In this document: positions 1 through 64,000 of the stretch, one piece after another
Position numbering within the stretch: position 1 is the first letter of the stretch
Layout of the letters: each line of letters opens with the position of its first letter
NCBI GenBank assembly: GCA_947446025.1
Contig: CANFEY010000003.1
Location: 1 to 64,000 of the forward strand
Source of the DNA: Bryobacterales bacterium
GTDB lineage: Bacteria; Acidobacteriota; Terriglobia; Bryobacterales; Bryobacteraceae
Length of the DNA stretch: 64,000 nucleotides
Direction of reading: 5' to 3'
The notes under the pieces: model-generated
What the model was told of the DNA's origin: nothing
What the model saw: the letters and a program-made list of their open reading frames with translations, nothing else
Database searches by the model: none
Position numbers and translations under genes: made by a program

Positions 1-53
1 CGCTTCTGCGCCTGCTTGAGCACCATCAACCGATCCCGGTCCTTCTGGCTCAT
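1..53 (-). CDS. partial transposase N-terminus, ISNCY-like
   Basis: The first 53 bases encode, on the minus strand, the first 17 residues of a protein starting MSQKDRDRLMVLKQAQKR and running off the left edge. This opening resembles the N-terminus of ISNCY-type transposases, where it precedes a helix-turn-helix. The upstream bases contain two imperfect copies of a TAGGAC-containing repeat, as expected near an insertion-sequence end. The assignment rests on a short N-terminal match only, so the family is uncertain; another HTH-type integrase or regulator is possible. Confidence 0.5.
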   Translation of the reverse strand, partial: MSQKDRDRLMVLKQAQK

Positions 54-99
54 AGGTAGAACTCCTGTGTTTTCCACCTCCCCAGCCTCTACCAGTCAA

Positions 100-145
100 T
101 AGGACTTTTCTAAATGGCACTAATAGGACATTCTCACGTGGCTGC
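100..145. repeat. two imperfect direct repeats at probable IS end
   Basis: Positions 100-120 and 124-145 are imperfect copies of each other: both begin TAGGAC, followed by a T-rich stretch, and both contain TGGC. They lie just outside the partial transposase start and just before the next gene, which fits transposase-binding repeats in an insertion-sequence end. The exact outer boundary cannot be fixed without the other end of the element. Confidence 0.4.
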
Positions 146-157
146 GACAGACTCATA

Positions 158-2008
158 ATGTTTTTGGTCATCGCCGCCTGCTGCCTGGCGCAACCCGGAA
201 TCATCTCCACCGTCATCGGCACCGGAACCGCGGGTGCAGCCGGAGATGGCGGACCAGGCCGTAGCGCCCAGCTAAATTCGCCTTACGGTGTGGCACTGGA
301 TTCCGCTGGCAATCTATACGTGGCAGACCGCGACAACGCCAAGATCCGCAGGCTTCTTGTTTCAACGGATTTCATGCAGACCATGGCAGGCTGCGGACTT
401 CCGACGGCATCGTGTGTGGATCAGACTCCGGGCCGGCTGGCGGGGGCAACGCTTATCTTCGCGCCGTGGGATGTGCTGCTAGATCGCACGGGCAGTTTCT
501 ACTTTTCAAATAGCGGGCGGCATCGTATTCAAAAGGTGACCAACCCAGGATTCATTCTGACGGACTATGCGGGCAGCGGCCCACCGGGGGTATCCTCGAG
601 CGGATTTTCCGGGGACGGGGGCCCAGCCACCAGCGCCAAACTCAGTAACCCGATCGGCATCGCCATCGACGCTGCGGGGAATGTTTACTTTTCTGATCGC
701 GACAATCAGCGAGTCCGCAGGATTGACACCGCAGGCATCATTACCACGGTGGCGGGTGCGGGTGCGCAGGGCTTCTCCGGCGATGGTGGTCCAGCGGTCA
801 ACGCACGCCTTTTTGCGCCTCATGGGCTCAGCGTGGACGCCGCCGGCAACCTTTACATCGCGGACACTACCAACAACCGCGTCCGCAAGGTCACGCCGGC
901 GGGAATCATAAGCACGGTGGCGGGAAACGGCAACGTCACTATTTCTGTCCTGAACAACCTGGGCGATGGGGGTCCGGCCACCAACGCCACGCTTACGCCC
1001 TGGGACGTGGAGGTGGATGGCGCGGGGAATCTCTACATCACCGATTGGTTCAACCATCGCATCCGCAAGGTGGATGGGGTCACCGGCATCATCACCACGA
1101 TCGCGGGCAACGGTGTAGGCGGCTACTCCGGCGACGGCGGCCCTGCAACCAGCGCGGCCATTAGCAGTCCCACCGGCCTGGCGCTCGACTTCCAGGGCAA
1201 CGTCTACTTTGCCGATAGCGGTAACCACCGTATCCGGAAGATTAACGCACCGCCCATCGGACTGCCGGTGATTCGCGGTACGAATCCGGTGATCCCTTCC
1301 TTCATGGGCAATGCGGGCTTTTCGTCCAATATGTACGTGGAAATCTACGGCTCGAATTTCGCGCGCTTCGCCCGCCTGTGGGGCGGTGCCGATTTCAACG
1401 GTCCTAACGCGCCGACTTCGCTGGACGGGGTGAGCGTTACGGTGAACAACAAGCCAGCGTTCATTTACTACGTGAGTCCGGGGCAGATCAACATCAACGT
1501 ACCGGAGGACACGGTCACCGGGTCTGTTGCGATTCAGGTCCGCACGCCGGAAGGAGTGAGCAATGCCGTCAGCGTCACGCGCTCGCGCCTTTCGCCCACG
1601 ATGTTGACGACGCCGGGTTTCAAGATCGGGACTAAGCAGTACGTGGTGGCACTGACCTCGAATTTCGCTTCTTACATTGGCCGACCGGGGATGTTGGCTG
1701 GCGTCTCGTTTGTTGCACCGCGACCTGGAGACACCGTGTTGATCTACGCGCTCGGGCTGGGTCCGACTGCGCCGGGGACGCAGGCAGGCGTGGCCGCGAG
1801 CCAGACGGCGAACGTCCTGCTGCCGCTGCAGGTCAAAATCGGCGATGTGGAAGCGAGCGTGCCCTTCAAGGGCCTGCTGCAAAGCACCATTGGTCTGTAT
1901 CAACTGAACGTCATCATTCCCAACGTCGCGGCCGGAGACCAGAAGATTGAACTCACGGTGGACGGCGTCAAGAATGAACAGGACCTGACGATTGTTGTCG
2001 GGCCCTAG
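158..2008 (+). CDS. secreted NHL-repeat protein with TIGR03437-like C-terminal domain
   Basis: The 616-residue product is probably exported and forms a beta-propeller. Residues about 14-370 hold six NHL-type units with the recurring pattern SGDGGPA ... AGNLYIAD ... N.RIRKV. Residues about 380-616 match the C-terminal domain widespread in Solibacter secreted proteins (YVSPGQININVP, VLIYALGLGPT, GLYQLNVIIP). The function of such proteins is unknown; NHL propellers usually bind proteins or carbohydrates. The N-terminus is odd: only about 11 hydrophobic residues (MFLVIAACCLAQ), no positive n-region and no Shine-Dalgarno sequence. The insertion-sequence end immediately upstream may have removed the original start. 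Its stop lies 3 bases from that of the convergent neighbour. Confidence 0.85.
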   Translation: MFLVIAACCLAQPGIISTVIGTGTAGAAGDGGPGRSAQLNSPYGVALDSAGNLYVADRDNAKIRRLLVSTDFMQTMAGCGLPTASCVDQTPGRLAGATLIFAPWDVLLDRTGSFYFSNSGRHRIQKVTNPGFILTDYAGSGPPGVSSSGFSGDGGPATSAKLSNPIGIAIDAAGNVYFSDRDNQRVRRIDTAGIITTVAGAGAQGFSGDGGPAVNARLFAPHGLSVDAAGNLYIADTTNNRVRKVTPAGIISTVAGNGNVTISVLNNLGDGGPATNATLTPWDVEVDGAGNLYITDWFNHRIRKVDGVTGIITTIAGNGVGGYSGDGGPATSAAISSPTGLALDFQGNVYFADSGNHRIRKINAPPIGLPVIRGTNPVIPSFMGNAGFSSNMYVEIYGSNFARFARLWGGADFNGPNAPTSLDGVSVTVNNKPAFIYYVSPGQININVPEDTVTGSVAIQVRTPEGVSNAVSVTRSRLSPTMLTTPGFKIGTKQYVVALTSNFASYIGRPGMLAGVSFVAPRPGDTVLIYALGLGPTAPGTQAGVAASQTANVLLPLQVKIGDVEASVPFKGLLQSTIGLYQLNVIIPNVAAGDQKIELTVDGVKNEQDLTIVVGP

Positions 2009-2011
2009 CGC

Positions 2012-4318
2012 TTACTGGAAACGGGCAAGCACCACGTTGGCGGCAATGCCGTCGACAATCAGCCGGATCTCCGCGTTCGCCACGCCCGCCACGGTGAGCG
2101 GCACGCGGACGTTCACTTGGTCCAGCGCGGGAAACGTTCCTTGGGGACCGGCGTAGAGCACCTCCACCTGCGAACCGGCCACGCTGGCGAATACGGTGGC
2201 GTTGGTACGACCCCGAATGCCGGTGCCGTACAAAACCAGGTAGATCTCCGTTCCCGGACGCACGGGGATGGGGCCGTCGGCCACGGTGAGCGTGATGATC
2301 GATTTATCGGCATTCACGATGAGTGCCTGCGCGGCGGCGGGTCCTTGACCGGTGCCGTTCGAGCTGAACAAGCCAGCCGCGGATGCGGTGATGTTTACCT
2401 GGAACTCGGCCACGCCGTTCGGCGTGGTTACGCTGACGGTTGCTGCTCCCCGGAATGTGGTGTCGGGCACGATGAAATTGATCTGTGTCGCGCCCGCGAA
2501 GATGATTTGCGGCGTGTGGGAGACACCCGCGGAATCGCGCAGCCGGACCGTCGCGTTCTCCATGCGCACGCCGAAGATCACCGCGTAGGAGGCCGGGGCC
2601 AGTGCGCCTACGGCGTAGGAAGCCGCATTCGCCACCGCTTCCACGCGCGGCCCGGTAATGATAATCGGTAATACCGTGAACGTCCGCACAACGGACGGGG
2701 CTGCGGGGAACGTCGTGTTCCCGGCTTGCGAGCCCGTGATGGAACATTGTCCCGTGGCCACCAGCGTCACTGAGATGCCGCTGACCGTACACACGGTGGA
2801 AGGACTCGCGCTGAAGGTAACGGTCAAGCCCGAAGACGCCGTGGCGGACAGCGTGAACGGAGAGGCATCCAGAGCCCTGTCCGCCAGCGCCGCGAAGTTG
2901 ATAGTCTGGGTATTGCGGGCGATGGTGAGGGTGCGCTGCAGAATCGGCGCCTGCGAATACGTCTGGTCCCCCGGCTGCAACGCGAGCACGGTAGAGGTTC
3001 CCAACGCCACCGGCGTGACGATCCCCTTCGAGACGGTGCATACCAGATTCGTGATTCCCGCGAGCGCGACAGGCAACCCGGAAGTGGCCGTCGCCGTGAG
3101 CGTCAGCGGACCCTCACTGAGGCTTCGGTCAGCAGGTTGCGCGAACTCGATCGTCTGCGAGCGCAAAGTGGGCGGACGCGGCACGGCATTCTGGAGCACG
3201 CGCAGCTGGGCTGCCGTGCCCTCGCCAATCAAAAGGTCCTGGCGGCGGTCAGCATTGAAGTCGCCCACCTCCAGCACCGGCGTCACTCCGCCGAATGCGA
3301 AGGGACTGCCCGATGGAGTGATGAACCCACCTCCGCCATTGCCGAACGCCACATGCAGCTCATTGTCCCTGGCGACCACGAAATCCATACGCCCATCCAA
3401 GTCGAAATCCGCTGCCGCAATGGCGGACGGATTGGCGCCGAACGGCATCGACGCCGACCCTTGCGGCACCAGCACGCCGCCCGAATTCAACCACAGCGTA
3501 ACTTGATCGCGCAGGTACCCGAACATGATGACGTCGGGATTCGAGTCACTGTTGAAGTCCGCCACCGCCATGCGCGGATTCGGTCGCAGCAACGGAGGCT
3601 GGTTGCCCATGGTGGCCGTCGCCGTGAACGAGCCCCGCCCATCGCCCATCGCCGTGGCCAGCCCGACGCCGGAGGCATGCGTGACGGCGAGCAGCAGGTC
3701 CAGCTTGCGGTCGCCGTTCAGATCCACGGCCTGCATGTCTCCGAATAGCGATGCGTTCGGCACAGGGATGGTGATGGGAGCGGAAAGCAGGCTAACGGCC
3801 ATGTCGCCCCGCCCGTTGCCGCGCAGCAGAGAGATAGTGGACACGCCTGCGGGATTGGTGGAGACGAACGCCAGGTCCAGATTACCGTCCTGATCAAAGT
3901 CCCCTGCGGCGGCGGCGCGCGGCAGAATCTGCAACACCGTGGCGGGACGCACAGTGAAGGTGCCCGTGCCCGTTCCCAGCAGCACGCGCACCGTGGGTTC
4001 GGCGAAGAGCGCGGATGCCAGAATCGCCAGGTCGGTCTTACCGTCGTTATCGAAGTCTCCCGGCAGCATGGTGATCGGCGTGTCGATGAGAGAAGGCGGA
4101 TTCGGCGCAGTGAACGTCCCGTCGCCCACGCCGAAGGCCACGGTGAGCTGGCCCGTGAGCGCGGCCCCGCGAGCCAGGTCCAAGCGCCCGTCCAGGTTGA
4201 AGTCGGCAACGGCGTACACCGTGCTGGAGCCTAACGGCGCGGTCCCCCCGAGCGTGAAGAGCTGCCCGTAGGCCGAGGCCGTAGCGAGCAGGAGCGCGAA
4301 GAGTAAGCGGCGAAGCAT
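2012..4318 (-). CDS. secreted FG-GAP/VCBS-repeat protein with Ig-like repeats and TIGR03437-like domain
   Basis: The 768-residue product starts with a clear signal peptide (MLRRLLFALLLATASAYGQ). Residues about 20-380 contain repeated FG-GAP/VCBS calcium-binding-like units (VADFNLDGRLDLA, GDFDNDGKTDLAI, DFDLDGRMDFVVA), which fold as a propeller in known families. Residues about 385-555 hold two repeats of the type QTI.FA...DR.L......L.ATA.SGL, typical of Ig-like bacterial surface repeats. Residues about 560-768 are the Solibacter-type C-terminal domain also present in the convergent neighbour. A surface adhesion or polymer-binding role is inference only. Confidence 0.88.
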   Translation of the reverse strand: MLRRLLFALLLATASAYGQLFTLGGTAPLGSSTVYAVADFNLDGRLDLARGAALTGQLTVAFGVGDGTFTAPNPPSLIDTPITMLPGDFDNDGKTDLAILASALFAEPTVRVLLGTGTGTFTVRPATVLQILPRAAAAGDFDQDGNLDLAFVSTNPAGVSTISLLRGNGRGDMAVSLLSAPITIPVPNASLFGDMQAVDLNGDRKLDLLLAVTHASGVGLATAMGDGRGSFTATATMGNQPPLLRPNPRMAVADFNSDSNPDVIMFGYLRDQVTLWLNSGGVLVPQGSASMPFGANPSAIAAADFDLDGRMDFVVARDNELHVAFGNGGGGFITPSGSPFAFGGVTPVLEVGDFNADRRQDLLIGEGTAAQLRVLQNAVPRPPTLRSQTIEFAQPADRSLSEGPLTLTATATSGLPVALAGITNLVCTVSKGIVTPVALGTSTVLALQPGDQTYSQAPILQRTLTIARNTQTINFAALADRALDASPFTLSATASSGLTVTFSASPSTVCTVSGISVTLVATGQCSITGSQAGNTTFPAAPSVVRTFTVLPIIITGPRVEAVANAASYAVGALAPASYAVIFGVRMENATVRLRDSAGVSHTPQIIFAGATQINFIVPDTTFRGAATVSVTTPNGVAEFQVNITASAAGLFSSNGTGQGPAAAQALIVNADKSIITLTVADGPIPVRPGTEIYLVLYGTGIRGRTNATVFASVAGSQVEVLYAGPQGTFPALDQVNVRVPLTVAGVANAEIRLIVDGIAANVVLARFQ

Positions 4319-4362
4319 GGTTCCTTCATGATAGTCCGGCGCGAGGGATCGTTACTGCGGGC

Positions 4363-4401
4363 AAAGAAAAAGCGCCGGAAGAGGGTGAACTCTTCCGGCG
4401 C
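4363..4401 (-). terminator. intrinsic terminator of the formaldehyde dehydrogenase unit
   Basis: A perfect 12-bp stem lies at 4372-4383 and 4390-4401 with a 6-base loop. Read on the minus strand, it is followed by TTTTTCTTT (4371-4363). It sits 20 bases after the stop codon of the dehydrogenase gene, so it most likely ends that transcript. Confidence 0.85.
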
Positions 4402-4421
4402 CGGTACTGCGGTGAAACGAA

Positions 4422-5633
4422 CTACTTGGTCATGCCGTGCGGGTCAATGATGAACTTCTTGGCCGCGCCCTTGTCGAAGTCCTTGTAGCCTTGCGGGGCG
4501 TCGTCCAAGGAAATGATGGTAGCGTTGACGGCCTTCGCGGGGAAGACCTTCTCGTACAGAATCGCGTTCATCAGGTTGCGGTTGTAGCGCAACACGGGGC
4601 ACTGGCCGGTGTGGAAGGAGCACGACTTCGCCCAACCCAGACCGATGCGCAGGCTGAGCGCGCCGATCTTGGCATTCGCATCCACGCCGCCGGGATCGCC
4701 GGTCACGTACAGGCCGGGGATACCGATGGAACCACCCGCGCGGGCGATTTCCTGCAGCGCGTTCAGCACGGTGGCCGGACGCTCGACACCGGCGTCACCG
4801 CCGTGGCCGCGGGCTTCGAAGCCCACGCAATCGACGGCGCAGTCGACAACCGGCTCGCCGAGGATCTGTTCGATGGCGGCACCAAGATCCGGGACCTTGC
4901 TGACGTCGATGGTCTCGCAACCGAAGCTGCGGGCCTGCGCCAAACGCTCGGGGATCATGTCACCGACGATGACGACGGCGGCGCCCAACAACTGCGCACC
5001 GGCGGCGGCGGCCAGACCCACGGGTCCAGCGCCCGCGATGTAGACCGTCGAACCAGGCTTCACGCCCGCTTGCACGCAACCGTGGAAGCCGGTCGGGAAG
5101 ATGTCGGAGAGCAAGGTAAGATCCTTGATCTTCGCCATCGCCCGTTCCTTGTTCGGGAACTTGATGAGGTTGAAGTCGGCGTAGGGGACCATGACGTACT
5201 CCGCCTGTCCGCCCACCCAGCCGCCCATGTCGACGTAGCCATAGGCTGCGCCGGGACGCGCGGGATTCACGGTCAAGCAGATGCCGGTCAAGCCTTCGCG
5301 GCAATTGCGGCAACGGCCGCAGGCGATATTGAACGGCACGGTGCAGATGTCACCGATGTCCACCATCTCCACGTCGCTACCCTTTTCGATGATCTGGCCG
5401 GTGATTTCGTGACCCAGGATCAAACCCTGCGGAGCCGTTGTACGCCCGCGCACCATGTGCTGGTCGGAACCGCAGATGTTGGTCGTGACGATCTTCAGGA
5501 TGACGCCATGCGGGGCATCTTTGCCGCCGAACGGATCAGTCTCGCTCTTAGGCATTCTCAGTTTCGGGTACGGGATCGATTGGATCGCGACCTCACCCGG
5601 TTTAATGTAAGCTACTCCACGATTGGTTGCCAT
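4422..5633 (-). CDS. fdhA: glutathione-independent formaldehyde dehydrogenase, zinc-dependent
   Basis: This 403-residue member of the medium-chain zinc alcohol dehydrogenase family matches the bacterial glutathione-independent formaldehyde dehydrogenases in length and motifs. Visible motifs are the catalytic-zinc region (TTNICGSDQH, GHEITG), the structural-zinc cysteines (CGRCRNCREGLTGIC), the NAD-binding glycine motif GAGPVGLAA, and the conserved VDCVGFEARGHG. It would oxidise formaldehyde to formate with bound NAD in the cytoplasm. The start has a good ribosome site (AAGGAGA, 5 bases before ATG). It lies 33 bases downstream of the HbpS/GlcG-like gene, so the two are probably one transcript, ended by the hairpin at 4372-4401. 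Confidence 0.92.
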   Translation of the reverse strand: MATNRGVAYIKPGEVAIQSIPYPKLRMPKSETDPFGGKDAPHGVILKIVTTNICGSDQHMVRGRTTAPQGLILGHEITGQIIEKGSDVEMVDIGDICTVPFNIACGRCRNCREGLTGICLTVNPARPGAAYGYVDMGGWVGGQAEYVMVPYADFNLIKFPNKERAMAKIKDLTLLSDIFPTGFHGCVQAGVKPGSTVYIAGAGPVGLAAAAGAQLLGAAVVIVGDMIPERLAQARSFGCETIDVSKVPDLGAAIEQILGEPVVDCAVDCVGFEARGHGGDAGVERPATVLNALQEIARAGGSIGIPGLYVTGDPGGVDANAKIGALSLRIGLGWAKSCSFHTGQCPVLRYNRNLMNAILYEKVFPAKAVNATIISLDDAPQGYKDFDKGAAKKFIIDPHGMTK

Positions 5634-5666
5634 ATTGTCTCTCCTTACGTTATCTAGCGAGTTGCA

Positions 5667-6062
5667 CTAAAACGCCGCGGCGCCCGCTTCCGCCACTGCG
5701 TGATCTTGGTCTCCGGAACCGCCGCTGACGCCGATGGCACCCACGACCTTTCCGTCCTTCTTCAGCGGAATACCGCCGGCAAAGATCATGATTTTTCCGT
5801 TGTTCGACGCATGGATGCCGAAGAACTGGCCGCCGGACTGCGAATGCGTGGCGAGGTCCTTGGTCTGAATGTCGAAAGCGCGGGAGGTGTAGGCTTTCTT
5901 CTGCGAGATATCGATGCTGCCGATCCACGCGTTGTCCATGCGCACGTGCGCGACGATATTGCCGCCGCCGTCGGCGATCGCAATGTTCATCGGTTGGCCG
6001 ATCTCCGCGGCCTTCTTTTCCGCCGCAGCAATCACTCTACGGGCATCTGCAAGTGTAACCAT
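5667..6062 (-). CDS. HbpS/GlcG-family (DUF336-like) protein
   Basis: The 131-residue product has the features of the HbpS/GlcG family: an N-terminal helix (LADARRVIAAAEKKAAE), the IAIADGGGNIVAHVRMD segment, and a glycine-rich C-terminus (GAIGVSGGSGDQD). Some members bind haem or corrinoid, others are encoded with glycolate or alcohol oxidation genes; the ligand here is unknown. No signal peptide is visible, so it should be cytoplasmic. It precedes the formaldehyde dehydrogenase by 33 bases, which suggests an accessory role in aldehyde or diol metabolism (inference). A GGAG motif 8 bases before the ATG supports the start. Confidence 0.85.
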   Translation of the reverse strand: MVTLADARRVIAAAEKKAAEIGQPMNIAIADGGGNIVAHVRMDNAWIGSIDISQKKAYTSRAFDIQTKDLATHSQSGGQFFGIHASNNGKIMIFAGGIPLKKDGKVVGAIGVSGGSGDQDHAVAEAGAAAF

Positions 6063-6180
6063 GATGTGTTCTCCATTCTCCTGGAATCAGTGTGGGCTTT
6101 ACCGCTCCAGAATTATAGCTCAAACGGAGGGGCGCGCTCGACTGAAAAAACACCTAGGAGTCAAATGTTCCAATGGCGTA

Positions 6181-6897
6181 TTACAGCCCCATGATTTTTA
6201 AGAGTAGGCCAGCAAGAATTGCTCCCGCGAAGCCGCCTAGGACCGGGACTGTGATGCCGTAGCCGAAGTTGGAATCGCCCTTGCCGGGGATAGGCAGGAT
6301 GGCGTGCGCGATGCGGGGGCCCAGGTCGCGGGCGGGGTTGATGGCGAATCCGGTGGTACCGCCCAAGCCTGCGCCGATGCCCCAAACCAGCAAGCCGATG
6401 AGCAACTGCGTGACGCCAGCGGCGGGCGCGGCTTTCACGATGCACACGATGCCGAAGACCAGGACCAGAGTGCCGAGCGCTTCGCTGATGAAGTTGGCTA
6501 CCGTGTTCGGGATGGCGCCGCCTGTGGAGAAGCAAGCGAGTTTGCCACCCGCGTCGGGAGTTTCAGCCCAGTGGGGCATGAAGTGCAGCCAAACCAGCAT
6601 GGCACCCACCAGCGCACCGAGCGTTTGCGCCACCAGGAACGGCAGGAAATTCGAGAAGTCGCCGGAGTTCACGGCCAGCGCGAGCGTAACTGCAGGGTTG
6701 ATGTGCGCTCCCGGGCTGCCGCAGGCTTGCGCGACGAAGATTCCCGCCACCACGGCCAATCCGAAGCCGGAGATGATGACGGGCCAGCCGGAGTTGTTGC
6801 CCAGAGTCTTTTTCAATACGACGTTGGCCACAGTGCCATTGCCGATGAGCACCAATACAAGGGTGCCCATAAATTCGCCGATTAGATTCGGGTCCAT
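6181..6897 (-). CDS. MIP-family channel (aquaporin/glycerol facilitator-like)
   Basis: This 238-residue integral membrane protein has the two half-helix pore motifs of the MIP family, NPA in AHINPAVTL and NPARD in FAINPARDLGPR. The Asp after the second NPAR and the overall length fit the glyceroporin (GlpF) branch better than strict water channels, but substrate cannot be settled by eye. Six membrane spans are expected in the inner membrane. The start has GGAG upstream. It is 118 bases upstream of the HbpS/GlcG-like gene on the same strand with no obvious terminator between, so a shared transcript with the formaldehyde dehydrogenase is possible. Confidence 0.9.
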   Translation of the reverse strand: MDPNLIGEFMGTLVLVLIGNGTVANVVLKKTLGNNSGWPVIISGFGLAVVAGIFVAQACGSPGAHINPAVTLALAVNSGDFSNFLPFLVAQTLGALVGAMLVWLHFMPHWAETPDAGGKLACFSTGGAIPNTVANFISEALGTLVLVFGIVCIVKAAPAAGVTQLLIGLLVWGIGAGLGGTTGFAINPARDLGPRIAHAILPIPGKGDSNFGYGITVPVLGGFAGAILAGLLLKIMGL

Positions 6898-6964
6898 AAA
6901 TTCTCCTTCGTGAAACGCAGGTTTTCGAGTTTACACGATGGAGGCGGGGCGAAGCAATCAGTGT

Positions 6965-6970
6965 TAGGCT
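6965..6970 (+). promoter_or_regulatory. putative leaderless -10 element (TAGGCT) for VOC gene
   Basis: TAGGCT matches the TANNNT -10 core and ends 7 bases before the ATG at 6978. No Shine-Dalgarno sequence precedes that ATG, so transcription would start at or next to the start codon. Confidence 0.4.
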
Positions 6971-6977
6971 AGCGGAC

Positions 6978-7736
6978 ATGAGACCCGTACTCTTATCCGG
7001 ATTGTTGGCGATTTCCGCCGCGGCGCAAGTACCCGCGTTCAATACCGCGGGGGTCACCATGGGGCACCACCACATCATGGTTCCTGACGTCGCGGCGCAG
7101 AAGAAAGTCTGGGTGGATGTACTGGGGGGCCAGCTCTCCGGCAACACGCCGCTGGAGTTCGTCAAGTTTCCGGGGGTGTTTCTAATCCTCTCTCAAGGCA
7201 ACACCACGCAGGGCAGCGAGGGTTCGGCGCTGGATCACTTTGCGTTCTCCGTGAAGGATTATGACGGCACCAAGGCCAAACTGGCGGCTGCGGGCGCGAC
7301 CATCGCGCGCGAAGTTGCCGGCCCGCCGCGCGAGTTCGCGGCGATGTTGCCCGGCGGCGTCAAGGTGGAGTTCTACGAGGACACCGCCCTCCCCACGCCC
7401 ATCGCCCACCACCACTTGCATTTCCGTACCACGGACGTGGAGGCGCAGCGGGCGTGGTGGACGAAAGCATTCGGCGCGGAGAGCAAGCAGGAAGGCAACC
7501 GCACGGTGACCACCCTCCCCGGCGCGACGCTGAGCTTCACGCGTGTGGATACGGCTGCCCCGAAGACGCAGGGCCGGGCTCTAGATCACACCGGTGTCAA
7601 CGTTAAGAACGTGGCGGAGTATTGCACCAAGCTGGCGGGGCTCGGGATCACATGTGAGCGCACGGGGAACATCGCCATGGTGACGGACCCCGCGGGCGTG
7701 CGTGTGGAGATCAACCAGGGCTTGGAGTCCCGGTAA
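6978..7736 (+). CDS. secreted VOC (glyoxalase/dioxygenase fold) protein
   Basis: The 252-residue product starts with a short signal peptide (MRPVLLSGLLAISAAAQ), followed by two vicinal-oxygen-chelate modules: residues about 30-130 (MGHHHIMVPD, LDHFAFSVKD, VEFYED) and about 135-250 (HHHLHFRTTD, LDHTGVNVKN, VEINQG). His and Glu residues at the usual metal positions are present, so a metal-dependent activity is possible. Export to the periplasm is unusual for glyoxalase I, so a lyase, dioxygenase or resistance-type role is equally possible; the substrate is unknown. It is a single gene convergent with the GNAT gene (2 bases between stops). Confidence 0.85.
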   Translation: MRPVLLSGLLAISAAAQVPAFNTAGVTMGHHHIMVPDVAAQKKVWVDVLGGQLSGNTPLEFVKFPGVFLILSQGNTTQGSEGSALDHFAFSVKDYDGTKAKLAAAGATIAREVAGPPREFAAMLPGGVKVEFYEDTALPTPIAHHHLHFRTTDVEAQRAWWTKAFGAESKQEGNRTVTTLPGATLSFTRVDTAAPKTQGRALDHTGVNVKNVAEYCTKLAGLGITCERTGNIAMVTDPAGVRVEINQGLESR

Positions 7737-7738
7737 TC

Positions 7739-8206
7739 TTAGCTTGCGTAGAAGCGGAAGAACCTCCACGTTCGTCCGTCGACTTGCTGGTCGTCAGCGC
7801 GGAAGGTACCGCCTGAGGAGCGCGAAATCGCGGACTCCCAGAATGCGACCGCTCCTGTGTTGGCGGTTAGGACGCGCACCAGCCAGTCGCCAGGATGTTG
7901 GCTCCACACGAATGCCGCCAACTGCTGCCCCGCTCCCTGGCGGTGGAACTCAGGCAGGACGAAGAACTCATGGACTTCCAGGACCGCGGCCCACTTCGGG
8001 GCGGGACCGGTCAGAGCGAAGCCGATGGGCGTACCGTCCAGGGAGGCCAAATACACGTGGTTCCCGGTGGCCCATATGTGCGCGTCGTCGTAGGCGGTGG
8101 CCGCTTCGAACTCGAACCACTCGGCCATGACGTCCAGATAGCGCGCGAAGAGCGCACGCAAGATAGGATCGGCTTCGGGCCCGGCTTTCCAGATCGAGAG
8201 CTTCAA
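7739..8206 (-). CDS. GNAT-family N-acetyltransferase
   Basis: The 155-residue product fits the GNAT fold: the acetyl-CoA loop region is visible as VLEVHEFFVLPEFHRQGAGQQL, with the R/Q-x-x-G-x-G/A signature, and an acceptor region VRVLTANTGAVAFWES. The substrate is unknown. I chose the TTG at 8206 because it overlaps the stop codon of the upstream gene (TTGA), giving translational coupling. An earlier ATG at 8419 would add about 71 Arg-rich residues that read antisense-like and overlap the upstream gene completely. Confidence 0.75.
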   Translation of the reverse strand: MKLSIWKAGPEADPILRALFARYLDVMAEWFEFEAATAYDDAHIWATGNHVYLASLDGTPIGFALTGPAPKWAAVLEVHEFFVLPEFHRQGAGQQLAAFVWSQHPGDWLVRVLTANTGAVAFWESAISRSSGGTFRADDQQVDGRTWRFFRFYAS

Positions 8207-8610
8207 AGCGCGCGCATACGGTTGTTGCGCGGATTTTCTTCCACCTCCGCGAGTCCGAGTTTCTTGAGCAGCGGAGGCAGGTACATCCCGAAGCGCCCGC
8301 GGAAGCCTTTCTTCAAGCCGTACCAGCCGCCCACCGGATTCATAGACGAGCGGCCCCACGCCTCGACGGTGCCTTCGGCGGCGGGCTTCTGCTCGTCGGC
8401 GCTGCCGAGCAGCATCCAATCGCCATGCGCCTTCAGCATCACGTGCAGGTCTTCGATGCAGCGCAGGTGGTAGCGCAGTTGCGTTGAGCCTACTTGCACC
8501 ACCAGCGCGGGCGGCTGGGATGCTTCGTCTTTGTAGGCCTCAAACTCGGATGTGCCGGGTGGCGTTTTCAGTTTCCACGGATTCTCTTTTGTTCCTGCTT
8601 TGGCTGCCAT
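8203..8610 (-). CDS. conserved cytoplasmic protein, DUF6855-like
   Basis: The 135-residue protein begins MAAKAGTKENPWKLKTPPGT and contains recurring blocks familiar from a small conserved family of unknown function (LRYHLRCIEDLHVMLKAHGDW, GTVEAWGRS, GGWYGLKKGFRGRFG). The DUF6855 label is from memory and not checked. No signal peptide or membrane segment is present. A strong ribosome site (GGAGGAAAGT before ATG) supports the start. The downstream GNAT is coupled by a TTGA overlap, so the two may work together. Confidence 0.75.
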   Translation of the reverse strand: MAAKAGTKENPWKLKTPPGTSEFEAYKDEASQPPALVVQVGSTQLRYHLRCIEDLHVMLKAHGDWMLLGSADEQKPAAEGTVEAWGRSSMNPVGGWYGLKKGFRGRFGMYLPPLLKKLGLAEVEENPRNNRMRAL

Positions 8611-8651
8611 ACTTTCCTCCGGAGCCTCTAATATCGCATGGGATCGCCGCC

Positions 8652-10002
8652 CTAGTCGCCGGCAGTGGCCGGGACCATGGATGCGGCGAGACGCGCACGG
8701 AGTTCGCGCTGCGCCACGGTCTCGTCGGCTTCAGAGAAGCGCACAGTGAAGGCAAGCGTGGAACTGACCGCGACGATGCCGCCCAAGATCAAGAGCGCTT
8801 CGGGCCAAGTGAGGCTGGACTTAAAGAGAAAGCCGGCGAGCACCGCGCCAAGGTTTCCGCCTGCGCCGACGATGCCAGCTACCGCACCAATCGCTTTTTT
8901 GTTGACGAAGGGCACCAACGAGTAGGTAGCGCCGTTGGACATCTTGACGAAGAGTCCGGCCAGCATCATCGCGGCGACCGCGGCAGGAAGGACGGTCATG
9001 CGCGAAAAGAGGACGAGCCCGAACCCTTCGCACAGGATGGTGGCACCCAGCAGCATGGCGCGGCCGCGCAGGCCCCAGCGCAGCCCGAAGCGATCACTGA
9101 CGATGCCGCCCAGCGCCCGGGCGAAGAGGTTCATCATGCCGAAGGTGCCCGCCAGCAAGCCCGCTGTGGTTAGGCTGGCGTGGAAGTAGTCAGTGAAGTA
9201 GAGCGGGGCGTAGTTGTCGATGGTGAGTTCGATGCCGAAGCAGCAGCCGTATAGCAGAGCGAGCACCCACACGCGGCTATCGCGGCAGGCTTCCCAGAAT
9301 CCGCTTCCCAGAATCCGGCAGTGGAGTTGGCTTTGACGCCGAGCTGGCCTTCTGCGCGAAGCTCGTCAAATTTCCGTCGGCGGTGTCTTTGGTCAAGAAG
9401 AAATACGCGATGCCGGCGATGAAGAGCGCGACGCCGGGAACGAACATCGCCATGCGCCAGCCCCACGCGGCTCCCGCGCCCATGCTGACAAAGGCGGTGA
9501 AGAGGAGAGGCATGACCATCTGCGTAACCCCTCCGCCTAGATTGCCCCAGCCTGCCGCGGTCGCGTTTGCGGTGCCGACCACGTTGGGGGCGAGCATCAC
9601 CGACGTGTGGTACTGCGTGATGACGAAGGAAGCTCCGATGGCTCCGATGGCCAGACGGACCATCAGGAAGGTCGTCTAGTCGTGCGCGAGTCCGGCGAAC
9701 ATTACCGGCAGTGAGCCGACGAGCAGAAGCGCGGAGTACGTTTTGCGCGGACCGATGCGGTCACACAGCCAACCGATGAGCAGGCGCGCCACGATGGTGA
9801 TGGCGACGGCGGCGATGGCGGAGTTGCCAACTTGATCTTTAGTGAGATGCAGTTCGTCGCGCACAACCGGCATCAGCGGCGCGAGACCAAACCATCCGAA
9901 GAAACACAGGAAAAATGACACCCACGTCATGTGGAATGCACGCATCTGGATGATGGAAAAGTCGCCTAGACTTAGGCGAGTAGCTTTATTGTGAAGAGTC
10001 AC
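8652..10002 (-). pseudogene. narK: nitrate/nitrite MFS transporter NarK-like, triply disrupted
   Basis: The three pieces together read as one NNP-family nitrate/nitrite transporter. The N-terminal piece (10002 to 9679, GTG start with GGGAG upstream) ends at an in-frame TAG at 9676-9678 after GLAHD, where reading continues as TTFLMVRLAIGAIG. A one-base deletion in the A-run 9368-9370 shifts the frame: the expected reading DGNFDELRAEGQLGV needs one more T on the minus strand. A perfect 14-bp tandem duplication (9289-9316) shifts it again; removing one copy restores GFWEACRDSRVWVLALLYG. The C-terminal piece runs to 8652. Motifs such as NATAAGWGNLGGGVTQ and FTDYFHASLTTAGL are typical of NarK. It is last in the nitrate operon, 21 bases after nirD. 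No functional carrier can be made unless all three lesions are assembly errors. Confidence 0.88.
9289..9316. repeat. perfect 14-bp tandem duplication inside narK pseudogene
   Basis: GCTTCCCAGAATCC occurs twice in direct succession, 9289-9302 and 9303-9316. Deleting one copy joins the upstream and downstream transporter reading frames exactly, so the second copy is a recent slippage or duplication event that causes a +14 frameshift. Confidence 0.95.
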
Positions 10003-10023
10003 GTGATCTCCCGGTTTGACAAG

Positions 10024-10365
10024 TTAGGGAACTATTTTCCTGGGGTTCGTGAGGTCTACGAGGATCAGGCCTTCATCTACGCGGGTTGGAAACGTTGCCA
10101 AACAAGTTGCTTGCGATGCCAACACAGGGGCACCGGTTTCAAGATCGAAGCGCTGGCCATGCAGCGGGCACACGACGGTTGTGCCGGACGTAATGCCGTC
10201 ACACAGAGGGCCGCCTTTGTGCGGGCACGCGTTCTCAATGGTGAGGAAGCGGCCGTTGATGTTGAAGATGGCGATCTCCAGATTGCCGATGCGCACAGCG
10301 CGGCCTTCGCGCGGCGGCACGTTGTCGGTAGGAGTGATCGCGGTCCAAGTGGTTTCGGCGGTCAT
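10024..10365 (-). CDS. nirD: nitrite reductase [NAD(P)H] small subunit, Rieske type
   Basis: The 113-residue product has the Rieske [2Fe-2S] ligand motifs CPHKGG and CPLHGQRFDL (Cys-X-His and Cys-X2-His). This form of NirD partners the siroheme large subunit NirB to reduce nitrite to ammonium in the cytoplasm. Its ATG overlaps the nirB stop codon (ATGA at 10362-10365), so the two are translationally coupled. It is followed 21 bases later by the broken transporter gene. Confidence 0.93.
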   Translation of the reverse strand: MTAETTWTAITPTDNVPPREGRAVRIGNLEIAIFNINGRFLTIENACPHKGGPLCDGITSGTTVVCPLHGQRFDLETGAPVLASQATCLATFPTRVDEGLILVDLTNPRKIVP

Positions 10366-12776
10366 CGGGTTGCGAAAACCTCCATGGGCTGAATCTGTAC
10401 GAACTGCGTCGGGTTGACGGGCTCTTCGCCGTCGAGCCAGGCGTCCTTGGACAGCTCCTTAGAACGCGCCAGACGTTCCAGCAACTCGCGTTTGCCGATC
10501 TCGGTGGCGTAGACGGTTTCCTTGCGGATCTTCTCGATACCCAGGCGCTCTACAAAATCGTAGGTGCGCTCCAGGTAGTTGGCGTTCTCGCGGTAATACT
10601 GGAAGAAGAGGTCGCTGGCTTCGAGAGCCTGTTCGGTGGTCTCGACGGTGATCAGCAGATCGGCCTTGCGGACGGACTTGCCTGCGGCGCCGCCCACGAC
10701 CACTTGCCAACTGCCGTCCTGGCCGATGAAGCCGAGGTCTTTCACTGTGGCCTCGGCGCAATTGCGCGGACAGCCGACCACGGCCATTTTGTACTTGTGC
10801 GGCGTGAACAGATTCTCCAAGCGGCGTTCGAGTTCGATGCCGGTGCTGATGGAATCCTGGGTGCCGAAGCGGCAGAAGGTGCTGCCGACGCAGGTCTTCA
10901 CCATGCGGACGCCCTTGGTGTAGGCTTGGCCGGAGGGCATGCCAAGGTCTTTCCAAATTCCGGGGAGGTCGGCCTTCTTGACGCCCAGCAGATCGAGGCG
11001 TTGGCTGCCTGTGACCTTTACCATCGGCACGTGGTATTTTTCGGCGACCTCGGCGATGCGGCGCAGCTCGGCGGGCGACGTTACGCCGCCTCGCATGCGG
11101 GGGACGACGGAGAATGTTCCGTCATTTTGAATGTTGGCGTGGACGCGATCATTGATGAAGCGGGCCGAGCGGTCCTCTTCGTGGCCGCCGCACCACAGCA
11201 CGTCGAGCATGTAGCTGAGCGCGGGTTTGCAGACTTCGCAACCCTTGCGGTTTCCGTAAACGTGCAGGACTTCTTCGACGGACTTCAGCTGCTGCGTCTT
11301 AACGATGCCCTTGAGCTGCTCATAGGAGAACGGCAAACAGTTACAGATGGTAGTGCGCGTTTCCTGTTGGAAGTCTGTAGCTACGGCGCGCAGTAGCTTT
11401 TCGCAGGTGCCGGCGCAGGTGCCGCAGCTGGACGAGGCGCGCGTGCGCTGCTTCAGCTGCGTCATGTTGGTAATGGAATGTTCGTGGATGGCCTGGACGA
11501 TGTCGCCCTTGCGGACGCCGTTGCAGCCGCAGATGGTGTGGCTGTCCGGCATGTCGGCGACTTCCAGACCCGGGTCCCCGTTCGTGGGTGGGAACAAGAT
11601 CTGGCGGCGCAGCGCGGTGAGGTCGGTGCCGTCTTTGAGCCAATCCTTGTAAGTCTGTTCGTCCGTCGCGTCGCCTACAAGGATCACGCCGTGCAGGCGG
11701 TTTTCCTTGACCAGGAGGCGCTTGTAGATGCCGATGGACGGGTCCTCATAGCGGACCACTTCGACGCCGGGTTCCTTCTCATCCATGCTGCCGGCGGAGA
11801 AGATGTCCACACCCATGATCTTGAGCTTCGCTGCGGGCGTGGTGGCCTTGAAGCCGGCAGTGGGGTTGCCGGTGACCGCAGCCGCCAGCACACGGCCCTG
11901 ATCGTAAAGCGGCGCAACCAGACCGAACGTCTGGCCGCGATGCTCGGTGCATTCGCCTACGGCGAGGATATCGGGGTCGGAGGTCACCATGAAGTCGTCG
12001 ACAATAACGCCGCGGTTGACTTCGAGATTTGCTTTGCGGGCAAGTTCGGCATTGGGGCGGATGCCTGCGGCGATGACGACAAGGTCGGCGTCAAGAACCC
12101 CGCCTCCAGCGAATTCAACGCCCTCCACTTTGCCGTTGCCGAGGATCGCTTTGGTCTGGCGCGAGAGCAGCACGCGCACGCCCAGGTTTTCCATCTTACG
12201 TGTGAGGTAGGCTCCGCCGGTGGGATCGAGCTGACGCTCCATCAGTGTGTCCATCAAATGGACCACGGTAACTTCGCAGCCCCGCACCTGCAGGCCGCGC
12301 GCTGCTTCAAGGCCCAGTAGCCCGCCGCCGATCACCACCGCCTTGCAACCGGGATACGATTTATCCAGCAACGCGCGCGTGTCATCCAGGGTGCGGAACA
12401 CGTGCACGTTCTGATTGTTCACGCCGGGGATGGGCGGGACGAAGGCACTGCTGCCGGTGGCGAGGATCAGCTTGTCGTACGGCGTAAAGTGGCCGGTCTC
12501 GTCAATGACGCTACGGCCAGCGCAATCGATGCCGCCGATACGCACGCCCAGCCGCGCGCGGATGTTGTTCGACTGATACCAGTCAATGTCGTTGAGTACG
12601 ATGTCTTCCGCGGCCTTTTCACCGGAGAGCACCATGGACAGCATGATGCGGTTGTAGTTGACGTGCGTCTCGTCGCCGAAGATCGTGATTTCGTAGTTGT
12701 GCTGAAACTTGAGGATCTGCTCCACGCAGGCCACGCCCGCCATTCCGTTACCGATGACCACTAGCTGCTGTTTCAT
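10362..12776 (-). CDS. nirB: nitrite reductase [NAD(P)H] large subunit
   Basis: The 804-residue NirB carries, in order, an N-terminal FAD/NAD(P)H oxidoreductase (VVIGNGMAGVACVEQ; second nucleotide site VVIGGGLLGLEAARG), a BFD-like [2Fe-2S] segment (ICGCNGVRKGDIVQAI and SCGTCAGTCEKLL), further cysteines (ICNCLPFSYEQL, GCEVCKPALSY), then nitrite/sulfite reductase domains with the siroheme-[4Fe-4S] ligands CVGSTFCRFG and CPRNCAEATVKD. It reduces nitrite to ammonia with NAD(P)H. The start ATG at 12776 overlaps the nasA stop (ATGA), which rejects the longer upstream extension. Siroheme is needed, consistent with the SUMT-like gene at the head of the operon. Confidence 0.95.
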   Translation of the reverse strand: MKQQLVVIGNGMAGVACVEQILKFQHNYEITIFGDETHVNYNRIMLSMVLSGEKAAEDIVLNDIDWYQSNNIRARLGVRIGGIDCAGRSVIDETGHFTPYDKLILATGSSAFVPPIPGVNNQNVHVFRTLDDTRALLDKSYPGCKAVVIGGGLLGLEAARGLQVRGCEVTVVHLMDTLMERQLDPTGGAYLTRKMENLGVRVLLSRQTKAILGNGKVEGVEFAGGGVLDADLVVIAAGIRPNAELARKANLEVNRGVIVDDFMVTSDPDILAVGECTEHRGQTFGLVAPLYDQGRVLAAAVTGNPTAGFKATTPAAKLKIMGVDIFSAGSMDEKEPGVEVVRYEDPSIGIYKRLLVKENRLHGVILVGDATDEQTYKDWLKDGTDLTALRRQILFPPTNGDPGLEVADMPDSHTICGCNGVRKGDIVQAIHEHSITNMTQLKQRTRASSSCGTCAGTCEKLLRAVATDFQQETRTTICNCLPFSYEQLKGIVKTQQLKSVEEVLHVYGNRKGCEVCKPALSYMLDVLWCGGHEEDRSARFINDRVHANIQNDGTFSVVPRMRGGVTSPAELRRIAEVAEKYHVPMVKVTGSQRLDLLGVKKADLPGIWKDLGMPSGQAYTKGVRMVKTCVGSTFCRFGTQDSISTGIELERRLENLFTPHKYKMAVVGCPRNCAEATVKDLGFIGQDGSWQVVVGGAAGKSVRKADLLITVETTEQALEASDLFFQYYRENANYLERTYDFVERLGIEKIRKETVYATEIGKRELLERLARSKELSKDAWLDGEEPVNPTQFVQIQPMEVFATR

Positions 12777-14953
12777 TTTGTTGCTCCGGTGCGCTCTATA
12801 CGAACGGCGCATTGCTTGTAATTGGGTTCGCGGGAAATGGGGTCGAAGGCTCCTTGTGTGACTTCGTTCACGTTGGTCTCAAAGAAGTGGAACGGCATGA
12901 AGACCTGGCCGGGCGCGACGATTTCCGTGAGGCGCAACTCGACGCCCTTCACGCGGCCCCGGCGCGACACAACGTCGACTGGATCATGGCTGCGTAGACC
13001 GGCGAGCTTCGCGTCGCGCGGGTTCATTTCGAGCCACGCCACGGGCGAGAGGCGTTCGAGGATCGGGACTTCCTTTGTCTTGGTCCGAGTGTGCCAGTGC
13101 TCGACGGTGCGGCCGGTGTTGAGGATCAGTGGGTAGCCCGCGCTGGGCTGTTCGGGGAACGGCTGCCATGCCTCGCACACGAGCTTGGCGCGGCGGTCGG
13201 CGAATTCGAATTTGCCGTCCGCGTAGAGGCGCGAGGTTTCGAGGGACGCGCCTTCGGTGAAGGGCCACTGGACGGCACCCTTTTCGGCGAGCAGATCGTA
13301 GCTGATGCCGGAGTAGTCACACAGGCGGCCTTCGGAGACCTTGCGCCATTCGTTGAAGGCGTCCTCGACGGTGGTCCAGCGGGGGTAGAGTTCCTCGCGG
13401 CACCCGAGCTTTTCGGCGACATCGAGGAAGATGTTGAAGTCGGAGCGAGCCTCACCAATTGGCTCGACTGCTTTATTCACTTTGCTGACGCGGCGTTCGG
13501 TGTTGGTGTAAGTACCTTCTTTTTCGCCCCAGATCGCGGCGGGCAGGACCAGGTCGGCGTACTCCGTGGTCGGCGTGGGATGGTAGCCATCCTGCACCAC
13601 CAAGAAGTCGAGATTCGAGAGACCCTGGCGCAACGTGTCCTGGTTGGGGAAGCTGACCAGAGGGTTGGTGGCGATGATCCACAGCGCCTTGATCTTGTTG
13701 GCGACGGTGGCTTCCACGATGTCGGGATACGCAAGGCCGCGCTTGGCGGGGAAGCGGGCTTCATCCACGTTCCACAACGCCGCGAGTTCGGCGCGGTCGC
13801 TGGGGCTGTCAAATTTGCGGTAGCCGGGGAGGCCGGAAGTGAACCCGGTCTCGCGCGTGCCCATCGCGTTGCACTGGCCGGTGATGGAGAGCGGACTCGC
13901 GCCCGCACGACCGATCTGGCCGGTGAGCAACGCGAGGTTGTTGATCGCATTGACGGTGGCGGTGCCCTGCGTGCTGTGGTTTACGCCCATGGTCCAGCCG
14001 ATGAAGCCAGCCTTGGCGCGTCCGTAGAGGAACGCGGTTTTGTAGATGAGTTCCTGGCTCAGGCCGGTGATCTCGGAAACCTTCTCCGGCGTGTAGTCCT
14101 TGAGGAATTCGACCATCGCGTCGAAGCCGTTGGTGTGCGCGTCGACATATTCGCGGTTCACCATGTTGTGCGCGATGAGGATGTGCGCCATGCCGTGCAG
14201 CAGCGCGAGGTCGGTGCGCGGCTTGAGCGGCAGGAACAGGTCCGCCATCATCGCCGTCTTGGAAACGCGCGGGTCGGCGACGATGACCGTTTTGTGCGGA
14301 TTGGCTTCGATGCACTGGCACAGGATCGGGTGGTTGTCGGCGATGTTCGCGCCGATTAGGAACACCACGTCGGCCTTCTCCATGTCTTCGTAGGCGCCGG
14401 GAGGCCCGTCGCTGCCGAAGCTGGTTTTGTAGCCGGAGACAGCGCTGGCCATGCAGAGCGTGGTGTTGCCGTCGTAATTTTTGGTGCCGAAGCCGAGCTG
14501 GATCAACTTGCCTAGCGTGTAGAATTCTTCGGTGACCAGCTGGCCGGTGCTGAGCACGCCGAGCGAGTCGGCTCCGTATTTGGTCTGCGTGGCGCGGAAC
14601 TTTTCCACCAGCGTGGTGAGCGCTTCCTCCCAGGTAACGCGGACCAGTTTGCCGTTCTTGCGCAGCATGGGATGCTTCAGCCGATTTTCGGCGTCGATGA
14701 TGTAATGCTCAGAGAGGCCCTTGGGGCAGAGCTTGCCGCGATTCACCGGGTGGGACGCAAGCGGGCGCGTGGCGATGGCCTTGCCTTCCTTGACGCCGAG
14801 TTCGATGCCGCAGCCGACCGAGCAGTAGCCGCAGGTGGTGGCGACCCACTTCTCAGGAATCTTCTTCGCCGAAGTGTAGCCGGTGGAAGCGCTGCGGTCG
14901 AAAGCGTAGTCCTTCTGCAGCGTATCGAAGCCGAGCAGTTGAGAAAGGCTCAT
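12773..14953 (-). CDS. nasA: assimilatory nitrate reductase catalytic subunit, molybdopterin type
   Basis: The 726-residue molybdopterin oxidoreductase reduces nitrate to nitrite. The N-terminal [4Fe-4S] motif is TTCGYCSVGCGIELGV, followed by the Mo-bisMGD domains (GLSEHYIIDAENRLKHP, TTLCMASAVSGYK, GWTMGVNHSTQGT, TNTERRVSKV) and a C-terminal dinucleotide-binding domain (LILNTGRTVEHWHT). It has no Tat signal, so it should be cytoplasmic. It lacks the extra C-terminal BFD-type domain seen in some NasA. Both ends overlap neighbours by ATGA (14950-14953; 12773-12776), fixing the start. Electrons probably come from the fused iron-sulfur/membrane subunit encoded just upstream. Confidence 0.93.
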   Translation of the reverse strand: MSLSQLLGFDTLQKDYAFDRSASTGYTSAKKIPEKWVATTCGYCSVGCGIELGVKEGKAIATRPLASHPVNRGKLCPKGLSEHYIIDAENRLKHPMLRKNGKLVRVTWEEALTTLVEKFRATQTKYGADSLGVLSTGQLVTEEFYTLGKLIQLGFGTKNYDGNTTLCMASAVSGYKTSFGSDGPPGAYEDMEKADVVFLIGANIADNHPILCQCIEANPHKTVIVADPRVSKTAMMADLFLPLKPRTDLALLHGMAHILIAHNMVNREYVDAHTNGFDAMVEFLKDYTPEKVSEITGLSQELIYKTAFLYGRAKAGFIGWTMGVNHSTQGTATVNAINNLALLTGQIGRAGASPLSITGQCNAMGTRETGFTSGLPGYRKFDSPSDRAELAALWNVDEARFPAKRGLAYPDIVEATVANKIKALWIIATNPLVSFPNQDTLRQGLSNLDFLVVQDGYHPTPTTEYADLVLPAAIWGEKEGTYTNTERRVSKVNKAVEPIGEARSDFNIFLDVAEKLGCREELYPRWTTVEDAFNEWRKVSEGRLCDYSGISYDLLAEKGAVQWPFTEGASLETSRLYADGKFEFADRRAKLVCEAWQPFPEQPSAGYPLILNTGRTVEHWHTRTKTKEVPILERLSPVAWLEMNPRDAKLAGLRSHDPVDVVSRRGRVKGVELRLTEIVAPGQVFMPFHFFETNVNEVTQGAFDPISREPNYKQCAVRIERTGATK

Positions 14954-16488
14954 GCGGCCCTCCCGCCGGTGGTGAACGCGGCTGCTATGTTCTTCGGGAC
15001 CACGCTGACGAAGAACAGCCAGCGCCCGAGAATCTCTCCTGCGATGGCAAGCGTCAGCGTCGCGGCGCTCAATGCGACCGAGGTAGTGGTCAACGGCAGC
15101 ACGATGGCGGCCACCAGCACGCCCATGCGGATCAGGAAGTGACGCCGCACGATACCGGAAAGCAGCAGCGAAGATGCGCGCAGCTCAAACGTCTCGGACT
15201 GCGACATCGTGAGGAACTTCAGCGTCTGCGTCAGGAGCTGTGCCGCTCCTCCGGCGGCAGCGGCCCAGCCGACCCACGCCTGTTCCGGGCTCATCACGTG
15301 GACGAACAGCGAACCCAGCAGCAGTGCGGTGGAAAAGAATTCGGCCAGGGTGTAGCGCGTATTCCAGGACGGGCGCGCGGGCACCATGTAGAGCTTGGCG
15401 GAGCAAAGGACGCCGACCGCGCCGCTCAGCAGGGTCAGGAATCCGGCAAGAGGCCGTCCGGGCAGGTCGAGGAAGAGCATCCCTGCGAAGCCGCCCGCGA
15501 CACCGGCGAAAACGGAGAGCGCGGCCACCTCGCGGCTGAGCCACGACCGGCGGATGCCTTTCAGCGCGCGCCATGCGAAGGCGGGACGGCCTAAGTGAAG
15601 CGGAGCGGCCCCCAAAGCGATCGACGCCAAGCCCAGCGACGCGAGCGCGGAGAGAAACAGGTCACTGCCCGGCGTCAACGAATCCAGCAGCCACAGAACC
15701 GCGAAGGCTCCTACGGACAACTGCGTGAGCACCAGCACGAACACCAGAGGCCAGTGCGGATGCTCCAGCGGCACACGGTGCGTATCTACGCGGCCCGTAT
15801 CGGGCAGTAAGTTGTCCGGCAGAGTAACCCGCGTGGTCGAGATGCTGTCGTCGGCCGACGGCAACCCCGGCGCGTTAGCCGACAAGTAGTCCTTGCGCCA
15901 TTCAGCAATGTTGACGATCTCGATCTGAATCGCGCCCTCAGGGCACGCGTTGACGCACGCAGGAGCCGCGCCGTCGTCCAGCCGGTTGTGGCACATGTCG
16001 CATTTGCCGACGACGCCGCGCTCGGCGTTGTACTGCGGCACGCCGTAGGAGCAATTCCACGTGCAGTACTGGCAGCCGATGCAGGCGTCGGCGCTGTGCA
16101 GCACCACGCCGGTCCGCGTGTCTTTCGTGTACGCCTCCACAGGGCAGCCGATGAGGCACGAAGGCTCCACGCAATGGTTGCAGCCCATGGAGAGGTGATA
16201 GCGCTGGGCCTGCGGATAGTAGCCGCCTTCCACTTCGCCCACGCGACGCCAGTTGATGGCCGCCGGGTTGCCGTTCTGTTCGTTGCAGGCCACCACGCAG
16301 CACTTGCAGCCGATGCACTTCTTCATGTCGAAGTGGAAGCGGTACTGCTCACCCTCTTCAAGTGGGCGTGTGGGAATCAGCGTTCGCGGCTCGCCCTGAA
16401 TCTGCACCAGCGCTTCAGCGGGCGAAACGCTGCCGCGCAGCACGACCGGCATGTAGACCAAGTCGCTTTCCAGGAGGGGAAGATTCAC
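14950..16488 (-). CDS. fused four-cluster ferredoxin and DmsC-like membrane anchor subunit
   Basis: The 512-residue protein joins two subunits that are usually separate. Residues about 50-195 are a DmsB-type ferredoxin with 16 cysteines for four [4Fe-4S] clusters: C58/61/64/68, C103/106/111/115, C136/139/142/146 and C163/166/178/182. Residues about 230-505 form about eight hydrophobic helices resembling the DmsC quinol anchor (HWPLVFVLVLTQLSVGAFA, PLHLGRPAFAWRALK). It probably feeds quinol electrons to the nitrate reductase downstream, with which it overlaps by ATGA. No signal peptide precedes the ferredoxin part, so it likely faces the cytoplasm. The start is GTG at 16488, overlapping the preceding stop (GTGA). 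Confidence 0.85.
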   Translation of the reverse strand: MNLPLLESDLVYMPVVLRGSVSPAEALVQIQGEPRTLIPTRPLEEGEQYRFHFDMKKCIGCKCCVVACNEQNGNPAAINWRRVGEVEGGYYPQAQRYHLSMGCNHCVEPSCLIGCPVEAYTKDTRTGVVLHSADACIGCQYCTWNCSYGVPQYNAERGVVGKCDMCHNRLDDGAAPACVNACPEGAIQIEIVNIAEWRKDYLSANAPGLPSADDSISTTRVTLPDNLLPDTGRVDTHRVPLEHPHWPLVFVLVLTQLSVGAFAVLWLLDSLTPGSDLFLSALASLGLASIALGAAPLHLGRPAFAWRALKGIRRSWLSREVAALSVFAGVAGGFAGMLFLDLPGRPLAGFLTLLSGAVGVLCSAKLYMVPARPSWNTRYTLAEFFSTALLLGSLFVHVMSPEQAWVGWAAAAGGAAQLLTQTLKFLTMSQSETFELRASSLLLSGIVRRHFLIRMGVLVAAIVLPLTTTSVALSAATLTLAIAGEILGRWLFFVSVVPKNIAAAFTTGGRAA

Positions 16489-16904
16489 AGGGCAACAGCC
16501 TTTCTGGCTTCGCGCATAGCGGCGCGACACTCATAGACTGTTTCCGGCAGCACGCCGGGGATGACTTCAGTTTCAAAACCGTGGCGGGCGAGGAATTCGA
16601 GCTCTTCGGTGAACTCGCCGTCCAGCAGAGGGTCCGTGGAGGTCAGGCGGACAACGCAGGAACAGGACTCACGCAGACGCAGATACCAGCCGCACACCTC
16701 GGCGCTGTGCTCTTCGGGAGAGGACTCCGAACCCACGGCCACGCAGCGGGCGGTGACATTCGCCAATGCAAGAATCTGAGCACTGACCTTGCTGTCGTAA
16801 ATAACGGCGCCTGCAAAGCCGAGCATGCGCTCTGCTTTGCGCGTCAACAGGTCAGGATCGCCCAAACCCGCTCCCACCAGATACACCTTGGCCGCGTCCA
16901 CCAC
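16485..16904 (-). CDS. half-length uroporphyrinogen-III/tetrapyrrole methyltransferase-like protein
   Basis: The 139-residue protein matches only the N-terminal half of SUMT/CobA-type tetrapyrrole methylases: KVYLVGAGLGDPDLLTRKAERML is the conserved opening, and RLTSTDPLLDGEFTEE corresponds in place to the usual GGDP-FGRG-EE motif but is degenerate. Full-length SUMT is about 250 residues; the C-terminal SAM-binding half is missing. Because its stop overlaps the next gene's GTG (GTGA) the short form seems native to the operon. The GTG start at 16904 has GAGGAG 6 bases upstream; a GTG at 16949 lacks a ribosome site. A siroheme-related role is inferred from position; catalytic competence is doubtful. 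Confidence 0.7.
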   Translation of the reverse strand: MVDAAKVYLVGAGLGDPDLLTRKAERMLGFAGAVIYDSKVSAQILALANVTARCVAVGSESSPEEHSAEVCGWYLRLRESCSCVVRLTSTDPLLDGEFTEELEFLARHGFETEVIPGVLPETVYECRAAMREARKAVAL

Positions 16905-17123
16905 TGAAGGCTCCTCATTCGACAAAACTGGGTTGAAACCGCTCCGCACGGGGAGCGAGAGGTAGGAGGCTGACGGGTCCCGCTACTAACTCTTCGAGTA
17001 TATTCCGTAGGCGGTTCCATGGGAAGAAGGAAGTTTCTATCCACCCCATAACCGGCCTGGATTCACGGTTTGTTCACCTGTCTGGAATAGGGACGTAGCG
17101 GAGTTGGCGCATCTTGTTGATAG
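16905..17123. other. divergent intergenic region between nitrate operon and glycosyltransferase
   Basis: This 219-base stretch must hold the nitrate operon promoter and probably that of the glycosyltransferase. I see small inverted repeats (CGCTCC-GCACGG-GGAGCG at 16940-16957, and ACTC-TTC-GAGT near 16989-16999) and a TATACT on the minus strand near 16996-17001, but no convincing -35, riboswitch or regulator site. Confidence 0.4.
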
Positions 17124-18353
17124 ATGACCAATTACAACAAACCTGGCGGGCCGGTCCCGCGCGTCGCGTTCTTCACCGACAGCTTTCATGAGGCCAATGG
17201 GGTGGCACTGACCAGCCGCCAGTTCGCGGCGTTTGCGAAGTCGCGATTTCACCCTTTCTTCTCCGTTCACGCCGGCGAACGGACTGCGCATTGGAAGCGT
17301 GGGAACTTTGAGACCTATGAAATCGCCAACAGCCGATGGCTGCTGAATCTGGAGCACGATCTCGCCTTCGACCTTGCCTTCGCGCGCCATCGCAAGGCGC
17401 TGCGGGCAGCCTTGCGGGCATTTCAGCCGGACCTGATCCACGTCACCGGGCCGGGTCATCTGGGAATGTTGGGGGCCTTGCTTGCGCACGACCTCAAGGT
17501 CCCTTTGGCAGCCTCCTGGCACACAAACGTGCATGAATTCGGCGCGCGCCGGTTGAAGTCGGCGATCCCAGGGTTGCCCGCAGGCATCGTGGACGCTGCG
17601 GAACGGGTTGCTTTGGACCTGGCGCTCCGTTTCTACAAGCTGGCGAAGGTGCTGTTCGCGCCGAATCCGGAGTTGATTGCGATGCTGGAGCAGAAGACGG
17701 GGCGGCCGGTGCATTTGATGCAAAGGGGAATCGACGTGGATCACTTCTCGCCCGCCCACCGCCCGGAAGGCGTTCGACCGTTTACAATCGGCTACGTTGG
17801 GCGGCTCTCCGCTGAAAAGAACGTGCGCATGTTGGCCGAGATGGACGCGCTGCTGCGGCAGAGCGGAATCACTGGTTACCAGTTCCTGATTGTGGGCGAA
17901 GGGTCCGAGCGGGCATGGTTGCGTGCGAACATTCCTGGTGCCATTCTGCCGGGACTCCAGCGCGGAAATGAGCTAGCGCAGGCCTACGCAAGCATGGACG
18001 CCTTTGTTTTCCCGTCGGAGACGGATACCTTCGGCAACGTGATCCTGGAGGCCTCGGCCTCCGGTGTGCCCTGCGTTGTCAGCGCCGGCGGCGGACCCAA
18101 GTATCTTGTGGAGCCTGGCGCGACGGGATTTGTCGCGCGGAATTCTTCGGAGTTTAGCGCAGCTGTAGCTGGACTGTTACGCGATCCGCAACTTCGCGCG
18201 CGGATGGGCGCGGCAGCTCGGGAACGGGCGATGGGACGGCAGTGGAGCGCTGTTTTTGATCGCGTCTACCGCGAATACGGGCGCGCCTTTGAGGATGGAA
18301 CACTTCCCGCGCCTCCGCCGCATAAAACATTTCTAACACTGCCTGTTTCATAG
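17124..18353 (+). CDS. GT4-family glycosyltransferase
   Basis: The 409-residue product is a GT-B-fold glycosyltransferase. The N-terminal half has the acceptor-side motifs RVAFFTDSFHEANGVA and DLIHVTGPGHLGMLG; the C-terminal half has the GT4 signature: IGYVGRLSAEKNVRML, then VFPSETDTFGNVILEASASGVP, where the E-x7-E pair contacts the nucleotide sugar. No membrane segment is obvious. It resembles the GDP-mannose-dependent mannosyltransferases that act with metallophosphoesterase or PHP proteins, but donor and acceptor are unknown. The PHP-domain gene follows 56 bases later on the same strand and may be co-transcribed. No Shine-Dalgarno sequence precedes the ATG. Confidence 0.88.
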   Translation: MTNYNKPGGPVPRVAFFTDSFHEANGVALTSRQFAAFAKSRFHPFFSVHAGERTAHWKRGNFETYEIANSRWLLNLEHDLAFDLAFARHRKALRAALRAFQPDLIHVTGPGHLGMLGALLAHDLKVPLAASWHTNVHEFGARRLKSAIPGLPAGIVDAAERVALDLALRFYKLAKVLFAPNPELIAMLEQKTGRPVHLMQRGIDVDHFSPAHRPEGVRPFTIGYVGRLSAEKNVRMLAEMDALLRQSGITGYQFLIVGEGSERAWLRANIPGAILPGLQRGNELAQAYASMDAFVFPSETDTFGNVILEASASGVPCVVSAGGGPKYLVEPGATGFVARNSSEFSAAVAGLLRDPQLRARMGAAARERAMGRQWSAVFDRVYREYGRAFEDGTLPAPPPHKTFLTLPVS

Positions 18354-18409
18354 AACATTCACGCGGCGGCCATGCCCCGTTCGCACAAGCCACCGATGCT
18401 GGATGCAAC

Positions 18410-19543
18410 ATGAGAGAATCCAACATTCAGATTCAAGACGCGCAGGCTGGCACTGTCCGCGGATACCGCACGGGAATCTCGCTGCATTCCCATACGTTGC
18501 ATTCGCGCGAGTCACTCGACTTTATCTACTTCGCCGCACGCCGGTCGGCGCTGCTGCGGCACGTGCTGCGCGAGGGGGAAGCCAGCTACCGGCGTTTCCA
18601 CGGCACGGAGTTGAATCTGAACCGCGGATGGTGGACTCCGCCGCTGGCTCCGTTGGACGCCTATACCGTGGAGGCAACCCAATTGGAAGAGCTGGGGCTG
18701 CAGCCGTTTGTCTCTCTCACCGATCACGACAGCATTGAAGCGCCCATGTCGCTCCAAGCGATTGAGCCGGAAAAACGCATCCCCGTGTCCGTGGAGTGGA
18801 CCGTTCCCTACCGCGGGACGTTTTTTCATATTGGGGTGCATAACATCGTGCCGTCCCGGGCTCGGATGATGATGGGGCACCTGGAAGGCTATACGGCTGC
18901 GCCCTCGGAAGATCGGCTGGCTGAACTGTTGGCGGAACTGCACGCCGATCCCGCGACGCTCATCGTGTTCAATCACCCTCTGTGGGACGAAAAAGGGGTT
19001 GGGGCAGACGTTCACCAGGCCGCGCTGGCGGAGTTGCTGGGCACGCGCGGTGAGTACTTCCATGCGCTGGAGATCAATGGCCTGCGTCCGTGGAGTGAGA
19101 ACCGGCAGGTGGTGCCGCTGGCGGAACGCTGGAACAAGCCGCTGATCTCCGGCGGCGACCGCCATACGCTGGAACCCAACGCCACGGTGAATCTAACCAA
19201 CGCGGCGGATTTCCGGGAATTCGTTGCCGAGGTTCGCGAAGATCTGCGCAGTCAGGTGCTGCTGCTACCTCACTATCACGAGGCGCACGCCAGCCGGATC
19301 TTCCAGAATATGCTGGACGTATTCCGCACCTACGAAAACCACGGCCACGGCTGGACGGAGTGGGCGGACCGCGTGTTCTACTCCAAGAGCGATGGGCAGG
19401 TCCAGTCGCTGTCGCAAATGTGGGGTGAGCGACCGCCCTACGTGGTCGGGGTGTTCGCGGGATTCATGCGATTCGCCGGACAGCGGGGGGTCCGGCAGGC
19501 GCTGCGGTCCATTGCAGGCTTTGTGCCGGCGCAGGCTGACTAG
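18410..19543 (+). CDS. PHP-domain metal-dependent phosphoesterase-like protein
   Basis: The 377-residue product has PHP-domain metal motifs: ISLHSHTLHSRES near the start, SLTDHDSIEAP in the middle, VFNHPLWDE, and GGDRHTLEPN towards the end, giving the usual His/Asp set. Proteins of this type hydrolyse phosphoesters using several metal ions; the substrate here is unknown. Association with the GT4 gene upstream suggests a role in glycan or glycolipid work (inference). No signal peptide is present. A strong hairpin and T-run follow the stop at 19563-19630, so this is the last gene of its unit. Confidence 0.8.
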   Translation: MRESNIQIQDAQAGTVRGYRTGISLHSHTLHSRESLDFIYFAARRSALLRHVLREGEASYRRFHGTELNLNRGWWTPPLAPLDAYTVEATQLEELGLQPFVSLTDHDSIEAPMSLQAIEPEKRIPVSVEWTVPYRGTFFHIGVHNIVPSRARMMMGHLEGYTAAPSEDRLAELLAELHADPATLIVFNHPLWDEKGVGADVHQAALAELLGTRGEYFHALEINGLRPWSENRQVVPLAERWNKPLISGGDRHTLEPNATVNLTNAADFREFVAEVREDLRSQVLLLPHYHEAHASRIFQNMLDVFRTYENHGHGWTEWADRVFYSKSDGQVQSLSQMWGERPPYVVGVFAGFMRFAGQRGVRQALRSIAGFVPAQAD

Positions 19544-19562
19544 GCGGCGTTGCGAGTAACTG

Positions 19563-19630
19563 ATCTCACGCAAAGCTCGCCAAGAAACTTTGCGAGCTTT
19601 GCGGGCGTTGCGTGAGATTCGTTTTTTTTT
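19563..19630 (+). terminator. strong hairpin plus T-run after the PHP gene
   Basis: An imperfect long inverted repeat pairs ATCTCACGCAA (19563-19573) with TTGCGTGAGAT (19608-19618), and AAAGCTCGC (19572-19580) with GCGAGCTTT (19592-19600). It is followed by nine T residues (19622-19630). It ends plus-strand transcription; the convergent ribonuclease gene stops at 19629 and may use the same hairpin. Confidence 0.8.
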
Positions 19631-22253
19631 ACGCCAAGTCGAACTTCTCGTTGTGGAGCAGCGGATCGCTCTTCACCAACACCGGCCTGCGGAGCGTCTC
19701 TTCCAGCTCTTCCAGGTACTTGTTCTGGTGGCTCTTGATGACCTTCGCGACGTCGGGGTGGACCCGTAACATCACGTCTTTGCCTTCGATGGACCGCGAC
19801 AGTTTGCGGGCTTCGGCCAGGATCTCGGTGATCACCGTTTGCACGCTCTTGATGTAGCCCGCGCCTTCGCAGTTCGGGCATGGCGAGCACAACGTCCGCT
19901 CCAGGGACTGCTTCACGCGTTTGCGCGTAATCGCCACCAGACCGAAGTCGTTGAACTGGAGAATCTTGTAGGGCGCGCGGTCGGCGCGCATCGCATCTTC
20001 CAGGGCGGCCATGACCTTCGCGCGGTTCTTGCGCTCATCCATGTCGATGAAGTCGATGATGATGATTCCACCCAGGTCGCGCAGGCGGATTTGGCGGACG
20101 ATTTCCTTGACCGCCTCGGTGTTCGTCTTGACGATGGTGTCTTCCAGGCGGTTCGACTTGCCGACGTACTTGCCGGTGTTGATATCGATGGCGACTAGCG
20201 CCTCGGTCTGGTTGATGACCAGGTAGCCGCCGGATTTGAGCCATACTTTGGGGCGCAGCGCTTTTTCCATCTCCTGCGTGATGCCGAAGCTGTCGAAGAT
20301 GGGGGCTTCGCGGGTGTACATCTTGACCTTGCCCACCAAGGCTGGCTGGAAGCGTTCCACAAAACGGAGGATGCTCTCGAAGGTCTCTTCGTTGTCGATC
20401 CAGATGGCCTTGAAGTCGTCGGCTAGCTGGTCTCGCAAGATGCGCTGGACGATGTCGAGGTCGTGATGCAGCAGCGCGGGGGCGGGTTTCTTGTCGGCCT
20501 TGGCTTTAATGTCGGTCCACAGGTTGTAGAGGAACTCCATGTCGCCGGCGATTTCGTCGTCGGTGCGGCCTTCGGCGGCGGTGCGGGTGATGAAACCGCC
20601 GACGGTGCCGGGGCGGCGGTCTTTGAGAATGCGCTTGAGGCGCAGGCGTTCTTCATCGCTGCCGATGCGGCGGGAGACGCCCATGTGTTCGAGGGTCGGC
20701 ATGTAGACGACGAAGCGTCCGGGCAGGGCGACGTGGGAGGTGATGCGCGCACCCTTGGTGCCAAGGGGTTCCTTGGCGATCTGGACGATGATTTCCTGGC
20801 CTTGCTTGAGCAGGTCCGCGATGGAGGGTCCGCCGCCGGATTGGGCGGAGAGTTGGCGGGGGCGTTCGGCGCGGGGCTCACGTTCCGGTCGCGGTTCGCG
20901 CGCGGGGGCGGGGGCGGAAGCAGTTGCCGGGGCTTCGCCGTTCTCGGATGCCGGAGCGGCTTCGGCCACGGGTGTTTCGCCGCCTTCGGGACGGGGGCCA
21001 CGATCTCCTTTATCGCCACCACGACGGCGGCGGCCACGGCGGGACACACGGTGGGGAGCGCGACCGCTTTGCTCGCGGACTTCAGCGGAGCCGGAGGCGG
21101 GCTCATCAGCGGAGGCCTCGGCAGCGTCGTCGGATGTTTCTTCGGCGGATGCGTCTTCCTCGCCTTCTTCGGGCAGGTCTTCGCCGCGCTCGGCCATGGC
21201 CTGCATCGCGTCGGCTTCGGATTCGCCGCCGCTCGATTCGTTGTCGCCGATGGCATCGAGGATCATCTCCTGGATGTCGCGGTCCTCGTCTTCGTCGAGG
21301 TGCTGCATGCCGGTCAGACCGGACTCGGCGGCTTCCTGGGCTTCTTCGATTTCCTGCTCGGTGGCGGAGGTGAAGTTCGTTACGGCGGGTAGTTCGAGGG
21401 CGTCTTCGGTTTCGAGCTTGCCTTCGGCGGGCAGAGGTTCGACGTGCGCGTGGACGGGCGCGTCGGGAATCGCGTTGTCGAGCGGAGCGTGTACGGGCTC
21501 GTCGTAGGCATTCACGGGGGCGGCAACTTCGGCGGCCGGGGCGGTTTCCGTGCGGCGATACTTGGCGATGAATTCGCCGGGCAACAACACGCGGGGCTGC
21601 ACGGGCGCGGACTCGGCGGCTTCGACTGGCTCCGGCAGGAACTCGTCAACGGTGGGGGAGGGTGTCGGCTCCGAATTCGCGTCGGCGGGCGAGGCGTACT
21701 TCGATTCCGGGAGTCCGGCGCGTCCACGGCTACGGCGGCGGCCACGGCGTCCGTCACGCTCACGGCGGCCCTCGCCCTGAGGTTGCGGTGCTGTACTGGA
21801 GCCTTCGACGGCCGGTGCGGCACCTTCCACAGCAGCCGGAGCAGCAGCGGCCTGCGGAGGACGATCTCCACGGTCACCCCGGTCACGATCCCGGCCGCCC
21901 CGGCCGCGGTCACGTCCACGGTCACCCCGGCCCTCGGAGCGGCCGCCTTCGGGGCGGGCACTTTCGCCGCGCACTTCACGGGGAGCACGTTCGTCACCGG
22001 TCACGCGGTCGATGTCTTCGCTGTGCTCGTCGAGAAAGTCCGAGACGTAGAGGAACGTGTCCCGCTCCAAGCCTACGTCCACGAAGGCTGACTGCATTCC
22101 GGGGAGCACGCGCGTTACGCGGCCCTTATGAATGCTGCCTGCCAGCGAATATTCATTGGAGCGCTGGAAGTATACCTCGACCAATTGGTCGTCTTCGAGT
22201 AGCGCTACGCGGGTTTCGTGCCGATTGGCCGAAATCACCAGTTCCTTGCTCAT
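19629..22253 (-). CDS. rng: ribonuclease E/G family endoribonuclease with large charged insertion
   Basis: The 874-residue protein is an RNase E/G. Residues 1-77 and 477 onwards form the S1 domain (IHKGRVTRVLPGMQSAFVDVG; LLKQGQEIIVQIAKEPLGTK) split by about 400 residues rich in Arg, Glu, Pro and Ala. The catalytic part contains VAIDINTGKYVGKS and IIIIDFIDMDE, whose aspartates (near 690 and 734) match the two magnesium ligands, and the CPNC zinc-link motif (near 792-795) used for dimer assembly. It would process and decay RNA from 5' monophosphate ends. The ATG at 22253 has AGGAGG 5 bases upstream, overlapped by a hairpin. The insertion may be a scaffold or RNA-binding region, as the C-terminal tail is in E. 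coli RNase E (inference). Confidence 0.93.
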   Translation of the reverse strand: MSKELVISANRHETRVALLEDDQLVEVYFQRSNEYSLAGSIHKGRVTRVLPGMQSAFVDVGLERDTFLYVSDFLDEHSEDIDRVTGDERAPREVRGESARPEGGRSEGRGDRGRDRGRGGRDRDRGDRGDRPPQAAAAPAAVEGAAPAVEGSSTAPQPQGEGRRERDGRRGRRRSRGRAGLPESKYASPADANSEPTPSPTVDEFLPEPVEAAESAPVQPRVLLPGEFIAKYRRTETAPAAEVAAPVNAYDEPVHAPLDNAIPDAPVHAHVEPLPAEGKLETEDALELPAVTNFTSATEQEIEEAQEAAESGLTGMQHLDEDEDRDIQEMILDAIGDNESSGGESEADAMQAMAERGEDLPEEGEEDASAEETSDDAAEASADEPASGSAEVREQSGRAPHRVSRRGRRRRGGDKGDRGPRPEGGETPVAEAAPASENGEAPATASAPAPAREPRPEREPRAERPRQLSAQSGGGPSIADLLKQGQEIIVQIAKEPLGTKGARITSHVALPGRFVVYMPTLEHMGVSRRIGSDEERLRLKRILKDRRPGTVGGFITRTAAEGRTDDEIAGDMEFLYNLWTDIKAKADKKPAPALLHHDLDIVQRILRDQLADDFKAIWIDNEETFESILRFVERFQPALVGKVKMYTREAPIFDSFGITQEMEKALRPKVWLKSGGYLVINQTEALVAIDINTGKYVGKSNRLEDTIVKTNTEAVKEIVRQIRLRDLGGIIIIDFIDMDERKNRAKVMAALEDAMRADRAPYKILQFNDFGLVAITRKRVKQSLERTLCSPCPNCEGAGYIKSVQTVITEILAEARKLSRSIEGKDVMLRVHPDVAKVIKSHQNKYLEELEETLRRPVLVKSDPLLHNEKFDLA

Positions 22254-22260
22254 ACTGCCT

Positions 22261-22297
22261 CCTGTGCTCCGCGACTCCGCGCGGAGGCTCAAACAGG
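22261..22297 (-). promoter_or_regulatory. 5'-UTR hairpin over the ribonuclease E/G ribosome site
   Basis: On the minus-strand mRNA, CCTGT (22297-22293) can pair with ACAGG (22265-22261), and CTCCGCG (22286-22280) with CGCGGAG (22273-22267). The basal ACAGG overlaps the Shine-Dalgarno AGGAGG (22263-22258). The structure could limit translation until the RNA is opened or cut. Confidence 0.5.
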
Positions 22298-22491
22298 ACC
22301 CGGGCAAAGGCGGGACATGGGCAAGGCAAAGTGGTCTTGGGTACTACCCGGCAACGGCAGCTGAGCGGAGCAACTTCTCTGACGCTCCAGCCGCCGCACC
22401 GAAATCTTGTGCAACCAAATCTTGCCTAATGCGCCCGCACCTAACGGGTCCGCCAAAAAACTGTGCGCGCCGGCGGGAATCCCCCGGCACG

Positions 22492-23580
22492 TTAACTAGC
22501 GAAACGCCGGAGCCGGACATTGTTGACCAGCCCCAGCATCATGAAAACCGAAAACAGATTGGAACCGCCCGAACTCATAAGCGGCAGCGGAATGCCGGTT
22601 ACGGGCATACTGCCCACCACCATTCCGACGTTGACTAACAAGTGGAACAGCAACAAGGCTGCCACTCCCATGCAAAGATACATGCCGGACCTGTCCGGCG
22701 CGGTCTGGGCGTTGTGCACGATCTGCATGATGAGCAGAAAGTACATTCCCAGCACCACCACTACTCCTACAAACCCTTGTTCCTCGGCGAAGGCCGAGAA
22801 GATGAAATCCGTATGCGCTACAGGAAGGAACCGAAGCTGCGTTTGCGTGCCGCGCGTGGCTCCGGTGCCCCACACTCCGCCATGACCGACGGCGATGCGG
22901 GATTGAATGACTTGGTAGCCGCGCCCCTTGGGGTCGGCATCCGGGTTGACGAAGGTTTCCAGGCGCGCCTTCTGGTAGTCGTTCAAGAACGGCCATGCGA
23001 GGGGTAATGAGAGCCCCGCTACCAACGCGATTGCGGCCAAATGATGCCATCGAAGTCCGGCTAACAGGATTCCCGCGCCCAAAATCGCCACGTACGTCAG
23101 CGATGTTCCCAGGTCCGGCTGAAGCATGACCAGGAAGGTCGGAATCCCGACTAACACTCCTAATTTCAACAGGTCGCCGATACCCACTTCGTCGCGTTTC
23201 AGCTCCGAGAGGTATCGCGCCACCATCAATATTACCACCAACTTGGCGAACTCAGAGATTTGGAAGTTCATTCCGCCAAAGGAGATCCAGCGGCGGGAGC
23301 CGAAGATCTTGGTGCCGGCGAAGACGGTGATGCCTAAAGCGATAATGGTGGAGACGTAGAAAAAACCAACCTGCCCCAGCAGCGTGTGATAGTCGATGGA
23401 GGCGACCAGCCACATGAGGCCGAGGCCGAGGCCGATCCAGACGATTTGTTTCCACCAGGCGTCTTCGAACTTGGTGCCGTGGGTAGCGGAGTAGATTTGC
23501 AGCACGCCGAGCGCGCAGATCACCAGGGTGACGGCGAGCAGGGACCAATCGAGGTCGCGGATGGAGCGGTAGCGCGGCAT
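22492..23580 (-). CDS. rodA: rod-shape peptidoglycan polymerase RodA (SEDS family)
   Basis: The 362-residue polytopic protein is a SEDS glycosyltransferase that polymerises lipid II during cell elongation. Motifs include the first-helix opening RDLDWSLLAVTLVICALGVLQIYSAT, WISFGGMNFQISEFAKL, the VMLQPDLGTS and SRIAVGHGGVWGTG loops and the C-terminal PVTGIPLPLMSSGGSN. It acts with PBP2, encoded upstream in the same operon. Only 5 bases separate it from the preceding 60-residue gene. The ribonuclease E/G gene follows after 238 bases. Confidence 0.95.
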   Translation of the reverse strand: MPRYRSIRDLDWSLLAVTLVICALGVLQIYSATHGTKFEDAWWKQIVWIGLGLGLMWLVASIDYHTLLGQVGFFYVSTIIALGITVFAGTKIFGSRRWISFGGMNFQISEFAKLVVILMVARYLSELKRDEVGIGDLLKLGVLVGIPTFLVMLQPDLGTSLTYVAILGAGILLAGLRWHHLAAIALVAGLSLPLAWPFLNDYQKARLETFVNPDADPKGRGYQVIQSRIAVGHGGVWGTGATRGTQTQLRFLPVAHTDFIFSAFAEEQGFVGVVVVLGMYFLLIMQIVHNAQTAPDRSGMYLCMGVAALLLFHLLVNVGMVVGSMPVTGIPLPLMSSGGSNLFSVFMMLGLVNNVRLRRFAS

Positions 23581-23585
23581 GCGGG

Positions 23586-23768
23586 CTAGCGTGACCTCAG
23601 CTTAGAGCGGCGGTGCCGGTCATCTTCTTGCCGCATATTGTGGACCCATGCCGCGGCTCCATCCTTGAGTTCGGGATGGTCCTCGGACTTCCAAACAGGT
23701 TCCGGGTCGCTCAGCAGTTCGATCAACCGCTGTCGTTTCGCTTCGATTTCTTCGGGCGTCGACCTCAT
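23586..23768 (-). CDS. 60-residue hypothetical protein in the elongation operon
   Basis: I do not recognise this protein. It is highly charged and probably helical (MRSTPEEIEAKRQRLIELL, then DPEPVWKSEDHPEL) with no membrane segment. Support for its being real comes from position: 4 bases after the cupin stop and 5 bases before rodA. A TAGACT -10 element lies 6 bases before its ATG, suggesting a second, leaderless promoter that would also serve rodA. It might be a small regulator or structural partner of RodA, but nothing in the sequence shows this. Confidence 0.6.
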   Translation of the reverse strand: MRSTPEEIEAKRQRLIELLSDPEPVWKSEDHPELKDGAAAWVHNMRQEDDRHRRSKLRSR

Positions 23769-23772
23769 GACA

Positions 23773-24108
23773 TCAGTCTACCGCTTCAGCGGGAATGCGG
23801 TCACCATGGCTGGGTGGATTCGAGGCCACGAGAAACTCCACATCGGCCGCACCTTGATTGTGGACCTGATGTGGCCCCCTGCACTGATGTAGCATCCCTG
23901 CCCAGGGGTTCAAGATGGATTCGGCTCCGCCGACCTCAATTGTTAGGCTCCCCAGTAGGACATAGAAAAACTGGCTCGCGTTGTGGTGAAATTGCCGGAC
24001 TTCCGGCATCCGTTCCTCGATGATGCTCAGCTCCGGTGTCTGGACCAAATGCCAGCCATCGCAGCCGTCGCCCCACGTGTACTGTGGCGCGGATTGTTTG
24101 TCGATCAT
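23773..24108 (-). CDS. small cupin-domain protein
   Basis: The 111-residue single-domain cupin shows both cupin motifs: RQFHHNASQFFYVLLGSLTIEV (motif 1, His/His/Glu-type) and GMLHQCRGPHQVHNQG (motif 2). A metal site with His ligands is likely; the ligand or reaction is unknown. Its ATG overlaps the mrdA stop codon (ATGA at 24105-24108), so its expression is coupled to PBP2. A cupin in the middle of an elongation operon is unusual. A longer reading frame upstream is excluded because it lies inside mrdA in another frame. Confidence 0.8.
   Translation of the reverse strand: MIDKQSAPQYTWGDGCDGWHLVQTPELSIIEERMPEVRQFHHNASQFFYVLLGSLTIEVGGAESILNPWAGMLHQCRGPHQVHNQGAADVEFLVASNPPSHGDRIPAEAVD
23775..23780 (-). 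promoter_or_regulatory. putative leaderless -10 element (TAGACT) before the 60-residue gene
   Basis: On the minus strand TAGACT ends 6 bases before the ATG at 23768. A GTGACC at 23799-23804 could be a weak -35 with an 18-base spacer. It lies inside the 3' end of the cupin gene and would allow rodA to be transcribed apart from mreB. Confidence 0.4.
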
Positions 24109-26009
24109 TGGTCCGGTGTAGGCCGCTTCAGGTGCAGCAGCGCTGCTAGATTGGTGGGGTTGGGGAGCGACGCTTTGGTCTTTTTTTCGAAGTAGGCTTC
24201 CAATATGTCGCGGGTGATGGGGGCGGCGTTTTGGCCGCCGTGGATGCCGGCTTCGACGATGACGGCGACGACGATTTCGGGGTTGTCGCGGGGGGCGAAG
24301 CCTACGAACCAGCCGTTGTCGGCCAGCTCTTTCGCCAGGGCCGCGTTGCTTTTTGCGAGGTCGTTGGAGATGCGCTGAGCGCTGCCGGTTTTGCCGGAGA
24401 CGGTGACGCCTGCGATGGCGGCGGCGCTGCCGGTGCCGCCTTCGTTGACCACTCCATACATGCCGTTGACTACGGAGGCTACGTTGAGGGGATTCCAATT
24501 GCCCATGTGTTTCGGTTCCGGCGCGGCCGCCAGTTTGACCAGGTGGGGTTGAAACCATTTGCCGCCGATGGAGAGGCCTCCGATGGAGAGGGCCAACTGG
24601 AGGGGCGTCACCTCAACCGCGCCTTGGCCGATGGAGACGGAGATGGTTTCGCCGGGATACCAACGTTCTCGTTGCGTGCGCAATTTCCATTTGGTGGAGG
24701 GCATCAAGCCGTCCGCTTCGCCGGGGAGGTCGATGCCGGTTTTTTCGCCCAGGCCAGAAATTTGCGCGTATTGGGCGATGGTGTCGATGCCGATTTTATC
24801 GCCCGCCTTATAGAAGTACACGTCACAGGATTGGACGATGCCTCTGTGCAGGTCCGTTGCGCCGTGGGTGCTGTGGCAATGAAACGGCCGGCCATACCAG
24901 TTGGCGACTCCTGTGCAGTTCACCGTTTCGGTATCGGAGAGCATGCCGGATTCGAGGCCCGCGATGGCGACGATGGGTTTGAAGGTTGACCCCGGCGCGT
25001 AGGTACCCTGAATGGCGCGGTTCAACATCGGCTTGTAAGGGTCGTTGATGACCGCGTTCCAATCGGCTTGCCGTAGTCTGGCAAAGACGTTGGGGTCGAA
25101 TGCCGGGCGGCTGACCATGGCGAGCACTTCGCCGGTACGGGGGTCCAGCGCAACAACCGCGCCGCGGCGGCCATCCATGGCGAGATCGGCGACGGCTTGC
25201 AGATCCATGTCGATGGTGAGTTGCAGATTCTTGCCGGGGATGGCTTCCTGGCTTTCGAGGACCTCACGTTCGCGCTGGGAGACGTCCACCACAACGCGGC
25301 GTTGGCCATCGATGCCGGTGAGCAGGTCGTTGTACTGGCGCTCCAGACCGAACTTGCCCACCATGTCGCCTTGCGAGTACTTGGCGAACTCGGCGGTATT
25401 AAGTTCCGCTTCGCTGACCTGGCCGACGTAGCCGAGGACGTGGGCGGCGACATTGTCGCGGGGATAGAGGCGTTTCTGGGCTTCGAGGATTTCGAGTTCC
25501 GGGAAGGTATTGGGATCGCGATGGGATTCGACGAACGCAAGATCAGCAGCGGACAGTTCGGTCTTGATGGGGATGGGGACGTACTTGGGTCCCTTGGCGA
25601 ATTTCGCGACGGTAGCTTCGAGTTCAGGCAGGTCGAGGTTCAGGGCCATGGCGATGGGGGCCAGGTGTTCGAGCTTGAGCGTTTCCTGCGAGAGTAAAAC
25701 CGTGTAGGAGGAATGATTGTTGACAATGATGCTGCCGTTGCGGTCCAGAATTTTGCCTCGGGGCGCGGGCACGGGGACGGTCTTGATGCGGTTGCGTTCG
25801 GCGAGTTCGCTGTTGGTTTCGTGGTTATAGACCTGCAAGTACCAGAAGCCGGAGAGCAGGAACAGAAACACGGCGACGATGGCGTATTGGAAGACCGTGA
25901 TGCGACCGAGCGCAAAGCGGGCGTCGTCGCGGAACGTCAGGCCGGAGTGGGAACCAAGGTGAGAAGATGACGAGCCCTCTTCCTTCGGATGCTCGGGTTC
26001 AATGGCCAT
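24105..26009 (-). CDS. mrdA: penicillin-binding protein 2, elongation transpeptidase
   Basis: The 634-residue PBP2 cross-links peptidoglycan during elongation. A cytoplasmic tail of about 38 residues is followed by one membrane helix (VFQYAIVAVFLFLLSGFWYL), a pedestal domain (VPAPRGKILDRNG), and the transpeptidase domain with the active-site motifs STFK (S341-K344), SCD (394-396) and SGKTGSAQ. It works with RodA and MreC from the same operon. It starts 24 bases after mreD and overlaps the cupin gene by 4 bases at its end. Confidence 0.95.
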   Translation of the reverse strand: MAIEPEHPKEEGSSSSHLGSHSGLTFRDDARFALGRITVFQYAIVAVFLFLLSGFWYLQVYNHETNSELAERNRIKTVPVPAPRGKILDRNGSIIVNNHSSYTVLLSQETLKLEHLAPIAMALNLDLPELEATVAKFAKGPKYVPIPIKTELSAADLAFVESHRDPNTFPELEILEAQKRLYPRDNVAAHVLGYVGQVSEAELNTAEFAKYSQGDMVGKFGLERQYNDLLTGIDGQRRVVVDVSQREREVLESQEAIPGKNLQLTIDMDLQAVADLAMDGRRGAVVALDPRTGEVLAMVSRPAFDPNVFARLRQADWNAVINDPYKPMLNRAIQGTYAPGSTFKPIVAIAGLESGMLSDTETVNCTGVANWYGRPFHCHSTHGATDLHRGIVQSCDVYFYKAGDKIGIDTIAQYAQISGLGEKTGIDLPGEADGLMPSTKWKLRTQRERWYPGETISVSIGQGAVEVTPLQLALSIGGLSIGGKWFQPHLVKLAAAPEPKHMGNWNPLNVASVVNGMYGVVNEGGTGSAAAIAGVTVSGKTGSAQRISNDLAKSNAALAKELADNGWFVGFAPRDNPEIVVAVIVEAGIHGGQNAAPITRDILEAYFEKKTKASLPNPTNLAALLHLKRPTPDQ

Positions 26010-26033
26010 GGTTGTATCTAGAGTGTCTACCTC

Positions 26034-26567
26034 TTAGTCGGACACTTTCAGTTTATCCAAGATGTGAAATAGCGGTACAGCGACCAGCGCGTTGAGCACG
26101 GCCATCAGCAGGGTTTGGGGCAGTTCCAGGGTGATAGGCTGGCCTAGGAGCGCGCGGCCCAGAACCCAGTAGAAGAACTGATGGAAGATGAAGAAGAAAC
26201 ACGCTAGAACCAGCCGGGAACCCGGGGTTTCCACATCCATGCGCTGGCTGGCGGTACCCGCGAAATAGCCCACCAGGGTCTTCACCATCCCGAACATGCC
26301 GAGCGGGTTGGCGGAGAGCGAATCCTGCGCGAGTCCAATCGCCGCACCGAGCAGCACCCCGGAAGTGGGCGAACGGCGCATGAGGGAGAAGTACACCGTG
26401 ACGAGCAGCGGCAGTTCCAAGTAAGAGAGATAACCGAGGAAGCGCGGCACGTAGACTTGGAACAGAATTGCGCCCAGCGCGATGCCGGCGATGACGACCC
26501 ACTTATAGCGGGCGATCTGATTTTTCTTGCTCCGGGACCCGGAGTAGCCTGCGGTGAAGTCGCTCAT
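26034..26567 (-). CDS. mreD: rod-shape protein MreD
   Basis: The 177-residue inner-membrane protein has about five hydrophobic helices (VVIAGIALGAILFQVYV, LPLLVTVYFSLMRRSP, LLGAAIGLAQDSLSANPLG). The conserved G.AQD motif and position right after mreC identify it as MreD, a member of the elongasome that connects MreC to the membrane machinery. Its ATG overlaps the mreC stop (ATGA). Its gene is followed by mrdA 24 bases on. Confidence 0.9.
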   Translation of the reverse strand: MSDFTAGYSGSRSKKNQIARYKWVVIAGIALGAILFQVYVPRFLGYLSYLELPLLVTVYFSLMRRSPTSGVLLGAAIGLAQDSLSANPLGMFGMVKTLVGYFAGTASQRMDVETPGSRLVLACFFFIFHQFFYWVLGRALLGQPITLELPQTLLMAVLNALVAVPLFHILDKLKVSD

Positions 26568-27562
26568 GGTTTGGGCGGGGAGGGCTTGGGTGCCGCGGGT
26601 GGCACGGCGCTGGCAACTTTGCCGCGATGGCCGTCCACGATGCGGTCGGCGTCGGTGGCCACGGGTCCGCTTTGGGCGGCTTGGACGGTGGCTTCGGCGG
26701 GCGGCGGGGTTTGCAGCGAGAGCGCCTCAGCGGCAGGCGCGTCGGGGATGGGTGCGTGTGCGCCTTCGATGACGATTTGGACAACTTCGGCGCCTTGGGC
26801 CAGGCCGGCAAGCTTGACATGGATGTCCTTTCGGCGAAGGCCTTGCTTGACGGAGGTGACGGGTCCCACGGGAACGCCGCGCGGGAAGATGAAGTCGCTG
26901 CCGGAGGTGAAGAACCATTCGTCCTGGTCGACGGGTTGCTCGTTCTGGATGAAGTCGACAATCGCGGAACTGCCCTGTCCGCGCAGGGTTCCTTGCACGC
27001 GGTTTTTTTGCGAGACGACGCCGGCGGCGAACAGGGGATCGGTGGCCAGCAGGACCATGGATGCGGACGGATACACGGCGGTGATTTTGCCCGCGATGCC
27101 GGTGGGCGTGATCACCGCCATCTCCTTGAGTATCCCTTGCTCTGAGCCCACATCCACCCAGACGTTGGAGCCGGAACCGGTGGTGTTCATAAACATCCGG
27201 GCTTCCACGGTTTTCATGGGCGTCTGCTTCTTGAACAGGGCCAGGGCTTCGGCACGCTGGGCGGTTTCGAGTTCGGCGCGCATGCGTTGATTTTCGAGTT
27301 GCGCGGAGGCGAGCGTTTTTTGCAACTGCTCATTTTCCTGGCGGACGTTGAGCAGCAGTAAGTAGTCGTCAACGAAGTTGGATGCGCCGCTGCGTCCGGC
27401 TTCCAGCACACGCGCGAACGGCGTGACGGCACCCACGGCCCAAACGCGGATCAGGCGGACGTCCTGGTTGTTCCGCACCTGGAACGCCAGCAGCCCGAGT
27501 TGCGCAACAATCACCACCAGCAGCACGGTGAGGTGACGATAGCGGTAGAGCAGCAGATCCAT
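26564..27562 (-). CDS. mreC: rod-shape protein MreC
   Basis: The 332-residue MreC has one N-terminal membrane helix (HLTVLLVVIVAQLGLLAFQV), a coiled coil (residues about 75-110, LNVRQENEQLQKTLASAQLE), and the periplasmic beta-barrel domain (GSGSNVWVDVGSEQGILKEM, GIAGKITAVYPSASMVLLATD). It scaffolds PBP2 in the periplasm. The C-terminus (about 45 residues) is Pro/Ala-rich and probably disordered. It starts 6 bases after mreB and overlaps mreD by 4 bases. Confidence 0.93.
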   Translation of the reverse strand: MDLLLYRYRHLTVLLVVIVAQLGLLAFQVRNNQDVRLIRVWAVGAVTPFARVLEAGRSGASNFVDDYLLLLNVRQENEQLQKTLASAQLENQRMRAELETAQRAEALALFKKQTPMKTVEARMFMNTTGSGSNVWVDVGSEQGILKEMAVITPTGIAGKITAVYPSASMVLLATDPLFAAGVVSQKNRVQGTLRGQGSSAIVDFIQNEQPVDQDEWFFTSGSDFIFPRGVPVGPVTSVKQGLRRKDIHVKLAGLAQGAEVVQIVIEGAHAPIPDAPAAEALSLQTPPPAEATVQAAQSGPVATDADRIVDGHRGKVASAVPPAAPKPSPPKP

Positions 27563-27568
27563 ACGTCT

Positions 27569-28609
<1,041 letters not shown>

Positions 28610-28684
28610 TCAAGCGCGGTCGCAGCGTGCCTTTGGCTCCGCGCTTACGCGACTGGCTTCCCCACGGCTTGCTCCCGCCATTTG

Positions 28685-28713
28685 AAAGTACCATATGGGG
28701 GATGGAGGGTCAA
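28685..28713 (-). promoter_or_regulatory. sigma-70-type promoter of the mreB operon
   Basis: On the minus strand, TTGACC (28713-28708) and TACTTT (28690-28685) are separated by exactly 17 bases. Transcription would begin near 28678, about 85 bases before the mreB start. It is the best two-part promoter seen in the window. Confidence 0.65.
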
Positions 28714-28717
28714 CGTT

Positions 28718-28748
28718 TTGAATTATTTACAGAGATTTGAGATAGAGT
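28718..28748 (+). promoter_or_regulatory. putative leaderless promoter of the GNAT pseudogene
   Basis: TTGAAT (28718-28723) and TAGAGT (28743-28748) are 19 bases apart; the -10 ends 7 bases before the ATG at 28756. It overlaps the mreB promoter region on the other strand. Confidence 0.4.
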
Positions 28749-28755
28749 GGAACGA

Positions 28756-29282
28756 ATGCGGTCTATGAATGACACGCCTCGCGTCCGCCCGCTGAACTCC
28801 GGGATCTGCCTGCACTCACGGAAATCGTAAATTACTACGTCCTCCACTCCCACGCCACCTTTGATATCAGGCCCTTCACGGCTGACCAGCGTTTGCCGTG
28901 GTTCCAAGAACACTCCGCTGGGAAGCGCCATCAGATGCTGGTCGCGGAGGACCCCGCCGTGGGCGTTACCGGTTTTGCGTGTTCTGGGAGACACAGGGCA
29001 AAAGAGGCTTACAACACCACGGTGGAAACCAGCGTCTATTGCCGAAAGGACTGGGCCGGGCCCGGTTTGGGCAGGCTGCTCTATTCGTCGCTGTTCGAGG
29101 CGCTAGCGGGGGAAGACATCCATCGCATGGTAGCGGGCATCGCCCAACCGAACCAGGCATCGAACGCGCTCCCCCAGCGGCTGGGCTTCCATGTCATAGG
29201 CACGTACACGCAGGTGGGCCGGAAGTTCGGCAAGTATTGGGACGTGCTGTGGATGGAGCGGCCGCAGCAGCCCCGCTCGTAA
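28756..29282 (+). pseudogene. GNAT acetyltransferase (phosphinothricin-type), frameshifted near its N-terminus
   Basis: The body of the protein is a GNAT of the phosphinothricin/methionine-sulfone acetyltransferase type (TSVYCRKDWAGPGLGRLLYSSLFEAL, NALPQRLGFHVIGTY). The expected N-terminus is split across two frames: MRSMNDTPRVRP from the ATG at 28756, then AELRDLPALTEIVNYYVLHS in the next frame. One missing base near 28788-28793 explains the shift. Without that base the product would be about 175 residues. A shorter product could start at TTG 28893, but it would lose the first strand and helix. The normal role would be acetylation of a small amine; here it is probably inactive. Confidence 0.7.
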
Positions 29283-29299
29283 TGCAACCGGGAGCATTC

Positions 29300-29305
29300 T
29301 ATACT
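29300..29305 (+). promoter_or_regulatory. putative leaderless -10 element (TATACT) for the double hydrolase gene
   Basis: TATACT ends 6 bases before the ATG at 29312. No Shine-Dalgarno sequence lies at a usable distance. No clear -35 was seen. Confidence 0.45.
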
Positions 29306-29311
29306 GTCCCC

Positions 29312-31219
29312 ATGGCAAATGACGGACTCACGCGGCGGCAGCTAGGTGGACTTGCAGCGGGTGCAGCACTGCTGGGCCCTTTGCAATTGCGGGCGCAGGG
29401 TGGCGATGCGGTGCTCGATATTGCCGAGTGGTCGTATTACTGGTACGGCGTGGAGAAGACGTTGATGGCTCGTGGGACTGCGGTCAACGGGCGGCAGATC
29501 TATGTGGAGCACTGGATTCCGCGGCAGGTGCGGCATCCGTATCCGGTCGTGCTGGTGCATGGGGGCAACCGGCAGGCGAGTGACTGGATGACGACTCCGG
29601 ACGGACGGCGCGGGTGGGTCTCGCTGCTGCTGGAGCAGGGCTACAAGGTCTACATTGTGGACCGGCCCGGGCAAGGGCGGGTTCCGTATCATCCGTGGCT
29701 GCATGGGAATTATGCGGCGCAGGCTCCCACGTTTGAAGCGGCGGCGCGCGAGGTTGCGAGTTCGCAATGGCCGGGGACGGGGGATGCTGCGAGTCCTGAG
29801 GTGGCGCAGTTTGTTGCGGCGTCGTGCCAGGCGATGCCGCGCAATGCGGTCACGCAAGCGACCTGGACATCGCGGGGCGTGATGTTACTGGAGGATATCG
29901 GTCCAGCGATCTTTGTGACGCATGGCGATGGGGCGGCGTTCGCCTACGGGACGGCGGGTGCGCGACCGGAGCTGGTGAAGGGGATCGTCGCGGTGTCGCA
30001 ACCGGCGAACACGCAGCCTGCGGGGTTGCGCGTGCCAGTGCTGGCTTTCGTGACGCCTGCCGGCCATGGCGCGTATCCGCACCTGGAGAAGAACAACCGC
30101 GAGGTGCTGCGGCCGATTCTAGAATGGATGTCCGCGACGGCAGAGGCGGGTGTTCTGGCGAAGGTTGCTGATGGCATCGACCCGGCGCGCAATGTGGAAT
30201 CGACGGGGTTCAAGCTGGCTTCGCAAGGGCACTTCTGGGTGGGCGTGCAGCGCAAGACGATGCCATACGGGACCATTCCGATGGGGCAGATGTTTGTGCA
30301 GTACATCAAGCCGGCGGAGAAGAAGCATCCGTTGCCGATTGTGATGGTGCATGGAGGCGGCGGGCAAGGCTGCCACATGATGGGGATCGGTAGGCGTCCC
30401 GGGTGGGTGCATTTCTTCGTGCAGGCGGGCTACGACGTTTACTGGGTGGACCGGCCGAGTTATGGGCGGTCAACGTATCACCCGGACGCGCTGGGTCCGA
30501 GCCATTTGCCGATTGTTCCTGCGTATGAAGGCCTCATCATCGCCAACAATGTGTTCAACACCGCGCAGTGGCCCGGTCCCGGCGGCATGGACGATCCCAT
30601 GATCGGCCAGTTCATGGCCAACGAGCGCGGCAACATCAGCGACGAAGCCCTGCACAGCAGTCTGGTCTGGCCCGGCGGCGCGGAACTGCTCGACAAGATC
30701 GGTCCCAGCATTGTGTTCGGCCACGCCTTCGGCGGCTTCTTCGGCTGGGGCGTCGCGGACCGCAGACCCGACTTGGTGCGCGGCATCGTCTGCATGGAGA
30801 TCAATAGCAACCCGTTCGTGGGCCAGTTCCGATGGGGGTTGACGGCGGCTCCGATGACGTATGATCCACCGGTGAATGATCCGGCTGAGTTCCGGTTGGT
30901 GGACGTAACGCCTCCGCCGGATATGCCGCGGCCGGTAGTGTCGCCGTATCGAATGCAGGCAGAGCCGGCCCGCAAGTGGAAGAACCTGATCGGCAAGAAG
31001 GTGGCGTGGGTGACCAGCGAATACGGTGCCGGCGGATCACCCGTGGCGCAGGTCGCGTTCCTGAAGCAGGTCGGCTTGGACACCACGATGCTGCGCCTGC
31101 GCGATTTCGGGATCCACGGCAACGGGAATCTGATGCTGATGGAGAAGAACAACCACGAAGTTTACCGCGTGGTGCAGGATTGGCTGGACCAGAACGTACC
31201 GGAGAACCGCAGGTTGTAG
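29312..31219 (+). CDS. exported tandem alpha/beta-hydrolase protein lacking both nucleophile serines
   Basis: The 635-residue protein starts with a Tat-like signal (LTRRQLGGLAAGAALLGPL). It contains two related alpha/beta-hydrolase domains: residues about 40-315 (VVLVHGGNRQASDW, VYIVDRPGQGRVPYHP) and about 320-632 (IVMVHGGGGQGCHMM, VYWVDRPSYGRSTYHPD). At the nucleophile elbow, where active relatives have T-H-S-x-G-G, domain 1 reads THGDGAA (Gly205) and domain 2 reads GHAFGG (Ala472). Both serines are therefore missing, while the oxyanion-side HGG motifs and a C-terminal His (FGIHGNG) remain. It may be a binding protein or use another chemistry. An upstream in-frame extension overlapping the GNAT gene was rejected in favour of the signal-peptide start. 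Confidence 0.82.
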   Translation: MANDGLTRRQLGGLAAGAALLGPLQLRAQGGDAVLDIAEWSYYWYGVEKTLMARGTAVNGRQIYVEHWIPRQVRHPYPVVLVHGGNRQASDWMTTPDGRRGWVSLLLEQGYKVYIVDRPGQGRVPYHPWLHGNYAAQAPTFEAAAREVASSQWPGTGDAASPEVAQFVAASCQAMPRNAVTQATWTSRGVMLLEDIGPAIFVTHGDGAAFAYGTAGARPELVKGIVAVSQPANTQPAGLRVPVLAFVTPAGHGAYPHLEKNNREVLRPILEWMSATAEAGVLAKVADGIDPARNVESTGFKLASQGHFWVGVQRKTMPYGTIPMGQMFVQYIKPAEKKHPLPIVMVHGGGGQGCHMMGIGRRPGWVHFFVQAGYDVYWVDRPSYGRSTYHPDALGPSHLPIVPAYEGLIIANNVFNTAQWPGPGGMDDPMIGQFMANERGNISDEALHSSLVWPGGAELLDKIGPSIVFGHAFGGFFGWGVADRRPDLVRGIVCMEINSNPFVGQFRWGLTAAPMTYDPPVNDPAEFRLVDVTPPPDMPRPVVSPYRMQAEPARKWKNLIGKKVAWVTSEYGAGGSPVAQVAFLKQVGLDTTMLRLRDFGIHGNGNLMLMEKNNHEVYRVVQDWLDQNVPENRRL

Positions 31220-31260
31220 AATAGTGGAGTTACGCTCGTATTCTGAGGAGTCTCTCATCC

Positions 31261-32517
31261 ATGACACGCACGACCCTGTTTCTACTGGTGACGATCATCC
31301 CCACGGTGGCCTCTGCCAGCGTGGCGAGCTTCGCCACTACCAGCCAAATCGTGACATACACCGGCCAGGGACCCGACGCCACCGGGCGCAACCGATACCT
31401 GGTTTCCTGGGGGACCTGCGTATTTGAAAGTGGAATCAGCACCTGCACCGTTAGCGGTCCTTTCACAGGTGTAGGAGTCGGCGGGACCATCAAGATGGTT
31501 CTTGCCTACTCCGGCAACGGACCGTCGCCGTTAACAGCTTCGGCGGCCCCAGGCAGCGATTTCGTGAGCTTTGCATTGTCCAGTGGCTCCTTCTTAGTCA
31601 CGCTGACCCAGAACAACGGTGCGACGAATACGTTCTACCAACCCTCCATTAGCACTATTTTTAACAGTCCTACTTGCACGGGGTCCCCGGTGTGTTCGGT
31701 GAGCCAGGTGGGGGCGCGGTCGAATGCGACCGTGACGGGAACTTTGAATGGCACCTTCGACGCAACGCCGATTATCCGGTCCTCACAGGGAGTTATCAGC
31801 GCGAGTGCGTTCGGAGGATACTCCGCCGTTGCTCCGGGGTCATGGATGGAAGTTTACGGGACAAACTTAGCTACGGTGCTATTCCAGGAATGGGCCGGCT
31901 CCGATTTCGTCGGCACGCTTGCGCCCACAACCGTCGGAGGCAGCAGGGTGACCATCGGCGGCTTGCCTGCCTACGTGAATTTCGTTAGTCCGGAGCAGAT
32001 GAATGCGCAGGTGCCTTCGGGAGTGGCCTCCGGGCCGCAGCCTGTGGTTGTGACGACGGCTGGGGGAGCCAGCGTGGCCTAGACCATCACCGTCAACCCT
32101 GTGCAGCCTGGCCTGCTTGCGCCAGCCGTATTCAACTTGGCGGCAGGTCAATATGTCGCTGCGCTTTTCCCTGATGCGGTGACGTTCGTATTGCCTCCCG
32201 TTTCGGGAGCGCCCACGGCCCGCGCTAAGCCAGGTGACACGATCACAATCTATGGAGTCGGTTTCGGGAGCGTAACGCCGGATAGTCCCGCTGGACGAAT
32301 TGTGAACCAGTCAAACGCTTTGGCCAAGACGTTCCGCGCCTCGATTGGCGGCGTGCAGGCGAACGTGACCTACTCGGGGCTGGCTGGCGGATTCCTCGGT
32401 CTGTATCAATTCAATGTTGTGGTCCCGAATGTTCCGGCCAATGATGCAACCTCGTTCACTTATACACTGGACGGCGCAGCGGGCCCTCAGAACCTGATCA
32501 TCGCGATACGGAACTAA
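31261..32517 (+). pseudogene. secreted TIGR03437-domain protein with in-frame TAG
   Basis: The frame encodes a 418-codon protein with signal peptide (MTRTTLFLLVTIIPTVASA), an N-terminal beta-rich domain (residues about 20-165), and the Solibacter-type C-terminal domain (SWMEVYGTNLA, YVNFVSPEQMNAQVPSG, IYGVGFGSVTPDSP, GLYQFNVVVPNVP). A TAG at 32080-32082 interrupts it between GGASVA and TITVNPVQPG; the frame is otherwise intact on both sides. The stop removes the last third of the domain. Either the gene is recently dead, a truncated 273-residue product is made, or the base is an error. A GAGGAG site precedes the ATG. Confidence 0.8.
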
Positions 32518-32582
32518 GCGGTGTCGCGCATGCAGGGCTGGATCAGAACGTGCCGGAAATGGGGCGCGCTGAGTATGTAAGC

Positions 32583-32598
32583 CTGCTCATATGAGCAG
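32583..32598. promoter_or_regulatory. 16-bp perfect palindrome spanning the antitoxin start codon
   Basis: CTGCTCATATGAGCAG is a perfect palindrome centred on the start codon region (ATG at 32591). A TATGTA -10 candidate lies at 32574-32579. Ribbon-helix-helix antitoxins repress their own operons through such sites, so this is a likely operator that would block the start of transcription directly. Confidence 0.6.
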
Positions 32599-32833
32599 CC
32601 ACCGCTTGCAAGTCCTGATCCCGCCTGAAATGGACGCGCAGATTGACAAAGCCTCGCAGCGGACGCGCATGTCCAAGGGCGAATGGGTGCGCCGGGCGAT
32701 CAAGGAAGCGCTGCGGCCTCCGGCGGGCAAGGCGGCCAAGTGGGAAGATCCGGTGGCTAAGCGGGCGAAGCTCGGCGCGCCCACGGGAGATATCAAAGCG
32801 ATGTTGGCGCAGACGGAGCGGGGGCGGCAATGA
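32591..32833 (+). CDS. ribbon-helix-helix antitoxin (VapB-like)
   Basis: The 80-residue protein has an N-terminal ribbon-helix-helix domain (RLQVLIPPEMDAQIDKASQ, then SKGEWVRRAIKEALR), the DNA-binding fold of CopG/Arc-type antitoxins, followed by a polar tail that would wrap the toxin. It overlaps the PIN-domain toxin gene by 4 bases (ATGA, 32830-32833), the usual arrangement. The start codon lies in a 16-bp palindrome that may be its own operator. No ribosome site precedes the ATG. Confidence 0.85.
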   Translation: MSSHRLQVLIPPEMDAQIDKASQRTRMSKGEWVRRAIKEALRPPAGKAAKWEDPVAKRAKLGAPTGDIKAMLAQTERGRQ

Positions 32834-33231
32834 AGGTGTTTGTCGACTCGAATATTCCGATGTACGGGGCCGGAGGGGCGCACAAGAATCGTGATACGGC
32901 GCGCCGGTTTCTGGACCGGGTGAGCGCCCGAGAGGTGGAGGCATGCACCAGTTCGGATGCCTTGCAGGAGATCCTGTTGCGCTCCGCGGCCTTGGGGAAG
33001 CCGGACCTGGCGCGGCAGGTGTACGATTTGTTCGTTGAAATTTGCCCGGTGGTACCGCAGGTGACGCTGGCGGATATAGACCGTGCCCGGGATCTGTTGT
33101 GCGACGGCAGTCCGGTGGCAAGCCGCGTGGCGCTGCACGCGGCTGTGATGCTGAACCACCGGATTGAATGGGTGGCGACGTTTGACGAAGGGTTCGACAA
33201 AATTCCGGGGCTACGGCGGATGAAGCTGTAG
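32830..33231 (+). CDS. PIN-domain ribonuclease toxin (VapC-like)
   Basis: The 133-residue protein is a PIN-domain nuclease: MKVFVDSNIPMY carries the first acidic residue (D6), SSDALQEILLR a second, and the C-terminal region VATFDEGFDKIPG the last pair of Asp residues. VapC toxins cut specific RNAs, often initiator tRNA or 23S rRNA, and are neutralised by the antitoxin from the overlapping upstream gene. The target here is unknown. It lies 6 bases from the convergent dioxygenase gene stop. Confidence 0.88.
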   Translation: MKVFVDSNIPMYGAGGAHKNRDTARRFLDRVSAREVEACTSSDALQEILLRSAALGKPDLARQVYDLFVEICPVVPQVTLADIDRARDLLCDGSPVASRVALHAAVMLNHRIEWVATFDEGFDKIPGLRRMKL

Positions 33232-33237
33232 TCGCGG

Positions 33238-34530
33238 CTAGCGGCGGTCTGTGCTATTCGGTAGCGCGTCGGTTCCGGCCACCGAATACGTCACGGCGGC
33301 GTTGCGGGTCTTTTGGAACTCGGGCACGGTCTGGCCGCGCATGGCGGCGTAGATGTCGATATTGCCGACGCCGACGACGGCACCGAGCTTCTCGAGCATG
33401 AAGAAGATGACTCCGTAGTGGATCATGCCGCGCCAGTTCAGAGTGCGGACCAGTTCCTTCTCTTCTTCGGTGAGGCCGGAGGTGGCGAATAGCGCTTCCT
33501 TGTCGGCGCGGAACTTGGCGCGCCATTCAGGATTCGTCAGGCTGTGTAGAAACTTGTTGAGCCGGTACGCTTTCACGCTGCGGTCGAGCGTGTAGGGATA
33601 CGTGCCCGCCAGCTTTTCGATACCTGCAAGCTGGTGGTTGATGCGATCCGTGTATGCGGAGTCGGGCTTGGCCTGCTCGCCGTCGTTTTCGTAGATAGCG
33701 GTGGCGATGGCGGTCATGCTGGGCAGGTAGTAGCTTTGGTGAAGCTTCTTCACCTTGGGCGAAAGCGCGCCGCGCATCACCAGCCACATGATGATCTCAG
33801 AGCCTTCCATGCCGCCCTTTTCGGCGTATTCGGCGATGGTGACCTGGGTGAGTTTTTCGGGATCTTTTTCGAGCAGGTCGAGGAACTCCATGTCCCATTC
33901 GGTGTTATTGAAGCCGCAGCGTTCGCCGTGGACCTGATGCGAAAGGCCGCCTGTGGCGACCAGCACGACGCCGAGGTCTTCGGGGTAGCTTTCAATGGCT
34001 TTGCGCAGGCTCTGGCCTAGTTTGTAGCAGCGCTTGGCGGAGGGTATGGGGAATTCAAGCACGCCGATTTGCAGCGGGACGATGGCTCCGGGCCAGTCGT
34101 TCTTCTGCGGGCCTTGATCGTGCGGCCAGAGGATGGAGAGCGGCGAGAAGCAGCCGTGGTCGAGTTTCTTGTCCTGGAAATAGGAGAGGTCAAATTCATC
34201 GGCGACCAGGCCGGAGGCGATGTGGTGCGCAAGTTTTGCATGGCCGCGAACGCCGGGCAGATCACGCGGACCTCCGCCTTCGTCCGCAACTTCGTAACGG
34301 TCACCGATGCCGAGGGCGAATTGCGAGTAGTGATCGAAGAAGAAGCTGGTGACATGGTCGTTGAAAATCATGAGGAGCACGTCGGGCTTCTTCGCGGCGA
34401 GCCAGGCCTGGACGGGTTTGTAGGCCTCGAAGATGGGGGCCCAGACGGGATCCGCCTCTTTGTGGGCATCGAGGGCGAAACCAATGGTGGGTGTGTGTGA
34501 GCTGGCGACGGCGCCAAGAATTCTTGCCAT
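33238..34530 (-). CDS. gallate/protocatechuate-type extradiol dioxygenase, fused LigB-LigA form
   Basis: The 430-residue protein fuses the two subunits of class III extradiol dioxygenases. Residues 1-285 are the catalytic LigB-like part: His12 (SSHTP), His59 (NDH) and Glu242 fit the Fe(II) ligands, and His124 and His198 (GGLSHQ) fit the acid-base residues. Residues about 315-420 are LigA-like (AYRLNKFLHSLTNPEWRA, LNWRGMIHYGVIFFMLE). This layout is that of gallate dioxygenases (DesB/GalA), which open the ring of gallate to 4-oxalomesaconate; a protocatechuate or related substrate is also possible. It is preceded by two small membrane protein genes and by its own possible leaderless promoter. 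Confidence 0.87.
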   Translation of the reverse strand: MARILGAVASSHTPTIGFALDAHKEADPVWAPIFEAYKPVQAWLAAKKPDVLLMIFNDHVTSFFFDHYSQFALGIGDRYEVADEGGGPRDLPGVRGHAKLAHHIASGLVADEFDLSYFQDKKLDHGCFSPLSILWPHDQGPQKNDWPGAIVPLQIGVLEFPIPSAKRCYKLGQSLRKAIESYPEDLGVVLVATGGLSHQVHGERCGFNNTEWDMEFLDLLEKDPEKLTQVTIAEYAEKGGMEGSEIIMWLVMRGALSPKVKKLHQSYYLPSMTAIATAIYENDGEQAKPDSAYTDRINHQLAGIEKLAGTYPYTLDRSVKAYRLNKFLHSLTNPEWRAKFRADKEALFATSGLTEEEKELVRTLNWRGMIHYGVIFFMLEKLGAVVGVGNIDIYAAMRGQTVPEFQKTRNAAVTYSVAGTDALPNSTDRR

Positions 34531-34537
34531 AAGATCC

Positions 34538-34543
34538 AGTCTA
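34538..34543 (-). promoter_or_regulatory. putative leaderless -10 element (TAGACT) for the dioxygenase gene
   Basis: On the minus strand TAGACT ends 7 bases before the ATG at 34530, within the 15-base gap after the membrane protein gene. No Shine-Dalgarno sequence is present, so the dioxygenase may be transcribed separately as a leaderless mRNA. Confidence 0.4.
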
Positions 34544-34545
34544 TC

Positions 34546-35013
34546 TTAAACGAATCCGATGGCCCGGCCAGCGGCTCCGGTGAGGAACCACAGGAATTGG
34601 GAGAGAAATCCTGCGATGGGGGCCCAGGCTGGCGGTTGTTCGCTGGCAACGGCCCGCTTGTGCAAGGTGTAGTGAGACACCAGCGCGGCGGTTAGGAAGT
34701 ACATCTTGGGTCCGAAGGCGGAGTTATCGTAGAGCTTACCGCCTTCCGAGGCGAAGAGCATGGCACCGGAAACCAGGATGACCAGGATGCCCCAGTTGAT
34801 GTAGGTGTGGAGTTCGCGGTACATGCGCGCGGCACCGATGCCACCCATCTTGAGGCCCATGAGGCGAAGATCGATCAGGAAGAGCGCACCGAGGAAAACC
34901 GCGAGCGCCAAGATGTGGAATGTCTCAATCAGCGGGAAGGGCCAGGTGCCGCCTTGGATCCATTGACCAACCGCAGTGTTCTCAGCCCATTTGTAGATCG
35001 GATAAGTGTCCAT
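34546..35013 (-). CDS. small polytopic membrane protein, DUF6644-like (copy 2)
   Basis: The 155-residue protein has about four hydrophobic helices (FPLIETFHILALAVFLGALFLIDLRLMG, YINWGILVILVSGAMLFASE, MYFLTAALVSHYTLHKRA, GFLSQFLWFLTGAAGRAIGF). It is a paralogue of the gene just upstream: both share an E..H.L.L....G...L.D.RL.G pattern and a later GxxxFxSE/CSE turn. The DUF6644 label is from memory. Conserved His residues in helices could bind haem or metal (inference). AAGGA precedes the ATG at 35013. Role unknown. Confidence 0.75.
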   Translation of the reverse strand: MDTYPIYKWAENTAVGQWIQGGTWPFPLIETFHILALAVFLGALFLIDLRLMGLKMGGIGAARMYRELHTYINWGILVILVSGAMLFASEGGKLYDNSAFGPKMYFLTAALVSHYTLHKRAVASEQPPAWAPIAGFLSQFLWFLTGAAGRAIGFV

Positions 35014-35023
35014 GCTTGGTTCC

Positions 35024-35521
35024 TTAGAGGTTGTAGGCGGTCCAGCGGCCCGCGAAGATGACGCCGGTCCAGAAGAGGATGGAGAGAATGCCAGCCCGTC
35101 GCGCTTCAGGTGGCGGAACGGGGAGCAAGTCCCAGGTTGCCCCGGTGGACTGGGTCTTAAAGTGGAAGTACATCGCGTTGGCACCGGCGACGAGGAGTAG
35201 AAGAATCTTGATGCGGAACCAGCCGCTGTTGTAGCAGCGCACGGCTTCGGAACAGAACAACAAGACACCAGTGACGAACATCACCGTGGCTCCGCCGAGC
35301 GAGTAGGGGACGAAGGTCTTGGCGATTTTGCTGACCGGAGTGTCTTTCCAGGCGATGCCGGCTAGCCGGAAGTCCAGCATGAGCACGGGGCCCATGATGA
35401 AGGCGAGGCCGAGCAGGTGCAGTCCTTCGATGATGGGAAACATCAGTTGCGATTCGCGCAGAGCAGTGGCCCAGCCCATGTCTTGCAGGCGCTGGCAGTA
35501 TTCGAGCAGTATGGCGGACAT
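35024..35521 (-). CDS. small polytopic membrane protein, DUF6644-like (copy 1)
   Basis: The 165-residue protein has about four membrane helices (MFPIIEGLHLLGLAFIMGPVLMLDFRLAG, FVPYSLGGATVMFVTGVLLFCSE, FRIKILLLLVAGANAMYFHF, ILSILFWTGVIFAGRW). The pattern EGLHLLGLAF....LDFRLAG matches the downstream gene, so the two arose by duplication and may form a heteromer. The spacing to the next start is 10 bases. Close relatives in Solibacter-type genomes often lie in such pairs (from memory). Function unknown; a redox or transport partner of the dioxygenase is a guess. Confidence 0.75.
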   Translation of the reverse strand: MSAILLEYCQRLQDMGWATALRESQLMFPIIEGLHLLGLAFIMGPVLMLDFRLAGIAWKDTPVSKIAKTFVPYSLGGATVMFVTGVLLFCSEAVRCYNSGWFRIKILLLLVAGANAMYFHFKTQSTGATWDLLPVPPPEARRAGILSILFWTGVIFAGRWTAYNL

Positions 35522-35614
35522 TGCGGCTCTTCATCGCACGCGGCGTGCCAGATGCAAGTGCCGTCGAATCAGCACGCGCCGTGAACGGGGTGGGTGATCT
35601 GGCGCACGGGGTTG

Positions 35615-35642
35615 TTGTGTTTCACCCGCAAGTCGATATACC
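35615..35642 (+). promoter_or_regulatory. possible promoter of the SPOR-lnt unit
   Basis: TTGTGT (35615-35620) and TATACC (35637-35642) are 16 bases apart. They lie 22 bases before the ATG of the SPOR gene, which has a GGGAGG ribosome site, so this would be a normal leadered transcript. Confidence 0.4.
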
Positions 35643-35663
35643 CTCGACTGAGGGAGGACGTGA

Positions 35664-36356
35664 ATGGCCCGAAACGAGGACGGCGAGTTCGAGTTGATGC
35701 TGGGCAACAAACAGTTGATCAGCCTCTTCTTCCTGATGGTGGCATTGCTAGGGGTGTGCTTCATCGGCGGCTATGCGTTGGGGCGCAGCGCGGCTCCGGT
35801 GGTGACGGCGACGAACGAGGGTCCGCCGCCGCAGGCTGTGAAGGCAACGGAGCCTGAGCCCGCGAAGTCCGAACCTGTGAAGGAAACGGCTGCTCCAGAG
35901 GTGGCTGCTTCGACTGCTCCCACGGCTCCCGTGCGAACCGCTCCGCAGGTCGAGGAAAAGGCGCAGGAGTCTGTGAAGGAAGCTCCGAAGGCAGCCAAAG
36001 TCGAGGCGAAGGCGGACACTAAGGCGGAAAAGGCCAAGGCAGAAAAAGCGAAGGCTGAGAAGGCCAAGACTGCGCCGACGCAGACGGCTGCCACGAAGGC
36101 GGCTGCGTCTTCCGGGCAGCCCGTGACAGGGCGAACCTACCTGCAACTATCCGCAACCGACAAGGACAAGGCCGAGGTCATGGTGGACCTGCTGCGGCGC
36201 AAGAACTTCGCGGCGATTGCGGCTCCGGTGGCTGAGAAGCCGGGATTGTTCCGCGTGCTGGTGGGTCCGCTGGCGGACAACGCGTTGCCGCAGACCAAGG
36301 CGCAGTTGAAGGCCGGCGGATTTCCGGGTGACGAAGCGATCCGGCGCGTGTTCTAG
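35664..36356 (+). CDS. membrane-anchored SPOR-domain protein
   Basis: The 230-residue protein has a short cytoplasmic head, one membrane helix (LISLFFLMVALLGVCFIGGYALG), a long Ala/Lys/Glu/Pro-rich linker (residues about 45-160, with tandem KAEKA units), and a C-terminal SPOR domain (residues about 160-230, TYLQLSATDKDKAEVMVDLLR, FRVLVGPLADN). SPOR domains bind peptidoglycan stripped of side chains at division sites. The linker presumably spans the periplasm. GGGAGG precedes the ATG. The lnt gene follows after 6 bases. Confidence 0.88.
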   Translation: MARNEDGEFELMLGNKQLISLFFLMVALLGVCFIGGYALGRSAAPVVTATNEGPPPQAVKATEPEPAKSEPVKETAAPEVAASTAPTAPVRTAPQVEEKAQESVKEAPKAAKVEAKADTKAEKAKAEKAKAEKAKTAPTQTAATKAAASSGQPVTGRTYLQLSATDKDKAEVMVDLLRRKNFAAIAAPVAEKPGLFRVLVGPLADNALPQTKAQLKAGGFPGDEAIRRVF

Positions 36357-36362
36357 CGCGCG

Positions 36363-37823
36363 ATGAATCTGCTGCTGTCACTTTTCAGCGGGGCTTTACT
36401 GGTCCTCATTTTTCCGCGCGTTGAGTGGACGTGGCTGGCTCCGGTTGCGCTGGCTCCCATGCTGATTGCGTGCGCGCGCGAGCCGCGCTGGAAACAGCGC
36501 TTCCTAAATGGCTGGGCCAGTGGATTCGTCTTTTGGTTCTGCATCTGTGTGTGGATTCAGTTTGTGCTGGAGGTCCACGGCGGGATGGGGCGGTGGGGCG
36601 GATGGGGAGCGTTCGTGATCTTCGCGCTGCTCAAGGCGCTGCATACGGGTCTGTTCGCCGCGCTGGCCGGAGTGTTGATACGCAGCAGGTGGGCGGTGCC
36701 CGCCGTGGCGGCGCTTTGGTGCGGCATCGAGCACGCGCATGGGACGTGGGGCCTCGCGTGGCTGGGGCTGGGGTTCGCGTGGCTGGACCTGGGGAACGCA
36801 GGGGTTGACTGGCCGGTGCTGATGCGACTGGCTCCGTTGACCGGCGTCCATGGCTTGTCATTTGCGTTCGCGATGCTGGGGTGCGGCGTAGCGCTGCTGG
36901 TGTTGCGCAGGCCGGTTCGGGAGTTGGCTCCGTTGGCGGCGCTGCCGCTGTTGTTGCTATTGCCTGCAGCTCCAGAGGCGACGAGCGGGAGCGAAGAGGT
37001 CCAAGTGGTGCAGCCGGATGTCGACACCGAGGCGCGCTGGACTACCGAAACGTTCGCGGCGTTTGAACAGCGGCTGTCTGAGCTTTCGCTGGACGAAGCC
37101 GCGCCGTTGATTGTATGGCCGGAAGCGCCTGCGCCCTTTTATCCGGACCGGCCTGCATTCCGAACCTACATCACCGGCATCGCGAAGGCGGCGCACGCGA
37201 GCTTCCTGCTGGGGGGCGTGGCTTATACGCAGAGCGGCGCGCCGTTGAACTCAGCGTTTCTGCTGAACCCAGACGGCGGACTGGTGGAGCGTTACGACAA
37301 GATCCAGCTGGTGCCGTTCGGGGAGTACATTCCGCCTGCGTTCAGCTGGGTGAACCGGATCACGGGCGAGGCTGGCGATTTTGAGCCGGGCACGCGCATG
37401 GTGCTGATGCCTGTGAACGGCCACAAGCTGGGGGCGTTCATCTGTTACGAATCGGCGTTCCCCGATCTGGTGCGGCGCTTCACACGCGAGGGGGGCGAGA
37501 TGCTCATCAATCTCTCCAACGACGGCTACTTCGGTGACAGCGCCGCGCGCGAGCAGCATCTTTCGTTGGTGCGTATGCGCGCGGCTGAGAACCGCCGCTG
37601 GATCTTGCGGGCAACGAACGACGGCATCACTGCGATGATCGACCCGGCGGGGCGCGTGACGGATACGATCCCATCACACGTGGAGACATCCGAGGTGATG
37701 CGATTCAATTACAGTACGGAGCTCACACCGTACACTCGCTATGGCGATTGGTTCCCGTGGAGTTGCCTGGCGGCGTCTATCGGAATGCTGGCCTACCGGC
37801 GGAAACCGGGCACCAGCGCCTGA
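36363..37823 (+). CDS. lnt: apolipoprotein N-acyltransferase
   Basis: The 486-residue Lnt adds the third acyl chain to lipoproteins in the inner membrane. The N-terminal 200 residues form several membrane helices; the periplasmic nitrilase-fold domain (residues about 212-460) carries the catalytic triad Glu254 (VWPEAPAPF), Lys313 (RYDKIQLVPFGEY) and Cys361 (GAFICYESAFPD). A final helix follows. It is 6 bases downstream of the SPOR gene. Its 3' end overlaps the convergent MerR-TPR gene by 31 bases. Confidence 0.93.
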   Translation: MNLLLSLFSGALLVLIFPRVEWTWLAPVALAPMLIACAREPRWKQRFLNGWASGFVFWFCICVWIQFVLEVHGGMGRWGGWGAFVIFALLKALHTGLFAALAGVLIRSRWAVPAVAALWCGIEHAHGTWGLAWLGLGFAWLDLGNAGVDWPVLMRLAPLTGVHGLSFAFAMLGCGVALLVLRRPVRELAPLAALPLLLLLPAAPEATSGSEEVQVVQPDVDTEARWTTETFAAFEQRLSELSLDEAAPLIVWPEAPAPFYPDRPAFRTYITGIAKAAHASFLLGGVAYTQSGAPLNSAFLLNPDGGLVERYDKIQLVPFGEYIPPAFSWVNRITGEAGDFEPGTRMVLMPVNGHKLGAFICYESAFPDLVRRFTREGGEMLINLSNDGYFGDSAAREQHLSLVRMRAAENRRWILRATNDGITAMIDPAGRVTDTIPSHVETSEVMRFNYSTELTPYTRYGDWFPWSCLAASIGMLAYRRKPGTSA

Positions 37824-38701
37824 CCCTTGAGCTTGGCCAGTTCGCGGCGCGCAACGTTGGCCCAGGTGCTGGCGGGGTCGAGCTTCAGATAGGTGGACCA
37901 GTGCCGCACCGCCTTCATCGGCTGATTGGAACCCTGATACAGCAGCGCCAGATTGTAGTGCGCGTCGGCGTAGTTGGGGGAAATCGCAAGCGCGGCCTGG
38001 TAGTGGTGAATGGCCTGCGTACGGTCGCCGCGTTCATCGTAGAGGTTGGCAAGATCGAAGTGCGCGAGCGGATAGTCGGGGTCGGCCTCGAGGGCCATCA
38101 CGTAGAAGCGCTCGGCGTCGCGCCAGTTGCGGGCGTTGAAGTGGAGCGTGCCCAGATTCACCATGGCTCCGGCGGCGCGGGGGTCCAGCGAGATCGCTTT
38201 TTCGTAGGCTTCGATGACTTCACCGTGCGGTGCGCCGGTTTGTTCCAGTTCGAGGCCTTTTTGAAACCAACGGTCGGCGGTGGCGCGCTGGTCGCGTTCG
38301 GCTGCGGCCGGTGTTGGTGAGCGGAATTCGAGGAGCTTGGTCAGCTCTGCTTGATCGAAGTTGAGCAGCAGTTGGCCCGACTCGGCTTCCATGGATTTGC
38401 CGTCGACTTCGACGCGGATGCGTTTGCCGTCGGCGTAGAGCTTGAGGTCAGTAAGGGGGTCGTCGACGTACTCGAGTTTGGCGGAGAGGGCTTCCAAGGC
38501 GCGGCCGATTTGCAGCACGGGGCGGTGGGCCTGGCGCAGCTTGATGATGGTGCGGAGGGCAAGCAGTTCCTTGAAGCCGTAGTATTCACGGGCAGGGACC
38601 AGCTTTTGCGCTTCGAAACTGGCGAGTTGCTTTTCGCTCAACTTCAGCAGACGGCGCGTCTCTTCCCGAGAGTACGCTTGTTTGGTTGCCGCTGATGCCA
38701 C
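37793..38701 (-). CDS. MerR-like HTH protein with C-terminal TPR repeats
   Basis: The roughly 302-residue protein joins an N-terminal MerR-type helix-turn-helix (YSREETRRLLKLSEKQLASFE, then YGFKELLALRTIIKLRQ; residues about 10-80) to about four TPR units (RWFQKGLELEQTG, AAGAMVNLGTLHFNARNWRDAE, YPLAHFDLANLYDERGD, YADAHYNLALLYQGSNQ). A small beta-rich segment lies between. It could be a DNA-binding regulator that senses a protein partner; the target is unknown. I place the start at GTG 38701 because a TAAAAT -10 ends 6 bases before it; the alternative TTG 38707 adds two residues. Its 3' end overlaps lnt by 31 bases. Confidence 0.8.
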   Translation of the reverse strand: MASAATKQAYSREETRRLLKLSEKQLASFEAQKLVPAREYYGFKELLALRTIIKLRQAHRPVLQIGRALEALSAKLEYVDDPLTDLKLYADGKRIRVEVDGKSMEAESGQLLLNFDQAELTKLLEFRSPTPAAAERDQRATADRWFQKGLELEQTGAPHGEVIEAYEKAISLDPRAAGAMVNLGTLHFNARNWRDAERFYVMALEADPDYPLAHFDLANLYDERGDRTQAIHHYQAALAISPNYADAHYNLALLYQGSNQPMKAVRHWSTYLKLDPASTWANVARRELAKLKGQALVPGFRR

Positions 38702-38707
38702 GGACAA

Positions 38708-38713
38708 ATTTTA
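38708..38713 (-). promoter_or_regulatory. putative leaderless -10 element (TAAAAT) for the MerR-TPR gene
   Basis: On the minus strand TAAAAT ends 6 bases before GTG 38701. It lies in the 20-base gap after the thiE stop, so the regulator could be transcribed separately from thiE. Confidence 0.4.
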
Positions 38714-38727
38714 GCAAGACGCGCGGC

Positions 38728-39285
38728 TTATAGATAGAGCGAAATACCTGAGACGCCGCCGGCGCCGGCGGCAATGCAGGATGGCGTGTTGGCGCGGGTG
38801 ATTCCGCCTAGCGCGAGTACTGGTATTCGGACGCGTTTTGCGGCGGCTGAGAGGCCCGGGGTGCCGTGAGGCGGCAGCGTAGAAGTTTTCGATAGCGGCG
38901 CGAAGACGGGACCGAAGAGGACATATGCCGCTCCTTCCGCTTCCGCTGCGGCGACTTCATCGGCGGTATGGCAGGAGACGCCGAGGAGAAAACCTGCAGG
39001 GACGATGCCACGCCAGCGTTTCGGCTCGGGGGTGCCGGAGGGGAAGTGCGCTCCGTGTGCGCCCGTGGCGAGCGCTACATCCACGCGCGAGTTGACGAGG
39101 AACTTGGTGCCGCTGGGATTGGGCAGCGCGAGCGCTGCTGTGGTGAGCGCATGCAGGTCACGGGCGGAGAGGTCCTTCTCGCGCAGTTGTATCCAGGTGA
39201 CCCCGGCGCGGAGGTTGCGCGCGATAGAGTCGAGCAGAGATTCGCCGCGTAGCGCGTGGCGGTCTGTGATGTAGCACTCGATCAT
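38728..39285 (-). CDS. thiE: thiamine-phosphate synthase-like protein
   Basis: The 185-residue TIM-barrel protein has ThiE motifs: CYITDRHAL at the start, WIQLREKDLSARDL, LVNSRVDVALATGAHGAHFPS, YVLFGPVFAPLSKT, PVLALGGIT. ThiE couples the pyrimidine and thiazole phosphates to give thiamine phosphate. It is somewhat shorter than typical ThiE (about 210 residues), so a TenI-like role is an alternative. Its ATG overlaps the stop of the upstream zincin gene (ATGA). No other thiamine genes lie nearby. Confidence 0.83.
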   Translation of the reverse strand: MIECYITDRHALRGESLLDSIARNLRAGVTWIQLREKDLSARDLHALTTAALALPNPSGTKFLVNSRVDVALATGAHGAHFPSGTPEPKRWRGIVPAGFLLGVSCHTADEVAAAEAEGAAYVLFGPVFAPLSKTSTLPPHGTPGLSAAAKRVRIPVLALGGITRANTPSCIAAGAGGVSGISLYL

Positions 39286-39641
39286 GAATGTCTCTTTAGA
39301 CGCGCGTGGCGGCGTTCGGCGCGCTGCACTTGGGCTTCGTCCAAGCCGAAGTAGTGCGCGACTTCGTGCCACACAGTTTCCCAGACCAATTCTTCCAGAT
39401 GCACGCGGCTGCGCGCCATGCGTTCGTGGGGACCTTGGTAGATGGAGATTTGATCGGGCATGTGGAAGCCGTCGTGGACGCTGCGTTCGGTGAGCGGGCG
39501 GCCTTGGTAGAGGCCGAGCAGGCCGGGCTCCCGCGGTTCCTGCTCAACTACGATCGCGACGTTCTGAATGCGCAGGCGGAAGCGGGCTGGGATGCGCTGT
39601 ACGGCGCGGGCGACCATGGCATCGAAATCGGCTGCCTTCAC
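39282..39641 (-). CDS. small zincin-like metallopeptidase-fold protein
   Basis: The 119-residue protein contains a zinc-peptidase signature, ETVWHEVAHYFGLDEAQ (HExxH followed by a downstream acid), preceded by the conserved YQGPHERMARSRVHLEELV segment. This matches the small bacterial zincin_1 (DUF1025-like) family, whose substrates are unknown. The GTG at 39641 overlaps the stop of the upstream gene (GTGA), fixing the start; a longer N-terminus would lie inside that gene. It is coupled to thiE at its end. Confidence 0.82.
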   Translation of the reverse strand: MKAADFDAMVARAVQRIPARFRLRIQNVAIVVEQEPREPGLLGLYQGRPLTERSVHDGFHMPDQISIYQGPHERMARSRVHLEELVWETVWHEVAHYFGLDEAQVQRAERRHARLKRHS

Positions 39642-41956
39642 TGGGTGATCCGGGTGGCGCGGCCTTGCGATTCGCCGCGCAAGAAGACGAAGAGCGGAGA
39701 CTTCGGAGTGGGCGAGGGCCACGGTATGGCGATCCGCTGCGTCTGCTTCGCGCCCTGGCCGGTCATCGAACGCGGCAGCTCCGTGGCGGGCAGGCCGAGC
39801 GTTGCGTTCCAGCCCGTGCGCTCAATGGATTCGAGGTCCCAGCCTTCCAGGATGGCCACGTAGCCTCCGGGTGCGGGTTCATTGGTGACGCCGAATTTCT
39901 CGATGCGGGGGACGCGAATCACCGTGCCCAATGCCAAGGCGTCGGATGCGCCGCTTTCGCTGGTTTCCAAGATCGCGAGCAGCTTGCAACCGGTGTTGCC
40001 GAGGGTGCCGGGGTCGACGGAGAAGAAGAGTGTACCCGGTTCGGGAGTGGTGAAGGCTTGCTGGATTGCATTGGGGGTGCCGTCGCATTTGAGAGAAAGC
40101 GACGGTGGGGCGTTGGACTCGAAGCGCAGCGTGAAGCTCACGTAGGAGCCAGCGGGAAGTTCGCCTTCGCGCAAGGTGACGGGGAGATCGGCGGGTGGGG
40201 CAGCGCGTCCACTGGCGATGCGCGGGCGGGCTGGGACAACTTGGAATACGCCGGGGAAGCGCAGGAGTCCACTGCGCCCGGCGACGCGCGCCGCGAGTTC
40301 CAGGCTAGCTCCGGGGGTTGCGGCGGTGCGCAGGCGGATCACGGCTTCGCGTTGGGTGCTGTTCGCTGACGGACCTAGTTCGATGGCAGCCAGTGGGGAT
40401 TCGATGGCTTCGATGCGGCCCAGGTCCGTGCCGCGCAACGTTACGGTTTGCGATGGCTCACCCGCGTTGAGGCGAATCGCTGCGCTCTCAATACGAGGTG
40501 CGCTGGGAAACAACTGCACGGGAATATCCACCGTCACGCCGTCAACCCGGGTGAGCGCGAGGCGATACTCGCCTGCGTGCAAGCCATCGGTGTCGAGTTC
40601 CACGCGTAGTTGGTCCGCCGGACCATCGCGATTGGCCGGCAGGTCCACCGCGATGCGGCGTTCGCTTTCGGGGCGATGCAGCCATGCGCGTTCGATGAAG
40701 CGGAGGTTAGCTCCGGTCAGCTGGAGCGCGACCAGTCCAGTGTTGATGACCAGCTTTTCGTGCGACTCCGGCGTGAGCACCGCAGCCCTTAGATCGTCGA
40801 GTTGATGCAGCCGCACCGCGCCGTTCATGCGGACCGCTCCCCAATCCCAGCGGCCTTCGAGGCCGTAGAGTCCGGGCAATCCGGCGAACCCGCGCAGATC
40901 CAGGCGCAGTTCGCGCGCGCTGGAGGAGGGACTCGCATTGATGTGCAGCGGCGCTCCGCCGGAAGGCGATACCAAGCCCCAGTCGCTGACGCGGCTGAGT
41001 AAATCCCAATCCGCGCCGCCTTGCATCTTGAGCGTCACGCTGAAGCGCAGGCCGATGGGAACATCCACGACGTTGCTGACCACTTGTGCGACCGGCGGCG
41101 GCGCATTGGTCAGTCGATAGGCCCATACGTAGGCAACTTTGTTGCGCGTGCGGGGCTGGCGTTGCGCGCACAGCGTCATACTGCCGCCTTCGGCTCCCGC
41201 ACCATAAACGCTGCGAAATTCGGCGTCGGGCAGGAGAAACTGTTTCGCCATGGGTAAGACCTCGGCTCCTGGAAAGCCGCCGGCGTTCTCAAAAAACATG
41301 TTGGCTCCGCGGCCCATCCTGGAGGTGGGTCCGGCGCGGCGGCCTGCACCCAGCGGGTCGTAGCTGGAAACGGCCGGATTCAGGGCGCGCACCAGGGCGA
41401 GGAGAGCTAACTCCGTGGGCGTGGTGGCGCGGCCGGGTTCCAAAGCCGCCTCCGTCTCGTCGTCGAGCTGTGCCAAGGCTTCGAGCGTAGCTTCCAGATC
41501 GTTGGTCTGATCCGCATATTCGGCCAGCGCGGAAATCAAGGCAGGGTCGCGCGACACCAGGTTGGTCAGGCGTTTCTCTTCGAACCCTTGCGGCGCGAAT
41601 ATCAGCAGCACCACGCTGGTATCGAAGGGTACAGTCCATTCCGTCGTCGTTGCCGCGGGTCCCGGCTGCAACACCTGCATCTGGCCGTCGCCGGTTTTCG
41701 GGACCAGCACCAAGGCGACGGCTCCGTCCTTGCTCATGTCCGCGGGAACGGAACCGGGCTGATAGCGCACGCGGTAGCCGGAGGGCAGGTTGTTGATCTG
41801 GCGAATCGGCACCCACACGGGAGAGCCGCCGGTCGAGGGTGAGGCAGAAAGCCGGAAGGTGGTGATGGCGACGCTGCCGACGCATTCGGCGGCCTGCGCG
41901 CGCAGCGTCGGGCTAAGGGCCAAAAACAAAACTACCAAGGCCGCTTGCCGGAACAT
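39638..41956 (-). CDS. large secreted protein of unknown function with beta-rich repeats
   Basis: The 772-residue product has a clear signal peptide (MFRQAALVVLFLALSPTLRAQA). I do not recognise a catalytic domain. Residues about 25-240 are a unique N-terminal part; about 250-330 has cysteine and Tyr-rich stretches; from about 420 onward segments look like IPT/TIG or Ig-like modules (LVINTGLVALQLTGANLRFIERAWLH, QTVTLRGTDLGRIEAIE, GGYVAILEGWDLESIER), similar in style to Solibacter surface proteins. A TACACT -10 lies 6 bases before the ATG. It is first in a coupled unit with a zincin and thiE, an unusual grouping. Confidence 0.75.
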   Translation of the reverse strand: MFRQAALVVLFLALSPTLRAQAAECVGSVAITTFRLSASPSTGGSPVWVPIRQINNLPSGYRVRYQPGSVPADMSKDGAVALVLVPKTGDGQMQVLQPGPAATTTEWTVPFDTSVVLLIFAPQGFEEKRLTNLVSRDPALISALAEYADQTNDLEATLEALAQLDDETEAALEPGRATTPTELALLALVRALNPAVSSYDPLGAGRRAGPTSRMGRGANMFFENAGGFPGAEVLPMAKQFLLPDAEFRSVYGAGAEGGSMTLCAQRQPRTRNKVAYVWAYRLTNAPPPVAQVVSNVVDVPIGLRFSVTLKMQGGADWDLLSRVSDWGLVSPSGGAPLHINASPSSSARELRLDLRGFAGLPGLYGLEGRWDWGAVRMNGAVRLHQLDDLRAAVLTPESHEKLVINTGLVALQLTGANLRFIERAWLHRPESERRIAVDLPANRDGPADQLRVELDTDGLHAGEYRLALTRVDGVTVDIPVQLFPSAPRIESAAIRLNAGEPSQTVTLRGTDLGRIEAIESPLAAIELGPSANSTQREAVIRLRTAATPGASLELAARVAGRSGLLRFPGVFQVVPARPRIASGRAAPPADLPVTLREGELPAGSYVSFTLRFESNAPPSLSLKCDGTPNAIQQAFTTPEPGTLFFSVDPGTLGNTGCKLLAILETSESGASDALALGTVIRVPRIEKFGVTNEPAPGGYVAILEGWDLESIERTGWNATLGLPATELPRSMTGQGAKQTQRIAIPWPSPTPKSPLFVFLRGESQGRATRITQ

Positions 41957-41962
41957 GCTTTT

Positions 41963-41968
41963 AGTGTA
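41963..41968 (-). promoter_or_regulatory. putative leaderless -10 element (TACACT) for the large secreted protein gene
   Basis: On the minus strand TACACT ends 6 bases before the ATG at 41956. No Shine-Dalgarno sequence precedes the start. Confidence 0.42.
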
Positions 41969-42001
41969 CGCCCAATCCGGGCCAGTCAGAGCATGGCGGG
42001 C

Positions 42002-42007
42002 TATAAT
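42002..42007 (+). promoter_or_regulatory. -10 element (TATAAT) of the aminotransferase gene
   Basis: A consensus TATAAT lies 16 bases before the GTG at 42024. It overlaps the ATG at 42006, arguing that the ATG is not the start codon. GGAG at 42015-42018 then serves as ribosome site within a very short leader. Confidence 0.5.
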
Positions 42008-42023
42008 GAACGCTGGAGCATTC

Positions 42024-43334
42024 GTGAACAAGCAGGAAATCATACTCGCCCACCAAAAGCACATTTTCCCGAGCGTTTTCCACTACTTTAAAGAGCCGCT
42101 GATGATGACCAAGGCTAAGGACCAGTACGTCTGGGACGCTGACGGCAATCAATACTTGGACTTCTTCGGCGGCATCGTGACCATCAGCGTCGGGCACTGC
42201 AATGACGACGTGAACAAGAAGGTCAAAGAGCAGATCGATACGCTGGAGCATGTATCCACGGCTTACGTCACGGAGCCGCAAGTTAAGCTGGCGATGAAGG
42301 TGGCCCCGAAGACTCCTGGCAACGGCGCGCTCAGCAAGTTCTATTTCACCAACAGCGGCACGGAAGCCAATGAGACTGCGTTCCTGACGGCGCGATTGTA
42401 CACGGGATCAACGGAGATCGTCGCGTTACGCCACAGCTACCACGGGCGTTCGGCGGCGGCGATGGCGGCAACGGGGGTCGGCACGTGGCGCTTAGGCGGC
42501 GCACCCACCGCAGGATTCACGCACGCAATCAACGGCTACTGCTACCGCTGCCCGCTGAATTTGAAGTACCCATCGTGCAACGTGCAGTGCGCGCGGGACA
42601 TGGTGGACCACATCCGCACGGCGACATCGGGCAAGATCGCGGCGTTCATCGCGGAACCGATTCAGGGCGTGGGCGGGTTGATCACGCCTCCCAAGGAATT
42701 TTTCGAGATCGTCCATGGCATCGTGAAGAAATTCGGCGGCCTGTTCATCAGTGATGAAGTGCAGACCGGCTGGGGACGCACGGGCAAGTATTGGGGCATC
42801 GACAATTACGGCGTCGAACCCGACATGATTACCAGCGCCAAGGGCCTGGGCAACGGCATGCCGATCGGCATTACGATGGCTCGGCCGGAGGTTGCGGATG
42901 CATACAAAGGGCTGACAATTTCGACGTTCGGCGGCAATCCGGTGACGACGACGGCGGCACTGGCGGTGCTCGACTACATCGACGAACACAAGTTGATGAT
43001 CAACGCGGCGGAGATGGGCGCGTATCTGCGCGGCAAGTTGGACGAGCTGGCAAACAAGTACGACCTGATCGGCGAGGTGCGCGGGATGGGTCTGCTGCTT
43101 GCGATGGAATTGGTGGAAGACCGCGAATCAAAGGTTCCGGCGACGGCGGCCGCGAACGCGATGCTGGAAGCGGCCCGCGAGAATCGCATCCTGATCGGCA
43201 AGGGCGGCATCAGCGGCAACGTGCTGCGTATCTCGCCTCCGATGAATATTGGCAAGAGTGACATCGACGCCTTTGCGGACCGCCTAGAGGCGAGCTTCAA
43301 GAAGGTGACGGCGGATCGGATGGCGGTGAAGTAA
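42024..43334 (+). CDS. class III PLP-dependent aminotransferase (AGXT2/GABA-type)
   Basis: The 436-residue enzyme belongs to fold-type I class III aminotransferases. Landmarks are YLDFFGGIVTISVGHC, YFTNSGTEANETAFLTAR, LRHSYHGRSAAAMA, the PLP-Asp region GGLFISDEVQTGWGRTG, the Schiff-base Lys in TSAKGLGNGMPIG, and STFGGNPV. It resembles alanine-glyoxylate (AGXT2) and 4-aminobutyrate transaminases; the exact amino donor cannot be told. I chose the GTG at 42024, with GGAG 5 bases upstream, because the ATG at 42006 overlaps a TATAAT. The next gene starts on its stop codon (TAATG). Confidence 0.88.
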   Translation: MNKQEIILAHQKHIFPSVFHYFKEPLMMTKAKDQYVWDADGNQYLDFFGGIVTISVGHCNDDVNKKVKEQIDTLEHVSTAYVTEPQVKLAMKVAPKTPGNGALSKFYFTNSGTEANETAFLTARLYTGSTEIVALRHSYHGRSAAAMAATGVGTWRLGGAPTAGFTHAINGYCYRCPLNLKYPSCNVQCARDMVDHIRTATSGKIAAFIAEPIQGVGGLITPPKEFFEIVHGIVKKFGGLFISDEVQTGWGRTGKYWGIDNYGVEPDMITSAKGLGNGMPIGITMARPEVADAYKGLTISTFGGNPVTTTAALAVLDYIDEHKLMINAAEMGAYLRGKLDELANKYDLIGEVRGMGLLLAMELVEDRESKVPATAAANAMLEAARENRILIGKGGISGNVLRISPPMNIGKSDIDAFADRLEASFKKVTADRMAVK

Positions 43335-43606
43335 TGGAAGAACGAAGCTTTTACAAAGAGGCACCGGCGACGAAACCGGCGATGCTGAATTGTCCCTTTT
43401 GCCGGTCGCAGGAGACCTACGATTTGCGCTGGTTGGTGCGCAAGAAGCTGGAGCAGCTCCCGCGCGGCGCCGATGAGCGGGATCGCGCGCGCTTTGCGAA
43501 GTTTCTATCGTACATGGTGCTGTTGGATGACAAAGTCCCGTGCAAGAATCTGCGCTGCCGCAAGATGTTCGAAATCAGCGGCGTGAAGACGACTGCATTC
43601 ATCTAG
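43334..43606 (+). CDS. small zinc-ribbon protein
   Basis: The 90-residue protein has two cysteine pairs, CPFCRS near residue 20 and CKNLRC near residue 77, that could bind one zinc ion; between them is a basic helical part (LRWLVRKKLEQLPRG). I do not recognise the family. It starts on the stop codon of the aminotransferase (TAATG), so it is translationally coupled. A damaged copy of its last 31 codons lies at 44561-44656 downstream of the TonB-domain gene. Confidence 0.75.
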   Translation: MEERSFYKEAPATKPAMLNCPFCRSQETYDLRWLVRKKLEQLPRGADERDRARFAKFLSYMVLLDDKVPCKNLRCRKMFEISGVKTTAFI

Positions 43607-43609
43607 AAT
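43604..43609 (+). promoter_or_regulatory. putative leaderless -10 element (TAGAAT) for the TonB-domain gene
   Basis: TAGAAT, whose first three bases are the stop codon of the zinc-ribbon gene, ends 7 bases before ATG 43617. It supports that ATG as the original start of the disrupted gene. Confidence 0.42.
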
Positions 43610-43616
43610 GTGAAAC

Positions 43617-44549
43617 ATGTATCGGCTCCTATTCGTGCCCTGGATGGTGTCGGCGCTCTGAGCGCAAGCTCCCGCCCGGGCGTTCCCAGTGTTGGTGTCC
43701 AGCGTGGCACCTGAGTATTCGCAAGAAGCCCGCGCGGCGCGTCTGCAAGGAACAGTGTCACTCTACCTCAACGTGGGTAAGGACGGGGCACCCACCAGTG
43801 TTCAAGTGCTCCACGGGCTTGGGTTGGGCTTGGATGAAAACGCGGTGCGCGCCGTGTCGCAGTGGCGGTTCCAGCCGGCGAAACTCAACGGCCGCGTGAT
43901 CGAGATCGGCATGTCCGTCGATGCCAGTTTTGGATTCGACACAGGGCCGTCCTGGTACGTCCGGCTCGCCGACTACGTCGTGGAAAGGGGGAAGCAGACG
44001 GAATCAGAGAAACCGGTTCTGCTGAACTACGCCGCACCCGATGGCACGTGCGGCACGCCAGGCACGACTTCCATACTTAAGTTCAAAGTGAGCGCCTCCG
44101 GGATTCCAGAAGCCGTTCAGCCTCTCGAACCTAGGGATCCGCTAGCGAAGGTCGCGGCCGAGGCGGTACTGGCTTGGCGTTATAGGCCGGCCAAAGTAAA
44201 CGGCGAGCCAAAAGAAGTGGACGCGAGCGTCGAGTTCGAATGCGGCCCACCGGCCCCCGTGAAAATTGAGCCCGGGAAATTGGATACGGTTCCGCAGCAG
44301 ATTTTCAAAAGAGAACCCATCTACACGACCGCAGCGCAGCAGGCGAAGCGAAAGGGCACCGTCCGAATAGCGTTGATGGTGGATCAGTCGGGACACACCT
44401 CTAACGCATTCGTGATCGAGTCCCTGGGAATAGGACTTGACGAGAAAGCCGTGGAAGCCGTCAAGACCTGGCGTTTTCGTCCGGCGACGCGCGGTGGCGT
44501 GCCGGTGTCTACAAACGCAACGGTGGTTGTGGACTTCAGAATCAAGTAG
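43617..44549 (+). pseudogene. TonB C-terminal-domain protein with stop codon in the signal peptide
   Basis: From ATG 43617 the frame reads MYRLLFVPWMVSAL, then a TGA (43659-43661), then AQAPARAFPV and the rest in the same frame. A TGG codon there would give an ordinary signal peptide with an AQA cleavage site. Downstream are three TonB_C-like modules with repeated G.......L.......VR..V..WRF.PA patterns (PEYSQEARAARLQGTVSLYL; AEAVLAWRYRPAKVNGEP; AAQQAKRKGTVRIALMVD). Such proteins are secreted in Acidobacteria, with unknown roles. A 286-residue product could start at an alternative codon near 43689 but would stay in the cytoplasm. Confidence 0.75.
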
Positions 44550-44560
44550 GGCGGACCGCC

Positions 44561-44656
44561 TACATGGTCCTGCTGAATGACAACGTCCCGTGCAAGAATC
44601 TGCCCTGCCACAAAATGTTCGAGATCAGCAGCGTCAATACCACTGCTTCTATTTAG
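44561..44656 (+). pseudogene. decayed duplicate of the 3' end of the zinc-ribbon gene
   Basis: The frame here reads YMVLLNDNVPCKNLPCHKM and ends with a TAG after NTTASI. It aligns codon by codon with the last 31 codons of the intact gene (YMVLLDDKVPCKNLRCRKM), with several substitutions. No start or upstream part is present. It marks an old segmental duplication or gene insertion between two copies. Confidence 0.85.
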
Positions 44657-44662
44657 TGTGTT

Positions 44663-45769
44663 TTACAGCAGCCCGAGCTTGCGGCCCAGGCGCACCCAGC
44701 GGCGGGCTTCCATTGCATCCGCCGCCGACTGGGCTTCGGCTTTCACGTGTTCCAGATGCGCGAGAAGTTGCTTGTAGTCCTTGTCGAGCGAATGGGCCCA
44801 CTCGGTGCGCTCCTTGGCGATTGCTTCTTGCCGTTGCGCCCATTCCGTACGGGCCGCGAGGGCGTCGGTCATTTCTTGATGGGATTGTTTGTGGAACGCG
44901 ATGTGGCGGTCGTATTCAGCCTGGATGCGTCCCAGTTCCTGCTCAACCTCCGCGCTGTGCCGCAGGGCGTCCGCATAGGCGCGCGCTACCTCGGTGATCG
45001 ACGGCTGCAACTTGCCCTTGCGCGCCACAATCGGGAGTGACCACGTCTCCGCGTGATCCACGCCGAATTCGGGAATGTTCTCCGATGCGATGCGCACTTC
45101 GCTGAAGCCTGCGCCCAACAGGATCGACGTCAGTGTTTCCTCGGTGAAAACGCGCAGCTCCAGCGTGGAGCCATCGCCACCGTGGAAGCACAGGTCTTCA
45201 AACACTTCCGTCGCGCCGTCGCGCCGCCGGTTCACGAGCATCGTTTTGCCGCCCACTGCCGCCAGCGCGTACTGATGCATCTCCGGAAAGTGTTCCTTCG
45301 GCGGCATGTTGATCCCGTAGGGTACGGTGAGCAGGAGCACGCCGTTGGGCTTCAGAAGCCGGTACAGGTTCGCGAACGCACTCTCCACCGGCGGAGGCAC
45401 ATGTTCCATCACTTCGCTGGACACGATGAAGTCGTAGCGGCCCCATTCGGTGTCCGCAGGCTGAGTGATATCGATGGTGGGAGGCTGGTGATAGAAGGTG
45501 TTGGTGTAGTCGAATTTCTTTTCCAGCTGCCGGGCAAGATTCGGCGGATCGCTCATGCCGAAACCGCGCAGGCCTTTCATGGCGGGGAAGTCCGGAAGCG
45601 CGAGGGGCACGCCGAAGACTTCGTTTGACAGCAGCGCCACCAAGCTGCGCAAGCGCACCGTGGAATTGCAGGCGCAGCCGGCGGTCTCGCGGCCCGGGGG
45701 CTCCGGGGGACGCGGGCACACAGCCCCGCACACGTTACAGATGAAGCTTGCGGAATCGGAAAACGTCAA
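44663..45769 (-). CDS. class I SAM-dependent methyltransferase with N-terminal Cys cluster and C-terminal coiled coil
   Basis: The roughly 368-residue protein begins with a Cys-rich segment (FICNVCGAVC, then GCAC) that may bind zinc, followed by a methyltransferase domain (ADTEWGRYDFIVSSEVMEHV, YRLLKPNGVLLLTVPYG) and a long helical C-terminus (residues about 265-350, with EYDRHIAFHKQSHQEM and KERTEWAHSLDKDY). This layout is common in polysaccharide or glycan gene sets. The TTG start at 45769 has GGGAGG 6 bases upstream; an ATG at 45784 lacks a ribosome site. It overlaps the 3' end of the upstream glycosyltransferase gene by 35 bases or more. Confidence 0.78.
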   Translation of the reverse strand: MTFSDSASFICNVCGAVCPRPPEPPGRETAGCACNSTVRLRSLVALLSNEVFGVPLALPDFPAMKGLRGFGMSDPPNLARQLEKKFDYTNTFYHQPPTIDITQPADTEWGRYDFIVSSEVMEHVPPPVESAFANLYRLLKPNGVLLLTVPYGINMPPKEHFPEMHQYALAAVGGKTMLVNRRRDGATEVFEDLCFHGGDGSTLELRVFTEETLTSILLGAGFSEVRIASENIPEFGVDHAETWSLPIVARKGKLQPSITEVARAYADALRHSAEVEQELGRIQAEYDRHIAFHKQSHQEMTDALAARTEWAQRQEAIAKERTEWAHSLDKDYKQLLAHLEHVKAEAQSAADAMEARRWVRLGRKLGLL

Positions 45770-47285
45770 ATGCGGGCCTCCCATTGCGGTCTTGAATTGT
45801 CGTGACCGGTTCTTCTACGTACTCTTCGCGGCGCGCGAAATCTTCCAGCGCGGCGCGCTCGTTCGGATGAATTGCAGCGCCCTTGGCATGCGCCACGAAC
45901 ACATTGCGCGGATCGAGCAGCATGGCTCGGATACCGGCGTCACTGCCCAAATCGGCACTGCGGATCGGCAGCGCGCCTTCGCTCAACAAATTCATTGTCT
46001 CAAGAATGCCCCAGTCGGCCACATAGATGCGGCGTGCGCGCATGTCAGTGAGGAAGCGGTGGAGCGGATCCATCGCATCCGTCCAGCGAAGCGTGGGCCC
46101 GTTGCGGATGAGGTCCACGTAGTAGGTGTTGGTGACTGCCATGCTGGAGGCGCACAGCAGCAGAGTTGCGAGCGCTGTGACGCCGCGCCAGGGAAGTTGG
46201 TCGAGCGCAGCAGCGATCATGAGCAGGTGAAAAGGCCACAGCAGGATCACGTGTTGTGCGGCGGCACCTGCCCCGGCAGTGAGCACCATGGGCAGCCATG
46301 TGGCCACGCAGACCATCAGGCCAAAGAGGATCGGCTTGCGGGCGGGCGCGCGCAACAACACCGTGAGGGAGAGCAGCGCGGCCCACAATGTGAGATGGCT
46401 GTGTGGGGCTCCCAGAACATCGCTCAACTGGAACGCGACAGATTGATACCAGTGCTGGGGCTGGCCTGGGTTGGGTCCGCTGTCGAACGCGGTCATGAAG
46501 CCGAACAGCACAGAGCCATCCATGGTGCGAGTGAGTATCACGGATTTGTCCAGCACCGCGAGCTGCTCAGCGTGCACATTCGCGCGCAGTGTTTCGAGCG
46601 GGCGGGCCACGTTGTACACAATCAGCGGCAGCGCTCCGGCGATCATCGCCAGCGCGGCGGTGCGAAGGTTCTTCCACGTCAACTCCGCCAGAACCTCGCG
46701 CGGAAATACGGCCAGCGCTCCGGCGGCGAATCCGAAGAGCACCCAGGCGAAGATGGCCTTGTCCCACATGGCCAGTCCCAGAAAGAAGAACGCCGCTGCC
46801 AGCTGTGCGCGTTTTCCGGTGCGGTGAAACCCCACCAACAATCCAAGCGCGGCTAGCTTCAGCAGGAACTGCAGAGTTACGGGGCCGTAGTCGACCGTGT
46901 TCATCAGCAGGTAGCTAGAGTCGGTGGCCAGCAGCAGCGTGCCGATCCACGCGGCGCGGCGGCTCAGGGTGCGGTCCAGCAGCGCAAAGAACAACCACAG
47001 CGACCAGGCGGCCAGCAGCAACGTGGGCAAGCGCAGAGCCATGGGGCGCGGCTCGACGAAGAAGAACAGCACGCTATACATCCATGTCTTCAACGCGCCC
47101 AAATACGAGATGAGCATGACTGGCAGCGCGCCCCACGCGTACCACGGCTCGCCGTGCGGAAAAATGCCGTTGGCAACCAGCGCCTCGTCCACTTCGATTC
47201 CGAGGCGGGGGATGAACAGCAAACCGGACGCGACAAAGCCGAGCGCGATTAGCACCAGCCTGGCCTGCCTGCGTCGTTCACTCAT
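45735..47285 (-). CDS. polytopic membrane glycosyltransferase-like protein (GT39/PMT type)
   Basis: The 516-residue protein has about ten membrane helices. The first extracytoplasmic loop has the acidic motif IPRLGIEVDEALVANG, the position where ArnT/PMT-type enzymes carry their catalytic Asp-Glu pair. The helices LPTLLLAAWSLWLFFALLD and LLATDSSYLLMNTVDYGPVT fit this superfamily, which transfers sugars from polyprenyl phosphates. The last 120 residues form a soluble domain. The start at 47285 leaves 18 bases to the divergent gene, with a TACCAT 7 bases upstream. A much longer open frame upstream is antisense to that gene and was rejected. Confidence 0.75.
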   Translation of the reverse strand: MSERRRQARLVLIALGFVASGLLFIPRLGIEVDEALVANGIFPHGEPWYAWGALPVMLISYLGALKTWMYSVLFFFVEPRPMALRLPTLLLAAWSLWLFFALLDRTLSRRAAWIGTLLLATDSSYLLMNTVDYGPVTLQFLLKLAALGLLVGFHRTGKRAQLAAAFFFLGLAMWDKAIFAWVLFGFAAGALAVFPREVLAELTWKNLRTAALAMIAGALPLIVYNVARPLETLRANVHAEQLAVLDKSVILTRTMDGSVLFGFMTAFDSGPNPGQPQHWYQSVAFQLSDVLGAPHSHLTLWAALLSLTVLLRAPARKPILFGLMVCVATWLPMVLTAGAGAAAQHVILLWPFHLLMIAAALDQLPWRGVTALATLLLCASSMAVTNTYYVDLIRNGPTLRWTDAMDPLHRFLTDMRARRIYVADWGILETMNLLSEGALPIRSADLGSDAGIRAMLLDPRNVFVAHAKGAAIHPNERAALEDFARREEYVEEPVTTIQDRNGRPAFDVFRFRKLHL

Positions 47286-47291
47286 TTCCGC

Positions 47292-47298
47292 TATGGTA
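47292..47298. promoter_or_regulatory. shared bidirectional -10 element (TATGGTA)
   Basis: TATGGT (47292-47297, plus) ends 6 bases before ATG 47304, and TACCAT (47298-47293, minus) ends 7 bases before ATG 47285. The two start codons are only 18 bases apart, so this 7-base overlap is the only room for promoters of both genes and implies leaderless mRNAs in both directions. Confidence 0.5.
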
Positions 47299-47303
47299 AC
47301 AAC

Positions 47304-48098
47304 ATGGGGTTGCGCCGCACCTTTGCTTTGCTGTGCCTGGGCCTGTTGCTTACAGGTGCCGCCCACCTTTTTGCGGCGAATCGCTGGGCCATTTACGAGC
47401 GCGAGATGCAGGACCCCATCAACGATCCTCCGGACGCGCTGGTGCCTGCTGAGTTCGCGTTCGGGCGTCTGCGTTTCCGTTCGCCCCAGGACGGTTTCCG
47501 CCGCGCCCGCTGGGGCACGGACGCAAACAAGGGTGAGCGGCTGTTCATCGTCGCGTTGCGCCGCCTGTCTCTGATCAACGCGCAGTCCATTGAGCAAATC
47601 GTAGACGTGGGCAGCGACGATCTCTACGACTGGCCTTTCATGTACGCCGTGGCGGCGGGCGATTGGTCGCTCACCGATTCCGAAGCTCAGCGCCTGGGGA
47701 ATTTCTTCGAGCGCGGCGGATTCCTGGTGGTGGACGATCTGCACAATGAGCGCGAGTTCGAAGACTTCATGTACGGCATCAACCAGGCGATGCCCAACTC
47801 GACCGACGACGAGATCCCCGACGAAGATGCAATCTTTCACGTGACCTACGACATCAGCCAGCGCATCCAGATCTCCGGCTACAACATCGTGCGCGGTTCG
47901 CCCTACGAACGCGGCGGCTACGTTCCGCGTTGGCGGGCGGTGCGAGACAGCAGAAGCCGGATCGTCGCCACCGCGTGGCACAATCAGGACTTGGGCGATG
48001 CTTGGGAATACGCAGATGCCGAAGAGTATCCCGAAGACCTCGCCAACCGGGCATTCCGTTTCGGCGTGAACTACGTGACGTACGCGATGACACATTAG
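47304..48098 (+). CDS. secreted DUF4159-like protein
   Basis: The 264-residue product has a signal peptide (MGLRRTFALLCLGLLLTGAAHL) and a DUF4159-like domain: FAFGRLRFRSP, WGTDANKGERLFIVALRRLS, DDLYDWPFMYAVAAGDW, LGNFFERGGFLVVDDLHNE. The fold is expected to be glutamine-amidotransferase-like, but function is unknown. In other bacteria DUF4159 proteins occur with MoxR ATPases and VWA proteins, and here a MoxR-type ATPase and VWA protein end the same operon. It is the first gene of the six-gene unit 47304-52658. Confidence 0.83.
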   Translation: MGLRRTFALLCLGLLLTGAAHLFAANRWAIYEREMQDPINDPPDALVPAEFAFGRLRFRSPQDGFRRARWGTDANKGERLFIVALRRLSLINAQSIEQIVDVGSDDLYDWPFMYAVAAGDWSLTDSEAQRLGNFFERGGFLVVDDLHNEREFEDFMYGINQAMPNSTDDEIPDEDAIFHVTYDISQRIQISGYNIVRGSPYERGGYVPRWRAVRDSRSRIVATAWHNQDLGDAWEYADAEEYPEDLANRAFRFGVNYVTYAMTH

Positions 48099-48106
48099 GA
48101 GTCTTT

Positions 48107-48865
48107 ATGCGGCAACGACTCATCACGCTATTTTCGACGGCCTGCATGCTATCCGCGCAGTCCTTCGAGGTCGCCACCGTGAAACCGACACCGGAGGATT
48201 GGCAGGGCGGACGGTATCTTCGGATGACCGGTCCACAGCGCTTCGTCGCAACCAACTACACACCCAGGGTCCTCATCGCGACCGCGTACAGTCTCAATCC
48301 GCGCGCGGTGGAGGGCGGACCGGCCTGGATGGATTCGGAGCACTTTAACACTGTCGCTGCGACTCCTGGCGAGGCGCAGCCGACGCTAGACCAGCAGCTG
48401 TCGATGGTGCGGGGCTTGTTGGCGGACCGTTTCAAGCTTGCGTTCCATCGTGTGGATCGCGAGATGCCGGTCTACGTACTGAGTCTGGCAAAGGGTGGAT
48501 CGAAGTTGCAAGAGACTTCGGCCCGGCTGGCGGAGCAGCCTGACATCGTGAGCCGCATCGGCCCGGACGAGGTCCGGCTACCGGCGCGCAACGCAACGAT
48601 GCAGCAGTTTGCGGCAGTGCTGCAACGCTCGGTCTTTGATCGTCCCATGCTGGACCAAACTGGCCTCACGGGGCGCTACGATTTCGATCTTGAATGGACG
48701 CCCGATGAGACGCAATTCGACGGCCTCCGGCGCGCGCTTCAAGAGTCCACCGAACCTACACTCTTCACAGCGCTACAGGAACAACTCGGGCTCAAGCTGG
48801 AGTCCACGCGCGCGCTGGTCTCGGTGATCGCGATCGACCGTATCGAACGGCCCTCGGAGAATTAG
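48107..48865 (+). CDS. TIGR03435-family secreted protein
   Basis: The 252-residue product has a short signal peptide (MRQRLITLFSTACMLSAQ) and the family pattern SFEVATVKPT, FVATNYTPRVLIATAYSL, LSMVRGLLADRFKLAFHR, MPVYVLSLAKGG, LDQTGLTGRYDFDLEW, LQEQLGLKLESTRALV. This family is greatly expanded in Solibacter-type genomes; no function is known. AGGAG lies 5 bases before the ATG, and the gene starts 8 bases after the DUF4159 stop, so it is in the same operon. Confidence 0.88.
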   Translation: MRQRLITLFSTACMLSAQSFEVATVKPTPEDWQGGRYLRMTGPQRFVATNYTPRVLIATAYSLNPRAVEGGPAWMDSEHFNTVAATPGEAQPTLDQQLSMVRGLLADRFKLAFHRVDREMPVYVLSLAKGGSKLQETSARLAEQPDIVSRIGPDEVRLPARNATMQQFAAVLQRSVFDRPMLDQTGLTGRYDFDLEWTPDETQFDGLRRALQESTEPTLFTALQEQLGLKLESTRALVSVIAIDRIERPSEN

Positions 48866-48868
48866 CCC

Positions 48869-49351
48869 TTGAGTCTCGTGTCTATCCTGCAAGCAGGCCG
48901 GCGTGATTTTCTCGATGCGATGGCGGGACAGCCGAACGCGAAACCGCGATCCGGGTGGTCTGTACTCGAATGCGTGGAGCACGTGGCAGCGGTTGAAGAA
49001 CGTCACTTGGCTTGGCTTACATCGGCGGAAGAGATCATGCCGGTGCGTGATGCGGAGAAGGAACTACGATTGTTCTCGATCATGCGCAGCCGGCTGGAGA
49101 AGGTGGAGACTCCGGAGCTCTTTGTCCCGCGCGGGCGATTTGCGGATATCGAATCCGCTTTGGCCGCGTTCGAGGCCGCTCGCGCCGCGATGGTGGAAGT
49201 GGTCCGCGCGAAGGGCGACGCGATCTACGCAATTGGCATGACGCATCCCTACTTCGGCGAAGTCAACGGCGCGGAACTGGCGCATCTCGCCGACGGGCAC
49301 GCGCGGCGGCACGCGGAACAGATTCGAGAGATCGTCGAGGGCACCGCGTGA
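48869..49351 (+). CDS. DinB-superfamily protein
   Basis: The 160-residue four-helix-bundle protein fits the DinB/YfiT superfamily: SGWSVLECVEHVAAVEERHL in helix 2 and LAHLADGHARRHAEQI in helix 4 supply the His ligands for a metal site. Members act in thiol-dependent detoxification or are of unknown role. The start is TTG at 48869, 3 bases after the previous stop; GTG 48878 is an alternative. It overlaps the HAD gene by GTGA. Confidence 0.8.
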   Translation: MSLVSILQAGRRDFLDAMAGQPNAKPRSGWSVLECVEHVAAVEERHLAWLTSAEEIMPVRDAEKELRLFSIMRSRLEKVETPELFVPRGRFADIESALAAFEAARAAMVEVVRAKGDAIYAIGMTHPYFGEVNGAELAHLADGHARRHAEQIREIVEGTA

Positions 49352-49959
49352 TCCGGGCTGTTATTTTTGATTTTGGCAACGTGCTCGCGTTCCCGCCCGC
49401 GCCGGAGAAACTCGCGGCTGCGGCGGCATTCTGCGGACTCAATGAACACGTGTTCCTTGAAGCGTTCTGGAAGGAGCGGCTGGAATATGACGCGGGTCGG
49501 CTGACACCCCTCGAATACTGGGCCATAGTCACCAACGCCGGGTTCGCTGCCGCCAATCTTGCGCGCCTGATCGAAATTGAAGTGGACTTCTGGACCGACT
49601 ACGATGAACGGCCGCTACGCTGGATCGCCGCACTGCGCTCTGCCGGCATCCGCGTGGGAATTCTCTCCAACTTGCCGCGCGTATTGGGCGAAGATCTGCG
49701 CGCCAAAGATTTTGTCCGCCACTTCGATCACCTGACGTTTTCTTACGAACTGCTGACTGTAAAACCGCAGGCAGCCATCTATCAGCATTCGTTTGAGGGC
49801 TTGCGCGTTGCTGCTGAGGAGGCGCTGTTCCTGGATGACAAGCTGCCGAATGTTCACGCTGCCATCAACGCTGGTCTGCGGGCGGAACTGTTCACCACTT
49901 GGGAAGATTTTCTGGAGCGCGACGTGCCGGGCCTGTACGGACTGATACAATCCCCGTAG
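49348..49959 (+). CDS. HAD-superfamily hydrolase
   Basis: The 203-residue protein has the HAD motifs: motif I VIFDFGNVL (nucleophile Asp, with Gly in place of the usual second Asp, as in YihX-type phosphatases), motif II ILSNLP, motif III Lys in LTVKPQAAIYQ, motif IV FLDDKLPNV. A helical cap lies after motif I. It probably dephosphorylates a small metabolite. Its GTG start overlaps the DinB stop, and the ATPase gene follows after 7 bases. Confidence 0.85.
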   Translation: MIRAVIFDFGNVLAFPPAPEKLAAAAAFCGLNEHVFLEAFWKERLEYDAGRLTPLEYWAIVTNAGFAAANLARLIEIEVDFWTDYDERPLRWIAALRSAGIRVGILSNLPRVLGEDLRAKDFVRHFDHLTFSYELLTVKPQAAIYQHSFEGLRVAAEEALFLDDKLPNVHAAINAGLRAELFTTWEDFLERDVPGLYGLIQSP

Positions 49960-49966
49960 GTCTCTC

Positions 49967-51436
49967 ATGAAAGCTGCTCTTCCCACCACGCTCGGCGCAC
50001 TGCGCGCACACAAGACGTTCGCTCCGCTCAGTGTAAAAGACGAGTTGCGCGGGAACCTGATCCGCAAACTGCAAGCGCGCGAACCGCTATTCCCCGGCAT
50101 CGTCGGCTTCGAGGACACGGTAGTGCCGCAGGTAGTCAACGCCGTGCTTTCCAAGCACAACTTCATTCTTCTGGGGTTGCGCGGGCAGGCAAAGACACGG
50201 CTCATCCGCATGCTGGTATCACTGCTTAACGAATACGTGCCCTACATCGCGGGCACTGAAATTCGCGATCATCCGGCAGCGCCGCTCTCAAAAGCCGGGC
50301 GCGACATGCTGGCGAAGATGGGCGACGATACGCCGATTGCGTGGCTCAGCCGCGAAGAGCGCTATGTTGAAAAGCTAGCGACGCCGGACGTGACCATCGC
50401 GGATATGATCGGCGACATCGATCCGATCAAGGCCGCCCGCGCGGGGCAAAATATCTCGGACGAGTTGACGATCCACTATGGGCTGCTGCCCCGTGCCAAT
50501 CGCGGCATCTTCGGCATCAACGAATTGCCGGACCTTGCGGGGAAGATCCAAGTCGGACTCTTCAACATCATGCAAGAGGGCGACGTACAGATTAAGGGCT
50601 ACCCGGTGCGCCTGCCGCTGGACGTGATGCTGGTGTTCACCGCGAACCCGGAAGACTACACGGCCCGTGGAAAAATCATCACTCCCCTGAAGGACCGCAT
50701 CGGCAGCGAGATCCGCACGCACTATCCCACCGACATCCGGCACGGCATGAAGATCACGGAGCAAGAGGCGTGGTCGAAACGGGAGGCTCCGGTGGAACTA
50801 CGGGTGCCGCTTTACATCCGCGAGGTCATCGAGCAGCTTGCGTTTTCAGCGCGCGATGACAAGCGCATCGACAAGCGGTCCGGCGTGTCGCAGCGGCTGC
50901 CGATTTCGGTGCTGGAAAACGTCATCTCCAACGCGGAGCGGCGCGCGTTGGTGACCAGTGAGAAGGTAGCCGTGCCGCGAGTGTTGGACGTGTACGCCGC
51001 GCTGCCGTCGATCACTGGCAAGATTGAGCTCGAGTACGAGGGCGAGCTGAAGGGCGGCGATGCAGTGGCGCGGGAGCTGATCCGGCTCGCGGTGGGCAAG
51101 GTGTTCACGCGCACGTTTGATGGACAGAACCTGACCAGCGTGGTGCAATGGTTTGACCTCGGCGGAAACTTGAAGCTGGATGAGGCGACGTCTTCGGCGG
51201 AGATGGTCAAGGAACTTGGCGGCATTCAGGGGCTGCTGGAGAAGACGAAGCTCTTGGGTCTGAGCGTGAGCGAGCCAGACGCCGTGCGCGCGGCGGCGGC
51301 GGAGTTTATTCTAGAAGGCCTTTACGCACATCGACGCATCAGCCGCAGCGAGGAAAGCGGCTTCACCGCCGAGCAGAAACGCCGCGAGCCGCCCGCGGAA
51401 GAGACCAAGCGCGCGGTGCGCAGAGACTACCAGTAA
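49967..51436 (+). CDS. MoxR/magnesium-chelatase-type AAA+ ATPase
   Basis: The 489-residue AAA+ protein has Walker A ILLGLRGQAKTR, Walker B-like GIFGINELPDL, sensor 1 LVFTANPEDYTARG, the arginine-finger region ITPLKDRIGSEIRTHYP and a C-terminal lid extending past residue 330. It resembles magnesium-chelatase subunit I/MoxR chaperones, which partner VWA-domain proteins in loading metal cofactors or remodelling targets. The VWA gene follows 7 bases later. Nothing here points to bacteriochlorophyll synthesis, so a MoxR/RavA-like role is favoured. Confidence 0.87.
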   Translation: MKAALPTTLGALRAHKTFAPLSVKDELRGNLIRKLQAREPLFPGIVGFEDTVVPQVVNAVLSKHNFILLGLRGQAKTRLIRMLVSLLNEYVPYIAGTEIRDHPAAPLSKAGRDMLAKMGDDTPIAWLSREERYVEKLATPDVTIADMIGDIDPIKAARAGQNISDELTIHYGLLPRANRGIFGINELPDLAGKIQVGLFNIMQEGDVQIKGYPVRLPLDVMLVFTANPEDYTARGKIITPLKDRIGSEIRTHYPTDIRHGMKITEQEAWSKREAPVELRVPLYIREVIEQLAFSARDDKRIDKRSGVSQRLPISVLENVISNAERRALVTSEKVAVPRVLDVYAALPSITGKIELEYEGELKGGDAVARELIRLAVGKVFTRTFDGQNLTSVVQWFDLGGNLKLDEATSSAEMVKELGGIQGLLEKTKLLGLSVSEPDAVRAAAAEFILEGLYAHRRISRSEESGFTAEQKRREPPAEETKRAVRRDYQ

Positions 51437-51443
51437 CAACCCT

Positions 51444-52658
51444 ATGAAATCGGTCCGCTACACCAAGTACACCGGCGACGACTTCGGCATCAGTGCCGAA
51501 GACCTCATGCGCGCGCTGTCGGACTACTTCCTCAAGAGCGGATTCGACAATCCGTACATGCAGTTCAGCGAGTTCAACGAAAACACGCTGGAGGACCTGA
51601 AGCGGGCAATCGAGGAGGCGTTGCAGAGCGACGATTTCGGCGATCCCGAACGCGCACAGCAGATGCGCGAGGCGCTGGACAACATGAGCGAGGAGCAGCT
51701 GGACCAGATGCTGAATCGCATGGTTCAGAAGCTCGCGGATGAAGGCTACATCAATGCCGATCCGCAGTCCGGGGGCGTGGGCGAGGGGGACGGCAAGGTG
51801 GAGGTCAAGATCACCGACAAGAGCGTCGACTTCCTGGGTTTCAAGACGCTGAAGGATCTGCTGGGTTCGCTGGGCCGTGCTAGTTTCGGGGCGCACGACA
51901 CGCGGGATTTATCCACGGGCGTGGAGACCAGCGGTGCTGCGAAGAAATATGAGTTCGGCGACACACTCAACCTGGATGTCGCGGCGACGCTCTTTTCGGC
52001 GATGCAGCGCGAAGGTGTCACTCTGCCGCTGAACCTCGAATACGAAGACCTGCACGTACATCAGTCGGAGTATCAAAGCTCCTGCGCCACGGTGATCATG
52101 CTCGATTGCAGCCACAGCATGATTCTTTACGGCGAGGATCGCTTCACGCCGGCAAAGAAAGTCGCCCTGGCGCTTGCGCATCTGATCCGCACGCACTACC
52201 CGGGCGACACGCTGCGGGCGGTGCTTTTCCACGACTCCGCCGAGGAGGTCCGCATGGAAGAGCTGGCGCGCGCACAGGTGGGCCCGTATTACACCAACAC
52301 GCGCGAAGGTCTGATCCTAGCGCAGAAGCTGCTGGCCCGCGAACGCAAAGACATGAAGCAGATCGTGATGATCACCGACGGCAAGCCGAGCGCGCTCACC
52401 CTGGACGACGGGCGGATCTACAAGAACTCCATGTACGATCCGCTGGTGATCAGCCGCACGTTGGAAGAAGTTTCGCGATGCAAGCGGCAAGGCATCCTGA
52501 TCAACACCTTCATGCTCGCCACGGACTACATGCTTGTGCAGTTCGTGCAGAAGGTCACCGCGATCTGCCGGGGCAAAGCGTACTTCACGCGGCCCGAGCA
52601 GCTGGGGCAGTATCTGTTGATGGACTACATGAATCGCAAAACGCGTACGATTCATTGA
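51444..52658 (+). CDS. VWA-domain protein, partner of the MoxR-type ATPase
   Basis: The 404-residue protein has an acidic, helical N-terminal half (residues 1-130, with [20 protein letters not shown]) and a C-terminal von Willebrand factor A domain with a complete MIDAS motif: [16 protein letters not shown] (DxSxS), the Thr in [11 protein letters not shown], and [10 protein letters not shown]. No signal peptide or membrane helix, so it is cytoplasmic, like ViaA or CoxE. It presumably bridges the ATPase to a target. It is last in the operon and overlaps the convergent gene by 7 bases. Confidence 0.87.
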
Positions 52659-53056
52659 CCCCGTGGCGGGGGAAAACGGCGGGCTTCGTGATCGGGTGAG
52701 GGATTCCGCACTTTGCTGGCACGCCCGCTTTCCTGCAACCACTTGTAGGCTTCCGCCCACGTGGGCAGGGCTGTGCCGTCCTGCACATAGTGCGCGGTGC
52801 AGGCTTCATCGCACATGTCCATCAGAGTGGGCATAGCTTTCCGATGCGCGCCAGCCAGCATGTAGGCGCGCATGGAAGCTTCGTCTTCCCAAGCGGACTT
52901 AGTCCAGAAGGCGAGCTTGGCGTCGTTGAACAACTCCACTCCCAAGCTCCCTGGAGCTTTCCGCGCTTGCGCGTTGGAGCGGATCGCGTGCCAGAAAAAC
53001 TTGGGCAGATACCATGCGGAGCGCAGGCGCAAACGCGTGAGCGAAATATACGGCAT
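52652..53056 (-). CDS. DUF3291-like (dimeric alpha-beta barrel) protein
   Basis: The 134-residue protein shows the pattern of a small alpha-beta-barrel family related to heme or quinol monooxygenases: VELFNDAKLAFWTKSAWEDE, then MRAYMLAGAHRKAMPTLMDM, then CTAHYVQDG. The DUF3291 label is from memory. No cofactor site is obvious. It has a TAGACT -10 6 bases before the ATG in the 9-base gap after the EF-G stop. Its last 7 bases overlap the convergent VWA gene. Confidence 0.75.
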   Translation of the reverse strand: MPYISLTRLRLRSAWYLPKFFWHAIRSNAQARKAPGSLGVELFNDAKLAFWTKSAWEDEASMRAYMLAGAHRKAMPTLMDMCDEACTAHYVQDGTALPTWAEAYKWLQESGRASKVRNPSPDHEARRFPPPRGQ

Positions 53057-53062
53057 GGAACC

Positions 53063-53068
53063 AGTCTA
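53063..53068 (-). promoter_or_regulatory. putative leaderless -10 element (TAGACT) for the DUF3291-like gene
   Basis: On the minus strand TAGACT ends 6 bases before ATG 53056 and overlaps the stop codon of the EF-G-like gene. No ribosome site is present. Confidence 0.42.
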
Positions 53069-55162
53069 ATCCTCTTCTTCGGATGCTCCATGGCCCGCCG
53101 CCTTGGCTGCGGCCACGATCTTTTCCGCTTCCGGGCCGGGCACGAAGTCGTAATGAGAAAACTCCATGTGGAAGCTGGCACGGCCCTGCGTCATCGAAGT
53201 GAGGTCGTTGCCGTAGCTCAGCATCTCTGACATCGGGACCACGGCCTTGATGATCTGCGTCGCGCCCTTGGTGTCCATGCCCGCAATGCGTCCGCGGCGG
53301 CCGTTCATGTCGCCCATGAGGTCGCCCGCGAACTCCACCGGGGCTTGCACCTCCACGTGCATCACGGGTTCCAGCAACGAAGGCTTAGCCACGGCCATCG
53401 CAGCCTTGAACGCCTTACGCGCAGCGAGTTTGAACGCCATTTCCGAGGAATCGACGTCGTGATAGGAGCCGTCGTAGACGATGACTTTGAAATCGACCAC
53501 GGGATATCCTGCGAGGAAGCCACGGACGCAGGTCTCCTGGATGCCCTTTTCGATGGCCGGGATGAAGTTCTTCGGAATCGAGCCGCCGAAGGTTTCGTTC
53601 TCAAACGCGAAGCCTTCGCCGCGCGGCAGAGGCTCCATGCGAATCCAGCAGTCTCCGAACTGTCCGTGCCCGCCGGTCTGCTTCTTATGCCGACCCTGCA
53701 CGTCGGCCTTTCCGCGGATGGTTTCGCGATACGGAATCTTGGGCGCGTGGAGTTCGACGTCCACGTGGTAGCGTTTCTTTAACCGGCTCACGACCACCTC
53801 GACGTGTTGCTGTCCATTGCCCGCAACCAAGAACTCGTGCGTCTGCGGATCGCGATAGAACCGCAACGATGGGTCTTCCTCTAAAATCTTGTGCAAAGCC
53901 TGACCCATGCGGTCTTCGTCATTGCGTGTCTTGGCAGAAATGGCGTAGGCGATGGATGGCTCGGGCAACTTCACGGCCGGAAACGCGATCGGCGAGGACT
54001 TATCGTCTAGCGTATCGCCCGTCAAGGTGTCCTTGAGCTTGGCCACGCCTCCGATATCGCCCGCGTGCAGATCGAGCACCGGATCAATCGTTTTGCCCGC
54101 GAACGCACCGATGTGCGAAAGCCGCTCGGCGGAACTATTGCGCACGTTGACCAAATTCGCGTCATTTTTCACCACGCCAGAAATGACCTTGAAGTAGGTC
54201 ACGCGTCCGGCGAAGGGGTCCGCCGCGGTCTTGAAGACGTAGAGAGAGACAGGGCTCTTGTCGCTGATGGCACGGTCGGCATCCTTGCCGTCGATGGCTC
54301 CGTGCCACGCTTCATGCTCGGCAGGGTTGGGGAAGTTGTCGACGATGAACGAAAGGATCTGGTCCGAGCCGACATTGTGCAGGCCCGAGGCGCACATCAC
54401 AGGGTAGATTCGCCGGTCGCGCACGGCGTCATGGAGACCTTCGAGGATATGCTCCACCGGCAGCGTGCCTTGCTCGAAGAATTCTTCCAGCAGAGCGTCG
54501 TTGCCTTCCGCGACCATCTCCACCAGCGTCTCATGCGCCTTTTGAGCTTCCTCCGTTAGCTCGGCTGGGATATCGCTCTCTTGTCCCTTGCCGTTGCCGT
54601 CGGAAGCGTACGTGTACGCCTTCATCCGCACCAAGTCCACCAACCCGCGGAAATCCTTTTCCGCGCCAATGGGCAGGTGGATCGGCAGTGCGGTGCGGCC
54701 AAACACCTCCTGCAAATTCGCCAGCGTGCGCTCAAAGCTTGCACGGTCTCGATCCAACTTGTCAATGACGATGGCGCGCGGCAGATGATACTCCTCCGCG
54801 AACTCCCACACTTTCTCGGTCTGCACTTCGACTCCCGCGACACCGTCCACCACGACGATCACGGATTCCACGGCGACCATCGCCGATTTGGTGTCGCCGA
54901 TAAACATGTTATAGCCGGGGGTGTCCAGCAGGTTGATCTTCTTCTTGTTCCATTCCGCCGCTGCAATCGCGGTGGAAATCGTAATCTTACGCGCGATCTC
55001 CTCTTCGTCAAAATCAGTAACTGTATTCCCCTCGTCGACTCTTGTCAGACGATTCGTTGCGCCCGTCGTAAATAGTAGTGCGGCGGCCAAAGACGTCTTA
55101 CCACAATGCCCATGGCCTGCCAGGGCAACGTTGCGAATGTCATTGGTTTCGTAGACTTTCAC
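53066..55162 (-). CDS. elongation factor G paralogue (EF-G-2 type)
   Basis: The 698-residue GTPase has EF-G domains I-V. The P-loop is GHGHCGKTS, switch II is DTPGYNMF, with Tyr in place of the catalytic His found in canonical DTPGHVDF, and NKxD is read as IDKLDRD, with the initial Asn replaced. Later domains show HKKQTGGHGQFGDCWIRMEP and DMNGRRGRIAGMDTKG. These changes are those of the EF-G-2 group, whose role in translation is not settled. It is a single gene with a GTG start and an AGGGAGG ribosome site. No str operon genes (rpsL, rpsG, tuf) are nearby, supporting a paralogue. Confidence 0.9.
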   Translation of the reverse strand: MKVYETNDIRNVALAGHGHCGKTSLAAALLFTTGATNRLTRVDEGNTVTDFDEEEIARKITISTAIAAAEWNKKKINLLDTPGYNMFIGDTKSAMVAVESVIVVVDGVAGVEVQTEKVWEFAEEYHLPRAIVIDKLDRDRASFERTLANLQEVFGRTALPIHLPIGAEKDFRGLVDLVRMKAYTYASDGNGKGQESDIPAELTEEAQKAHETLVEMVAEGNDALLEEFFEQGTLPVEHILEGLHDAVRDRRIYPVMCASGLHNVGSDQILSFIVDNFPNPAEHEAWHGAIDGKDADRAISDKSPVSLYVFKTAADPFAGRVTYFKVISGVVKNDANLVNVRNSSAERLSHIGAFAGKTIDPVLDLHAGDIGGVAKLKDTLTGDTLDDKSSPIAFPAVKLPEPSIAYAISAKTRNDEDRMGQALHKILEEDPSLRFYRDPQTHEFLVAGNGQQHVEVVVSRLKKRYHVDVELHAPKIPYRETIRGKADVQGRHKKQTGGHGQFGDCWIRMEPLPRGEGFAFENETFGGSIPKNFIPAIEKGIQETCVRGFLAGYPVVDFKVIVYDGSYHDVDSSEMAFKLAARKAFKAAMAVAKPSLLEPVMHVEVQAPVEFAGDLMGDMNGRRGRIAGMDTKGATQIIKAVVPMSEMLSYGNDLTSMTQGRASFHMEFSHYDFVPGPEAEKIVAAAKAAGHGASEEED

Positions 55163-55199
55163 TGACTGAACCCTCCCTAGGAACGAAATTGCACCTGGG

Positions 55200-55228
55200 A
55201 TAGTAGCACCTGTTTCGGGCGTTGGGAA
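55200..55228 (-). promoter_or_regulatory. possible promoter of the EF-G-2 gene
   Basis: On the minus strand TTCCCA (55228-55223) and TACTAT (55205-55200) are 17 bases apart, about 40 bases before the GTG start. The -35 is weak. Confidence 0.35.
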
Positions 55229-55230
55229 GG

Positions 55231-55250
55231 CGGGTGTCAGCGGGTGTCAG
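55231..55250. repeat. 10-bp perfect tandem repeat at a gene end
   Basis: CGGGTGTCAG occurs twice in a row, overlapping the stop codon of the membrane protein gene (55247-55249). It looks like a small slippage duplication outside coding function; no regulatory role is visible. Confidence 0.8.
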
Positions 55251-55702
55251 CCGGGGTATCGGCGCAGCTTGACGGTGTAATAGATCAAGGGCAGCGGCAC
55301 GGCCAGCGTGAAGGCGGTGAGGAACCATCCACTCAAGCCCGCACCGCGCCGTAAGCCGACGTTGATCAGCGCCCAAACCAGGTATACGGCGAAGACCGAA
55401 AGCACAGCCTTCATCACGATCAGCATGCTGAAGAGCATCTGGCGGAGCTGAGGTGAGCGGCGCTCCAGTTCGGGCGGGATGTCGATCAATCCCTTGCCGC
55501 GCGCTCCCAGCGTGAGTCCAAGGTAGGTGACGGTGTCGATCAAGGTCACGATCCACAGCGTTGTTTTGGCCGGTAATAGACGGACGACTCTGGGGTCGGG
55601 AATGCGGGCCCAATAGTAGCCCGTGAGTGCAAGCGCGGTTAGGAGCGCGGCCAGGGCCACGGATTCCAACAACCAATCCACCCTTGACCGCGTGACCGGC
55701 AT
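55247..55702 (-). CDS. small integral membrane protein of unknown function
   Basis: The 151-residue protein has four hydrophobic helices (WLLESVALAALLTALALTGYYW, TTLWIVTLIDTVTYLGLTLGA, MLIVMKAVLSVFAVYLVWALI, GWFLTAFTLAVPLPLIYYTV). I do not recognise the family. A start at ATG 55702 is favoured because a TATACT on the minus strand ends 8 bases upstream; ATG 55726 would overlap the divergent gene start. It is probably a single gene. Confidence 0.65.
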   Translation of the reverse strand: MPVTRSRVDWLLESVALAALLTALALTGYYWARIPDPRVVRLLPAKTTLWIVTLIDTVTYLGLTLGARGKGLIDIPPELERRSPQLRQMLFSMLIVMKAVLSVFAVYLVWALINVGLRRGAGLSGWFLTAFTLAVPLPLIYYTVKLRRYPG

Positions 55703-55711
55703 GACTGTCCA

Positions 55712-55720
55712 GTATAATAC
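55712..55720. promoter_or_regulatory. palindromic bidirectional -10 element (GTATAATAC)
   Basis: GTATAATAC is a perfect palindrome about its central base. On the plus strand TATAAT (55713-55718) ends 6 bases before ATG 55725. On the minus strand TATTAT (55719-55714), or the overlapping TATACT, precedes ATG 55702 by 8-11 bases. One element could drive both divergent genes with almost no leader. Confidence 0.55.
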
Positions 55721-55724
55721 GGCC

Positions 55725-56738
55725 ATGGCAGCCCATACTCCCGCCGGACAACCCGACCCTGGTATTCTTCTGCGCGCACTTTCCGCTTACCAGCTTCCGA
55801 TGGCGCTGAAGGGAGCGATTGAACTGGAGATATTCACGCACATCGCGGCGGGAGCGGTGACGCCCGCACAGATCGCGCCGTTGTGCGCAGCGTCCGAGAA
55901 GGGCGTGCGTGTATTGTGCGACTACTTGACGGTCAACGGCTTTCTCACCAAGCACGACGGGCACTACGGGCTTGCGCCGGAGACCGGGATCTTTCTGGAC
56001 AAGAAGTCGCCTGCCTACATGGGATCGGTTGCGGGCTTTCTGGCGCATGACATGATGCGGAAGAATTTCAGTGACGTAGCCGCGCTGGTGCGCAACGGGG
56101 GCGCGGTGTTCCACGAGATGCTGGGACCGGACGATCCGATCTGGGTGGAGTTCGCGCGGTCCATGGCCCCCATGATGGGGGTCCCGGCGAGGATTCTGGC
56201 GACGCAGGTGGCCGGAACGGGTCCGAAGAAAGTACTCGACATTGCGGCGGGGCATGGACTATTTGGGATCTTTGTGGCGCGGCAGAATACGGCGGCCGAA
56301 GTGACGGCCGTGGATTGGGGGAACGTGTTGGAGGTGGCGCGGGAGAATGCCGCGAAGATGGGTGTAGCGGAGCGCTTCCATGCGCTGGCCGGAAGCGCGT
56401 TTGATGTGGACCTTGGCTCCGGCTATGACTTGGTGCTGTTGCCGAACTTCCTGCATCACTTCGAAGAAGCCACGTGCGTAGCATTGCTCAAGCGGCTGCG
56501 GGCGGCGATGAAGCCATCCGGAATTTTGGCCACCGTGGAGTTCGTGCCGAATGACGACCGCGTGTCACCTCCGCACGCCGCGGCGTTCTCGATGATGATG
56601 CTGGGCGGCACCGAGGCGGGTGACGCCTATACATTTAAGGAATTAGAGCGCATGGTCCATGCGGCGGGATTTGGCGCTACTGAGCTGCACAGTTTGGCTC
56701 CGGCGCCCCAGTCGCTGCTGGTGACGAAATACGTCTAG
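55725..56738 (+). CDS. O-methyltransferase of the plant/HIOMT-like family
   Basis: The 337-residue protein has an N-terminal helical dimerisation domain (LLRALSAYQLPMALKGAIELEIF, residues about 15-100) and a C-terminal SAM-binding domain with motif I KVLDIAAGHGLFGIFVA, acidic loop AVDWGNVLEVA, and LLPNFLHHFEEATCVALLKRL. Relatives methylate hydroxyl groups of phenolics, polyketides or indoles. The substrate is unknown and no biosynthetic genes are adjacent. The start is ATG 55725 with a TATAAT 6 bases upstream. Its stop overlaps the convergent MFS gene by 4 bases. Confidence 0.87.
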   Translation: MAAHTPAGQPDPGILLRALSAYQLPMALKGAIELEIFTHIAAGAVTPAQIAPLCAASEKGVRVLCDYLTVNGFLTKHDGHYGLAPETGIFLDKKSPAYMGSVAGFLAHDMMRKNFSDVAALVRNGGAVFHEMLGPDDPIWVEFARSMAPMMGVPARILATQVAGTGPKKVLDIAAGHGLFGIFVARQNTAAEVTAVDWGNVLEVARENAAKMGVAERFHALAGSAFDVDLGSGYDLVLLPNFLHHFEEATCVALLKRLRAAMKPSGILATVEFVPNDDRVSPPHAAAFSMMMLGGTEAGDAYTFKELERMVHAAGFGATELHSLAPAPQSLLVTKYV

Positions 56739-57967
56739 TATCCCGGCACCACTTTTTGCTCGGCATCCACCAGCAATCCGACGAGTGTCCCTGCGGTCAT
56801 GCAGAAGATCATCGGGATAAAGGGCACCTCATAGCTGCCGAAGTGGTTCACCAGGTAGCCGTAAATTACGGACGAAAGAAACGCACAACCGTAAGCGGAG
56901 GTGTTCATCGCCCCGGTGACAGCGCCGGCGAACTTGCCGCCGATATCGAGGCAGATGCCCATCAACGCGGGTTGTCCCAAGGTGATGCCGCCATAGGCGA
57001 GAGACAGCGCAGCCAGCGCCGCGAATTTTTCGTCGAGCTGGGTGGCTACAGTGAGCGCCACCGCCGACCCGCCATAGCCGGCCAGCAACATCGCCCTGCG
57101 GCCCCGCCGCAATCCGTACTTGCGGACCAAGCGATCACCCGTGAAGCCGCCCGCCACGTTGGCCACGGCTCCCACAATGAACGGGAGCGAGGCGAACAGC
57201 AAGCCTGTCTCCGTGAACCCGCGCGACTTAACCAGATACGTCCCCAGCCAGGACTGGAAGAAGGACATCGAGTAGCCGACGCAACCGGCCATGGCGACCA
57301 CGGCCCACAGATTGCGGCTGCGCACGGCAATGGACCACGGCAGCGCTTCGTGTGCGCCGGAAGTGGCAGCCACCAACGCGAGTTCCTCAGCGTTGGCTCC
57401 CGGCACCTCCGCCGGTGAATCGCGGAACCACACGTACCAAGCCGCGGACCACACTACGCCCGCGAATCCGAAGATCAGGAACGAGGCCCGCCATCCATAG
57501 GCAGCCTGAATCGGGACAACCAGCAACGGTGCCAGGGCACCGCCGATCTGCGCACACATCAGCACAATTCCCCACGCGGTGGCGCGCTCGCGCAGCGGAA
57601 ACCAGCGTGCGATGGTGACGCCCATGTTCGGTGCCGCGCCCGCCTCGCCGACGCCGAATCCGAAGCGCACTGCGACCAGCAGAAGGTAGCTGGATACTGC
57701 TCCGGTCAATGACGTGAAAACGGACCACCACAGGACGATCCGCGTGAGCACGCGGCGCGGGCCGATGCGGTCGCCTAAACTGCCACTGGGGATTTCAAAC
57801 ACGGCGTAGGACAGCGTGAACACGCCCGTGACCCAGCCCCACTGTTCGGGGCCCAAGCCGAGTGCTTCCTGCATGCGCGGTCCGGCAATGGAAATGCAGA
57901 CGCGGTCCAGGTACATGATGACGGAGAGGATGGAGAGAAACCCCAGCACTCGGTGGCGATGGTGCAT
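56735..57967 (-). CDS. MFS transporter, anion:cation symporter (ACS)-like
   Basis: The 410-residue protein has 12 predicted helices and MFS motifs: FLSILSVIMYLDRVCISIAGP at the start, the loop 2-3 motif GSLGDRIGPRRVLT, and GVGEAGAAPNMGVTIARWFPLRERA. These match ACS family carriers that import organic acids such as hexuronates, galactonate or phthalate. The substrate is unknown, though sugar-acid enzymes (KDG kinase, KDPG aldolase) lie about 4 kb downstream in the map on the same strand. It follows the GNAT gene by 6 bases and may be co-transcribed with it. Confidence 0.87.
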   Translation of the reverse strand: MHHRHRVLGFLSILSVIMYLDRVCISIAGPRMQEALGLGPEQWGWVTGVFTLSYAVFEIPSGSLGDRIGPRRVLTRIVLWWSVFTSLTGAVSSYLLLVAVRFGFGVGEAGAAPNMGVTIARWFPLRERATAWGIVLMCAQIGGALAPLLVVPIQAAYGWRASFLIFGFAGVVWSAAWYVWFRDSPAEVPGANAEELALVAATSGAHEALPWSIAVRSRNLWAVVAMAGCVGYSMSFFQSWLGTYLVKSRGFTETGLLFASLPFIVGAVANVAGGFTGDRLVRKYGLRRGRRAMLLAGYGGSAVALTVATQLDEKFAALAALSLAYGGITLGQPALMGICLDIGGKFAGAVTGAMNTSAYGCAFLSSVIYGYLVNHFGSYEVPFIPMIFCMTAGTLVGLLVDAEQKVVPGY

Positions 57968-57973
57968 GGGTGT

Positions 57974-58456
57974 TTATTGTCGCACAAGGAGGTTAAGTTC
58001 AAGGTAGACGACGCTGGCCAGAGGATTGGCGTAATGGGGCGCGGCGTCCTTGAAACCCAAGGAGCGATACAGGTGCTCCGCAGTCTGCATGGAGTCGAGC
58101 GTGTCCAGAACCATCCTGCGGTATCCAAGCGAACGCGCGCGCTCCGCAATCGCAGTGGCGAGTGCCCGGCCAAGCGCTTTGCCTCGCGCACGGGGCCGGA
58201 CATACAGGCGCTTCATCTCGCAAGTAGCATCCTTAATCGACCCGAGTGCGACGCAGCCAGCGGGACCCAGATCGTCCATCGCCAGCAGCAGACAGCCGCG
58301 CGGGGCGGCGTACATCGCCGCCATCTGCTCAAGTTCCGCGGCGAAGTTTTGGAAACAAAGGTCGACGCCCAGCGTCTCCGCGTATTCCTCGAACAGCTGC
58401 CGGCCCACGGCGAAATCTTCGGCGGAAGCGGCTTCAACGACTGCGGCGGCGGACAT
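57974..58456 (-). CDS. GNAT-family N-acetyltransferase
   Basis: The 160-residue protein has the GNAT acetyl-CoA motif in MKRLYVRPRARGKALGRALAT (R-x-x-G-x-G/A variant), plus the C-terminal MQTAEHLYRSLGFKD typical of the fold. Substrate unknown. The ATG at 58456 lies 23 bases inside the end of the pseudouridine synthase gene, and the MFS gene begins 6 bases after its stop. A TAAAAT 8 bases before the start could be a leaderless promoter. Confidence 0.82.
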   Translation of the reverse strand: MSAAAVVEAASAEDFAVGRQLFEEYAETLGVDLCFQNFAAELEQMAAMYAAPRGCLLLAMDDLGPAGCVALGSIKDATCEMKRLYVRPRARGKALGRALATAIAERARSLGYRRMVLDTLDSMQTAEHLYRSLGFKDAAPHYANPLASVVYLELNLLVRQ

Positions 58457-59066
58457 CTCTTTTCATTTTAGGCACGCGGGCCAATGAACTCAGGGGCGTG
58501 ATGTAAGCAGCCTCCTCCGGCGTGAGCTCGCGCGATTCTCCGGGAGCAAGCGTCCCCAGCTTGAGCTGACCGATGGCCGCGCGAATCAGGCGCAACGTGG
58601 GGAAGCCAACGGCGGCGGTCATACGGCGGACCTGGCGGTTGCGGCCTTCCGTGAGCACGATCTCGATCCAGGCGGTAGGGATCGCGGCACGGTAGCGGAT
58701 CGGCGGGTCGCGCGGCGGCAGCGCGGGTTCCGTGTCCAGTAGCCGGACGCTTGCGTGGCGGGTTTTGAAGTCCTCCCACACTTGAACTCCGGTGCGCAGA
58801 TGTTCCAGCGCCGCTTCGGTGGGGAGACCTTCCACTTGCGCCCAATAGGTCTTCGGGTGGTCGTAGCGCGGATCGCTGAGGCGATGCTGCAGCCAGCCGT
58901 CGCTGGTGAGCAGGACCAAGCCCTCGCTGTCGCGGTCGAGGCGGCCAACGGGGTAGACGTCCAGGACGCTTACGAAATCGGCCAGCGTGTTGCGGCCGCC
59001 CTTCGCGTCACTGAACTGGCAGATGACGTCGTAGGGCTTGTTCAGCAGGATGTGCCGATGGGTCAT
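58434..59066 (-). CDS. rRNA large-subunit pseudouridine synthase, RluE-like
   Basis: The 210-residue protein is a RsuA/RluB/E/F-type pseudouridine synthase without the N-terminal S4 domain: ILLNKPYDVICQFSDAKG, the catalytic motif YPVGRLDRDSEGLVLLTSDG (Asp in GRLDRD), YWAQVEG, and EGRNRQVRRMTAAVGFPTLRLIR. Length and lack of S4 fit RluE, which modifies U2457 of 23S rRNA. The ATG at 59066 overlaps the previous stop (ATGA), making this the last gene of the operon that begins with the KDPG aldolase. Confidence 0.88.
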   Translation of the reverse strand: MTHRHILLNKPYDVICQFSDAKGGRNTLADFVSVLDVYPVGRLDRDSEGLVLLTSDGWLQHRLSDPRYDHPKTYWAQVEGLPTEAALEHLRTGVQVWEDFKTRHASVRLLDTEPALPPRDPPIRYRAAIPTAWIEIVLTEGRNRQVRRMTAAVGFPTLRLIRAAIGQLKLGTLAPGESRELTPEEAAYITPLSSLARVPKMKRDVRRRSR

Positions 59067-60262
59067 TTTTGAATGATGACGCGGGGTCCGTTGAAGTCGA
59101 GCACGCGGCCTGCGGGCAGCTGGGCGGAAACGTAGGAGGATGTGCCGGTGACGACATAGCCTGACGGGCCCGCGCAGTGGTGTTGCGCGAGCGATGGGTG
59201 GAAGAATTCGTAGACCGGCGTGCTGTCGCCTTGGAATTGCACGCAGGCACCGGAGACTACTTCGCGCTGAATGGCATCGGCGGCGGCCTGCCAATTCTCA
59301 CGGGGCTTGCGGAACCACTGGATGTCTTCGTAGATCGACGCCGAGAGAAAGGCGGCTAGCAGCAGCCATGCAGCTTTTCCTCTGCCGGGGCCGGTGGTCC
59401 CGCTGACGAACAGCAGCGCGAGCGCGGGCAGGATGAAGATGAGTTGCCGCGTGGCAAAGAAATAGTGGAGTACACCGTTGGCTGCGAAGACTGCGGCCAC
59501 GGGAACCGCGATGCTGAGCAGCCAGAAGCGGCGGGGAACGGAAAGCACTATGCCCGCTGCCAGAATCGCGGTCCCCGTGTAGCCGCTGCCGGAGATTTCA
59601 TGCAGAAAGGCCAGCGCGCTCTTCGGATCGAACGTGGCGAGCTGCTGCACCGAATTTACAGGGGCCCAGGCGGCTCTGAAGTGCGCATACCAGGGGAGCA
59701 ACACCAACGCACTGATTCCCGCGGCTACAAGGGGGAGCCGTCCATAGAGCAGGTGCACGCCGGTGACGAATAGAGCGTAAGGCTGCGCCAAAGCGGCGAG
59801 CACGGTCAACGCAATGTAGAGCCACTTGCGATGCGGGCGCTCCGGCAAGGAGAGAAACACTTCGGTGCTCCACACCGAGAGCGCGAGCGCTAACGCGTAG
59901 GGCCGCGCCTCCATCGCGTAGCGCAATTGCAGCGGCCACAGCGCGAAGACCACCACGGCCAGAATCGGCGTCCGCAGACCTAGACGTTTCGCCAGTGAGT
60001 AAATGGCCGGACATGCCGCGATGCTGGCCAGTGCCGAAGGGAGGCGGGCGGCAAAAACCGAAGGGCCGAATAGTTGCATGCTCCAACGCGGCGCGAGGAA
60101 CGCCAGGGGCGTACCGCCGGGCGCGGTCCCGACATAGGCCAGCAGTGTTTCGAGATCCGGCTTGACGGCGCCGATCAGCGTAAGGATTTCGTCCAACCAC
60201 AAGGACAGCACCGGGCTGAGGAGGAGTAGCGCGGCGGCGTAGAGGGCGAGGAACAGTCTCAT
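59063..60262 (-). CDS. polytopic glycosyltransferase-like membrane protein (GT39 type), copy 2
   Basis: The 399-residue protein has about nine helices. The first outer loop LSLWLDEILTLIGAV has the Asp-Glu pair of ArnT/PMT-type lipid-linked glycosyltransferases. Further motifs are RLPSALASIAACPAIYSLAKRLG, RYAMEARPYALALALS and HYFFATRQLIFILPALALL. It is a clear paralogue of the gene just upstream, sharing most motifs. Acceptor unknown. It overlaps both neighbours by ATGA. Confidence 0.8.
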   Translation of the reverse strand: MRLFLALYAAALLLLSPVLSLWLDEILTLIGAVKPDLETLLAYVGTAPGGTPLAFLAPRWSMQLFGPSVFAARLPSALASIAACPAIYSLAKRLGLRTPILAVVVFALWPLQLRYAMEARPYALALALSVWSTEVFLSLPERPHRKWLYIALTVLAALAQPYALFVTGVHLLYGRLPLVAAGISALVLLPWYAHFRAAWAPVNSVQQLATFDPKSALAFLHEISGSGYTGTAILAAGIVLSVPRRFWLLSIAVPVAAVFAANGVLHYFFATRQLIFILPALALLFVSGTTGPGRGKAAWLLLAAFLSASIYEDIQWFRKPRENWQAAADAIQREVVSGACVQFQGDSTPVYEFFHPSLAQHHCAGPSGYVVTGTSSYVSAQLPAGRVLDFNGPRVIIQK

Positions 60263-61503
60263 CGCGAGTAGACCTCCACAATGGGAGCGACGAAGGTCCG
60301 TTCGGATTGTTTGTGCAGCCCGCGGGCCAGCAACGCGGCTTGCTCGGCGGCCTGCGCGGGCTCATAGGTGGACCCGGCCAGCACGACGCGCGGGGCATCG
60401 GCCGGGCAAGCGCGGGCCGCGAGTTCGGGGCGGAAGAAGGCGAAGAGTTTTTGCGAATCGCCGACGAATTGCACGCAGCCGCTTTCGGAGACCGCTGCCG
60501 CGATTGCGTTGGACGCGGCGGACCAGTCTTCGCGCGGACGCATGTACCACGCCACGTCGGCGTACAAAGAGGCGGCAAGGAACGCCGCGAGCGCGATGCG
60601 AGGTCCTGCCGCGAAGAGGATCGCCAACGCTGGGGTGATGTAGAGCAGTTGGCGGATGGCGAAGAAATAGTCGAAGGTGACGTTGGCGAGCGGGATCGTC
60701 AGCAGCGGAAATAGTGCGAAGACAGCCCAGAATCGGCGTTCGGCCAGAGGCTTGGCGGAGCCCAGGGCGATGCCTGCCACCAGAATCGCCGCGCCGATAT
60801 AGCCGCTGCCTGAAATCTCACGCAGGAAAACCAGCGCTGCCCTCGGGTTCCAGAACGCCAATTGCTGCAGCGTGCTCTGTGCCCGCCAACCCGCGCTGAA
60901 GTGTACATACCAGGGGATGAGCGCCAACACCGTGGCGGCCAGTGCGGCTGCCGGCAGATTGGCGCGCGCGCGGTCCTGCCACAGGCTCCACACCAAATGC
61001 GCGGCAGGGATCACCAGCGAGTAAGGATGCGTCAACCCCATGGCAACGGTCAGCGCCGCGTAAATCGTCCAGTGTGTGCGCTGGAGGAACACCACCGTGA
61101 GCCACAATCCCAGGCACAGCGCCATCGCATAAGGACGGGCTTCCAGGGCATACCTCAGTTCCAGCGGCCAGAGCGCGAAGACCGCGACCGCGAACCCCGG
61201 CGCAGCGAGCCCGGCTCGCCGTGCGAGCAGGTACAGCGCGGGCAACGAACCCGCGCTGGCGAGAATCGACGGTAAGCGAGCTGTCAAGGGCGAGAGGCCG
61301 AACAATCCGATGGTCCAGTGCGGAATCAGAAACGCCAGCGGAGTCGCGCCCTGCTGCTGGAGCAAGTTTTCCATGAGCGAGGCCAGATCCGGCTGCACCG
61401 CGCCGGTAAGCGTCAGTACTTCGTCGAGCCACAACGACAAGTGTGGAGCCAGCAGCATCAGCACCGCCGCATATCCCGCCGCGAACCACCACACCCGCCG
61501 CAT
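60259..61503 (-). CDS. polytopic glycosyltransferase-like membrane protein (GT39 type), copy 1
   Basis: The 414-residue protein shares with its downstream neighbour the loop LSLWLDEVLTLTGAV, the RLPSILASAGSLPALYLLARR helix, RYALEARPYAMALCLG, FLREISGSGYIGAAIL and DYFFAIRQLLYITPALAIL. The pair looks like a recent tandem duplication. The family transfers sugars or aminoarabinose from polyprenyl carriers to lipids or proteins in the periplasm. Its ATG shares one base with the kinase stop (TGATG). A longer frame upstream is antisense-like and lies inside the kinase gene. Confidence 0.8.
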   Translation of the reverse strand: MRRVWWFAAGYAAVLMLLAPHLSLWLDEVLTLTGAVQPDLASLMENLLQQQGATPLAFLIPHWTIGLFGLSPLTARLPSILASAGSLPALYLLARRAGLAAPGFAVAVFALWPLELRYALEARPYAMALCLGLWLTVVFLQRTHWTIYAALTVAMGLTHPYSLVIPAAHLVWSLWQDRARANLPAAALAATVLALIPWYVHFSAGWRAQSTLQQLAFWNPRAALVFLREISGSGYIGAAILVAGIALGSAKPLAERRFWAVFALFPLLTIPLANVTFDYFFAIRQLLYITPALAILFAAGPRIALAAFLAASLYADVAWYMRPREDWSAASNAIAAAVSESGCVQFVGDSQKLFAFFRPELAARACPADAPRVVLAGSTYEPAQAAEQAALLARGLHKQSERTFVAPIVEVYSR

Positions 61504-62531
61504 CAGCGTTGCACGCGCCCGGAGCCGCCGTCCTTTAACAGCGCACGGACCTCTTCCAAAGTGACGCGGCAATAATCGCCGGGGATGGAATGCTTCAGGC
61601 AGCTCAGCGCCACCGCGAACTCCAGGCCGTCGTCGAAACGCGACAAATTCAGCCATGCCCAGATCCATCCGGCGGCGAAGCTGTCGCCGCTGCCCACGCG
61701 ATCCACTATGTGGGTGATGTCGTACTTGCGGCTGACCAGGAATTCGTCGCGGTTGTTCACGCACGCCGACCAGCCGTTATGCGATGCGCTGTGCGATTCC
61801 CGCAGCGTCACCAGCACGGCCTTGAGGTTGGGGTAGGCGTCGAGCACCCGCTGCGTCAGTTCCTTGTACGCCGCATGATCGAGCTGTCCGGCGTGGACGT
61901 TCGCGCCGGACTCGATGCCCAGCGTGGTCTGAATATCCTCCTCATTGGCGATGACGAAGTCAGTGGAGCGCACGATCTCCGGCATCACCACGCTGGCGGG
62001 TTTGCCCCACTTCCAAAGATTCTTGCGGTAATTGAGGTCGCAGGTGACGATGAGTTCGGCGGCCTTTGCGGCGCGCACGGATTCGACAGCCAACGCCGCC
62101 GCGGATTCGCTGATGGCCGGGGTGATGCCGGTGATGTGAAAGAGGCCTGCTCCGTTGAAGATCGCGGCCCAATCGAAGTCCCCCGGCTTGGCGAGCGTCA
62201 TGCTGCTGCCCGCGCGGTCGTAGACCACTTTCGAGGGGCGCTGACTCGCGCCGTGCTCCACGAAGTAGATTCCCATGCGGCCGGCTGCGCGTACTACGTC
62301 CGCGGTATCCACGCCGAAGCTGCGCAACTGAGCCACGCATGCATCCGCCAAGGGATTGGCGGGCAGCGCCGTCACAAACGCGGCGGGTTGGCCAAGAGAC
62401 GCCAGAGCGACGGCGACGTTGGCTTCCCCGCCCCCGAAGGTCGCGGCCAACTGCGGCGATTGCAGAAACCGCTCAAACCCAGGCGGCGCGAGGCGCAGCA
62501 GGATCTCGCCGAAGGTGATCACTTTCTTCAC
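61503..62531 (-). CDS. kdgK: 2-keto-3-deoxygluconate kinase (PfkB family)
   Basis: The 342-residue carbohydrate kinase has PfkB motifs: VITFGEILLRLAPPGFERF, FGGGEANVAVALASLG (signature 1), ADVVRAAGRMGIYFVEHG, and VDRVGSGDSFAAGWIWAWL (signature 2 with the catalytic Asp). With the KDPG aldolase directly upstream, 2-keto-3-deoxygluconate is the natural substrate; together they turn it to pyruvate and glyceraldehyde 3-phosphate. GTG 62531 overlaps the aldolase stop (GTGA), fixing the start. Confidence 0.9.
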   Translation of the reverse strand: MKKVITFGEILLRLAPPGFERFLQSPQLAATFGGGEANVAVALASLGQPAAFVTALPANPLADACVAQLRSFGVDTADVVRAAGRMGIYFVEHGASQRPSKVVYDRAGSSMTLAKPGDFDWAAIFNGAGLFHITGITPAISESAAALAVESVRAAKAAELIVTCDLNYRKNLWKWGKPASVVMPEIVRSTDFVIANEEDIQTTLGIESGANVHAGQLDHAAYKELTQRVLDAYPNLKAVLVTLRESHSASHNGWSACVNNRDEFLVSRKYDITHIVDRVGSGDSFAAGWIWAWLNLSRFDDGLEFAVALSCLKHSIPGDYCRVTLEEVRALLKDGGSGRVQR

Positions 62532-63175
62532 GAGCGTGCCTCCTGAATGGCCGCGAGGAAGCGTTTTGAAAGCTGGGTGATCGATTTGTAATCGCCGGTC
62601 TTCGCGCCTGCGATCAGGTTGCCGCCGACGCCCACGGCCACCGCGCCGGCCGCGATCCACGTCGCCACGTTGTCGATGCTGACGCCGCCGGTGGGCATCA
62701 GCGCGGCCTGCGGCAACGGAGCCATCACGGCTTTCAAAAACGTTGGGCCTAAAGTTTCGCCAGGGAAGACTTTGAGGATTTCACAACCGCACTCCATGGC
62801 TTCGACCACTTCGCGCGGCGTGGCAACACCGGGCATGTAGGCGATCTGATAGCGGTTCGCCAGCCGAGCCGTTTCCGCGCTCAACGCGGGGCTCACCAGG
62901 AATTGCGCGCCAGCTAGAATCGCGATGCGCGCGGTCTCCGGATCCAGGACTGTGCCCGCGCCAATGGCGATGTGCTCGGGCTTGTAACGCTTGGCAAGGC
63001 TCTCGATCACGGACGCAGCGGCGGGCACAGTGAAGGTCACTTCCAGCGCAGCCACTCCGCCTTCGGCGCAGGCGTCGGCGATGCGGGCCGCTTGCTCGGT
63101 GGAATCAGTGCGAACAATGGCGACAAGACCGGATTCGACAACTCGGCTCAACACGGTGAGCTTTTGGATCGGCAT
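62528..63175 (-). CDS. eda: 2-keto-3-deoxy-6-phosphogluconate aldolase
   Basis: The 215-residue class I aldolase has the KDPG/KHG aldolase motifs: SGLVAIVRTD, GGVAALEVTFTVP (Glu), AIGAGTVLDPE, and the Schiff-base Lys in EILKVFPGETLGP, then ALMPTGGVS. It splits KDPG into pyruvate and glyceraldehyde 3-phosphate. It is first in a tight operon with kdgK, two membrane glycosyltransferases and a pseudouridine synthase. No strong ribosome site precedes the ATG. Confidence 0.92.
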   Translation of the reverse strand: MPIQKLTVLSRVVESGLVAIVRTDSTEQAARIADACAEGGVAALEVTFTVPAAASVIESLAKRYKPEHIAIGAGTVLDPETARIAILAGAQFLVSPALSAETARLANRYQIAYMPGVATPREVVEAMECGCEILKVFPGETLGPTFLKAVMAPLPQAALMPTGGVSIDNVATWIAAGAVAVGVGGNLIAGAKTGDYKSITQLSKRFLAAIQEARS

Positions 63176-63183
63176 CTGCCCGA

Positions 63184-64000
63184 TTATTGCACTACCGTTA
63201 GCGTAGTGACATTCGCGGTGTACGCGCCCTGTTTCACCGCAACGTCGAGGGGAGCGTTCAACCGCGCGTTATCCGGCACTTTGAAGTTGATCTGGTAAAG
63301 CCCGACGCCGCCCGGTGTCAACCCCGAGAAGACCACCTGCACGGGTGCCCCATCCACGGTAACCGTCGGGACAACGGTCAGCACCGGCAGCGGGGAAGTT
63401 CCAGGTGAAGGAGCACCGCTGGCCACCAGTTGATTCGTGCCGCCTAAACCGACCAAGTACATGATAAGAAATTCGTCGCGCTTGGCGGGATTGGCGTTGT
63501 CCACCAACACGAAGTTCGAATGCTGCGCGATCAAGCGGCCGTCAGAAAATGCGGCCACGCCGGGCTGCACAGCCACCACGTCGATCTGGTCAGGAATGGT
63601 GAGCGCTCCGTTGGCGCTGACCAGGATCGGATAGCTGCGGTTCGCCACCAGTTCGTTCGGCAATTGGACCACCAGTTGTCCAGCACTCACGTAATATAGC
63701 GGAGCCTCATACGGACCCACCAGGACACTGGTGTTCTTGTAGTTGGTCGCCAGCGGCACGGAGCCTGTGGATTCGGCCACCGCGGCCAAGTCAGTGCCGT
63801 ACATCTGCGCAACGAGCCCAGGTGCCAACAGTCCGCCGAGCTTGGGGTCCAGGTTGTGAATCGTCCCGTCGCGGAACAGCGTGGGCACCTTGTTCTCTTT
63901 CACCGAACCGGTGAGCACCGCGCGGGCCTCCGGGAATTCGGCGTTCAGCGAGCTGAATGTGACGTTGGCTTGCTCCAGCGGAGTGCCGGGTTGCCAGGTG
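63184..64000 (-). CDS. TIGR03437-like secreted protein, 3' part (runs off right edge)
   Basis: The frame is open from 64000 to the stop at 63184 and encodes the C-terminal Solibacter-type domain: APGLVAQMYGTDLAAVAES, YYVSAGQLVVQLPNEL, FLIMYLVGLGGTNQLVASG, GGVGLYQINFKVPDN, and a terminal VTTLTVVQ. Upstream residues (PLEQANVTFSSLNAEFP) are part of the same protein, whose N-terminus lies outside the window. The domain usually ends long secreted or surface proteins. It is only 8 bases upstream of the KDPG aldolase start. Confidence 0.85.
   Translation of the reverse strand, partial: TWQPGTPLEQANVTFSSLNAEFPEARAVLTGSVKENKVPTLFRDGTIHNLDPKLGGLLAPGLVAQMYGTDLAAVAESTGSVPLATNYKNTSVLVGPYEAPLYYVSAGQLVVQLPNELVANRSYPILVSANGALTIPDQIDVVAVQPGVAAFSDGRLIAQHSNFVLVDNANPAKRDEFLIMYLVGLGGTNQLVASGAPSPGTSPLPVLTVVPTVTVDGAPVQVVFSGLTPGGVGLYQINFKVPDNARLNAPLDVAVKQGAYTANVTTLTVVQ

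Follow-up and report, generated by a model that had tools for sequence, protein, structure and literature searches.

The locus and its gene product

The window, by which we mean the whole 64,000-nucleotide stretch of DNA analysed, carries on its plus strand a gene encoding two related alpha/beta hydrolase domains behind a putative export signal. The coordinates and the two-domain build given in a preliminary description of this DNA were borne out, as 29312-31219 (+) translates into 635 residues and both halves of the protein match Pfam Abhydrolase models. The features of the gene are given below, where counts refer to rows of a domain alignment with 22 rows for 21 genomes, G007 being split over two contigs and the second piece of G690 being left out of the domain table; SulE and the active tandem relatives are introduced in the following sections.

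29312..31219, plus strand: coding sequence of the serine-less tandem alpha/beta hydrolase, 635 residues and a stop codon (translation, PDB sequence matches, purifying selection)
29312..29398, plus strand: Tat-type signal, residues 1-29, assigned by motif, with a putative cleavage site
29411..30157, plus strand: N-terminal alpha/beta hydrolase domain (N-domain), shortened, about residues 34-282 (domain alignments)
29924..29926, plus strand: G205, nucleophile site of the N-domain; Gly in 17, Ala in 2, Thr in 1 and Ser in 1 of 21
29927..29929, plus strand: D206, beside the lost nucleophile of the N-domain; Asp in 21/21, against Ala in 17 or Met in 3 of 20 in the active sister set
30071..30073, plus strand: A254, catalytic-His site of the N-domain; no His in 21/21 (gap in 9, other residues in 12)
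30200..31201, plus strand: C-terminal alpha/beta hydrolase domain (C-domain), residues 297-630 (sequence matches, C-domain model, fold match)
30350..30358, plus strand: HGG oxyanion-loop motif, residues 347-349, conserved in the C-domain
30725..30727, plus strand: A472, nucleophile site of the C-domain; Ala in 21/21 rows reaching the site, aligned with SulE position 209
30728..30730, plus strand: F473; aromatic in 21/21 (Phe 19, Trp 1, and Tyr 1, the last as the final residue before a contig end in its row), against Ala in 19/19 active C-domains
30797..30799, plus strand: E496, the triad acid that is kept; Glu in 20/20 rows, SulE counterpart Glu232
31127..31129, plus strand: N606, catalytic-His site of the C-domain; Asn in 19/19 rows

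Upstream of the gene lies a GNAT acetyltransferase frame, and downstream, on the same strand, a TIG-domain frame followed by a PIN domain; the opposite strand carries, further downstream, a LigAB-type dioxygenase (2 kb away) and two DUF6644 proteins. The GNAT stop codon (29280-29282) is 29 bases ahead of the annotated ATG at 29312, and it is overlapped by a second in-frame ATG at 29282, 30 bases 5' of the annotated start (TAATG, window 29280-29284). This overlap makes a different start and translational coupling with the GNAT gene possible, and the true start of the tandem hydrolase may be the ATG at 29282.

The protein begins with the twin-arginine motif LTRRQLGGLAAGAALL...LRAQ. An RR motif, read as a motif rather than called by a signal-peptide predictor, precedes the first domain in all 20 clade rows with a complete N-terminus, a count that excludes G241, whose frame is cut before the motif, and G007b, a C-terminal piece. 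Judged by this twin-arginine motif, the window protein is predicted to be exported by the Tat route.

Replacement of catalytic residues in both domains

The preliminary description had stated that both nucleophile serines are replaced, by G205 and A472, in an otherwise intact protein. The replacements were confirmed: neither elbow contains Ser, the N-domain elbow reading THGDGAA (residues 203-209) and that of the C-domain HAFGG (471-475), and the register of A472 is fixed by SulE position 209, which aligns with it and is Ser in the wild type and Ala in the deposited mutants. The catalytic His is also gone from both domains (Ala254 and Asn606), and the protein is not otherwise intact, as the N-domain measures 259 residues versus 359-421 in active tandem relatives. 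This shortening is uneven, with N-domain lengths of up to 372 (G362) in the clade.

The position of the C-domain His site follows from 1qlw His298 and SulE His333, both of which align with N606; H602 (in GIHGN) was considered as the catalytic His and rejected on the basis of these alignments and of its own variability. The triad sites of the window protein read Ala/Glu/Asn in the C-domain, where only the acid Glu496 is kept, and Gly/Ser/Ala in the N-domain, where none of the three catalytic residues is kept and the acid site is occupied by Ser229 (Glu in 13 of the 21 clade rows). When the two nucleophile-site replacements were followed through the orthologues, as had been suggested beforehand, Ala472 proved to be uniform, while Gly205 held in most rows and gave way to Ala, Thr or Ser in the remaining four.

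Relationship to Esterase 713 and SulE

Each of the two domains carries an HGG loop, a VDRPxxGR motif and an IGP stretch ahead of the nucleophile elbow. By sequence match to the PDB, the nearest solved structures, above all others, are 1qlw, 4q34 and SulE, with 1qlw giving the best match (1.5e-18 by phmmer, 2.4e-29 by profile). A model of the whole protein had a mean pLDDT of 43.6 and was read only for the strand-turn-helix at the elbows. The model of the C-domain, for which an alignment with 14 rows and added N-domains was used as input, reached a mean pLDDT of 60.2 and a pTM of 0.66; since most of its cap scores below 50, it is good for a fold match, whereas its pocket is not readable. In a Foldseek search with this model, ranks 1-16 were all SulE, 4q34, 1qlw or 2wkw, and the VIA-align Z scores for these four spanned 21.3-22.8 (21.3-21.5 for SulE, 21.7 for 1qlw and 22.8 for 4q34), compared with 17.9 at most for other folds. 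The nucleophile site of the C-domain lies directly after a strand and before a helix in both models; that of the N-domain is likewise preceded by a strand and followed by a helix in the whole-protein model, poor as it is.

Both domains by sequence, and the C-domain also by the fold of its model, belong to the Esterase-713/SulE type, the assignment of the N-domain being by sequence only. As the Ser/Glu/His triad of this type is not complete in either domain, the window protein is a relative by descent and at most a candidate for a functional member. SulE (PDB 7y0l, 8gol and others) shares with it the domain family, the fold, the positions of nucleophile, acid and His and the retained acid Glu, but is a single-domain homodimer that has an intact triad and is active, whereas the window protein consists of two fused domains with the altered triads given above. 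Esterase 713 of Alcaligenes (1qlw, 2wkw) and the Parabacteroides esterase BDI_1566 (4q34) resemble the window protein in sequence and fold, but they have a single domain with His at the aligned site, and the elbow of 4q34 reads THS. The two-domain build recurs in active tandem paralogues (e.g. G018:C156 and G362:C93), several of which have RR motifs; these differ in their longer N-domain and in their complete triads.

Distribution of the serine-less clade

Overlapping sets of genomes were searched (101 relatives, 237 of the family, 396 of the phylum, 257 of the order, 162 of another order and 43 of another family), and the orthologue searches cover the stronger listed matches among those passing the E-value cut of each genome search. 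The serine-less tandem protein was found in 21 acidobacterial genomes, namely in 17 of 237 from its own family and in four (G362, G589, G685, G745) that belong to two further families of the phylum. The most distant members are G362 and G745, with 50% and 48% identity over the C-domain, respectively, and the rows of G238, G241 and G589 run off contig ends. In the tree, G685, a genome of another family with a contamination of 4%, falls among the own-family rows, which may reflect either transfer or a binning error.

According to the preliminary description, orthologues with Ser would indicate that this copy is just decayed. Such a case was not encountered in the 21 genomes, where Ser occurs just once, at the N-domain site of the G007 fragment, whose His site is occupied by Arg. 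The closest orthologue, 86-87% identical, is L032 (CALQCC020000003.1), from a record titled as a Bordetella parapertussis MAG; this title looks mislabelled.

Active sister set, tree and selection

In the same alignment, Ser, Glu and His are present in 39 of 39 domains reaching these sites in an active tandem sister set of 20 proteins, and in all six single-domain relatives. A tree was made by a quick method with the catalytic columns masked, leaving out the short C-domains of G007a and G690. In this tree the serine-less N-domains form one group and the serine-less C-domains another (SH-aLRT 98 and 98). Each adjoins its counterpart from the active set, with a fork support of 90 for the N-domains and 100 for the C-domains. 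The grouping of the active N-domains is supported by no more than 37, and the root fork by 76. The simplest reading of this topology would be that tandem duplication came first and that catalysis was then lost in both halves on one branch.

By NG86, dN/dS was 0.037-0.150 in 11 comparisons of the N-domain and 0.040-0.127 in 13 comparisons of the C-domain; seven pairs of the active paralogue gave 0.042-0.189. These ratios are rough, the pairs (13 of rows, 11 of genomes) having been picked by hand and many of them having a dS close to 1 or higher. All lie far below neutrality, and both domains are under purifying selection. An altered triad, conservation across the clade and purifying selection together make the protein a putative pseudoenzyme.

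The C-domain is more conserved than the N-domain. In the 17 own-family genomes, 164 of its 330 positions are invariant, including 16 of 20 in residues 346-365 and 8 of 10 in residues 471-480, and the corresponding figures are 66 of 191 for the core of the N-domain and 4 of 75 for the segment that follows this core. Relative to the active set, and skipping columns with fewer than 15 rows in either set, 22 positions of the C-domain are fixed in the clade only and 3 are relaxed, whereas the corresponding numbers for the N-domain are 6 and 13; keeping in mind that 18 of the 21 clade rows form one tight group in the tree, these counts do not represent independent events, and more distantly they are checked by G362, G745 and a truncated row, G589. 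At seven of these 22 C-domain positions the active set is fixed for another residue, and at 15 it varies; among the 22 are A472, N606 (His in the active set), E438 (Gln), R597 (Lys) and N614. Taken at the level of sequence, selection appears to tie the C-domain pocket to a new requirement, and the N-domain to be drifting, though not freely. As a separate observation, Asp206 is constant in all 21 rows although the N-domain is otherwise relaxed.

Proposed function and alternative explanations

A non-hydrolytic role, such as ligand binding or sensing, had been put forward in the preliminary description. Its non-hydrolytic part is well supported, as Ser and His are gone from both domains, the Ala and Asn of the C-domain are uniform and selection is purifying; engineered SulE provides an analogy that makes ligand binding or sensing plausible. 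In the comparison with SulE we take the ligand MM to be metsulfuron-methyl. The available text of the SulE study (PMC10356948) gives the triad as Ser209, Glu232 (the acid) and His333, and reports that the S209A/H333A mutant had no detectable activity toward MM, but bound it more stably than S209A did. The same text reports that this double mutant was crystallised with seven herbicides, one of them in an unproductive position and two with poor density, and that in SulE a beta-hairpin reaches from one subunit over the pocket of its partner (PMC10356948). The double mutant resembles the C-domain of the window protein, which has Asn in place of the His. Nature seems to have arrived here at a double replacement like the one (Ser and His out, Glu kept) that crystallographers made in their substrate-trapping SulE.

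With moderate confidence, and drawing on the sequence comparisons and on the SulE analogy, we propose that the serine-less proteins are an old, conserved clade of secreted pseudoenzymes that arose from a tandem-duplicated 713/SulE-type esterase, the pocket of the C-domain binding a ligand and the N-domain acting as a covalent half-dimer. The tandem protein would first be exported by the predicted Tat route, after which the C-domain pocket would bind, without cutting it, an ester-like or aromatic small molecule, comparable to what is seen with SulE S209A/H333A. The N-domain, as a covalently attached half-dimer, may cover this pocket in the manner of the SulE hairpin, and the biological use of the protein may be the scavenging, delivery or sensing of a soil compound. 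Such a tandem build could provide the hairpin cover within one chain, which would explain the retention of an eroding N-domain. The segments matching the SulE hairpin in the N- and C-domains are similarly conserved, so that the half-dimer idea fits these data but is not singled out by them. The quality of the whole-protein model does not allow the position of these segments to be read.

Use of an esterase active site for non-catalytic binding, aided by inserted aromatics, has been described for the carbohydrate esterase module CtCE2, which, as far as the available text goes, differs in keeping its Ser-His dyad and its activity (PMC2661963). The window protein resembles this module in having an aromatic residue beside the nucleophile site. 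A more specific formulation, which we put forward tentatively, is that of secreted acidobacterial receptors or non-hydrolytic enzymes built from two fused esterase domains, both dead, in which the C-domain pocket (Ala472, aromatic 473, Glu496 and Asn606, kept to about 48-50% identity) would have been reshaped so as to bind or convert one particular metabolite of the soil, the N-domain serving as an integral lid subunit. Overall, we rank a secreted binding protein as most likely and non-hydrolytic chemistry next, while a partner of the active paralogue is less likely because no active paralogue was found in the window's genome.

Gain of non-hydrolytic chemistry by the C-domain (as a lyase, dehydratase, isomerase or similar), relying on E496 together with polar residues specific to the clade, such as E438, N500, R595, R597 and N606, is in our view unlikely. 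It would account for the persistence of E496 in every row without its catalytic partners and for the presence of E438, R597 and N606 among the 22 positions fixed in the clade only. However, E496 may be purely structural, nothing points to a reaction, and the gene neighbourhood contains no conserved pathway partner.

Still less probable is a prozyme-like role, in which the serine-less protein would be an inactive partner regulating or completing an active tandem hydrolase of like build. An active double-Ser paralogue does accompany it in 8 of the 17 own-family carriers and in G362, G589 and G745, but among the best five candidates a genome no active tandem paralogue was found in the other 9 of the 17, weaker matches in G239-G242 lying outside this count. 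In the window's genome, which is 99.88% complete and for which all eight of eight candidates were scored, the only other match at E <= 0.001 covers 77 residues at 32%; in G014, with seven of seven candidates scored, there is one match. Conversely, G008 and G011 show the active protein without the serine-less one, again among the best five candidates a genome.

We give an equally slim chance to a scaffold or adhesion module that would act through its surface, its pocket being meaningless, as in neuroligins or NDRG proteins. NDRG proteins, neuroligins, gliotactin and thyroglobulin are animal proteins. NDRG1 and NDRG2 occur among the structural matches of the C-domain model, alongside many enzymes. 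Non-enzymatic alpha/beta hydrolases are already known (PMC7022630; PMC5943944), and in NDRG3 the triad of the fold is replaced by non-reactive residues according to the available part of PMC7022630. NDRG proteins, neuroligins and thyroglobulin belong to other subfamilies and are described as acting by protein contacts, whereas the window protein is bacterial, of Tat type and tandem, with conserved pocket motifs; the motifs that in relatives line the active site are among the most conserved stretches of the protein (the segments 346-365 and 471-480 noted above), which argues against a meaningless pocket. If the protein were only a scaffold, it would be a modest curiosity.

It is highly improbable that the N-domain is an enzyme with its nucleophile shifted to Asp206, as in the haloalkane dehalogenases and epoxide hydrolases, which use an Asp nucleophile together with a catalytic His. 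The constancy of this Asp in all 21 rows would suit such an enzyme, but the residue lies one position past the nucleophile site, the elbow has no insertion and the same spacing as in active relatives, His is absent from the catalytic site in 21 of 21 rows and part of the length of the domain is lost; D206 was therefore rejected as a shifted nucleophile. A decaying copy can be practically dismissed, given that the variable shortening of the N-domain, the split of G007 over two contigs and the three other rows running off contig ends are set against low dN/dS in both domains and C-domain replacements that all 21 genomes share, down to about 48-50% identity over this domain.

Returning to the secreted binding protein, the non-enzymatic alpha/beta hydrolase folds named in the available text of PMC7022630 and PMC5943944 are neuroligins, gliotactin, thyroglobulin and NDRG, next to which the window protein would stand as a bacterial, Tat-type, tandem example. 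In the open-licence literature, no title on an esterase-713-type or acidobacterial tandem pseudo-hydrolase was present among the matches listed, and the term 'esterase 713' was met, among the matches listed, in the SulE paper (PMC10356948) only. As the active sister set occurs in the same phylum, and in some genomes side by side with the serine-less protein, the route from enzyme to non-enzyme should be traceable; it may have led through loss of the triad in both domains, after which one pocket came under selection and the other was let go. Identification of the ligand could show which compounds these soil bacteria perceive or gather.

Gene neighbourhood

Comparison of the gene neighbourhoods revealed no neighbour common to the whole serine-less clade. 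Recurrent neighbours were DUF6152, DUF6644, MBL-fold and PQQ-type dehydrogenase proteins, of which the MBL and PQQ neighbours were named by eye and the DUF names assigned by Pfam for some members only. As evidence on function this recurrence was rejected: each of the four genomes tested has 50-73 copies of DUF6152, and 16 of DUF6644 are present in the window's genome, so that such company can be due to chance. No paper naming DUF6152 or DUF6644 was found in the open-licence literature.

The abundance of DUF6152 is an observation in its own right, since the 50-73 copies were seen in each of G000, G006, G013 and G020 and none in 14 of 14 control genomes, an unexplained expansion. The two DUF6644 proteins of the window are adjacent (34546-35521, minus strand), and the 16 DUF6644 matches of the genome are mostly neighbouring pairs. 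The dioxygenase at 33238-34530 (minus strand) is a fused LigB-LigA ring-opening enzyme, which suggests use of gallate- or protocatechuate-like aromatics, these substrates being putative. Finally, the active tandem paralogue occurs in a shared gene order in the related genomes G018, G013, G019 and G020 (G018:C156, G013:C2, G019:C32 and G020:C21), with neighbours that by eye are DUF6644-, DUF6152- and MBL-like.
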